Assembly: GCF_000001735.4 (NCBI RefSeq)
Contig: NC_003070.9
Span: forward strand, 4,030,001-4,094,000
Direction: 5' to 3'
DNA: 64,000 nt
Origin: Arabidopsis thaliana
Lineage: Eukaryota; Streptophyta; Magnoliopsida; Brassicales; Brassicaceae
Positions 1 to 64,000 of the stretch are shown here, piece after piece. The first letter of the stretch is position 1, and every line of letters starts with the position of its first letter. The translations under genes and the position numbers were made by a program. A model generated the notes under the pieces. That model was given only the letters and a program-made list of their open reading frames with translations. It did not search any database and was not told the origin of the DNA.

Positions 1-57
1 GCTTAAAAGAGCTCACTTTCGTTTCTTATTGTAAGTGTAGTTGCTTGCGAAATGCAG

Positions 58-298
58 AAGTGAAGTGTGTAAGGAGCTTGGAATACCGGAGGAGCAATGT
101 GAGCTATCTATGGGGATGTCTGGTGACTTTGAACTAGCAGTAAGTTGTTGTGATTGTTGATTCGAGTGAAAAATTCTTTCTGTTCAAAATGTTAAAGAGT
201 TTTCTTTACGGTTTGGTGAGTTGCAGATTGAACTGGGAAGCACAAATGTGAGAATAGGATCTACTATTTTCGGGGCGAGAGAGTATCCTAAGAAGTAA
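58..298 (+). CDS. YggS/PROSC-family PLP-binding protein, C-terminal end (partial)
   Basis: This is the last part of a gene that begins left of the window. Two coding exons are visible, 58-139 and 227-298, joined by an intron with GTAAGT and TTGCAG borders. They encode a run containing [14 protein letters not shown], then [16 protein letters not shown] and a terminal REYPKK. The SMGMSGDF...A...GST..R.G..IFG pattern is the C-terminal signature of the YggS/PROSC (alanine racemase N-terminal-like) fold. In this family SMGMS contacts pyridoxal phosphate, and the proteins maintain PLP homeostasis rather than racemise alanine. I match it to At1g11930. Positions 1-57 read as the end of the preceding intron. 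The 3' UTR follows to about 500. The family assignment is firm; the catalytic lysine lies outside the window. Confidence 0.85.
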
Positions 299-1767
299 TG
301 ATGTAAACTACTGAGTGATGAGATTGATTCTAAGTTTGAACATCAAAACCAGTTTCAGGGAAGAATAAGAGCTTAGGTTTTAATGTTGAAATCATGTAGA
401 TCTTCTCTCTTCTTTTGTTTTGCATTGTATTTGGTGATGTTGCTTGTAAGTTGTAACCAAGGTACATTATTACTATTTTTCTAATTTCATGGATATAAAC
501 ACATGAAAGAAGAATAAAGAATCTTGTCTTTGCTACGTTACTAGTGAGAAGTAGTTAAAAGGGTGTCACAACCACTTGTTACTATTCTTTTGGTTTGAGA
601 GCTCTGCTAACTAAGATTTTAATACTTCTTTTGTGTTATGAAACACTGAAAGCAAAATCCACTACATAGTACAGATGCTTCAAAGTTCAAACTTCAAACT
701 GAGCTTCTCATCATTTCAATTTTTCAGACCCAAGGTGATCATTTTTATTGGACTCTGCATTTAACTATATGGTTACCATTAAGTTACCATATATATTATA
801 AAAAAAAATTACCATACATCTCAAAATTAATCACAATCACTCATTTATATACAAAATTCCTTTTAAATAAGTATGAGCATTTTTGTTTTCTAAAAATATT
901 TAGTGTGAGAGGATAATGGGTTTTAAGCCCAAATGAAAATAAAAGCCTAAAGAGAAAACAAGAAGATTGCAGGAGGAGGAGGAGGAGTTGAGTTTCTGAT
1001 GAGAAGTTTTCGTTAATGGAAGTTTTCCTTTTTTTATGATTGCTAGGCTTAGCTCGAGTCGGTTGGGAATTTTTTTAATGGTTAAGATTTTTGAACTTAA
1101 AAGATTCAGAGAGATTTTTATAAAAATGACAATGCCAATACTATGGATTTGGAATAATTGCATTGTTGTAGCCCAATTAAAAAAATGTTTTTTTTAAGCT
1201 AATTTTAGTGAACAAATTTTTTCAAAAAATGTGGCCCAATTGAGCTCAACTACCGTCCAACGGCTCGTCGTTTGACTCATTTCTATGGAATCATCAGATT
1301 TGCAAAAGAAGCTTAGAATTCCGACGAACTAGGCCCAGTCCGCCCATAAAGCAACCAAAACATGTGCTTTACGCTACCAACTATAAAGAAAAATGTAAGG
1401 TCACTTGTTTAAAAAGTTTGTTTTGGTTAAGTGTTTATGTACTTCATTATTGTGTGTTCGAGTCCTTGAAAATTTTAGTTTTTTTTTAACAATTTCCAGG
1501 AGAATGAGTAAAAGACATCAATCCAGAGTAGAATTTGCTATTAACATATTCTATTAATCGAAGCCAGTTTCTTCAGACATATACACATAGAAATTTTAAC
1601 ACCCAAACACAAGATTATCCATGAAGAATGATTATTAGTTTTTACTAAGCGTCATATATAATCATAAACCATTAAACCTCATGAGGGATGTTTGTAATGT
1701 ATCAATGCTATTCCTACTCTATGTATACGCTCTGTTGCTTGACCTACTTGCTTACACTGTTGCAAAG
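299..1767. other. Spacer between two convergent genes
   Basis: This stretch holds the 3' UTR of the upstream + strand gene, AT-rich spacer and the 3' UTR of the glycosyltransferase on the - strand. GCCCA-type motifs are scattered around 930, 1180 and 1330. Near 1425-1475 there is a weak tRNA-promoter-like pair (a TGGTTAAGTG box A-like element and a GTTCGAGTCC box B-like element) followed by a T-run, which could be a remnant of a tRNA-derived SINE. I see no coding potential. Confidence 0.6.
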
Positions 1768-3946
1768 TTATAAGGTTTTGTTTGCTGATGATCCTATTAG
1801 TCCTTCACTCACAATGCGCATAGCAGCTTCATTCGTGAACTTCCTTGCAAAGAGAAAGCATGGGACGGGTTTCGAATCCGCCTTACACCATTCCGTTCGA
1901 GATTCAGACTCGTAATAGACATGGTCTATTTTCTGTCCCGAGAAAAGCAAAAGAACTAGAGAGATTACTTAGGGATTCATTCGGTTGTGATATTAATCCT
2001 CTGAACAAAAAGATTGTACCTTTATTTCTTTTATTTCCTCAGGGCCGGAGTTTTCCAATGTGAAAGTGACGGGATGCCAAGATTTGGCTTCATATTTTGT
2101 ACCTGAAACGTTCCATACAGTGTATGTCACTGTTCTTCGTTCCATTTCACTCTCTAGTCCTTGCATCTGAAATGGTCAGTTTGTAATACATTAACAATAT
2201 GGAACTTTTTAGATGGAAACAAAAATGAGAGAGATGTGTATCAGATATGATGGTCACCGTAAGCAATGTTTGCACATAGTGTTCATCGGGGATGCAGTTG
2301 CGTCGCTTCTGTTTCTGAGTTCACATCAAACGTAATAAAAGTTTCCCCATTTGTTTAATAAAGAAAGAGGTTAATCAATGGAGAGAAGTATTCATAGACT
2401 ACAGAAAAGACACTGTTGAGATTGTTTTGAAACCAACACAAAGAATCAACATAAACATTCAGGCTGGTATTAAATGAAAAATACCAACTTTGAAATAGCA
2501 CTTACAAGAAACAACCATGCCTCATTGGTACCTAAAGGTGGACATCTCTGCAAATCGAAAGAGAAATCAAGAAGTAAGTTATTGTTTCTTCAGCAACAAA
2601 GAATCAAGATTGAAATTAAAGTCATGATCATAAAGCTTAATCTTTACCTTGCAGAATTCCTTAAAAACTGGGAATACGATACCATCATTTACAATGACCT
2701 CTGCATGACTTCTGATCAAAGCTATCCACTGCAATAGATAAAACTAAGATGAGATTAAAAACTTCATGAACTTTAAAAGGTCCCTATCCTCCTAATGCTT
2801 AAATTTTCACAAGAAACTCAGGCTTCAAAAATCTTGGTAGCAATGTTCATTTCCTAAGCAAGAAAATGAAGATACCTGGGATCCTTTTCGCCATTTCTCT
2901 TCAGGTATGACAGGAGACATTTTCACACTGTACCGTGTCTCTTTAGTATGAAGAAAACTGCCAATAGAGAGCAACAAACATAGTTATCAACATCTAGACA
3001 ACTCCTCTTATAATACACCAGTTATCAGGCCATATATATCAAGTATGAAGTACTAAGAAACCTCATAAATTCAGACTTTCAATCTACCTATCCACAAAAC
3101 TCCTCGGTGAAGAGATAAGATATTTGTATATATAGCCAAAGTCATATAATGGAGCACATCTGCAAAACAGAAAGTAGATGAAAATGAAATAAGTCCGTAC
3201 AAACCACAAATGTGCTCAAAGTCAGATGCAATAAGTGGTCAGGCATAAGATGATCTGAAAGAGTAATGCTGAAAGAAGCAAACCTGTCAGAGAGAAGAAC
3301 AAATCTTTGATTGGAGTGATCCTCTAAAGCAGATGCAAGCAACAATCTTTCTGCTTCAATCATGCTTGATTCTCCCCATACTACCTATAACCATAACAAC
3401 ACCACCCTAAGTTTCACTATAAAAAAACATCAAATGGAGAAATTCTCATGAACACTCACCTTAATGCTATTGTTCAATTGGCGATTATAGAAATACTGTG
3501 ATCGTGTAGTTTCTTCATTGAACACGAAACCAGGTACTGAATGTATATAAATTGAGAAATTCGCATGATCCACTCCCTGCAAAATCACCAGAATCAGCAA
3601 TTTTTTCGAAATTTAGAATAACGGACAAGTATTAATAGGACTAAGAATCTTTTTTGACCTTGAAGAATCTATCCCACATAAAATCAAGTGGGAGATCACG
3701 GCGAGCTAAGAAAAGGAAAGCGAGCTTGGGACGATCACCGGAGTATTTGTGAAGCGGTGTCTGAGATCTCGCGACGGAGAGTGGAAACGACAATGTCGTG
3801 AAGGAATTGTACTGTAGTTGGATTCGAAGAAGAGCAAGAAGGCAAAGCGCGACGGAGAAAGCGATTACGAGTTTCCATCCCAGCCACACGACGCCGCCGC
3901 GACGGGACAATGGAGGCGGAATCTGCGGCTGTGATTTCTTCGTCAT
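1768..3946 (-). CDS. Core-2/I-branching-type (GT14-like) glycosyltransferase
   Basis: Ten coding exons (3946-3659, 3576-3460, 3384-3284, 3159-3088, 2957-2876, 2728-2648, 2547-2506, 2314-2258, 2166-2020, 1932-1768) join in frame to 383 aa. The N-terminus has a short basic cytosolic tail and one membrane segment (about residues 18-41), so this is a type II Golgi protein. Family signatures follow in order: PKLAFLFLARRDLPLDF, HSVPGF, VVWGESSMIEAERLLL, QRFVLLSDRCAPLYDF, KWRKGSQW, DEHYVQTLL and a closing CFLFARKFT. Plant members of this family (DUF266/GT14-like) are related to animal beta-1,6-N-acetylglucosaminyltransferases; the substrate of this one is unknown to me. The start is the ATG at 3946, because the reading frame above it has no earlier in-frame ATG. 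I recognise At1g11940. The exon chain keeps frame throughout with no missing block. Confidence 0.92.
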
Positions 3947-4746
3947 TGTACTACGATCACTCACCGTCGTACGATCAACATTCGAGTTAGAGAAACGAAC
4001 AATCACAAGTCTTTTTAGGGTTTTTGAAGTCAATAAATTTCTCAGGAGAGAAACGGAAACTGAAGAATTGCAAATTACAACATTTTGGATTTTGAGAGAA
4101 AGAGAGAAAGAAAGGTAGAATGATGTTGATAGTTCGACGTATAAACTTGTAAACGACGTCGTAAGCCACGTACACGTTTTAAGTTAGTTGGGACCCACGT
4201 TAAATTAGAACATCATTAAATTGTTGTCCGAAATTGAAATTGTCAGAAAATGGTATGAAAATTATACAATTTGACTAGGAATATTAATTATTGTATTTCC
4301 TTCTATACAATTAGAAAAAAAAAAAAAATACCTTAAAACAAAACCTTTGGAAATTAATGTATTAAGTCATTTTAAAACCTTTGAAAACAAAACAATCCAT
4401 ATTTACTGCAGTAAAAATTTGCAAGCAACAACTGAACCAATTGTATTTGCTACTATGAATCTATGATGCTCTCATATCATAAACTTTCATTTGCTCTCAA
4501 AATGATGTAAAGATACAAAACTATACAAAAGAAGCTTACATCAAATATTCATTCATATGCCAAAACAGACCGGAAAAGGAAAAGTTACATCAAAATCCCA
4601 TTTGAAAAAAAGGAAATCATTCTTTTCAAGAGACACTTGTCTCTTTTACATACATATATCACAGCAAAAGCCAACTACAATAGCCATGGCTTTAACAATT
4701 CTACAAAATCTGCTGTTAATCCTACAACAACAAAGCTATAGAGCTT
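3947..4746. other. Promoter of the glycosyltransferase gene and 3' flank of JMJ26
   Basis: Both flanking genes lie on the - strand. Positions 3947-4200 should hold the 5' leader and promoter of the glycosyltransferase. The rest is AT-rich spacer and the JMJ26 3' UTR (about 4550-4746). No coding or repeat structure of note. Confidence 0.6.
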
Positions 4747-7700
4747 TTAGCTGCGATCTAGCAATAATGTCTCCACTTCTTTCAGAGCTTGTTCAACTGC
4801 ATAGATCACCATCTTTTTTATCTGTTCACATGGCAAAGATTAAAACAAGATTCAACTACAAACAAAACTGTATCCATTGACAGAAGTTGCTAATCCAAAA
4901 TTGAAAATATCAGAAAAAGAATCACCTCAAGTTTGTCTTCTCTGGCTTTATGGTTCTTAGGGAGTTGTCGAAACTCATCAGTCAAACGGAGACACTCATC
5001 GATGTTTTCAGGGGAAACAAAATCAACAGCTACCTTTGTGCACGACTGTATCAAAATCCATAATACAAGTTAAAGATAATGAGAAAAAGTTTAGTTAATA
5101 GGACAGCTTCCATTCAAATAATAACCTTGAGATTCCGAACTTGATGAGGACAACCTGCTGGAATAAACACTGCTTCTCCTAGCTTTTGCACAAATGTCCA
5201 TGGCTCAATCCCTTTAGTTCAAACAAACAAACACAAAAACGTAAGAATACAATGTCGGTAAGTGACAGTTACTACAGTTACAAGTAACCATACCAAATTC
5301 TGCCTTGAGTTTTCTTTTATGCTCCACGGTTAAGAAATATGACTGATCATGTATTGGATGATACACCTAACATAAAGAATCCTATCAGCACAATAACCTC
5401 TAAGACTCGGAACTGAAAACGTTTTGTGGATTATTTCTTACCTTTGTAACACGAGAGCAATAAGTATGTCTGAATTCTATGCAATGCTTCCTTAGATACT
5501 CTTCAAGCTTAGGAACATCTTCTCTTTTAAAGATGTCCCAAAGTGCACCACTTGTTTCATCATAAACCACAATCTCATCACTCACAACCTCTTCTTCCTC
5601 TAAACCATTTTGCTCCTGAAGCTCTTTCTCATTCTGTTGCTTATGTTTCTGTTTCAAATCTGCAATTGCAGACCTTTGCTCCTCACTTAGTGTTACTTCA
5701 GCAGTATGCATCAGAATATTAACCTACAAAAACAAAAAACCGTTATACACCTGAGAAACCGTATTATTATTTAACAGTACTAAGTAACAATTCTGAAACT
5801 TACAGCATCTGACATATCACAGTGAAGCTTAGTGACTGAATCTCCTCTACCGAGCTCATCTGAAGTCCCATATGCAACATAAGTTTTTGGACCAAGATCT
5901 GGTTTAAGAAGTCCTTCAGGAAGTTTTGTAGCAATGTTGAGAATTCCTGATCTAGGATCGCTGTATTCTTGAAATGGTAATGCGGAAATGAACTCATCGC
6001 AGTGACGAGGTAAAAGGTTTTCAAACTTGTCTGAAGGAGGCCAATCCTTCAGCTTCAGCATCTCAGGCCAGAAGTTTTCATATGTTCTTCCTTTGCTATA
6101 TCCTTCAAAGAAACATAGAGTATTTATCTTCACCTGAAATAACAAGAAACAAAATGAGCTTTATAACCTCTTATACAGCTATAGAAACTTTATAAGAAAA
6201 TGAGTTTCTACCTCACAATTAGCTAAACAATCGATAGCTTTGACATCAGACATATTAGAGCTAATTGCTGAATCAACATTCTCACATAAAGCCCGCCACA
6301 TCACCATTGGCTCCCAGCTTAAACCAGCTGTGTTGTTAAGAGCATTTCGAACAATCACTGGTTCACCTTTGGACCAATGCTCTTGGAAATGCAGAAGTTC
6401 TTCTTGCTTCAGGACATCCAAAGAATCAGGAGAATAAAGGTAATTGTCACTAGATCCGTCCCTCGAAGCTGCCTTCCTCTTCATACTACTCATATCAGAA
6501 GAACATCTACAATATGACATTGGCGGTTTGATACTATAAGAGGCTAAGAATGTTTCTGCCTTTTGCTCCAAATCTGACATCCAAGTCACTGGTAAGATTC
6601 GCTTAAGCTCCAGCACAGAGTCCCCGCAACCTCCTAGCTCTTTTGGCGCACACCGTATGCTTCCATTTTCATCAGCATTCCACTTGATGGATGGAGTTTT
6701 AGTTTCATCCTCGGAAACAGAAGAAGAGCTCGGTTCTGCAGCTTCGCCATGTATATACCGGGTCCCTCTGTACTCGAATTGTAGCTGACATTCCGGGCGG
6801 TCAGAAAGCCAACCTCCACGGATCTCTTGGCAACAGTTCAGACACAATTCATATGAACACTTTGGACAGCTTCGATGCAAGTCAACAATTGATGTTGCAC
6901 AGTGGTTACTAGAGCAACAAAGACATTTCAGTGATATATAAGATAGATGTCATGTAACTCTTCAAACACATGCAACAAAAGGATGATACTTACCAGAAGA
7001 CACGCTCTTCATTTGAGCATAGACTCTCGGATATATCAACTTGAGAAGCCATTGAATCTATAAACATATCAATATGTTATCTTGTAGCAAGAAAAAATCT
7101 TGTCTTAGTAGTAAAAGGGAGAACCATATATACCTTGAACCTTAGCCTCGGTTTCGATTTCTTGATCTTGTGCTTTGCATAACTTTTTCAGGAAAGGAAG
7201 CATCGCCACAATCAAGAAGCGAAGATGATAAAATCTTTCGTATTTATCGAGCTTTCTCTTAGATGTCTGCAAGACAAATAGATACATCTCTATTCACACC
7301 AAAACAAAAATCGAACTTGCGGTTCTTGATCTATATAAACAACCACCACATATTTTGTTAAGAATGCAACTCATACCTCGATTAAACCACTAGAGTGCAA
7401 ACATGTGCAGCAGTTGCAAGTTCCTCGGCAAAAGGGACATTTTTCAAGGATATCATCCGTGGACAAATGGGGATACCTGTCACAAATCATAAGATTGTAA
7501 TTGACGATATTGAAACCTATAGGCAGTGTCATTAAAATGTAAGAACAGAAACTAACCATTTCTTTATGCATGGAAAACAATACAACCTCACTTCACAAAA
7601 GGTGCAAATGAAAAGATATCTTCTTTCCCCTTTAGAGCATTGATGGCAAATTGCAAGCTCTCCCAAATTTGCCTGTGTAGGGAAGAAAACAAATCAGAAA

Positions 7701-8337
7701 AAAGTTGAATACAGTTTCATCACATGATGTTTTCTCATTGTGTAAGAACAAATGCTACCTTTAAACTCCTTGTCATGCTTCTGCAGTCATTAAAGTACTC
7801 GGTTTTCAGATAAGAATCCGAAAGTTCAGACTCAGAACGCGAACTCAAAGCGCTAACATCAATCTCGTTGTTAACCAACCAAGTATCCACACTGACTGAT
7901 TTCTTGCTCCTGCTTCGAGATGTTGCCTTGCTGGAAGGAACTAGTTGGAGTTGTTGTTCGCATTTCTTTTCATCATCAACAACAACTTCTTCTTCTTTCC
8001 ATGTAGTTGCTCTCTTTTTAACAGAGCTCCTCTGCTTCTTCTCATTCTCTTCACACTTGTTCTCATCATCACATTTCCTCTTTCTTGAAGATTTCGTTTT
8101 AATCTCATCAGCTTTAGACCGTTTCCGTCTTTGATTAGCCACTCGCTTAGGACATTCCACACTAATCTCTTCTTCTATGTCTGATGAACCACTGCTAAGA
8201 CTCGTTGCCTCAACCGGTTTCTTCTTCTCTGGCCAACAAGTTTCTAAAGAAATATCCTTTACACCATTATGCTTGAGAATCACTCCGTTAGTAGCAACTT
8301 CACCCTCCATTTTCTCAATTTCACCTGCCAATTCCAT
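4747..8337 (-). CDS. JMJ26: JmjC-domain histone demethylase of the KDM3 (JHDM2/IBM1) group
   Basis: Twelve exons (8337-7759, 7672-7557, 7476-7377, 7266-7134, 7057-6994, 6908-6212, 6133-5804, 5723-5442, 5366-5294, 5211-5126, 5045-4926, 4821-4747) join in frame to a predicted 884 aa. The N-terminal 190 residues are Lys/Glu/Ser-rich and nuclear-looking, with basic clusters. Next is a RING-like Cys/His-rich zinc domain ([18 protein letters not shown], then [13 protein letters not shown]), then a second Cys cluster ([13 protein letters not shown]). The JmjC domain carries the Fe(II) ligands H667-x-D669 (KLHCD) and H814 (GCPHQVRN), so the catalytic triad looks complete. KDM3-group enzymes remove H3K9me1/me2; the plant paralogue IBM1 protects gene bodies from silencing. 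The start is the ATG at 8337. I match it to At1g11950. An intron in the 5' leader (donor near 8604) is likely but was not proven. Confidence 0.93.
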
Positions 8338-9870
8338 AACCAAATCGTCAGAAAATTCAAATTCAGACTCAATTTAATTGGACTCCAATCTTTTTCTAAT
8401 ATCAAACTATGGTTTCACAGATTACGAATGGGTTGTTGAATCAAACAATACAGAGGTTTTAAAACTTTAACATCACAGAGACAAAACCAAACAAAGAGAT
8501 TAACACGAGTCAAGAACAGAATAAAAGTAGAACAAGAACTGAGAAAATGAAACGACAGAAACTAAAAAAATCACGGAAATATGTCAGAGAGAGTAGCATC
8601 ATCACCTTTCTGATTAGCTCAAATCAAACAAACACAGAAGAGTTCTTCCTGGACAACCCTAGATTCCGGTGAGAGACAGTGAGGCGATGGATAGCTGTTG
8701 AGTCCGACATGAAACAAAGAAGAAATTTAAAAAAACATGAGATTGTGAAGAAAGATATGTCCGAAATGTTGTTCTTTAAGAGTTTCTGAGAGATTTAAAA
8801 AAAAGAAAAAGAGAAAGAAGTACAAAATTTAACAGTCAAAGGAACAAAAGTTTTTATGAGCGCTTCTAAAGTAAGCTGCTAGCGACTGTTTCGTAGTACC
8901 GTACGTTTTGGATATGAGTGGAACCACGCACTCTTCAGTCGCGCGTGACGATTTTAGAACCGAAGCACCGATTCGCTCTCAGTCACATCCACCGAAGCTT
9001 TTTCATTTCTTATCGGAGAAAGCAATTCAATTCAATTAATCATCGGAATACACGATATATATGCAGATTTTATTCCTACTTAAGATTTTTAGTTTGATAT
9101 ATATCACAGACTTGGACGTTAAAATCTATGAATTTCTGATTCTGTAAATAATGTACAGATATGTTAGTACAGTTGGAAATAAAGAAATGTATTTTCTATT
9201 TCAAATTTTTGGTCAACAAATATGTTATTTTGATTGGCTATAGAAGAAATGTTATTATTTTCTTTTTCTTTCCCATCACAAAGAAAATATTTTTTTTCTT
9301 AATATGTATGTAGAGATATAAACATTCAAACTGTGTACAATGTATCTTAATTTTGATATAAAAAGCAAATACGACTTACCATTCTACATTTATGAGTATT
9401 TAATCTTCTTTTTTTGCATTTACTATTATGGTGGTCAGATTTTTTTTAAATTGTTAGCATTTAAGGAGAAAGTTTTTTTATGAAGAAAATATCTACAATA
9501 AAGTGTTGACTAATCAAAAGAGACTAAAGTGTCTTGGTTTTTTTTTAAATGGAAGTTAATCTACTAAAAATAGAAGGAAACCAATTCCAATGCTGTTTAT
9601 CGACAGATGTTTGGTTTTTCTTTTTCTATGGTGTGAGCAATAAGGAGATAGATTCTTTAGCATTGGCTTGTTTTTCCTCGACAATTGTTACATAAATTTC
9701 GATGGGACTTCAGTAAAGAATTTTTTAATATACTGAAAACAACTCAAAAGTCAGAACCAAAAATATTCTCATAATATACAAAATCTGACTAAATAACTAA
9801 AATTCCCAATTGATATCGTTTCTTTCTATACCGTATATATCCACACCCGGTTTAAGTGAATCAATGTGTC
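8338..9870. other. JMJ26 leader and promoter; 3' flank of OSCA1.3
   Basis: Positions 8338 to about 8760 look like the 5' leader of JMJ26. 8860-9010 has a GC-richer stretch that probably holds the core promoter. 9020-9800 is AT-rich spacer with poly-T tracts, followed by the 3' UTR of the OSCA1.3 gene. I see no further gene here. Confidence 0.55.
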
Positions 9871-12800
9871 TTACTTTGAGGGTGGTGAACGCGAAGAACC
9901 GCGGCTTGCATGGCTAACAGCAGGCGTATTTATCCGGGACTGACGTTTGGTCGGTACAGTAACACACTCTTCATCCGAATCTTCGATGCAATAACCGGAT
10001 ATTTCATCAAACCGGCTATCTTCATAGTCGTTGTCTTTGAAAACCGGATGAATGTATGCTTTTTGAAGATACGGTTTCAGATTAAAATTGGGTTCTCTTG
10101 CTCGTTCCAATGTATCTTTGACCATAGCTTCCTGTAAACCGAGCCTTATGATATCAATAACATATACTTAACCAAACCAAACCAAATAGAGTTACTTAAC
10201 AAGTGACAAAACCTCTGTTTTATGAATATGGTTTTAGTAACAAAGTGAGATTTTTATCTACTAACCTTCAAGGGGTGACGGAGGAATGCTGGTTCATACC
10301 GGCCTTTGCAGTACCGGTGGAAGAAAAAGGTTATGATCGGTAAGAAGAGTAGGAAAGGCGTGGACTGAGCAGCTCCCTTAGTGCTTAATAGTCCCATCAA
10401 AAGGATTTGTGCGATGATCAATGCTGATATTATACGACCATGAACATCTGGCCAGAACCTAGCCGCGCTTTCATATTCCTGATTATACACATTTATGATC
10501 TGCAAAAAGGCAAAATCAGCAATGCAAGAAAGTTCAAGAAGTAGAGAAGGTTTAGTGTGCTTGTGTTATAACAAAGGAAGAATCTTGGTTTAACCAAAAT
10601 TTGGAAAAGCTTGACAAGAGAAAAGAATCTTGAAGATGTTAAAAGAAGAAACAGAATTTGTTTTACTAACCTGATGACGAAAGACAAGGTAAGCCAATGC
10701 GAAGAAGATGATAATGAAAGGGAGTAGAACTGGAGTCACAGGAGCGTAGACAAGACCGAGGAGGAAGTAGAGTTGAATCCGAGGCTCTGTCGCATGATAA
10801 TTGATCTGTCCCGGGTTCATTGCTTCTTCTCTATCCTTTTCGGTTTTCACCAATAAGGAGTTCTTTATATGGAAAAAGATAAGAGGTTTCAGCCTCAGAA
10901 TCTCCCCTGCAATACCAGCCCAACCGTCCACCATTATATATGTGATAAAAAACGTTGCTTTTATCGGTATCGCTACCCCAACCGTCTTAGGAATCCTAAC
11001 AAGTGACAAGTGCAACAATACATAAGCTCAAGGATCTATATCTGTTCCAATGGAGACAGAGAAAGAGAAAAGGGAACTTACTCCTTTGCGGATTGTTTTA
11101 GGAAAGAATCAAGCTGTTCAAATGCAGAGCCGGTGATTACGCTTCCGAGGAAGACATTGATGAGATTAAAGATATAATATCGAAAAGCCGCTCTTCTCTC
11201 TAACGATGATAACGATACAAACCCTTCGAACTTCGACATTACCATCAAAATGCTTGGCAGAAATATTAGAAAGAGCTTTAACACGATACCCGGAAGAAAA
11301 CCTTGGATAACCGATTTGAAAAGATCGCTGCAAAACATAGCAAATTCAACATCTAATTCATATAAGTAGGCAATACAATGGAGAGAGTAAGAGACAGAAA
11401 CATTACTTCTCGATGATGGATTTCAGGAAAGGAGCATTTTTCTCAATGCCTTCGATGCTTGCAAGGGATTGAACAAAGGCTATTGGAATCATGAAGAAGA
11501 AAGTGAGGAAGAAGAATGCAATGTGCATTATAAGTCTTCTTACTGTTAAAGAGACATAAGGTATTGCAAGGTTCGACCAAAACACTTCTCGTGCCTCGGG
11601 AGCCCATTCAGTTAACCATTCAGTCGGATCACTCGACTGTTGAGTCTGTGCACTAACCGCAGCACCCCACCGTGTTTTAAACGAGACAAAAGCGGCTGGC
11701 ATTACACTTGTATCATCTTTCTTCACTTTTTTCCTCTCCTCCATTATCTAATCAAGAAACCGAAAAGATAAGTCAAGTTTGATTATTTCCAACTGAGAAA
11801 CCGTTGTAGGAAGAAATGATACTTACTTGCTCGTTTAATTTCTCGATTTCAGCTATATAATGATCGATTGCGTCAACTTTCTTTCCCCATAGCCCGAGAA
11901 AACCCGTCTAGTTTCCCAAAGAACACAACATGAAACAGATTAGATACAAGACAAGCTTCTTTAAGTTTGTGTCTAAGACCACTCAGTTACCTTTATCCTC
12001 GGCTTATGTTCCTGGTTCCTTGTATACTTCAATTGGTAATAGTCAAGCCAGTTCTGTGTGCTCTTCTTCTGCTCTACTAATGCTGCCAAATCGTTTGCAT
12101 TGTACACAACCTGGGTATAATCAACTTCCATAATTTAAACAAAACCCGAGGAAAAAGACTGATTCTTTCTAAGCAATGAATGAGCTTATAACCTGATGCG
12201 TAAGATAATGGTCCGGATGGTTAACTAGAAAGAAATGTTCCACACTGTCACTAATGGACTCATCTGGGTCCGCTGGTACGTTCCTAACCAAAACCTGGGA
12301 AAGTAACTGGCTCAGTCCAAGGTTCTAACATCAAGAAACAAAACTGATCACATATAATTGCTTTACCGTGAACTGATCAGGGCGCCGTTGCTCGTTCTGG
12401 AGAAATGCCAAACGCATAGCAGCTACTTTCTCATACTCTTTCATAAGAACATAGCAAGTCCAGAATGTGAATGCGTAAGCCATCACAAGGTGAGTCCAAA
12501 ACCTTCCAAAGTACAAACTTTGAAGTCACAGAGGGAAGAAAGAATCATCAATATGAGATTTTTTGGGATAATTTGCAAACCTGTCTGATCCATTTTCGAT
12601 ATTCGAGATGGATAACTTATCAATATCACTAGATGTCACATTACGAAGCTTAGCTAGTTGCAGACCATGACTAGTCCAATTGACAGGTACAAGAATCGAC
12701 CAAGCAAGTAACGCTATCGGTACAAAGATCTTAAGCCTGAAAAAAAACAGAGAAAACAACATTAGTTTTTAAGATCATACTAATCAAAAGCAACAACCTT

Positions 12801-13143
12801 TCACAAGCAAATCACAAAAACATTAGTACCCTATCAAGTAAATCCTCAAGTAGACAGCAGAATCCAATCCAGCATGATCAATAAGCTCAGGCTCAGGCAT
12901 CTTTAGAGCCGCGGGCATCCAGTTCAAGAACCGGAGGTATGAGCCTAAGTTAACATTGACAAACTTGCTGACAAGAGCACCTGAATGCAAAGGGCTGCTT
13001 CTTATACCTTTGAGATACCATTTAGGGAAATAAACCCTATCGTTGAATGGTTGAATCCTCAAGATTGCAAATGCCAAAAGGAAGATGATTGCAGTGAGTA
13101 TGTTGATTGCTGCTGCTACTCCAATATCTCCTAGTGTTGCCAT
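9871..13143 (-). CDS. OSCA1.3: Hyperosmolality-gated, calcium-permeable channel OSCA1.3 (ERD4/DUF221 family)
   Basis: Eleven exons (13143-12830, 12736-12581, 12502-12367, 12294-12193, 12110-11991, 11907-11827, 11747-11407, 11327-11082, 10995-10671, 10499-10266, 10131-9871) join in frame to 771 aa. The protein starts MATLGDIGVAAAINI and has the family order: an N-terminal TM region, a cytosolic loop with RFWTHLVMAYAFTFW, an RRM-like cytosolic domain with two coiled arms (exons 4-7), then the pore-forming TM helices (the PYVSLTVRRL, GFLPGIVLK and TFFITYIMVDGWAG segments) and an acidic cytosolic tail. OSCA proteins are dimeric mechano/osmosensitive cation channels related to TMEM63. Ser54 (SSPLHS) is the residue known to be phosphorylated by BIK1 in stomatal immunity, which supports the identity At1g11960. 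A 5' leader intron of about 553 nt (13772-13220) is visible. Confidence 0.95.
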
Positions 13144-14369
13144 CTTTTTTTAACTCTTAGCTTAAATCTATTTATCAAATAAATGAATCTCCTTTGGGAA
13201 TCAAACGCTTCTTCTTCACCTGCAAAATCAATTCGAACCCTTTGAAATCAAAAACTTCACCTACAAAAATATTCATTCAAAAAGCGTGTGATATATGTAC
13301 AGATTATGGAAATTTATATTTCTTAGATATAAAAAATTCTACATTTTACCGAAAAGGAAATTGGTAAAGAGGAATTGGTAAGATAAGATTTTCAGAGTAT
13401 TCCAAAAAGAGTGAAGATATATCTCTACATTTTAATATCATACCTTAATACGTCTCTTGTTCCTCTCATTTTCATATTACTAGTAATCAATAAAAAGAAC
13501 AGAATTTATGCACTAGTATAGCAGTGACTAGAACCTTTAAGAAAAGATTTCAATTCAATTCAACTCCTAGATCAAAATCTCAAAGAGACCCAAAACCCAG
13601 AAAAAGAAGTGTTTTTTTGCAGTAACGTCTCTTTTTGACAAAGAAATACCATTTTCCTAGAATTTCTGTATAAGCAATCTAACTTATAGATTACTCAAAT
13701 ACATAGAAATTAAAATTGAAGAAGAAATTGAAGACAAAGCTAAAAACACCAAATTAGAGAAGTAAGAGATACCTTGGAATGACACTCTTATAGAGAAGCT
13801 TAAACAGTATTCACCAACTCTTCAGAAAACAGAGATCTTGGAGAGATCGGTCTTATTCTCTGTACATACATACACCCAGGAAACAAAAATAGAGAAGCTA
13901 TGTCGGTTTTTAGCTGTGGAAAACGCTGAAAAAACACGGAATAGGAATAAAGTGAGGACGAGGAAGATGAAGAACTTTTTTTTTTACTTTTTAATGTTTG
14001 ACAATGGAAAGATTTTTTTTTATTTTGTTCTTTAGCATTGGGTGAATAGAAAAAGGTTGAGGGTGACGTTGGTCTGCGTATAGTCTTTGTCTCTGTGGCT
14101 CCCTTTTTCTAGTTGAATCCTTGATTACTGATTAGTAAAGCGTTTACTTCACTTAAACACATGTCTTATGCTGTACTGTATTCAATCAGTGAATATGAGA
14201 ATTTGAAAGGAATGAGTCAAAGTGTAATGAAAATATAAGGATCTTATGAAGTAAGAAGATAATCCGTAGATTGTTAAGTAATTATTATAATTAATTTAGT
14301 GCATTGGTATTAGATTTGATCCTAAAATCAGCTAGCTGCCACGTGGGGCGGCAACAGTGGAAGTCGCGT
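13144..14369. other. OSCA1.3 5' leader with intron, and intergenic DNA
   Basis: On the - strand the sequence CCAAG/GTATCT at 13773/13772 is a good splice donor and TTTTGCAG/GTGAAG at 13220/13219 a good acceptor, so the OSCA1.3 leader is probably split by an intron of about 553 nt. Transcription likely starts near 13850-13900. From 14100 onward the DNA is the upstream region of the RUB-like copy and contains two CCACGTGG boxes, listed separately. Confidence 0.65.
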
Positions 14370-14382
14370 ATGTGCCACGTGG
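14339..14382. promoter_or_regulatory. Two perfect G-boxes in direct repeat
   Basis: CCACGTGG occurs at 14339-14346 and again at 14375-14382, each preceded by TG or GTG, with 28 bp between them. G-boxes bind bZIP and bHLH factors, and pairs of ACGT cores are typical of ABA- and light-responsive promoters. The second copy overlaps the predicted ATG region of the RUB-like duplicate, so the pair may be promoter DNA that was captured in the gene model. Function is inferred. Confidence 0.55.
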
Positions 14383-14669
14383 GTTATGCATTGATCGAGC
14401 TTCTGGAGAATGTCACGCGCAAGTTGGAGCGTGAATGCCACCACGTTAATACTTTAAATTCACATGGGAAGCGGGAGATTGCTGAACGACAGCGTTTCAA
14501 AGTCAAATCTCAATTTCTTAGTGAAAAAAAAATCGACATTGAGATTGATCCCATGGACAAGATTGAACAGATCAAAGAAGGAATCGAAGAGGAAATAGGC
14601 ATTCCTTCTGATGATTTAACCGCCGAACATTATAACCGACTACGTGGTAGTGTTATTCATCGTTTTTGA
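14370..14669 (+). pseudogene. Decayed tandem copy of RUB3 (ubiquitin-like), annotated elsewhere as a ubiquitin family gene
   Basis: An ORF of 99 codons from the ATG at 14370 ends in a ubiquitin-like stretch that aligns with RUB3: QFLSEKKIDIEIDPMD...IKEGIEEEIGIP...DDLTAEHYN and RGSVI. Compared with RUB3, 14 residues that follow GIP (RUB3 [14 protein letters not shown]) are replaced by a single Ser, which removes central strands of the beta-grasp fold. The frame also ends before the LRGG tail that is needed for conjugation. The first 45 or so residues have no counterpart in RUB3 and include the second G-box. I recognise the location as At1g11970. It could be transcribed, but it cannot act as a conjugatable RUB/NEDD8, so I call it a degenerate duplicate. 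Confidence 0.7.
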
Positions 14670-15618
14670 TAATCGATCGAGGTTTGGTTCTATTGTCTTG
14701 GTTTTCTATTTTTTTCTTTTATTCTTCTGTTGTATTTCTCAATGTTAATCACTGCTTTTGGTTCTATGAAAATTCTGACTTTTAGACCTAGTTTTAGAGG
14801 AGTTTTTGTTTTGTTTGTATGTTTTATGTTGAATTTATGTAGGATTTAATTGATAAGAAGCAAATTAGTCTGACAAATCCGAAAATTTTGGTATTCTCGT
14901 CAATTAATGTTACTAGGTGGGTTGTGATTCTACAAAAATATGAACCTTTTAGAACAATAAACCTGCAAATAACCTTATCTGGTAAATTAGAATGTCACAC
15001 CAAAATCTTGATATTCTCTTGAATCACATAATAAATAAATAAACAAATATTCATTACAGAAATGAGAAAACTCAACTCGATTAAAAAGGTTACAAAATAA
15101 GGATAAATCGAACCAAAACCGGACGGCAAAAAAGAAAGAAAACAAATTCATCAATTTTTTTTTGTTTTTCAAACACTCAACCATAATATTCAATTGTCAA
15201 TATAAAAAGGGATGAATTTGATATTTGAACTGTTTTTAAGTTTGGATAAGTTCTTAAAGGACTTTTGGGTGAATTTCAATTTTTATTTTATTTTTTATTA
15301 AAACTTCTAGAAGTATCAAGTAAACCATGAAATTTGATTGGGTTTTTTTTCAGTACAAAGAAAGATTATTAATGGATTACTTGATAAAAGGTATTTCAGT
15401 TTTTACCTTAATTTTGCTAAACGTTAATGAATTTTTTATTGATCTGATAAAATCTACTAAAATATGTTAAATAATGGATTTGTTTTGGAAATTCCAATGC
15501 CTAAAAAAAAGGAAATAACTCCAAATCCTTCAAGGCTTTTAACTATCCGAAGATATATATATTTTGATTTGAGAGACAAAAGACAAGGTTGAGAGCGAGA
15601 GAGAAAACTTGAGTAAGC
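14670..15618. other. Spacer inside the tandem duplication; RUB3 promoter
   Basis: 14680-15135 mirrors the DNA downstream of RUB3 (15860-16215), for example the shared GGTTCTATGAA and CCTAGTTTTAGAGGAGT stretches and CACCAAAATCTTGATAT. About 15200-15618 is the RUB3 promoter; it has no duplicated partner that I can see. Confidence 0.6.
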
Positions 15619-15855
15619 ATGGAGATCAAAGTGAAGACTCTGACGGAAAAACAAATAGACATTGAGATTGAGCTAACGGACACGATTGAGCGGATCAAAG
15701 AACGAATCGAAGAGAAAGAAGGCATTCCTCCTGTTCATCAAAGGATCGTCTACACTGGGAAACAACTTGCTGATGATTTAACCGCCAAACATTACAACCT
15801 AGAACGTGGTAGTGTTCTTCATCTTGTTCTTGCCCTTAGAGGTGGTTGTTGCTAA
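15619..15855 (+). CDS. RUB3: RUB/NEDD8-type ubiquitin-like modifier
   Basis: A single exon encodes 78 aa with a complete ubiquitin beta-grasp fold. It opens [11 protein letters not shown], has the alpha-helix segment [17 protein letters not shown], then [14 protein letters not shown], and ends LALRGG followed by CC. Gly75-Gly76 is the conjugation terminus exposed when a hydrolase removes the last two residues. Residues such as [10 protein letters not shown] and the Ala at position 72 place it with RUB/NEDD8 rather than ubiquitin. RUB proteins modify cullins and activate SCF and other cullin-RING ligases, including those of auxin signalling. RUB1 and RUB2 are made as ubiquitin fusions, whereas RUB3 stands alone, as here. 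I match it to At1g11980. A decayed copy lies 1.1 kb upstream. Confidence 0.95.
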
Positions 15856-16245
15856 TCTAGGTTTGGTTACAATAAGACTAGCTAGGTTTATGTCAATTGT
15901 TTTGGTTTTCTAATTTTTTTCTTTCTTTCTTTTCTTCTGTTTGATTTGCTTATGTTATATTGGTTGCTTTTGGTTCTATGAAGATTCTGAACTTTGACCT
16001 AGTTTTAGAGGAGTGTTTCTTTATTGTGTTTTAATTGAATTTTTGTAGGATTCAATTAATAAGAAACATATAAATCTCACATATCATGTGCACACCAAAA
16101 TCTTGATATACTCTTCAATCATATAATGAAAAAAAAACATATATCATTACAGAAAACTCAACTCTTAAGAGGTTACAAAATAGGATAAATTGAACCAAAA
16201 CCGGACCCCAAAAAGAAAACAAAAAAATGATCAAATATTATTGAT
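15856..16245. other. Overlapping 3' flanks of RUB3 (+) and the O-fucosyltransferase gene (-)
   Basis: The two genes converge with about 390 bp between their stop codons. The sequence is T-rich after RUB3 and A-rich (T-rich on the opposite strand) before the O-fucosyltransferase stop, as expected for two convergent 3' UTRs. Confidence 0.6.
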
Positions 16246-19060
16246 TCATGCATGACACATACATTCTTTACATCTTGGGTAACGGTAAACGCTGCGTCCA
16301 TTAGGTCTAGCGAATACATGTTTCGTCTGTCTAATCGCTTTTCTTACTCTTTTCTCAAACACGTTCCACTCAATCGTACTGTTCTTCAACAATATGTCCG
16401 AAAGTCTCCGTTTGTTCGGTCTTATCGTCGGCAATTTCCCTCCTCCGTAATAAATCCGATAACCCGATACAAGAGATGATAACTGACTCCCTGAATCCGT
16501 CATCGCAAAAGCGTCTGCTGCAGCACAAGCGATGAAATCTAATGCCGCTAGCTACACATAAACCAAAGGAAAAAAAGATTAATACAAAATTGGTTTTTAC
16601 TTAGGATTTGATGGTTTGTCTATGTTTAAGTTTTACCTGAGATGAAAAGTTTTTGAATGGTTGTAGTTCGGATTCTGTTAGTAACTTTTCTTTGGTGACT
16701 AGATTCGGGTATAAGCTAGTTAACACGGCTAAACGTTTTGATCCTCCATATATGTTTGCACCAGCTACGAAAACTCGGGTTTCGCGGTTGAAGCCAAGAG
16801 CCGCGAGCATAAGCACGGCTTCTTCGGGTGTTAGTGGACAAAGTCCTTCTGTCCTCAAAACATCCGCAGATCGGAATCTGAATAAAGAAAAGAAACAAAA
16901 ACAGAGCAAATTAGGTTTAGAATCGAAGACAAGGAAGCTTGAGTTTGAAGTAAAAGGAACAAACTTTTTTTTTCTGGTTAAAGTTGAAAGAGATGGAAAG
17001 TGTTTTTGGCGGTAAGAATCCAACTCTTTCTGTTCTGTTTCACCTCCTCCGAAGTAACATAGAGAATGAGCCACCATGTCGATTTCAAACCGTAAATGGA
17101 GAGCAAGGTACTTAGAAGAAGAAGAAGAAGCCGCCTCCTCCTGCACCGGAGAATCAGACTTATTGTCCAAGATTAAGGAAGCATATTTTGGACCGAGGAG
17201 ATGTAGATCAAGTGGTGCAACGTAAGATCCACTGCCCCGTAATCTCTTCACGAGCAATGCCGCAGTTTCTTGTATCCTCGGGACAAAGTTTAGCGCATGA
17301 AAGTTACATCTGCACCGAAGCCTCTACTTCCAAAAAGGTTTAGATAAAGAAGCTATAATCAGAGATATATAGAAGCGCGTAGAGTAAAAAAAATGTCTAC
17401 CTGTAACTCAAACGGTAATGGATCAAAGGCTAAGCGGTTTCCGAATCCGACAAAATGGATTACTCTGTTCTTGAGTAGTATAGGGAGAATGTGTGTCATA
17501 TAAAAGTCTGGTTTGGCTTCTTTCATCACTTCTATATCTGTCACCTTAAGAGGTAAAAGTGACAAAACATGAACAAAAAGAGAAGAAAGATGAGACTGTT
17601 CGCGTCAAGATTTGGGGAGAAATGTATAACTCACGACGCTACCGATTTCTTCAAGATTAAGAGATTGAAGCTCTTTTGGTAGCTCCTTTACTATCCGAAT
17701 ATCGGGCGACAAGTACTCCATAAAATGTTCCTCTTGGTAGATATCTCCAAACTGACTATATATGAAGTATTAATTAAAGTTCAATACATCGTTACAAATG
17801 TAAAAACCTCAAAAATGGCTAGAAAATGAGAGATAGAGGACGGAGAGCTTACAATAGTTACCTTGCATCTGTCCAAACGTCACTTAACATGAATTTGGGA
17901 ATGACGAGAGCCGCATTGAGCAATCGAGCTACAACAACAATGTTACATACCTATGACGAAATCCATTGGTTATAGACTTATAGTCACTAGAGAATTTGAA
18001 AGATAAATTTGAAGGACAAGGAGAAGAAAACTTACAGCAACTCTTTGCTGATTAATCCCTCCGTTTGCAGTTACCATAATATATCCATTTTTGCCATCTA
18101 AAAAATCAGGCAAGTTAAACTCCATAGGAAACAAGCTTTAACCTAATTTTATAAAGAGAGAGATTGAATGAGACCGTCAGGAGTCAAAGAACGTTGATCC
18201 GCACAAGGCTTCCACGCCGAAGCTTGTTCCTTCGGCTCCTGCCATAAGTCTTTGGTCTCAAGTTTGTTCTGCTCAAAATCAAAACCATTACAATAACGGT
18301 TATCACGCATTCCCTATTAAAAAGAACAAAACAATGTTACTGAGAATTAGGAAGGATAAGATTGGTTTGTGAAGAATATATTTACCTCTGCCAAAGCATC
18401 AGTAGCCAAACTCAACATTCTACCATATGTTCCATTATATTTCATCTTCTGTTTTTCAAACTTTTTACGCTCTTCATTCTGATTCACACAACAAAAAGTT
18501 TAGATCAAATGAAACTTTAAGCACAAAACACAACTCTTCATATAGTCAATTACCACCATATAATAATTCAGTTATGCAACACAATATTTTATTTCAACTA
18601 AGATATCATTTTTCTTATCTTCTCTGTTTTTATAAATAAAAAGCTTTTTTTGTTGTATGTGAAAATGAGTGTAGCGCAAGAAACGTCAGTAATCAAGGAA
18701 ACATGTCAATGAAGATTACGATCATTGGACCTGTGCAGAAACATGTTTTGGGTTCTCAGAGAGTCCTCTTCGAAGCCAGACCCGACCTTCGTGAAGGCGA
18801 GAGAGCATGAACCAATTAACGAGGCAAAAGAAACCCAAAATCGCCATAACGCCAATAGCTGTTTTAGCCGTTCTTTGATCGTTACAAGCTTGGATTCTCT
18901 TCCTCTTGCATCGCTTTATCGTTTGTTTTGGATTCGGGTCTCCAGCAAAGACGTAGAACCTGGTCGGACCGAGACGCGGCGAATGAGGCGGTGAACATCC
19001 GTAGACCCCAAGATCACGTGACTCGGGTCTCTCTTCGTCGTTAGGTCTTTCTTGTCCCAT
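16246..19060 (-). CDS. GDP-fucose O-fucosyltransferase-like protein (GT106/PF10250 family)
   Basis: Ten exons (19060-18731, 18478-18386, 18313-18175, 18097-18036, 17950-17862, 17755-17635, 17544-17401, 17323-16965, 16877-16637, 16551-16246) join in frame to a predicted 627 aa. A cytosolic N-tail is followed by one membrane anchor (about residues 66-88), then the luminal catalytic region. Signatures in order are GYIMVTANGGINQQR, the VARLLNAALVIPKF segment, DASQFGDIYQEEHF, HFVGFGNRLAFDPLP, RCRCNFHALNFVPRIQE, YLALHLRFEIDMVAHS, GLCPLTPEEAVLMLAALGF, RVFVAGANIYGG and FIACAAADAFAMTDSGSQ. Members with a known role act in Golgi glycosylation of wall polymers or proteins; the acceptor of this one is unknown to me. 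I match it to At1g11990. The intron 16964-16878 is 87 nt, a multiple of three, and has no in-frame stop, so its retention would add 29 residues. Confidence 0.9.
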
Positions 19061-19202
19061 GATCAACAAAAGTCTCCTTTTCTTGGTCTCTCTCTCCTCT
19101 CTGTCTCTGAATTGACAAAAAAGGGAGAGAGAGAGAGACTAAACTAAAGGATGAAAGAAATTTCCATAAATAAGAAAGCGAAAGCTTTGCCGAATTTAAC
19201 GA

Positions 19203-19233
<31 letters not shown>

Positions 19234-19529
19234 TTATTTGAATTTCAGTGTGTCTGTTATTCTCTTCGTTAGAAAACTTCGAACATCATTAACGTTTAAT
19301 GTTAGTCCTATAGTTTAGCTATTAACAGAAACAACCTTAGTGTTTTTTATTTCTTCTTATAAATATCTTTAATTTATCACAATTTAACATTCCACCAAGG
19401 CACCACTTGAAATATCATTTCACTTGCTAAGTTAGGATCTATAAACAGTTAACATACATGTAAAAGTTATGTGTTGTTTTGCTTTCAAGAAGCAAATAAT
19501 AGACCCGTTAACAAAGCAACCTACCGGTA

Positions 19530-19975
19530 TAATTTGATATGAAAATGACCTTGATGTATCTCTAGAACCTACCAGCATTAGGTTTTACTATTTTCTTTTA
19601 ATAGGGTTTACTGGTAAGCAAAAGGTGGTTTAACAGTTAACCTCACAAGTAACGATATGTTGATTTTAGTAGCTTAAGATTTTCCTAATAGAAACCAAAA
19701 GAACTTTGTATTAAATTTGAATTCTGACTTTAGAACTTTGTATTAAAATTAGAATCTGACCTTGATGTGTATATAGAGCCTACCAGGACTTTTAGTGTGT
19801 TGAAACAATAATTAGCCTTAAACTAAATTTGTACTTTAAAAACATCATAAAAATTCAAGTAACGCATATGTTGACAAAAAGTAGCTTACGATTTTCCTAA
19901 TAGACCCGCAAAGGACTTTTTTCTAGACAGACTCCGACTTTAGATCTTTGTAGTAAATTTAGACCATGTAGTATA
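19530..19975. repeat. Degenerate tandem repeat, about 210-bp unit, two copies
   Basis: GACCTTGATGTAT...TAGAACCTACCAG at 19548 recurs as GACCTTGATGTGT...TAGAGCCTACCAG at about 19758. AAGTAACGATATGTTGA...GATTTTCCTAATAG at about 19647 recurs at about 19857. Both pairs are offset by 210-211 bp, so this is one old tandem duplication and not chance similarity. Confidence 0.7.
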
Positions 19976-20049
19976 ATTATCTTATATGTTGAAGAAACAC
20001 GAGAGAAATAATATTATAATTATCTTATATGTTGAAGAAACACGAGAGG
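19972..20049. repeat. Near-perfect 43-bp tandem duplication
   Basis: TATAATTATCTTATATGTTG followed by AAGAAACACGAGAG is present at 19972 and again at 20015. The two copies are identical over about 34 bp, so the duplication is recent compared with the 210-bp repeat next to it. Confidence 0.8.
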
Positions 20050-20158
20050 AATCAACTTAATCGAAATGTTACGGACACGTAATATTCAAGATAAAACAAG
20101 ACTGATGCGAAATTCCAAGGAAGGCAGAAAAGCAAAGGAATGGTGGTTAGTCGAGAGA

Positions 20159-27670
<7,512 letters not shown>

Positions 27671-28483
27671 ATGGATGTGGGATCTTCTACGAAAGCTAAA
27701 AGTATATGATGATAAAAAGATGTGTGGTAATGTCAATAAAAGGATTGGGGTTGATGTTAGTAAAATCAATAACTAAGTGATGAATATTATGTGTTAAGCG
27801 TGGGAGTGAGTGACTATTTATGCAATAATTGTGTGGGTTCTAAGTTCTAACTACAATACAATCTTAAAGATACAATAATTAGAAGAAAAAAAATGACGTT
27901 ATTTATGTGATTAATATATTCAAGTTTAGACTATAAGTTTATAGCATATGAAGATTGTCACACAAAAGCCATTAGCTCTAGCCATTTACATTTCCATGAA
28001 TTAAACCTTTCCAATCAAATAGAATGTTATATAAGTTGGGCCGAATTACATTTCAGCCCAAAGGCCCAAAGGCCCAAAAGCAATTACATTGTTTTGGAGA
28101 ACTTAGGGCATCAGTCAATATCAAACTATAAATACCTCTCTGTCGCTCCGAAGCCTTTTTATCTCGATTTCTAGGGTTATTAAATGTCTTACTTTTATTA
28201 GTCTCGTCTCTTTGATTGGATCTAAGTTTCTGAATTGAAATGTTTTTGGATTTGATTTTGGAAAAAGGAAAACCTCGAGGTTCTAAAAAATGGGGCAAGA
28301 GAGAGTAACGGTGTCTCTGAGTCCTTGATGAACCGGCGAGGGAAATCAATCTGGCCGAGATATCGTTTCAGTCGTTCTTTGTTTTGGTTTACGATCTGAT
28401 TGTTGCTCGTCCACATCTTCGTTTTTTATTTATAAATTGATCTTCAAAACTTATGATTTTTGGCAAACTTAATTTGATCGGAA
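27671..28483. other. ACO3 3' flank and upstream region of the snoRNA unit
   Basis: 27671-27870 is the ACO3 3' UTR. 27900-28030 is AT-rich spacer. From 28037 a compact promoter begins (see separate entry). 28180-28480 would be the leader part of a primary snoRNA transcript; I do not see a convincing protein in it. Confidence 0.5.
28037..28178 (+). promoter_or_regulatory. Site II / TATA / telo-box promoter upstream of a snoRNA candidate
   Basis: Site II-type elements are seen as TGGGCC (28037), AGCCCA (28055), GGCCCA (28063) and GGCCCA (28071). A TATA element (TATAAATA-like) lies at 28127-28134, and a telo-box AGGGTT at 28173-28178 follows. In Arabidopsis, site II plus telo-box is the standard promoter layout of ribosomal protein and snoRNA genes. 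The order and spacing suit transcription on the + strand. Confidence 0.6.
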
Positions 28484-28580
28484 AATGCGAATGATGAATA
28501 TCAAATTTATTATTTCTTCACTTTGATCCGATTGGGTAATTATTTATCCTTGTGGACAATATTCAGATTACTGACGCATT
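28484..28580 (+). ncRNA. Candidate C/D-box small nucleolar RNA
   Basis: Box C is ATGATGA at 28491-28497 and box D is CTGA at 28571-28574. Just outside them, AATGCG (28484-28489) can pair perfectly with CGCATT (28575-28580), forming the terminal stem expected of a C/D snoRNA. The total of 97 nt is within the plant range. It sits about 350 bp downstream of a site II/TATA/telo-box promoter and not inside a protein gene intron, so it would be an independently transcribed snoRNA, which is common in plants. The guide would lie in the 10-20 nt before box D (GTGGACAATATTCAGATTA); I could not match this to a known rRNA or snRNA site. C' and D' boxes are not obvious. Alternative: chance match, made unlikely by stem plus promoter. 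Confidence 0.6.
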
Positions 28581-31340
28581 CACACTTTTTCTTATAAAAT
28601 CCTAAGGTTTTTGTTTGATCGTATTATTTAGATCTCTTATTCGTATAATATTTGTGACTTATTTTTAGTTTGCTAATACAATTTTCTTCTAATTTGATTA
28701 TAGAAAATCAGTTGTCCAAATCTAATCTATGGAAATGTCATACGTTTGTATGATGAGAAAGAAAGCAAAAGTAAAGTTGAAACCTAGAATACGCAAATTG
28801 ATACCCTAAATTGGCGACTTCAATCACTAATTTCGAATGTACAAAATGATGGAGATAGTATTTAGGTGACATGGATGTCACTTAGCTAATTGACATCTTC
28901 AAATTGGTAGATTGATACTACGAAAACTAATTTGAGTTCTAATTAAAACATTGGGAAATGAGAACCGTGGAGTGAAATCGTCTTACCCAAATGAGAACAT
29001 TGGCATAAGTTATTGATACTTTATCAAACAAAAAGATGTAAAGAAATTACTGAATTTTTTTTTAAGGATAAATCGTGTTGAAGCCCAGTGAACATGTAAA
29101 TTTTGATGGGCCTCGGGTGTTTTGTGATATTCTAAAATAATTTAGTTGGGCTGTATTGAAATATGAAAGGCCCAACTCAAAGTCAGAGATAAAAAAAATT
29201 ATACGACGGCCCATCTAAAAATACCTTGTTGGCTTGATGCAATAATTTCGTCCCTGGTTTAGCAATGAAAGAGAATTTTATATGCTCTCAAGTCCTATAC
29301 TAATGATTCAAATGATTCATTGTCAATATAGTACTTGTTACTACAGGTTATTTGGTTTTCACTTTCCGAAAAGTCTAGACGGTTTTCACTTAAGTTACAA
29401 AGCCTAAGAAGAAGATGCTACTGCAACACATAACAAGTCAAAAACGTTGCGTTGAGTTTTTAGTACCAAGTCTACTGAATCAAAAACAAAAAAAACTCTC
29501 AAACACGCTTGAAAGCTTCTGTCGTGATCACTGACGAGGACTGGTGACATCTTTTTCTCTGACATTATATATTTAACTTCTTTTTTTTTAATATGAAAAG
29601 TGAAAACATAACAGTATGACTAACTACACTTTTCCTCTTGACTTTATATATATTTTATTGAAACGTAAAAAAAGACATCAATAATTCTTGAGTAATGTAT
29701 ATCTTAATTATTTTTGCCCAAAAAAAATGTATATCTGAATTATTCGTAATTTTCACACGAATTTCGGAATATGTAACTTGTATGTATATGTTTGCATTTG
29801 GTCACTGTTACTCACTGCAGTGTAATTAGTCTACACTCTAACTTCTATTCTGTTAAAATGAACAAGTCGAGTAGAAAACGTTAGTTAGTTTGTTACTACT
29901 AGATTCAATTACCAAACACTATACTGTACTATTTTATTTAGTCCAAACGAAAATACTGATCTTTGAGAAATGTGAGTTAAGTGTTACACCGAGACCAGAG
30001 CCATTATGTCTCCTCTTTCTCTATTTTCTTTTGTCAAACCCAATGCTTAAAAATCCGCATTTCTAGGATTCAGTTCCCTCGTTTTGTCTAAAAAGTTGAA
30101 TTACTCCATTTTATCGTGGTTACAAACCATTACCCAAGAGACAAGAATGATGATCAGATCACTTTTAACATTTTTGGTAGTTTAAACTTTAAAGCCTTTA
30201 CATTTGGATTTTTCATTTACAGGTCAATAAAATACGTATCTTATTAACCTGTGTAAATACTGCAGATGATAATCCTACCGATCTAGCACAACCGCCATTG
30301 CACGTTTTAAAGTCTGGTATTCGAAGTTTTCACCTTTTTAAAAAAAAACTTATTTTAGAATTGGATTCGACAAAACAAAACGAGGAAAAAAGATTGAACG
30401 TAGAAGATAAGGCGTAGGGGTCCATTATTATTCTCCAAGTTGCAAGAAATCCCAAACAATAAAAAAAAACACAAGATAAAGGATTACCAAATCAGAGCTA
30501 TGATTACCTAAACAAATAAATGTTTAACTGAAATTTAGAACAAAACTTTTATATTTAATACAATCCACCTGAAAAATATATATATAGCTTGAGAAGAGCT
30601 CATTTGTTAAAAAAACACACCCTGGTTTTAGTCTTTGCAAAAGAGAGTAATATATATGAGTTAAATACTTAAGAAATTCATAAATACTTTAAAAGAGAAA
30701 AACTAGTTTATATTAGCAGTGGACCAACCAATTTTGCTTTGAGAATTGCGGACCCAATCAATTCCAAAATTGCAACTTTAGCTTTTGCGCGGTCAGATAT
30801 ATATTTTCTATACTATTTTTGTCACACACAAAAAAAACTTTATTTTTCCTGTAGGTTTAACTATTTTTCTATATGTACAAAAAAAACTCCCTGAAAAGTG
30901 AAAACCTCACAAATTAGACCTACATCGTATATATGTTGTTTGAATAAAATGGATGTATGATTGACAATTTTATTCACAGACTTCCAGACAACTATTTCTT
31001 GTATAATCCATTTTTCTTATCTAACATAAGAGCTTAACAAAACTTTTGTCCAAAAAAAAAAAAAACTTTACAAATCATATATAGGGTCCGAATTATATGG
31101 ATATTAATTGGCCGATACAAAAAAGAAGTAAACGATCTGATAAGAACGGAGAAATGAGAAGTCTAATACAAATCGATTGACATGTCTACAAAAAGGTTAT
31201 AAAATGAATTATTCTTTTATTGCGATCATATGTACTCCGAGGAATGGAAGTTTATAGAGTTTAGACTTTAAGCTTTGATGAAAAGGATCAGATTGAGTGA
31301 CCCGCAAAGGGCAAAAATGTATAGACAAATAATGTGACAA
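28581..31340. other. Long AT-rich intergenic region with a second site II cluster
   Basis: Positions 29082-29213 hold five site II-like elements (see the separate entry). 29289-29337 can fold into a small hairpin. The remainder (29400-31340) is AT-rich with scattered poly-A and poly-T tracts and no coding frame that I trust. Confidence 0.5.
29082..29213. promoter_or_regulatory. Cluster of five GGCCCA/TGGGCT site II-like elements
   Basis: AGCCCA at 29082, TGGGCC at 29107, TGGGCT at 29147, GGCCCA at 29169 and GGCCCA at 29208, all within 132 bp and in both orientations. Such density is typical of TCP-bound promoters of translation-related and small RNA genes, yet no protein gene lies within 1 kb on either side. 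A short unannotated RNA unit is the simplest explanation; it is inferred. Confidence 0.45.
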
Positions 31341-32100
31341 AAACAATTCATTTTTTTTTTTTCACTTAAAATTTTATTAAAGATACTAATTGTAGAATCA
31401 AAGATGAAATACATATGCCCAAACAAGAAAAATCTAAGTCGGCAAATAAACAAGTCTCCGAAGACATAGCCGGAAGAGAAAGGAATATTCTCCGAAAACC
31501 TAATCCCTATCAAAGGGAGACAACTAAACTGAAATAGACACACAAAGCAAATATAATCAAGCCACAATCAAAAGAGGACGATTCCCAAAACTAAAAGCAA
31601 AGGTAACTAGGCAAAAACCTTGAGAGATATGATAGAACCCGAGAACAACAGAGAAACTCTCCTTTTGAAACGCCTGCGAATGCGATTTATCACGGATGCC
31701 TACGGCCAAACCAGGAATAAACCCCTACCACCTCCTATCATGTTGAGAGCCAATCTCTCGAGAACCAAGGAAACATAACCCAACAAGCAAAGAGCATTCA
31801 TAGAAACTCAAACAAGCTTCCAGATGCGACGGCGACGACGACTCAAGCGTCACTTAACGTCTAGCTAGAATCCAACAAAAAGCGATCAGATATAAACCAG
31901 ATCTCAAAAGCAAGGACAAGGAGCGAAGCAAAACTTCTCAAACATCACCAATCTCAAGAAGGAGCTCGACGAAAGATCAAGACAGCTAACACACACCGCG
32001 AACACAAGGAGAAGAAGCTCTGTAAACTGAAAAGACTATCATAACCAAACATGAAACACGAATTCATATGAAGCATAAAAATGGCTGTGGTGGTGGGCAG
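31341..32100 (-). mobile_element. Probable Sadhu-type non-coding retroposon
   Basis: Read on the - strand, about 750 bp of GC-richer, exon-like sequence ends in AATAAAATTTTAAGTG and a poly-A tract (poly-T at 31350-31362 on the + strand). It lacks terminal repeats and a reverse transcriptase. An open frame of about 99 codons at 31268-31567 is present but resembles no protein I know. Length, poly-A tail and wording fit Sadhu elements, the roughly 0.9-kb non-autonomous retroposons of Arabidopsis. I found no clear target-site duplication, so the 5' end (about 32100) is approximate. Alternative: a processed cDNA copy of an unknown gene. Confidence 0.5.
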
Positions 32101-32624
32101 CACAAAAGTTATCTTTGGACCCGAAATAATATATTATATAGTACATATACATATTTTAATTAAAAGCTTCTATCAAAGCATCCTTGTAGAAGACGATGAA
32201 TAATCAATTGCATATGTCTAGGCGTCATATGATCGCAATAAAAGACTATAACAATTCTACTTTATATTGTCCTCAATAATGTAAATACTTTTTAATCTTG
32301 ACGGTAAGAATATAATAAATTAAGAATACGTTATACGTTAATCGTAACCTTGTGGAGTTGTCGTCAGTGGTCACACCTTTGTAGTTGATGTGTGCATACA
32401 TTCAGGCGTATTAAATACGTGCAATTATACTGACTTTTTCTATATAATCAAGATGTTTAATACACTGATAGCTTGTCGCATTAATTATAAACACAATTAA
32501 TGTTGTCACATGAAACCTTTCGGGAAAAAACTAACATTTTGGCCTAGAGAGAGATGTGAATAAACAACAATTTAAAAAACCATTTCGAGCATTTTATTTC
32601 TTGTAATTTTGTAGCAAAATTTTC
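32101..32624. other. Intergenic DNA and 3' flank
   Basis: AT-rich spacer followed by the 3' UTR of the - strand gene that ends at 32625. No repeat or coding structure seen. Confidence 0.5.
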
Positions 32625-33305
32625 TTATCCCCAAACACCAAAAACTTTCTCACCAATAAAACTCACAAATCTCCTCACGGTTCCCTTCTCCTCCTCCACC
32701 TTCTCACAAGCGTCTCCGGCACAAAAAAACTCCATTGGTTCCAAACCGCCGCTGCAACCACCTCCATCTTGAGTCAACTCGCTTGAACTCGTACACGGAC
32801 ACGAATTCACAACTGACTCACCGAGTCGACTCGGAATCTCTGAGTCATCCGTACTAAAGCTAGAACTAGCAAGAAGTGAAGAAGACTTCCCTGAACGCTT
32901 TCTTCTATCTTTCTTACCAGTAACGTTCTTTTTCTTGTTCTTGTTCTTCTCCAAGCTATCTTCGAAGGCATCGATGATTTCATGAATAAGCTGCCGACTC
33001 GGTGACGAGTCCCATCTAACCCAGTAACTCGTGTAGCAGCTAAAGCAGTCACAGTGGAAAAGAGGCGAGTGATTGTCGAAAAGGGCTTTTTTGTGGGCTT
33101 TGGTCTTATTCAGGCGAGAGGTAGGGTTTCGCTCGCCGGAGTAAGATGCGGTTGATATGAGATAGGCTAAAACTTCACGGTCTTCCGGTGAGAGAACCGC
33201 CGCTAGTGAGAAAATAGCGACGGGAAGAAGAGTAAGAAGGTGGTCGTTGGATTTTATCTGCGGCGGCGACGGGTGTACGGTTCCTTTTCTGTAGAGCTTC
33301 TTCAT
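32625..33305 (-). CDS. Plant-specific protein of unknown function with a Cys/Trp motif
   Basis: A single exon encodes 226 aa from the ATG at 33305. The N-terminal part has a hydrophobic stretch (HLLTLLPVAIFSLAAVLS) and the segment SPEDREVLAYLI. The centre has a distinctive motif, HCDCFSCYTSYWVRWDSSP, followed by RQLIHEIIDAFED, then a Lys/Arg-rich likely nuclear or nucleic-acid-binding patch (KNKNKKKNVTGKKDRRKRS) and a Ser-rich region. It ends in FVSFIGEKVFGVWG. The central motif recurs in a small family of plant proteins of unknown function; I do not know a role. I match the position to At1g12020. Intronless and intact. The spaced cysteines (C-x-C-x2-C) could bind metal, but that is inference. 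Confidence 0.85.
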   Translation of the reverse strand: MKKLYRKGTVHPSPPQIKSNDHLLTLLPVAIFSLAAVLSPEDREVLAYLISTASYSGERNPTSRLNKTKAHKKALFDNHSPLFHCDCFSCYTSYWVRWDSSPSRQLIHEIIDAFEDSLEKNKNKKKNVTGKKDRRKRSGKSSSLLASSSFSTDDSEIPSRLGESVVNSCPCTSSSELTQDGGGCSGGLEPMEFFCAGDACEKVEEEKGTVRRFVSFIGEKVFGVWG

Positions 33306-34750
33306 ATTTTCTATGGAAGAGAGAGAGAGAGAGACTTGTGGAAGAAGATGTTATCGAGACTTTAAATACCGAAAGTTTTATTAGGTTTTGTTTGTTTTGG
33401 TATTGTTTTTTAGTTATTGTCTCTCGTCTTAAAAATCCACCGCCTAAACCTTTGTTTAATGGCAAAACTAGGTTTAAGCAAAAATCATTCGACCACTTTG
33501 GTTTTCATCAAATTGGTTAAAAAAAAGTCAGTAAAATGTTAAAAAATTTCTTTTGTATGACCAATTAATCAGCTTAGACGGCTGACTTATATATGAAATT
33601 AAGCTATCTTTATTGACTAAACAATGTTCCGATTAACTCTTATCAAAAATTTTATAACATTGATTATATATGAATAAACTAAACTTAATACATTGAATTC
33701 CACTACAAAATTCAATGTAGGAAATACATTTAAAGAAAACAGACCAAAAATACTAAATAAAATTAATTATTTGTGTGTTTGTAAGACTGTTTGTGTTTTA
33801 TTTCACATAAATCCTTCGGCTTTGGATGAGTGATTGTTTTTTTTGGATATACACATTGGTTGCAATAAGTTTTTTTGTTACAAACTTAAAAATGCTTCAT
33901 TTGTTGACAAAAAAAAAGTGTTTATTAAGACCAATTAATCAGCTTACACTATATCTTCCACCACTTGTTAAGTAGGATCAGTCATTTGCTTAGATCCAAT
34001 ATTTAAATCGACATTCAAATAAATGTATAGTTTTTAGGTTCGAAAACTTGGAATGATGATATATAGTGGAGCTTGCAGTCGAACACTACAGTTAGTGCAG
34101 TGTAGTAAAAACTAAAAACGTAAAATATTAAGATGATTGCAATTTGCAACAGTGTTATTTACGGTGTGAATTATTTGTGATGGGTGCACGACACTTAAGT
34201 GAGTATATTAAACTTTTCATCATTCAATTACTAGCTTTTTATAAATAAGTTTTGAAGAGAGAGTTGCAAATGCTCATTAAGTTTGAATCGTCCAATTAAT
34301 TAACTTTTATAAGTAATAAACGCACCACACTCCAATAAAAGTTTCTTAAATGGAAACATTATAGAAGACATATCGAGTGAGATGTTGCAGTCTACTCCTA
34401 TAACTCTGAATCTCAAATATAAGCTATATAGCCAATGCCATCAATCCTTTGTTATTTTAGTTTTTCCTTCAACAAATCGAAGTAAATTAGTATAAAATTT
34501 GTAAGAAAGACAAACAATCGGATACTCCGATAGAGCCGGGCCAATAATATAACGGGCCGAAAGTGAAAAGGCCTTATTTAAAATGTTGCCTAAACAAAAT
34601 AATATAGACCACTACAACTTACAATAAGTTTTGGTAGCCAAACAAAAACTTTATAGATAATTGCTTCTCTAAACCCCCAAAACTTATATATATTTACAAT
34701 ATAGTATAAAGAACTCTGAAACATCAACACCTAGAGCCCTATACTTTATT
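33306..34750. other. Promoter of the unknown-function gene and spacer
   Basis: A GA-rich tract at 33319-33334 lies just before the ATG at 33305 and suits a 5' leader. A direct repeat ACCAATTAATCAGCTTA occurs at 33560 and 33930. 34030-34700 is AT-rich spacer plus the 3' UTR of the DUF506 gene. No gene seen. Confidence 0.55.
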
Positions 34751-36319
34751 CTAAAATATTTGCAACCCCACTTCACTGCCGTTGAAAGCCACCGTTAGCT
34801 GGCCAACCTTTAGACCACTCCTCCTCATCTCCCCATCTTTAAAACCATTAAAGGTCGTCATTTTAACCGATTCTTCAAACCCTACACGCGGTCCACAGCC
34901 GCAGCTCTTAACCCTACTCACCACTTCGTTTGAGGTTCGTTTATAGTGACCGAACCACTTGGCTTGCATATAACCATTCCTTCTCCACGGCGGCACGAAA
35001 ATATCCGCTCGCTTCATCGACCGCCTGATCTCAAAGCACATGATCCTCACAAGCTGTTTCAGCTCCTCAGGTGTTCCCACAAAGACACGTGGCACTTGAG
35101 CTAAGACGGAGAGGTATCTTGTCGTTGGCCGTGCAATCTCGAACTCTCCGGCAAGATTTGTCTCGACGATGTAACGGTTCTTATCTCCTGCCTTAACGTC
35201 TACATACTCGTACTTCCCAGCCGTGTTCTTACCAAATTTCTCCCATCGAGACTTGCAGAGACCTAAACACGTAGATTAATCTTTTCATTTCAGTATAATT
35301 GCACACTTACAAAATACTAACAAAAAAAGTTGCACATTTAAATACAAAACATGTATGCAATATGGTACCATACACATCCAAAAAGATGTGAATATTACAA
35401 CATCAAATGAGATAAAAATTGACATACGATTATCGTTCATAAACATATTTCATTAGCATCTCACTTAATTTCAGGTACAACAATTCATATCTAAATCCTA
35501 ATGTGATTTGTTCTACATATCATGGTATGCTGATGTGTATGGGGAGAAAATACTTACACTAGCCAGGAACTCTTTATAAGAATCAAATGACTAAATAATT
35601 AACCAACCTCAAAGCTCAAATGTGCTACTCTATATTGATCAAATTTATTTCTGAATCATGTTTTTGTAATCACGCCTTCAAATCTATTTCTTTGCAAACT
35701 TAATTTTGGTTTCACTATTTCAACCTTTAACAAAAATTCAAATAAGAAAATCAAATGACCAAAAACTCTAAGAGCTTAGCTAGGTTTAGAAGAATCAACT
35801 CAACCCAACAAAACTAAATCTCAAACGGATTTGAGCCAACCATTTAAAGTTTGTACCGAACAAACTTAACCAACCTCTGAAAACCAACTACATACAATTG
35901 TAATTTCATACGAACATAGAGTAATAGAGATAATTGTTATTACCTGCATCAAAACCTTTGTTACGTAGATAAGCCATAAAGTGACGTTTCTCCCCGGCGA
36001 AGACCCGACTAGCATTTACCGCCTCATCCATTATTCTCTGCCGCTCTTCGCCTCCGTGGTTTTCAAGAATCTCCCGTAACCTCTCCTTCACATCTTCGTA
36101 ATCCTCATCCGATTTATCATCTTCTTCTTCCTGAAAAGCATCCTCAGGTAAAGTTTCCACTTCTCTGTCGATAAAAGATTCGACCAGATCCCAAAGATCT
36201 TCTGTGTCATCCGGAGAGTGATCGCTTCCGCTGCTGCTAGCGCACGGAGGGCGTGCACGCGCCGCCGCCACATCAAAAGCCGCCGCTGTTCTGATAAATC
36301 GTCCTCCTATCTCTACCAT
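34751..36319 (-). CDS. DUF506 (PDDEXK-like) family protein
   Basis: Two exons (36319-35944 and 35262-34751) separated by an intron of 681 nt give 295 aa. The acidic N-terminal half (DLVESFIDREVETLP, then an E/D run) precedes the DUF506 core: KGFDAGLCKSRWEKFG, then AGKYEYVDV, RYIVETNLAGEFEIARPT, YLSVLAQVPRVFVGTPEELKQLV and PPWRRNGYMQAKWFG. Structure-based surveys place DUF506 in the PD-(D/E)XK nuclease-like superfamily; the D..E in the YEYVDV/YIVETNLAGEFEIA region would be the vestige of that site. Several family members are linked to root hair growth and phosphate response in Arabidopsis. I match it to At1g12030. The start ATG at 36319 was chosen because no other ATG in frame lies upstream. 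Intact. Confidence 0.9.
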
Positions 36320-37920
36320 TTTATGCCCTTTTCTTGATTTCTCATCTTCTCGGTGACTTGTGGGATATATATACACGAGTATTAATTATATTTAGTGATA
36401 TGTTTTCATTATGTTGACAGAGACTTTGACTTTTTGACGGAGTAAACGACAAAATGTAAAATATGACAACATGATGGTGAAAAAGGATTAACGGCGTTTT
36501 GTGTAACGGAGAAACCCTAAATCCCGTTAAATTAATTACAGCTTTGGGATATGCTGGCGGATTAATTTTAGATTCTCAATTGTTACCACCATATTGTCCA
36601 GATACATTCACTTTTAAAAGGATTATATCAGAAAAATAAAATAATTAGGCATTTAGTGTTAGTCAATTAATTTTCATTTTTAGATTCAGATTTTTAATAA
36701 CACCTTTGTATATTTTATTTACTTCAAAAATTCTGATTAACGGACGCCAACATTTATTAACTAACGTCCGTGACAAAGTATCCATAACCAGTTCCAGTTG
36801 GAGTAAAAACTAAAAAAGCTAGGTCACGGTCACGGTTACATAGTAGCGCGTGGACACACGTACCGGCAACAAGTTAAATTGTGGTTACCACGTGGCAAGT
36901 TGTGGTCGGATCTTTCGTCTTGTTTTTTTTTTCACATCAGTAGATTTGCTGATACATTCTAAACATCTGATGCGGAAACCAGAAGTAGTAGAGTAAACCA
37001 AACACGTCCAAGTTCAATGAATCTGAAATGCTGTCTAGATTCAATGTATCTAAAGTTCTTGCAATTAGTAGTTGAATACTATTAAACCTTGTCACCGCTA
37101 ATGGCTTCATCCGGATAGAAACTTATCTATTACACGTGACGGCACTAGTGTTTGGCTCTGTCTTAGTCATATAAAAAATCTCAAATTCTAACAAATTTCT
37201 AAAAAAATCTCAAAATATTTGTTCTACTAAACAAAAATCAAAATCACTACGTTTTCATGATTCTCGTGCATGTGGTTCTATATATAAGATATATCGGACT
37301 GGTCTGATCTTCTTAACTCTCAAAACCCAGTAGCTTCCTCTAGGTTTGAACACTTCTCCTTTGGATTTAGACAGTGACGTGTTTGAAACACTCTGATCAC
37401 TAATCACATATATTGAATTTAGTTCTGAATTTTCTGCCACAAATCCACTAATTCCTTAACGAATGAACTAACTAAATCATTTGTAGAACTCTTAAACCTT
37501 ATGTTGATCTGTTTGACTGACAATTGTGGGTGATTCTTGATTATGGATCGTTAAGTTCTTTTACAACTAGAGTGTCTGAAATTGATGAATACAGTGATCC
37601 ATTTGATTGTATTGTACCTACTATGACATGATCGCTTATCTATTTCGAAGGATGTGTTCCTTCCTGATTCCCAGTTTGCTAATAACATAAACTTCGATTC
37701 TATCTTCATCTTGATGATCAAGCGCGTTGGCTTTATAAATTTTTTGAATGTTATAGCTCTGTTTGATTCAGAGACAATAAGAGTTTTTGTGGATATTGTA
37801 GTTTGCTTTGTTGGATCATCCCTTCAAATGATCTTCTAGAGAGTATTTGAGATACTCCTTCAATTCCACATGCTTTAAAATTAGTTTTTTTTTTCTTTTG
37901 TCGTCGTCTGTGTTCATTAA

Positions 37921-39245
37921 TTAATATTGGACATTGCTAGCAATTTATGTGTTAGGGATGCATCGCCTTGGATCAATCTCGAGAATAGGCAAAATACTTG
38001 AACCGAAAATGAAATAAAAACACCAAGTTAATGAATTTTAGTCTTTCCAACTAATTAATTTTCGTTGGTAATTTGTAGTTGTTGATTCAGTTAAATGGTT
38101 TCTTGCTATATCTTAATTATTATTGTGCGACCCTGGCTAACACTTTCTCAATCATTCTTTTGTTCTCAGCAGATTAATACTGCTGGGCGTTACGGTTGGA
38201 TTGACCATCTTCTGCCATTTTTATAACTTTACGCTTAAGTAGCTTATTTGTAGATCCACATTCGTGAATCGGAGTGTAGAGATTTTTTTGACGCATGCTT
38301 TCAAAACAAATTGTTATTTCCTCATATTTTAAGATCGGCATATTAAAATGTAGATTTATCTTTTTCATTTTTATGATAGCCAAAATGTATGGTAAGTTTA
38401 GAGGATAGTTTAAAACTGATATAATATGATTAGCTATAAAGTTTGAAATGATAAGTTGATAAGTTCGATTTTTTAAAGTATAGGTCTTCATATTGTTGTG
38501 TTGTTCTTTTTTTGTATAGTTGGTAATTAAAACTCATAATTCTTGATGTTAATGTATCAAATATGAACTTACCATTCCAAGCTTTTCTTCTTATGTTTTG
38601 CTTCTTGTTTCGTCTTATATTTTGCTCATTTTTTTGCCTTTTTTCTTATATTTTAAATTTTACAACGATTCCAATTTGTCTAATGTATTAATCGATAGTG
38701 TTGTAGTAAAATGTATTTTATTTATTAAATTCATTATAAAAAATAATTTAAGATTTTTTAAAAATATTTCACATGGTAATTTCGATAAGAAACTTGGTTG
38801 GACCTATGTAAATACATAAGAAGGAAGGCAACCACATGGATGAAGAAGGACAGCGGGATGGAACTAAGTCGTGCTAGCGATATACACGGTGTTTGTTGAC
38901 AAGTATACTGGTGTTCTCCCCTCTTAAGATCGCCAACACCAACGACAAGGCACTGCTTCACCCATTCCACCACGGATCGTTTCTTAGCCAATTGACCAAA
39001 AACGAGCATGACTGTGGTAATGACACACTGATGATGGTATGCTTATGTTTGTGAGCCGGGATTTTCATACTATTACTTCGCGCTAGAGGTTTTCTCATCG
39101 GGAAAATTGGATGGCCTATCCCTCTCTTGTTTTAACATGCTTTGCAATTGAACATGTAATATTGGACATTTCTTGCTCTGTTATAGGGCCTATATATACA
39201 TCCCCTTGGATCAATCTCCAGAAAACGAAAATTACTTGAACATGA
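37921..39245. repeat. Dispersed pair of about 95-bp direct repeats
   Basis: TAATATTGGACATT..., then GGGATGCATCGCCTTGGATC, AATCTCGAGAA and AAAATACTTGAACC at 37921-38003 recur as TAATATTGGACATT..., ACATCCCCTTGGATC, AATCTCCAGAA and AAAATTACTTGAAC at about 39156-39243. Similarity is roughly 75% by eye. The DNA between has interrupted coding-like frames (for example 38758-39009 on the - strand). This is likely a decayed DNA transposon or an old duplication. Confidence 0.5.
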
Positions 39246-39898
39246 GCTTTGCTTATTTAACTACCCGGCAACATAGCTTAAAAGTGAGGTATTTAGGTCA
39301 TTTTTATGTGGATCTACGCGTATCGCTTGATTTTCTTTAAACTTTGTTTGATCAAACGAATGGACCAATTTATCCTATGATATTATCTTCCATGTGTTGG
39401 TGTTTTGTAAGCCAGTTGAATTCTTACCAACATCTTGTACCAAGGAGTCACTTATTTCTGAGTGTCTTTGTAAGACTTTCTTGTTCATATATTAAAAAGA
39501 TCTACGTCGCTTCCAAGCTACTATAAATAATGAAATCAAAGAGATTAAGATATCATGCTATTTCAGATTATTCTACAAACCAAAAAAGAGATATCGATCT
39601 TTCTCTTTTATGCTAGTTGCTCACCTTTTGGAAGACTTGACAACTGATGAACAACTCTTACTCATAGGATTGAAAGATCTAAGGAATGATGATATATACA
39701 CGTTTTTGTGACAGACATGCGTCCAAGTTTTGTTCCCATTTGGTCGTGCGTGCAGGTTTCTCTTTCTTTGACCGCTTCTAATTCCATAGATCGTGCTATA
39801 ATGTAGTTTTGAGTTATCAACATATTAAACTCTATACTTTATATGATTTAACGTTGACGGCTGACTATTTTATTCTTTAACATCATAGAACCTCTAGG

Positions 39899-39914
39899 AA
39901 CGTGCGTCCAAGTT
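39899..39914 (-). promoter_or_regulatory. Root hair element (RHE) in the LRX1 promoter
   Basis: On the - strand the sequence AACTTGGACGCACGTT fits the published root-hair consensus WHHDTGNNNKCACGWH at all positions. It lies about 245 bp upstream of the LRX1 ATG. RHEs are bound by RSL-class bHLH factors and drive root-hair-cell expression, which is where LRX1 is known to act. A related but broken copy (CATG for CACG) lies at about 39718-39731. Confidence 0.7.
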
Positions 39915-40159
39915 TGAGGAATTCAGTGACGATGGTTTTATCTCCCCGCAAAGGTCAGCTCTTTTTGTCTTCTCTACGTTATTTCATCAACGTGTAAACA
40001 TGTCACTAATTGAAAATTTCCGTAAAAAAAAAGAAGGCCAAATTGGAGAGAGAGAAAGAGATACGACTTTGGAATTTCTAAACTGTTTTATAAAGATGGA
40101 GCACATAGAGATATTAGATGTTCATAATTAGTAAAATTGGGTTTCTTGACCCATAAGCA

Positions 40160-42394
40160 ATGTTGTTCCCTCCTCTTCGTTCCCTCTTTCTCTTCACCCT
40201 CTTGCTCTCCTCCGTTTGTTTCTTACAAATCAAAGCAGACCACGACGATGAAAGCGACTTGGGCAGTGATATCAAAGTAGACAAACGTCTCAAGTTCGAG
40301 AACCCGAAGCTACGTCAAGCCTACATTGCTCTTCAATCATGGAAAAAAGCAATCTTTTCTGATCCTTTCAACTTCACAGCTAATTGGAATGGTTCAGATG
40401 TTTGCTCCTACAATGGAATCTATTGTGCTCCTTCTCCTTCATACCCGAAAACCCGAGTCGTTGCTGGCATTGACCTCAACCACGCTGACATGGCCGGTTA
40501 CTTGGCTTCCGAGCTAGGTCTCCTCTCTGATCTCGCTCTGTTCCACATTAACTCAAACCGTTTCTGCGGTGAAGTCCCTCTCACGTTTAACCGCATGAAG
40601 CTTCTCTACGAGCTTGATCTTAGCAACAACCGATTCGTCGGTAAGTTCCCTAAGGTTGTCCTCTCTTTGCCTTCCCTTAAATTCTTGGATCTCCGCTACA
40701 ACGAGTTTGAAGGCAAGATCCCATCAAAGCTCTTCGATAGAGAGCTTGACGCTATATTCTTGAACCATAACCGGTTCCGGTTCGGGATTCCCAAAAACAT
40801 GGGAAATTCCCCTGTTTCTGCTCTGGTTCTTGCGGACAACAATCTCGGAGGATGCATACCGGGAAGTATCGGTCAAATGGGGAAAACACTCAACGAGCTT
40901 ATCCTCTCCAACGACAACTTAACCGGTTGTTTACCTCCTCAGATCGGAAACCTCAAGAAAGTGACGGTTTTCGACATCACTTCAAACCGTCTACAAGGTC
41001 CGTTACCATCTAGCGTTGGTAACATGAAGAGCCTAGAAGAGCTTCACGTGGCTAACAATGCCTTCACAGGAGTTATTCCTCCAAGTATCTGCCAGCTTTC
41101 TAACCTTGAGAACTTTACTTACTCTTCCAACTACTTCTCCGGTCGTCCTCCTATATGCGCAGCTAGTTTGTTAGCCGACATTGTGGTGAACGGTACCATG
41201 AACTGCATCACCGGTTTGGCTCGTCAAAGATCGGATAAACAGTGCTCATCTTTGCTTGCTCGCCCTGTGGATTGCAGTAAGTTTGGATGTTACAACATCT
41301 TCTCTCCACCACCACCGACGTTTAAGATGTCACCTGAAGTCCGGACACTTCCTCCACCGATTTACGTGTACTCATCGCCTCCTCCACCACCGTCGTCAAA
41401 GATGTCCCCTACCGTCAGAGCATACTCTCCCCCACCACCACCTTCGTCCAAGATGTCACCCTCTGTCAGAGCATATTCACCACCACCGCCTCCTTATTCC
41501 AAGATGTCACCTAGCGTTCGAGCTTACCCTCCTCCACCACCACCATCACCATCTCCCCCACCGCCTTACGTATACTCATCTCCTCCACCGCCCTATGTGT
41601 ACTCATCTCCTCCTCCACCGCCGTATGTGTATTCATCCCCTCCTCCACCGCCTTACGTATACTCATCTCCTCCACCGCCTTACGTGTACTCATCTCCACC
41701 CCCGCCTTACGTATACTCATCTCCACCTCCGCCTCCTCCAAGTCCACCACCACCGTGTCCTGAATCATCTCCACCACCGCCTGTTGTATACTACGCACCC
41801 GTGACACAAAGCCCTCCACCACCATCACCGGTATACTATCCACCAGTAACACAAAGCCCTCCACCACCATCGCCAGTATACTACCCACCGGTGACAAACA
41901 GTCCACCACCACCATCACCGGTATACTATCCCCCAGTAACATACAGTCCACCACCACCATCACCAGTTTACTATCCCCAAGTAACACCAAGTCCTCCACC
42001 ACCATCGCCGCTATACTATCCCCCAGTAACACCAAGTCCACCACCACCATCACCAGTTTACTATCCCCCAGTAACACCAAGTCCTCCACCACCATCACCA
42101 GTTTACTATCCCCCAGTAACACCAAGTCCTCCACCACCATCACCAGTTTACTATCCATCGGAAACACAAAGTCCTCCACCACCTACTGAGTACTACTATT
42201 CACCAAGCCAGTCTCCGCCACCAACAAAAGCATGTAAAGAAGGCCATCCACCACAAGCAACACCAAGTTACGAACCACCTCCAGAATATTCATACTCATC
42301 ATCACCACCACCACCATCTCCTACGTCCTACTTTCCACCGATGCCAAGCGTCTCATATGATGCATCTCCTCCTCCTCCTCCGTCTTACTACTAG
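40160..42394 (+). CDS. LRX1: Leucine-rich repeat extensin LRX1
   Basis: A single exon of 744 codons. It has a signal peptide (about residues 1-26), a capping region (ALQSWKKAIFS...NWNGSDVCSYNGIYC), about ten leucine-rich repeats (residues 90-340, such as LYELDLSNNRFVGKFP and LEELHVANNAFTGVIP), a Cys-rich hinge (CSSLLARPVDCSKFGC) and from about 375 an extensin domain of SPPPP blocks with YVYSS and PVYYPPVT units. Pro residues in SPPPP become hydroxylated and arabinosylated, and Tyr motifs allow cross-linking in the wall. LRX proteins bind RALF peptides through the LRR part and link wall state to FERONIA-type receptors; LRX1 acts in root hair shape. I match it to At1g12040. The repeats are nearly identical at DNA level from 41800 to 42180, so copy number may vary between accessions. 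Confidence 0.97.
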   Translation: MLFPPLRSLFLFTLLLSSVCFLQIKADHDDESDLGSDIKVDKRLKFENPKLRQAYIALQSWKKAIFSDPFNFTANWNGSDVCSYNGIYCAPSPSYPKTRVVAGIDLNHADMAGYLASELGLLSDLALFHINSNRFCGEVPLTFNRMKLLYELDLSNNRFVGKFPKVVLSLPSLKFLDLRYNEFEGKIPSKLFDRELDAIFLNHNRFRFGIPKNMGNSPVSALVLADNNLGGCIPGSIGQMGKTLNELILSNDNLTGCLPPQIGNLKKVTVFDITSNRLQGPLPSSVGNMKSLEELHVANNAFTGVIPPSICQLSNLENFTYSSNYFSGRPPICAASLLADIVVNGTMNCITGLARQRSDKQCSSLLARPVDCSKFGCYNIFSPPPPTFKMSPEVRTLPPPIYVYSSPPPPPSSKMSPTVRAYSPPPPPSSKMSPSVRAYSPPPPPYSKMSPSVRAYPPPPPPSPSPPPPYVYSSPPPPYVYSSPPPPPYVYSSPPPPPYVYSSPPPPYVYSSPPPPYVYSSPPPPPPSPPPPCPESSPPPPVVYYAPVTQSPPPPSPVYYPPVTQSPPPPSPVYYPPVTNSPPPPSPVYYPPVTYSPPPPSPVYYPQVTPSPPPPSPLYYPPVTPSPPPPSPVYYPPVTPSPPPPSPVYYPPVTPSPPPPSPVYYPSETQSPPPPTEYYYSPSQSPPPTKACKEGHPPQATPSYEPPPEYSYSSSPPPPSPTSYFPPMPSVSYDASPPPPPSYY

Positions 42395-42903
42395 TTTCAA
42401 CCATTGAGTAAAAAAATGCATTGCCTTATGATTAACGAGACTACTCACAATTATATTCTTTTGGCTGCGAGACTTTAATTTGTGTGTTTTGTTGATTTAA
42501 AGAAAAAAAGACATTCCAGTTACTTTTTCTTGTAATATTTTTTTTTCTTTTGGATATTATGTTCTTTTTTCCCTAACACAGAGCTGCTCATTAGCAGCAA
42601 TGGAGTATATAGTTTCAGTTTATTTAATTTGATACTAAAATGTTCTGTATAAATAATAAAGAAAATAATAAATCCTTTCACAAAATCCATTTTTATCTCA
42701 AATTAAAATTGAATATTTAATTGAAAACTGTAAAGATGACGTCAACTTCTCAGTCATCATCTCAAAAACGGAAGCTTAAGAAAAATCTATACCTACCACT
42801 TCGAACTAACTCTCCTCTCTCGCTTACTGGAATTTGGGGATTAGCTTGGGAAACTTCGCCGGAGATTCATACGTCGTCGTCGTCTTTAGTATCTGTATCG
42901 TCA
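42395..42903. other. Compact spacer between LRX1 and fumarylacetoacetase
   Basis: The LRX1 3' UTR runs to about 42600 and the leader of the next gene begins near 42700. 42736-42903 is open and in frame with the downstream gene (see findings). Confidence 0.6.
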
Positions 42904-45857
<2,954 letters not shown>

Positions 45858-46333
45858 CAGCTGTCGCCGGTAACGTACCTTTTATAACATTAATAAAAAA
45901 AATCCCGTCACCTGAATTGTTTACAGAAAAAATGGAATTGATGGGAGTATCACTTTATTGCAGGAAAAATGGTGAAAAGAAAGATTTCCATAATCACGAT
46001 TAAGCACTTGGGGATATGAATATTATTAAGCAGATAACCCCAACCCATTAACAATAAGTCATTTCTCGATATTAGTGTAATATGTTACTGAATCTTTTAT
46101 AAAGAAAGACAACGGAATATTAGTAACTTTCAATATAAAAAGTGATAATCATCGAGTGGTAATGAGTCCTTTAGCAACGGTCGGTCGTTTATACACAAAA
46201 ACTTTCAATAATTGGTCTTTGCAAAATTACTAGGGAGTTATATTTATTTATACCACATTCACGAGTTATATACTAACGACCACCGTCAAAAAAAAAAACA
46301 ATCTCATCCATATCAAGAAAAGAAAACAAAAAA
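45858..46333. other. 3' flank of FAH and BAG5 promoter
   Basis: FAH 3' UTR to about 46060, then AT-rich DNA. A TATA-like element lies near 46240-46250, upstream of the BAG5 leader. No other feature. Confidence 0.55.
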
Positions 46334-46981
46334 ATGAAACGTTCAAGAAAATTCTCATCGTCGACAACAACAACCACCGTTATTCACACTTTCTATAATG
46401 ACCATACTACCCCTCCGGCAACCAAAGAAATCCCGATTGAAACTCCATTACCGGCGACGAAAGCCAACGTCAAAACAAACGCCACCGCCGCAGCAGCGAG
46501 GATTCAGTCTGGCTACCGTTCTTATAGGATCCGAAACCTATACAAGAAAATCTCATCCATCAATCGGGAAGCGAACCGTGTACAGAGCATAATCCAACGG
46601 CAAGAAACAGTAGACGCCATTAGAAGCGATGAGAAGGAACGTCTGAGAATGAACGAGACTCTGATGGCTCTGCTTCTGAAACTAGACTCCGTCCCTGGTT
46701 TAGATCCGACGATCAGAGAAGCTCGGAGGAAAGTGAGCCGTAAGATCGTAGGGATGCAGGAAATACTCGATTCAATCTCGGAGACTAAAGACGAAATTCA
46801 ATGGTGGAATTACAACGATCTCGGCGGAGTAGACTCCGGACAAGGCGGTGGCGCGTGGCCTTTGTATTGGGAAGAAGCGGTGGAGGAAGAGATGTGTAGA
46901 GAGAGAGGCGGTGAGGAGATGGAGAGATTCTGTGCTCAGTATTTGGGTTTCAGATGTTTCCAGAGATTTCTCAGAGAATGA
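46334..46981 (+). CDS. BAG5: BAG-family co-chaperone regulator with IQ motif
   Basis: A single exon of 215 aa. The Ser/Thr-rich basic N-terminus (MKRSRKFSSSTTTTTV) looks like a mitochondrial presequence. Residues 52-72 form an IQ calmodulin-binding motif (ARIQSGYRSYRIRNLYKK), directly followed by a BAG domain (about 74-150; IRSDEKERLRMNETLMALLLKLDSVPGLD..., then RRKVSRKIVGMQEILD) and an acidic, Trp-containing tail. The BAG domain binds Hsc70 nucleotide exchange sites, and the IQ motif binds apo-calmodulin; BAG5 is reported to link calcium to Hsc70 in mitochondria and to affect senescence. I match it to At1g12060. Intact; start at the first ATG. Confidence 0.95.
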   Translation: MKRSRKFSSSTTTTTVIHTFYNDHTTPPATKEIPIETPLPATKANVKTNATAAAARIQSGYRSYRIRNLYKKISSINREANRVQSIIQRQETVDAIRSDEKERLRMNETLMALLLKLDSVPGLDPTIREARRKVSRKIVGMQEILDSISETKDEIQWWNYNDLGGVDSGQGGGAWPLYWEEAVEEEMCRERGGEEMERFCAQYLGFRCFQRFLRE

Positions 46982-47704
46982 CGGCGGTTTAATCCGGTGT
47001 GTCGCGGTGTACCGTGTACGATAGGTCATCGTTTGCTATTGTTTTTAGTCCGTTTATGTTCCATTAAATAACGAAAATTTCCACGGTTAATAACGAACGA
47101 ATTATCTTTTTTTTTGTATGTTATACGAATCTTAAACAATAAATTAGTCTCCAAAGTCTAAAACTCAAATTTGGGTCCATGGTAATGTCAAAATATGGTT
47201 TAAAGTGAAATAACTTGTTACTAAAAATTATTTATCCAAATAATTATTGACATTCAAAATTCTATGAATGCGTATTGATCTTTTAGTGTTTATTCATGAA
47301 TCATAATTCAAAATTGCAAAATAAATAGATTTGATCCTACACTAAAAAATTGCATAGCTAATTTGAAAAAAAAATACTAGTTAGTCAATTCTATCCGATT
47401 ACTATGTGTGTGTGAGTATATTGACCGGAACAAAATACTTGTGTCATAATCCGGAATCAAATTCATCAAATGTGTGTGTGTGTGAGTATATTGACCGGGA
47501 AAAAAGAATAATGTGATATATCTCTTAGATATATGACTATAAATAGGAACTATATACTTTTAGCATTCAACGTATACAACATCAAGTTAAACGACAAAAA
47601 GATTCAACATACATATATAACATCAAGTTAAAGAGACAAAGATCCAACATGGTAACATTTAACATATTATTTTACCATCAAGAGAGCATTTACTCGATTT
47701 GTTC
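46982..47704. other. Spacer with short direct repeats
   Basis: Convergent 3' flanks of BAG5 and the Cys-rich peptide gene. GTGTGTGTGAGTATATTGACCG occurs twice (47406 and 47471 approximately), and AACATCAAGTTAAA.GACAAA.AT.CAACAT occurs twice (47578 and 47620). These look like local slippage duplications. Confidence 0.6.
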
Positions 47705-48034
47705 CTAAGCCGCACAGCTACACTTACACCTAGAAACGCAGCGTTTACACTCCAGCAACGACGGCTTGGCCGCGGTGTCGCATCGACACGTGGTGGTGCA
47801 CTTCCTCTGAGTAACACCGCCCCAAAGACAACGAGCCATGCATCGGAGCACCGGCACGCACTTAGGGCAGTCGTATTTCATTTGCTCCGCCATGCATGTC
47901 TTGCAGCTGTTTTGTGATGGTGGATGCCGGCAGACACCGCCAGAGCCGACGGCCGCGGCTCTCGAAATCAATAGCAAGATTATGAGGAAGATGAGAGAAG
48001 AGAAGAGGCTTTGAAGCTTGTAGGTCTTCTTCAT
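47705..48034 (-). CDS. Secreted cysteine-rich peptide of unknown function
   Basis: A single exon of 109 aa with a strong signal peptide (basic MKKTYKLQS, then a hydrophobic run FSSLIFLIILLLISRAAA, cleavage near residue 28). The mature part of about 80 residues has 15 cysteines in spaced groups: C-x8-C-x2-C-x8-C-x2-C-x5-C-x3-C, then KC-x3-C-x-C, and a closing C-x2-C-x3-C-x-C-x-C. The pattern is unlike defensins, thionins, LTPs or RALFs that I know. I match the position to At1g12064. The odd cysteine count suggests either one free thiol or pairing with another chain. Secretion is well supported by the leader; a signalling or defence role is inference only. Confidence 0.85.
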   Translation of the reverse strand: MKKTYKLQSLFSSLIFLIILLLISRAAAVGSGGVCRHPPSQNSCKTCMAEQMKYDCPKCVPVLRCMARCLWGGVTQRKCTTTCRCDTAAKPSLLECKRCVSRCKCSCAA

Positions 48035-48912
48035 GTTGGAATTTGGTTTTGGTTTGTGAGAGAGTTTGGAAATTTATATCTTTGAGAATGTTATTGTCTT
48101 TATTTATATAGAGGTTTTGTCATGATATACAAAAATATTTCTGTTGATTAGATTATTATCTAGTGACTTCCACAAGAGTTAAAGACGAGATTGATAGTGC
48201 AGTACACCAAGATGCATTTAAGTGAGGCATTCATTGTTCTTGAAGTGTACAATTTCCTTAAATGCGCTCTTCACTCTTTTTTTATTTCAATGATATGTTA
48301 AATATATATATTTCCGGTAACAGAATGAAACATTTTTTTAAAAAACCAGATGAAAATATAGAATATACAAAATGAGTTTTGGTAAACTTGTAGAATGAAA
48401 CAATTAAATAATAATATATATATGTGGCAAACTGAATTTAGTTTTGAAAACGGTATGAATGAAACAAGGGTCAAAACATTCGTAGAATTATTTTTAGTAA
48501 AAATATCCCAGTTTCAACCGAAGAACCTACTAAATTTCTTTTAGGCTTTTTCTTTATATTTAGAACTCTCCAAGGGAAAACCAAACCAAGTTAAGTTTCA
48601 AAATTTAGTTTTATATAGAAGTTTTGGACTATGAATAAACGAATAAGGGAATCTATAACGATGACGTACGTAGTTCATCTATATACATGCACATGTAACA
48701 AAATCTGTATCTAGCTAGTTTGAAAAATAGAATAAAATCCGAAAATAGTAACTTACAGAAATACAAACAAGCATATTGTCTATATCAAGTGAGATGAAGA
48801 ATCATCCAAAAAAAGTTAGGCGAATAACGATATGAACAAATTTAAATTGAAGAAACAATAATGAATAATATTATATTTTTTTCTCTTCTTCCAGTAACTT
48901 TTGTGATGGATA
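48035..48912. other. Spacer between the Cys-rich peptide gene and the Rho GDI gene
   Basis: 48035-48130 is the leader and promoter of the peptide gene, with a TATA-like stretch near 48100. The remainder is AT-rich and includes the 3' UTR of the Rho GDI gene. Confidence 0.55.
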
Positions 48913-49620
48913 TCACAGCCAATTTTTGCGAATGTCGAAGGTGTAGTTGTTCTCCAAGTAGCACTGATTATCATCATCGACGAACTGAAAAATAGATACA
49001 AGACAATAAGTAAGTGATTTAAATAATCCATAAAATAGTCTACAAATTAATAAAACTCTAAGACAACATATTTTGCTAGATGATGCATACATACTTACAT
49101 ATATTGTAACTAAACTAAAAAAATGTAACTATTAGATTTTTGGTACCTTAGATTTAACAGAATAAGAGCCTCTAACGAGTAGACCAGAGGGTGCCGTCTC
49201 TTCAAACATAACATGAGTGTACGGTTCCGCCTGTGGACTAAACGTTCCTAACATCTCCTTTCTACTATACACTGTTCTCCACAAAGTTAAAGAAAATAAA
49301 TTAGACAACGGCTTCTAAAATGTGTGTATTTGTGGTTAGCGAAAGTGTAAAAGATAAAAATACCCTTGATTCCGGTCTTCCAAACTGTATTGCTGTATTG
49401 GAGGCCGGACACAATGTTGTTGGTGACACGGAAAGTAAATATGAGAGTGTACTTAGAGCCTTCTTTGAGAGTGAACCATGGTCCTTTCGAAGCCGGTTTT
49501 CCGTTTTCAGGGATCGTTAATACCATGTCTTCTCTATCCGGTGACCTAATTGTTAAGGTTAGTATCTTTACCAGTGGATCCGGAGTCTCTGCATTTACAT
49601 TTTGTCACTCTATCAAAACA

Positions 49621-49657
<37 letters not shown>

Positions 49658-50106
49658 TTAATATTCCTACAATTATCTTATCTATTGAAATCTAAAAAGT
49701 AATTCTAATCGGATTCATCTGTTATTTAACCATAGATATAAACCGGATATTGGATTTTGGTTTACCTCCGACCTCCTCAAGATCCACGCTGCCTAGAAGT
49801 TGCTCCTTCCATCTCCTCAAGCTTTCATCATCCTAGACAAATTTTTAATTGTAGAAAAGCGCTATAGCCAAAATGCAATTGGGTTTGAATAATTTATGAA
49901 ATCATAACAAGAGAGATCAAAACCTTGTCTTTCTCGAGCTGTTCTTTAAGAGCAATCATGGGACCAAGTTCGAGTTTCTTGTCTTCTTCTTCTTCATCAT
50001 CATCTGTCGGACACATAGAGCTATGGCTATTTTTCCTGCTTAGCCCTTGTCCCTTTGGCTCTTCTGAAGACTCTCCAGCTTTCATCTCCTCATCGTTCAA
50101 AACCAT
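48913..50106 (-). CDS. Rho GDP-dissociation inhibitor
   Basis: Five exons (50106-49924, 49832-49766, 49588-49364, 49271-49147, 48984-48913) join in frame to 223 aa. The acidic, Ser-rich N-terminal arm (SRKNSHSSM, then DDDEEEEDKK) precedes the helix-turn region (LGPMIALKEQLEKDKDDESLRRWKEQLLG) and the immunoglobulin-like fold with its prenyl pocket (TLTIRSPDREDMVL, FTLKEGSKYTLIFTFRVTNNIVSGLQY, MLGTFSPQAEP, FEETAPSGLLVRGSYSVKSKF, ending NYTFDIRKNWL). It would extract ROP GTPases from membranes and hold them in the GDP state. Arabidopsis has three; SCN1 restricts root hair sites. I match this one to At1g12070. All family blocks are present. Confidence 0.93.
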
Positions 50107-51651
50107 CTTTGCTTTCCTGATCTCTATTCGTTCTCTGATTTAATTCAGATTTGTCGTAGAAAATCTCTACCGTTGGATTTGATTCGACATGATTTACTGG
50201 AGATGGTTATGCAACTGAGTTCAACGAGGAGACAGCAAAAAAAAAAAAAAAAAAAAAACTTCAAAAATAAGACAGCAAAAAAAGAGTATGGGAGAATAAA
50301 AGAGAGTCTAATTAAAGGGTTTGTTTTTCGTCAAAAGAATGAGAAGAAAGTAACAAGAAGAGAAATAAAAGATAATGAGAGAGAAATGTTTGAGGAATGT
50401 TTAAATATGGAGTTCGAAGAAAAGGTCATATGTGGTGATCCTTAATTAATTAAGACTTGTAGTCTTCCCGTTCACAGGTTTTTTTTTCTTTTTCTAAAAA
50501 TAATTGGTACAATATAATTAGCTATATATGCATGCATGCACGTAAATCGAAATAGACGCATTCACCTCTTAAGTCTGGTCCGAAAAAATTGTGTGCATAA
50601 AGCCCTGGTTACAAAATTGTTACTTCCGTTATCTACCATGACCAGCGAATGTCGTCGTGGCGATGGAGAAAAATTGGTCTGAGTCAGCAGTGGTAATATA
50701 TAAAGGAAGAGAAATTTCATAGGTTTTAAAGAAAGTCAAATTGAAAATTTTATTGGGCTATTGAATTAGGCCTCTAGTCCCAAGTCCAACAGTGGTCTTT
50801 GAAATTTGACCTCCTCCACTATCTGATCGTTAAAATCGAATAAATAAATTTTAACAACTAATACATACTATTCGTAAAGACCAATGCAATCATTATAATC
50901 TAAGAAGTTTTTGTTTACCAAAAATATAAGAAATTTTGCTAATTCAATAGAGTTTCACGTACAATTTTTTCGAAAATTTCTATGATTGAACTATATAGCG
51001 ATTGTTAACTAGAGTCTTCTCATGTCCAAGTATACACCATCCAGAAAAAAATACAGGATTAGAGCCATTTTGTTTTGTATTCTCTGATATTTTTGGGATC
51101 AGACCCAACCCAGATTTTGTAATGATCACCAAACCAAAAATATTTTTTCTCTTCATCAAAATTTTCTCTCATTTTTTAAAACATTATTTAATCATAATGT
51201 ATGATCTTCATATCCAAATTCGAACCAATATTAATTATTTTGGATATGGTCTAGATCGATATATAGCAAACCACAATTCCCAATTACTAACCTTACGATA
51301 TGAATCCTCTACCATGAGATTCAAATCTTTCTTCTAAATCAACGGTGTAGAACCACTCGTAGAGAAAATATAATTTAGAGACATATCCATCAGTTTGTCC
51401 GCGCTTTAGCGTTACACATGTTGAAGACATGGGGCGTTTTTCATAATTGGGACACGAAAAGTGAATTATTTACAACTTTTTTTCAGATCTACCTCATAAA
51501 TTAATTAAAGTTATATCGAGGAGTAAAGGATATACTGTATGTGTCTCCCTCATTTTTTTATTTCCCCCACTTTTTTCTTTATAATATATCTAGTTTTTGA
51601 TGAAATGTATGTTTTTGATAAACTATTTTCAAGTATAGTAACGGTTTTTTA

Positions 51652-51727
<76 letters not shown>

Positions 51728-54288
51728 GATATTGACCGACGACGTCATTAAGCTGCAATTTATTTATCTGCGACCAAACAAAATTTCTGGAACTTGGAAA
51801 TAGAGTGATGAATGCATTATGTGTTAGATTAATATTGTATTGTATTAACAGATCAAAATGACCCTCTGTGTTGACTTATACCTAAGATATATCTACTTTT
51901 TTGTTCCCCTCTACCTAAAGTTTCCAGTTTTGTAACGTTTATCCCTTACGCATTATTGGTGTTTTAGTTCATTTTCGGACAAAACTATATGATAAATAGG
52001 ACCAACTGAATGGGGTCATCTTAGCCGTCCAACTCTTTTTACCGGCTTTTCTGCTGGCCATTCTTTACAGATTGTGACGAGTACGTGTCTTGTGGCCTGT
52101 ATCTTCTTCTCTTTTTGTCGAAAAAGAAATCAACCTTATGCACAATTTGCTCTACTTATTTCATCAACTAAAAGTAAAGCCTAAATATAGATTGTTTATA
52201 AGGTTATAAAACCTGTTTAATCGAAAAAAAAAAAGTTTTAGAGCCTAAACATTAGAGATTGGCTTAAAATCTAATTAGAGAAAACATCAATCACACAATT
52301 TTGATTTACAAAATTAAAAAACCAACATCAATATGTTTAGATAAACTTAATAATCTATCTAACTAAAATATAGATAGTAAAAAGACAATAATGTCAAAAT
52401 TAATCGTATCATGTATTTTCAATGTAAAGTATACTAAATGTAGAAATATAATGTCAAATTTAGTTTTCTAAATAAATTGGGAAAAATAAATATTACTAGT
52501 GAAGATAGTAATTTTTTCAATTTTCATATTAAAATGGTCATTTTGTTAGGCTTAAGATTTCCTTAAATGGCGTTATTGACCAAAAACGGAAACTGATGTA
52601 CTTTAGGGTCCACATTCACGAGGAATCCTACCTGGCTTATAGTCACATGAGCCCGCAACTTGTAGCCACGTCATCTTAAGTCAAATATGGTACAAATTTA
52701 AAATAGAGTAGTACTAATTTTTTTCTTTTGGACAATAATATTTGATGTCATGGAAGATACTTTTGATTTGTATTTTTAAGAAAATTATTGACTACAATAG
52801 TAAAGATTGCATTCTCTTTCTCAGACAATAATCAATCTCACATCGTTTAACAGGATTAAAATGGTGAAAAGATAGTCATTTACACAGTTTCATCATGTTC
52901 TTTAGTCTGTTCTTTTCATGACATGTAATTTCCAATGCTAATTAACAGATGATAGTAAAATAAATTACAATACAAATATGTTAAAATTTGACAAAATGGT
53001 AAATCATTTGTTTATATTTTTATAAATCCAATACCAAAATGATTTGAAGTTGAAACGTTTTGAGTGTGACCCTTTAAATTTTATTCAAGGGTTCTTATTC
53101 TCCAAATTACCATTTTCACCAGAATCCAGGCTCTGTCATTATTATTTTAGTTGAGAAAACGACTTTTATCCTATTTACTCGTCACTGACCGGTGGTGTAA
53201 TTTACTCCTTTTTGTAATAAAAATAAATAAATCATCTTTCTGATATGAAAAACCAATATTTCAAGTATATTTTTTAGTATATAATCAAGTTTTACAAATA
53301 AATCATAAAAATACGCATTCAAAGCTACAAATTCTCGTTCTATCTACTTTTTCATAGATCACTTTTCCTAGCCCATTATCTTTTGTTAGATATCTTCACG
53401 TCAATTTAAAAATCCTAAAATATCTATTTTTGTTTTAAATGATCATAGGTTAACAAAAAAGTTCGTCAATATAACATGCACTAAAACGAACCACTAAGGT
53501 ATATAAGTCATAGTTGAAAATAGTTAAGTTTTAATGGACAATCTATTCCAGTACTGAATATAAAACATGATAGAGCTTTTAAAATGTTAACATCCTTCAT
53601 TTTTATTGTGCGAAAACATCCATAATCTAAAATATAAATCGTATATTGTAGAATTCAAATGTCACACCTAGTGATAAGAACATTGATCTTTTGGCGCGGA
53701 TCAATATATAGAATAAAGAATTTAAGATGTTTCCGCAGGCATCAACGCAAGTTTAACTGCTGGAATTTCTAAAAGAGTTCAACGTTCAAATGAGAAGTTG
53801 TAACGTTCAATTTAAGAGTTTCAACGTTAATTACATGAAAGGTTTGTTGTAACGTTCAATGAAGTCACAGAAGAAGGAAGCAAAAAGCTTCTCAAAAAAC
53901 TTCTATTGCATTTCATTTTTTTATTTATATGTAAAATATAATTTAATTTCCTAGTTGAAAATTGATAAATCTATTTTTTACAAGTAATGGTTAAGTGGTG
54001 ATGTTCTAAATCTATGTGGCATGAGGTGTAAAATTGTACATTATTTTTTTATATAAGCAAAAAAGGTTCTTTCATGTGCAATACTCATCATCATGGTTCT
54101 TTATAGAAATTAATTTTTTTTTTAATTTATATTTAGTAAAACAATTTTTTTATTGTAAACCATTTGCTTCTACTATAAATACCCCTCCTCTTGATCAAAT
54201 CTCTTCACTCATCAAAACATCACATACACTATTTTTCTCCTCTCCTTATTGTCTATATATTTTTCCTCTTTAGCTTTTTCATTTCGAA
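50107..54288. other. Long AT-rich spacer between Rho GDI (-) and the acidic protein gene (+)
   Basis: 50107-50160 is the Rho GDI leader. 50230-50255 is a poly-A run. 50750-50790 has GGGCTA/GGCCTC site II-like elements. 51654-51726 is an ATT microsatellite. 53781-53856 has four AACGTT boxes. 54170-54280 is the promoter and leader of the next gene, with a TATA element (CTATAAATA) near 54173. No other gene is supported. Confidence 0.55.
51654..51726. repeat. ATT trinucleotide microsatellite, about 24 copies
   Basis: An uninterrupted ATT tract of about 73 bp in intergenic DNA. Length is likely to vary among accessions. Confidence 0.95.
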
Positions 54289-54888
54289 ATGGCCACCGTT
54301 GAGGTATTCTCTTAATTTTGTTGTTCGTCACATTATAAATCTATATCTATAATTCATTTTCGCTGTTAATATTATCCGGAAATGATTAGTTATCAAAATC
54401 TTTACAATATTTATCATGTATGATTCTATCAAGTGAGATGGAACGGTATGCAATTTTTCCGTTTAATAATGTGTTTTCGCTTACAGGTTGAACAAGTCAC
54501 TCCAGTAGCAGTAGAGAACGTTGAGGTACCAACAAAGACAGTGGAGGAGACAGTGGTGGAGACAGAGGTGACCCAACAGCCGGAAGAATCCGTCCCCGCC
54601 GTGACAGAACAAAAATCCGAAGCACCAATTGTAGAAACAAACGAAGAAGTGGTTGTGGAAGAGGCAGAGAAGAAAGATGAAGAAACCGAGAAGAAAACAG
54701 AGGAGAAAGACGAGAAGACAGAAGTGATCACGGAAACTCCGGTAGTTGAGGAGGAGGAGAAGAAAGCTGAGGAAGTGACCGAAACTCCGGCGGTTGTGGA
54801 GGAGGAGAAGAAGACAGAGGTGGTTGAGGAGAAACAGACTGAGGTTGCGGCTGCTGAGGAAGTCGCCGTTGAGAAGGCCGAGGAGTAA
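54289..54888 (+). CDS. Small acidic Glu/Lys/Val-rich protein
   Basis: Exon 1 is only 15 nt (54289-54303, MATVE) and exon 2 is 54487-54888; together 138 aa. The protein is almost wholly made of Glu, Val, Lys and Thr in irregular repeats (ETPVVEEEEKKAEEVTETP, VVEEEKKTEVVEEKQTEV) and is expected to be disordered and very acidic. It has no signal peptide or membrane segment. It has been called vacuolar calcium-binding protein-related by similarity to a radish protein (RVCaB) with the same composition; calcium binding would be through the many carboxylates, not EF hands. I match it to At1g12080. The tiny first exon is easily missed by gene finders; the splice sites (GAG/GTATTC and TTACAG/GTTGAA) are good. 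Confidence 0.9.
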
Positions 54889-57800
54889 AGAGGAAGGAAG
54901 AAGCTATATATGACCTTTTTTGGTCTCATATCGTTTTCTGTTTATTTTATTTTATCAACATTTCATAAGTATTTTCTATGTTTGTTGGGTTTGTTATGAT
55001 GAAATCAGATGTTTGGATCTTTTAATGGTTGCTACATTGTTTACATGCTTGGTCGTAGCAACAAAGTACAAACTTAAACCGAGAACATGGAAGATTAAAA
55101 CCGTTTATGTCTACATGCAAAAAAATAAAAAATTACATCCCTTTTTCTAAATATACAACATAACATTATTCAGTTTTTCAAAAAAATAAGTACAGATGAA
55201 AGTTTTCTTAAGAGATACTATAAGATCGTACATTTATTTGGAACTTTTCATATTAACTGTAAACGTTAACAATAAGACGAGAGAATCTAATCAATGAATA
55301 TAAATATTTTGATCATTTCATCAAAGAGGAGTAATTAAGAGAAATTTAAAGAGGTCAATCCGTCAATGATGCAATCTTGAGTGCAAAAAACCTAATATTC
55401 TTGGTTTTGAAATTTGAATCAAACAAAGTTACTTACCACAGTTACCTTTTTTTGTTGATTGACCAAGATTGTGGGCTTTTAATCTACAATCTACTCGGGT
55501 TAGAGCGTCGAGCATGTAAAAATTGTAGTATTTTCTTCTTTGGTGGTGAATTCTTCTTCACGCAACTATTAGCCATTACAGACGTCGACAAAGTTGCTCT
55601 TTTAGTTGAAGCATTATAAAGCGGCATATTTTACAAAAGGCTGCAGACAGTAGAACGAGTCAAAGACTCAAAAGTCTTATAATGCGTTCTGTGGATGTCA
55701 AATAGACAATAGATGTGATGATATCGTTTATCGAATTCACTTAGTGGGCTTGGGTCTTGGGTTTATATTTTTGGGCCTACTTTAGTCGGTCTGCGAGATC
55801 AGTAGGCTACAATGCTATATGACCCAAGCCCATCTTGGCATTTTCATGATTTCTTATTACATCACAATTATGAATTATCAATTATGTATGTGATAAAAAA
55901 AAGGAATTTGCAATAGATTTTAGTAAAAATTATTTCTTTATTATTTTATTTTATTTTTAAAGTATAAATAAATAAGATTTTATTATATAATTATAAATAA
56001 GATTTATTGCAAATTAGTTAAAAACCGGTTGGAATTTTCTATGTAAATCTTAATATATGATGTATATTAATGTTAATATGATCTTATTCAAGTAATACAT
56101 AAAAATTAAATTTATATGGTGACCCCGATCTTACACCATTTCGTTTGTAATAATAGATGTGAGAAACCTATTTTATAAGCAGAAAAAGACGTTTACGTAC
56201 GTAGTTTATCAACGGTGTTGCCTGCGTCTACAAAATTATCATATCTTCGCAAACCAAAAATAATTATAACAAAACATATCAATAAGGTTTATCATATCAC
56301 AAGTCAATACTTAACGTCCCAAATCTGTTTATTGCAAAACTTGAACGAAAACGTACATTGCAAAAGATATCCATGCTCCGACGATATCCACTAGTTTGTT
56401 TTTGGATTTTAGCCCATTATATATACTTGAAGTTCATGATTCAAAATCAAAAGATTGAGATTGCTTCTACTGTTTCTTGCTTACTCACACGTTATAAATA
56501 ATTTAGGAGATATTCATTGAACTAATAGCAAGAAGAAAACAAAGAGAGTTCACGGGCTCAATATGCATCCACCGAATGTATAATTGCTTCTTAGGGACCA
56601 TCCAACTCTGAAATGACACGCAATACATTGTGACAGCAAACTGTGATGACACAAACTCACAAAGTGTAATTAAGTTCTTTTGTTTTAAATGACCGAGAGA
56701 ATGATCGTGAATGAATCTATATTTACTACTAGCATCTCTAATCTGTTGATTACCTCATATAACGATGAGATTTTAGTAGTATTACTTGTATCAAAAATGA
56801 TAAACTAATTGTACCCTTTTTTCTGTTGGTTTTCCTTCTTCTTTTAGTTTATGTTAAGATGATAATTGTTTTTGTTAAAGAATGGATTAATAGGCATAAA
56901 TGAAAATAAAATCACAATGAAAAGGAGATGAGATCTTAGATAATGCATGAATGATATAGATTAAAATCCAGATATATATTTAAGTGAGAGAAGCATGTGA
57001 ACCTTAAATGGTATTAAAATTCAGGTTGATCCTGTAAACAATTTTTTACTCTAGTGGTATGTCTTGTGGTAGTACTAGTGAGATCATGGAAGAATCTAAC
57101 ATTCTATATTAAAGATATATATAGGTCAATCCATTAATTATATAAATAATAGCTAAAAGGCCATGGTTTTTCAAATACTTTTTTCTCATTATTATAAAAT
57201 TTTGTTAGTCAATTATTCATTTTATTCAACAATTTTACTCAAATATGATTTATCATAGAGACATAAATCCTAGAGTAAGATTGGATTCATTATAGAATGA
57301 AATAGCCATCATAGAGGAAACGTATTAACATTTCACATAGGTAGTGAAATAACATATACAATATTATAAAACTATGTGTTAATCGACTAATAACCAATTA
57401 ATGAGAAACTAAAACATCTGTTAGAATATGAGATCTTGAGTGTTACAGTATCTATGGCATTGTCACAGAACATTCCTCATTGATTGATTATGACATTTAT
57501 ATGTGTATTTATTCATCTAAATATCTAATGACGGCCAATTGCCAGCTAAAATTCGAAACTTTAACGTTGCGTATATCGTCTATATTTTGAGACTTAGTAA
57601 TTTATATTGATTTTATTTTCTTTGATATTTTTACGTTTTTGCCTTGATATATATGAACAAAATCCGTTATAGCCATCGTCCGACCAAGAAAAAAATCCGT
57701 TATATATATATCTAGTATTGGATAATGTTTTACGTACCTTAGAGAAGATCGGATTTTAAGTTGCTATAATTAGTTTATATATATGTAATAATATCGCAGC

Positions 57801-60175
57801 CAATGCCCAACTATATATGTATAATGAATTTTTTCCTTCGAAATGCATGTGGTTTGAGACCATATTGGTCTGGAATCTTTCAACTTTATCGAAGTGGTGA
57901 CTACTACTATCCCGAAAAGACGAAACAAAACAAAAACACACATTTAGTTTGTTCTCCACTTCCTTCCTAGTCCCATGTGACGACCAAAAGAGATCTTAAT
58001 AACTTACTCTTCAATATATCCTTCACTAGATTCTTTATTCACTGGAAATAATCGTTTGTTACATTTAGATCTTATATATGTATGTTTTTGTTTTGTTTCT
58101 TTGTAGCCATATTTTCATTCGATAAGAGTGTTTAAAGTTTATCGATATAAATCACCAAAAAATTTAAGGTCTGTTTTATCATCATTTGCATGTACGCTGA
58201 AAATTATTCTATGATAAACTCAAGAATTAGACTTAATTACGTCGGAAAGAAAATTAGACTAAATTACGTAAAAATATGTATATATTGGTGATATAACTAG
58301 TCCCGGCTAATAAACATTTCATCTTGCTTTTTCAAACGCTAGATATTATAATATATGTCAAATGTTTTTTCAAAAATGGGGTTTGCTGAAATGTCTAAAT
58401 ACGTTATCAGCCAATGGTTTTTCTTTTTAAACTTCATTTTTGTCCTCGGACCGGGTAAAAACAAATACTCATCATCAATCCTAAAGCGTTTTGAACTTAA
58501 AACCATCTTTCATATAAATATTTATGGATTATCAACCAATCTATGGTAATTAACTTATGTTTTTTTCCTTCTATTAGCTAAAGATCAGAACAAGAAAATT
58601 AATCCCTTCCCCGCTGTAAAAACACATCTGTTTGTATACACAGTAGATTTTCTCCTCCCCACAGGTCAAAATATACTTGTTTGTATAAGTATTTGACGGC
58701 ATTTAATTTGTTTGTATAATGATGTTTGGGCATCCATATCAACATAATATATATATTGGTAACTATATAATTAAATGTGTAATGCAGTCATGCAGTTTAT
58801 GCCTTTGCATGAAGACAATAGTAATAAGGACGCAACGTTTTAAAAGATTGATCGAGACGTCAGGCCCGAGAGCTCAGTTTGAGACAGTTGTCTACTATAA
58901 GATCTTTCCTTGCATTTGTGGCCCAAAATATATAACTCGCTTTTTTTAATGCAAAATTTAATTTTCAAGTAAATTTAGTTGATTAATTACAAATTGCAAA
59001 GAAAATTTAGGATTAGATACTAATTAATACCCTACATATTCCCCCAAATAGATAACATTTTTTTTTGGTGGGTGTGGGGGGGGGGGGGGGAGCAAAACCC
59101 CCAAATTGATAACTATAATCTTTTCTATCATTGATACTAAAAAGAATTTTAAAATTGTTTGTTTGTTTGTACAGTCTGTACGTAGCGTGATATTTTACCA
59201 GTGATATATATTTTACCAGAAAAGACATATGTTCAAAAACTTTTTGATATTTTTCTTGTAATTAGTTTTATGTATATGATTATTCGTGAAAGATCCATGC
59301 ACTAAGAGTAAAACTTATTCCATTGCATATATCAAAGAATCTGACATGATAAATCCGAGAACTGATTATTTCTATTTTATTCTGACGAACTTATAATATC
59401 TTCTTCTTTTTTTTGTTTGAAACTTGAATTTAATATCTCATGCACGTATAAGTGTATGTTCTTATGAATTTTATGTTTGATCTATATTTTTCAGATTTGA
59501 AATTTAAGATTTTCTTGATTCACCATTTCCTACAGCAGCTGTAACCCAAGATTTTCTTGATTCACCATAATGCTTTAGTAAATAGCTTTTTATTTCTTAT
59601 TGAATAGTTTTTTATAGTCTTACATGTTGTGCCATAAATTTTAGAAATTTATTCAACTAGATATTTTTGGATGATTAATACAACTGGTTAAAAACATACT
59701 CTCCTATACTGATATACATTTTTCCTAACAATCTACGATAAGATAAAAGTGTAATGGGTAGACTTCTCTTGAAATGAATTAGTGCTTGTATACAACAAAT
59801 ATGAACCAAAATATTTGGGTAGAACTGTAGAAGATACAGTCTATATATATAAACCATAAAACACAATATTCCGTATAATAATGAATCCATAACATAAAAG
59901 TTAAATTCTTATTAATTCATAGAATCATAATACAAACCAATACAACAATACCCCCAATGGTAAGAGTATATATAATAGGAAATAATGAAACTGTAAACTT
60001 CAGGAATCTTACGGATCACCCCAATGAACACCAGAGCAAGCAGAGTAGAAGAAACCACAGATCAAGATATATAAAGACACAATATAAGAGTATAGAGAAT
60101 CACCCTGTCTCTTTAAAACAAGAAGATAAATTAATACACACATAAGTGTATTTAAATTATATATCAATATGGTTT
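54889..60175. other. Long AT-rich intergenic region
   Basis: 54889-55100 is the 3' UTR of the acidic protein gene. 55740-55850 has several GGGCTT/GGGCCT elements and CCCAAGCCCA. 59041-59113 has a poly-G insertion between direct repeats (separate entry). 60000-60175 is the 3' UTR of the hybrid proline-rich protein gene. I found no convincing coding sequence in 5 kb; open stretches near 58719-58949 and 55377-55619 show no family features. Confidence 0.5.
59041..59113. repeat. Poly-G tract of 15 bp flanked by 16-bp direct repeats
   Basis: CCCCCAAATAGATAAC at 59041-59056 and CCCCCAAATTGATAAC at 59098-59113 flank a G-rich patch (GGTGGGTGT then 15 G at 59076-59090). Runs of G this long are rare in this genome. 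Confidence 0.85.
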
Positions 60176-60589
60176 TTAGCATTGGAAGCCAGGAGGAAGT
60201 TGTTTGCTGCAAACATTAAGGAGTAGACTTAAAGATATTGGGAGGTTCAAGTTGATTCCAAGAATGTTAGCCTTAAGAGCGGTGCAGAGACAAACGGCTG
60301 CCTCAACATCAGCGAGTCCTTGGATGAGGCTGCAGCATGGCTCGACCGGTGGCTTGCCAAGGGTCAAGTCCAGGAGGCCGTTGAGCACATTAGCGCAGAC
60401 ACCGAGCTTGAGGGTGTCTTTAGGGCACTTGCTCGAGCCAGAGCTAGGGCTTGGGGTTGGTTTAGGAGTTGGCTTTGGCTTGGGAGAGGGGCAACCTCCG
60501 CCGCACGGAGTACAGCTACCACAGGCGGAGATTGTTGTGAAAAAGAGAAGATTGAGAGCCAAGAAAAGAGCTATGGAACTTGAAGCCAT
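60176..60589 (-). CDS. ELP: Hybrid proline-rich protein with 8-Cys (LTP-like) domain, extensin-like
   Basis: A single exon of 137 aa. A signal peptide ([22 protein letters not shown], cleaved near residue 22) leads into a short Cys/Gly segment ([12 protein letters not shown]), a proline-rich stretch ([15 protein letters not shown]) and a C-terminal eight-cysteine motif domain: C-x9-C ... CC ... C-x-C ... C ... C. The hydrophobic spacing fits the HyPRP group related to non-specific lipid transfer proteins. Such proteins are secreted to the cell wall or plasma membrane face; relatives (AIR1, EARLI1) act in lateral root growth, cold response and systemic priming. I match it to At1g12090. Intact, intronless; TATA-like DNA (GTTTTATAGTGG) lies near 60672-60682 on its upstream side. 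Confidence 0.92.
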
Positions 60590-63256
<2,667 letters not shown>

Positions 63257-63405
63257 AATAACTCCCTCTGTTCCTTTTTGTTTGATTGTTTATAAAAAAA
63301 ATTTGTTTCTAAAAGATTGATTTTTTAAGTTTTCTATGTAATATTTATTGGTTAGTATTGGTGAATTGTAATTTTCAAGAAAAATAGTTAATTCTCATTG
63401 GTTTA
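63257..63405. mobile_element. MITE-like fragment with CTCCCTCTGTTCC terminus
   Basis: TAACTCCCTCTGTTCCTTTT at 63258 is the kind of terminal sequence found on several plant MITEs (CTCCCTCYGTTCC). The matching inverted end was not found before the neighbouring element begins, so this is probably a truncated copy or one end only. Confidence 0.35.
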
Positions 63406-63410
63406 GAGTA

Positions 63411-64000
63411 GGGATGTCAAAATGGGTAACCCAACTCAACTCATAATCAAATGAGTTTAAGGTTAAATGAGTTATGGGTTGACCCAACTCATTTTGTTAA
63501 ATAGGTTGGGTCTACCTATAACTCATTTAATATGGGTTAACCCATTTAAATAATAATTTAATTAATTATTATTATAAAAATAATAAATTAATAATGATTC
63601 ATTATCATCAAACTTAGGATATTTACGGATTCCACTTTTTACGGATTTACGTTTTTGACGAGAAAATCATGGGTTTACGTTTTTGGCGGGAAAATCTCGG
63701 GTTTACGTTTTTGGCGGAAAAATCACGGATTTACGTTTTTGGCGGGAAAATCACGGATTTACGTTTTTGGCGGGAAAATCACGGTTTTTTGTTTTTTGGC
63801 GGGAAAATTACGAGTTAACGTTTTTGGCGGGAAAATTACGAATTTACGTTTTTGGCGGGAAAATCACGGGTTTACGTTTTTGGCGGGAAAATCACAGGAT
63901 TTACATTTTTGGCGGGAAAATCTTGGGTTTACGTTTTTGGCGAGAAAATCTTGGGTTTACGTTTTTTGCAGGAAAATCACGGGTTTACTTTTTTGGCGGG
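63411..64000. mobile_element. Non-autonomous hAT-like element (left part; continues beyond the window)
   Basis: TAGGGATGTCAAAATGGGT at 63411 is a typical hAT terminal inverted repeat start. It is followed by subterminal repeats of GGGTAACCCAACTC / GGGTTGACCCAACTCATTT in both orientations (63425-63550), as hAT transposases require. From about 63650 the interior is a 28-bp tandem array. No transposase is visible. The right end and the 8-bp target duplication lie outside the window, so family membership is inferred from the left end only. Confidence 0.55.
63645..64000. repeat. 28-bp minisatellite, about 12.5 units, most with an E2F site
   Basis: Units of 28-29 bp share TTTACGTTTTTGGCGGGAAA followed by ATCACGGG or close variants. 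I count 12 full units and one cut by the window end. About nine contain GGCGGGAAA, the reverse complement of TTTCCCGCC, the canonical plant E2F-DP binding site; the others differ by one or two bases (GACGAGAAA, GGCGGAAAA, GGCGAGAAA, GCAGGAAAA). Confidence 0.9.

Follow-up and report, generated by a model that had tools for sequence, protein, structure and literature searches.

Amplification of E2F sites by Brassicaceae transposons, those of Arabidopsis included, was described by Henaff et al. (2014, Plant J) and is taken here from passages of four reviews (PMC12595863, PMC4110626, PMC7956360, PMC13317346), which name hAT, PIF/Harbinger, MULE and Helitron elements as the carriers. According to these passages, 73% (PMC7956360) or up to 85% (PMC4110626) of the consensus E2F sites of Arabidopsis lie in transposons, transposon-borne sites are bound in vivo by E2Fa (PMC4110626), and RBR is present at Arabidopsis transposons with E2F consensus sites (PMC7956360, section 3.3). 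Titration or promoter roles have been proposed in the reviews for such sites. The E2F consensus is quoted as TTTSSCGSS or TYTCCCGCC in the consulted part of PMC5464667, and tandem TTTTCCCGCC served as an E2F bait in yeast according to that of PMC1402289. In our literature searches, no E2F or RBR ChIP set on transposons was found, and the E2Fc ChIP-seq paper PMC12915602 had no match for "transpos" in the portion of text examined. No description of E2F arrays in transposons was found either, the primary text of Henaff et al. (2014) lying outside this search.

The locus analyzed here lies at the right edge of a 64,000-nucleotide stretch of the Arabidopsis thaliana genome (C1:4030001-4094000, hereafter the window). 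It likely represents one copy of a non-autonomous hAT family with an array of predicted E2F-DP binding sites that would have grown, spread by transposition and then decayed mostly neutrally. The locus is ordinary and its kind of feature is already known: it is one case of the published amplification of E2F sites by transposons, to which a first-pass annotation of the window had rightly pointed (PMC12595863, PMC4110626, PMC7956360, as far as their passages on the subject go).

A hAT element carrying an array of E2F-type sites

A period-28 tandem array was identified by Tandem Repeats Finder at window positions 63641-64000 (12.8 copies, 87% matches, score 513). Followed past the window edge, where window position 64046 would equal C1:4094046, the full array measures 395 bp and parses into the units given in Table 1. 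Intact GGCGGGAAA is present in nine of these 14 units, eight of them wholly inside the window and the ninth straddling its edge, in agreement with the first-pass annotation, which had counted at least 12 units of 28 bp and about nine cores. The identification of the core word with the E2F consensus also holds, the word fitting both forms quoted in PMC5464667, and the use of TTTTCCCGCC as a yeast bait further supports the core word as an E2F site. In the window, GGCGGGAAA has eight matches, each of them on the + strand and within the array, for an expectation of 0.09 (100 dinucleotide shuffles, largest 1).

Genome-wide word counts covered 119,662,809 bp in 7 contigs. TTTGGCGGGAAA occurs 1,561 times, its reversed word 3 times and the rearranged word TTTGGGCGGAAA 18 times, while pairs of GGCGGGAAA on one strand, 14-24 bp apart, give 545 matches and the reversed pattern 0. 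Two other E2F-like words are only mildly enriched, TTTGGCGCCAAA with 58 places versus 13 reversed and TTTGGCGCGAAA with 31 versus 9. A chance origin of the E2F words of the window is ruled out by the shuffle expectation together with the genome-wide control words.

The array is carried by an element of 969 bp (C1:4093409-4094377) that starts with TAGGGATGTCAAAATGGGT and ends with ACCCATTTTGACACCCCTA; 243 bp separate the left end of the element from the array, and 331 bp separate the array from the right end. No frame for a transposase was found in this element, the only stop-to-stop frames of at least 50 aa being those that run through the array. The duplication of GTTTAGAG on both sides (right copy at C1:4094378-4094385, past the window end), the terminal inverted repeats shared with other copies and the existence of relatives coding for hAT transposase domains all bear out the earlier reading of a non-autonomous hAT element. 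The insertion took place in a MITE of about 258 bp once the hAT insert is subtracted, whose own TA duplication is not clear. On a larger scale, the element lies between two divergent frames of the LTP family (Hydrophob_seed), both transcribed away from it.

Table 1. Features at and around the array (window positions unless prefixed by C1)
Feature	Position	Strand	Remarks
Array of 28-bp units, E2F-type core TTTGGCGGGAAA	63652..64000, on to C1:4094046	+	14 units, 9 cores intact; start at 63641 in Tandem Repeats Finder
Non-autonomous hAT element	63409..64000, on to C1:4094377	+	Inverted ends, target duplication
Left terminal inverted repeat TAGGGATGTCAAAATGGGT	63409..63427	+	
Target-site duplication GTTTAGAG, 8 bp, left copy	63401..63408	.	
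MITE, presumably Stowaway-like, recipient of the hAT insertion	63261..64000, on to C1:4094496	.	Imperfect inverted ends ACTCCCTCTGTTCC.../ACTTCCTCCGTTCA...
LTP-family frame	60176-60589	-	
LTP-family frame	start C1:4095498	+	

Two other repeats were observed in the window. A perfect microsatellite, (TAT)56, occupies the 169 bp at 61012-61180, with the coding start of the LTP-family frame on the - strand (60176-60589) about 0.4 kb away. Adjoining arrays of 27-, 45- and 51-bp repeats rich in proline codons are present at 41384-42183 and probably represent an extensin-like coding region.

Copies of the family and relatives encoding a transposase

Forty copies of the hAT family of the window copy (family A) were fetched, 40 of 184 having been scored in one genome search and 40 of 97 in another. 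This second scoring, of 40 of the 97 candidates, gave 14 matches outside the fetched copies, one of which (C1:8277118, in locus L053) was later read. The end word of the family has 127 occurrences genome-wide with at most one mismatch, and family A is larger than the 40 copies fetched. Both terminal inverted repeats are present in 37 of the 40; one end was not found in L015, L032 and L045, which were left out of the end and arm counts. Among the 37 two-ended copies, the 8-bp target duplication is perfect in 24; 10 copies have a single mismatch in it, 1 has two, and 2 have five or six. The count of units and sites over copies that had been suggested for the element gives 13-33 units per fetched copy and 768 in all, TTTGGCGGGAAA being kept in 386 of them (388/773 in an ungapped tally). 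The right arms differ by 5.4% on average (666 pairs, 37 copies), which, at a substitution rate of 7e-9 per site per year, points to an age on the order of 4 million years; given the faster decay of methylated C, the real age may be lower. A literature search for the names SIMPLEHAT/ATHATN together with E2F returned nothing relevant.

At one further place (G000, C2:2162303-2162664), two family A end words lie just 362 bp apart, probably marking a copy without the array.

Two loci with the same ends as family A, L049 (C4) and L050 (C5), code for hAT transposase domains. In L049, three distinct frames encode a zf-BED domain, a hAT-like RNase-H domain and a hAT dimerisation domain, and L050 codes for part of an RNase-H-like domain. 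With the window copy, the match of their arms is about 75% on the left and 92-93% over 284 bp on the right. Both also contain array units, three in L049 and two in L050, located 3' of the transposase frames. The window family is probably related by deletion to transposase-bearing hAT elements of this type, whose two or three units, of 28 bp and with an E2F site, lie 3' of the transposase frames and before the terminal repeat. As these relatives hold just two or three units, the array probably expanded within the non-autonomous line. The anatomy of the copies suggests that this line underwent minisatellite growth to 13-33 units, followed by dispersal through transposition.

Other transposon families with the same core

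Three other families were found through the core word, from a sample of the other clusters. Family B (L051, L052, L061-L064) is a second hAT family with hAT-like ends TAGAGATGTTAA..., a unit near TTTTTGGCGGGAAAATGTTGAATTGCG and, in L063, the 8-bp duplication GATTCAAG. Family C (right half of L053, L056-L060, and the variants L054 and L055, omitted from the unit counts for their variant spacers) is PIF/Harbinger-like, with ends near GGCCCTGTTCGTTT and a unit near TTTTGGCGGGAAAACATGATTTTGCGG; duplications of TAA or TTA are present in L053 and L056, the two loci with both ends read. Families B and C both harbor arrays whose units, about 27 bp long, share the core of family A. Finally, family D (L065-L067) is unclassified and AT-rich, and carries E2F-type words in irregular clusters towards its two ends, with site orientation mirrored between the ends except for one site in L067; no clean inverted repeat was found at the ends of these three loci.

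Some loci have peculiarities of their own. The palindrome TTTGGCGCCAAA is present in L065 and L067. The array of L054 has a period of about 81 bp with core words alternating in orientation between GGCGGGAAA and TTTCCCGC, unlike the arrays with their cores on one strand. In L053, a family A hAT element (102-1057) and a PIF/Harbinger-like element (1191-2656) lie about 130 bp apart with opposed E2F arrays.

The consensus spacers of families A, B and C, of 12-13 bp only, align no better than shuffles (A-B P 0.34, A-C 0.13, B-C 0.30; 5,000 shuffles, uncorrected), and the same procedure gave 0.12 for A-C2 and 0.035 for the variant pair A-C3. Outside the arrays, the arms of families B and C share two or three matches of 26-30 bp (E about 5e-4), and the arms of the window copy (L009) had no match at E 1e-3 in the family B loci tested. 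The recurrence of the core in unlike arrays suggests that transposons gained E2F sites, or passed them among one another, more than once. A common origin of the A, B and C arrays may nevertheless be considered, because their periods are nearly equal and they share a T-rich RCG beside a T run.

It is conceivable, if rather improbable, that E2F arrays were selected in several families at the level of the transposon, since E2F/RBR binding would couple them to dividing or S-phase cells, the individual copies decaying afterwards. Two hAT families and one PIF/Harbinger-like family indeed have this core in their arrays, a fourth family has it in both end regions, and the spacers mostly align no better than shuffles. 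However, the units of the transposase-bearing relatives lie 3' of the transposase and not before it, the families were found through the core itself, the spacers compared are short, the nearly equal periods and shared T-rich RCG leave room for a single origin, and the A-C3 comparison gave an uncorrected P of 0.035. Put as a tentative proposal, at least three unrelated cut-and-paste families of one genome would have acquired 27-28 bp arrays on TTTGGCGGGAAA as a convergent trait, with E2F/RBR binding aiding movement or persistence in dividing or S-phase cells and the copies decaying neutrally. If convergence explains why the core recurs with unlike spacers, transposons would have been selected for E2F binding, which would then not be a by-product of amplification; the part worth following is this single core, shared by several transposon families whose arrays are otherwise unlike.

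The array could also be a transposase-binding or structural minisatellite, its match to E2F being incidental. Subterminal repeats to which the element's own transposase binds are common in hAT elements, and units are also present in the transposase-bearing relatives. Yet the array lies well inside the element, at the distances from the two ends given above, and the core is also found in families with different ends. Considering moreover the E2Fa binding reported for transposon-borne sites in the consulted part of PMC4110626, we regard such an incidental match as quite unlikely.

Decay of the core and of the spacer

The first-pass annotation had taken a conserved core against drifting flanks as a hint that the core is kept. 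Nearest copies were picked by two flanking units only, and the middle units then compared; gapped units over the limit, pairs above the flank threshold and middle units differing at more than 8 sites were dropped, and the spacer groups omit columns G25 (family B) and G24 (family C). In family A, the difference between nearest copies is 0.170 for the core CGGG and 0.170 for the spacer CGGG (CI of the difference -0.032 to +0.029, 370 pairs); an earlier comparison, restricted to units without gaps, gave 0.176 versus 0.163 (322 pairs). This equality over the 40 copies speaks against the supposed sign of constraint. Along the 28 unit columns, A/T columns have consensus identities of 0.889-0.999, and it is the C/G columns that decay, in the core CGGG (columns 8-11: 0.879, 0.884, 0.914, 0.791) as in the spacer CGGG (columns 19-22: 0.825, 0.913, 0.880, 0.772). 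The drift of the flanks mostly consists of this decay together with common unit variants at single columns, for example 17, 18 and 22.

The suggested comparison of the core with the rest of the unit has a second side, as the pooled G/C columns of family A change modestly less, by 3-5 points, in the core (0.139) than in the spacer (0.168 when column 17 is left out, 0.188 when it is included; zero lies outside the CIs). CGGG stands intact in 463/768 cores versus 395/768 spacers (bootstrap difference 3.6-13.8%), and CpG is intact in 601 units in the core versus 586 and 551 in the spacer. Pooled G/C change in family C is about 6 points lower in the core (0.122 versus 0.186), and in family B it gave no clear difference between core and spacer; standing G/C retention is 0.839 in the core versus 0.717 in the spacer for family B, and 0.894 versus 0.787 for family C. 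The copies thus appear to decay mostly neutrally after insertion, by loss of C and G, and a weak or older constraint on the core may exist, because pooled G/C, standing CGGG and the retention in families B and C favor the core.

Least probable of all is a host function, by which the array would regulate neighboring genes or shift replication timing and its core be kept for such use: the divergent LTP-family coding starts are about 2.8 kb and 1.1 kb away, and polymorphic TE-borne E2F sites near Arabidopsis genes are reported in the relevant passage of PMC12595863, but matched core and spacer diverge equally among copies (a family-wide neutrality compatible with function of one copy), and 5 of the 14 units of the window array have no intact core.

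Comparison with known systems

On the reading that we favor, of a non-autonomous hAT copy with a transposed and mostly neutrally decaying array, the sites of family A are probably bindable by E2F-DP, by analogy with the transposon-borne sites of the reviews, and their likeliest effect would be to enlarge the pool of E2F/RBR-binding DNA. Family A resembles the RBR-occupied transposons with E2F motifs of PMC7956360 (section cited above) in its E2F consensus sites. Similarly to the sites of Henaff et al. (2014), as the reviews present them, those described here are E2F-consensus words in Arabidopsis hAT and PIF/Harbinger elements; the review passages on that work describe neither tandem 27-28 bp arrays with spacers specific to each family nor a matched decay test. 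Finally, family A is comparable to Retand, according to the consulted part of PMC12477314, in that an array grew within a non-autonomous element and was dispersed with it; Retand is a Gypsy retrotransposon, whereas family A is a DNA transposon whose repeated unit carries a transcription-factor site.
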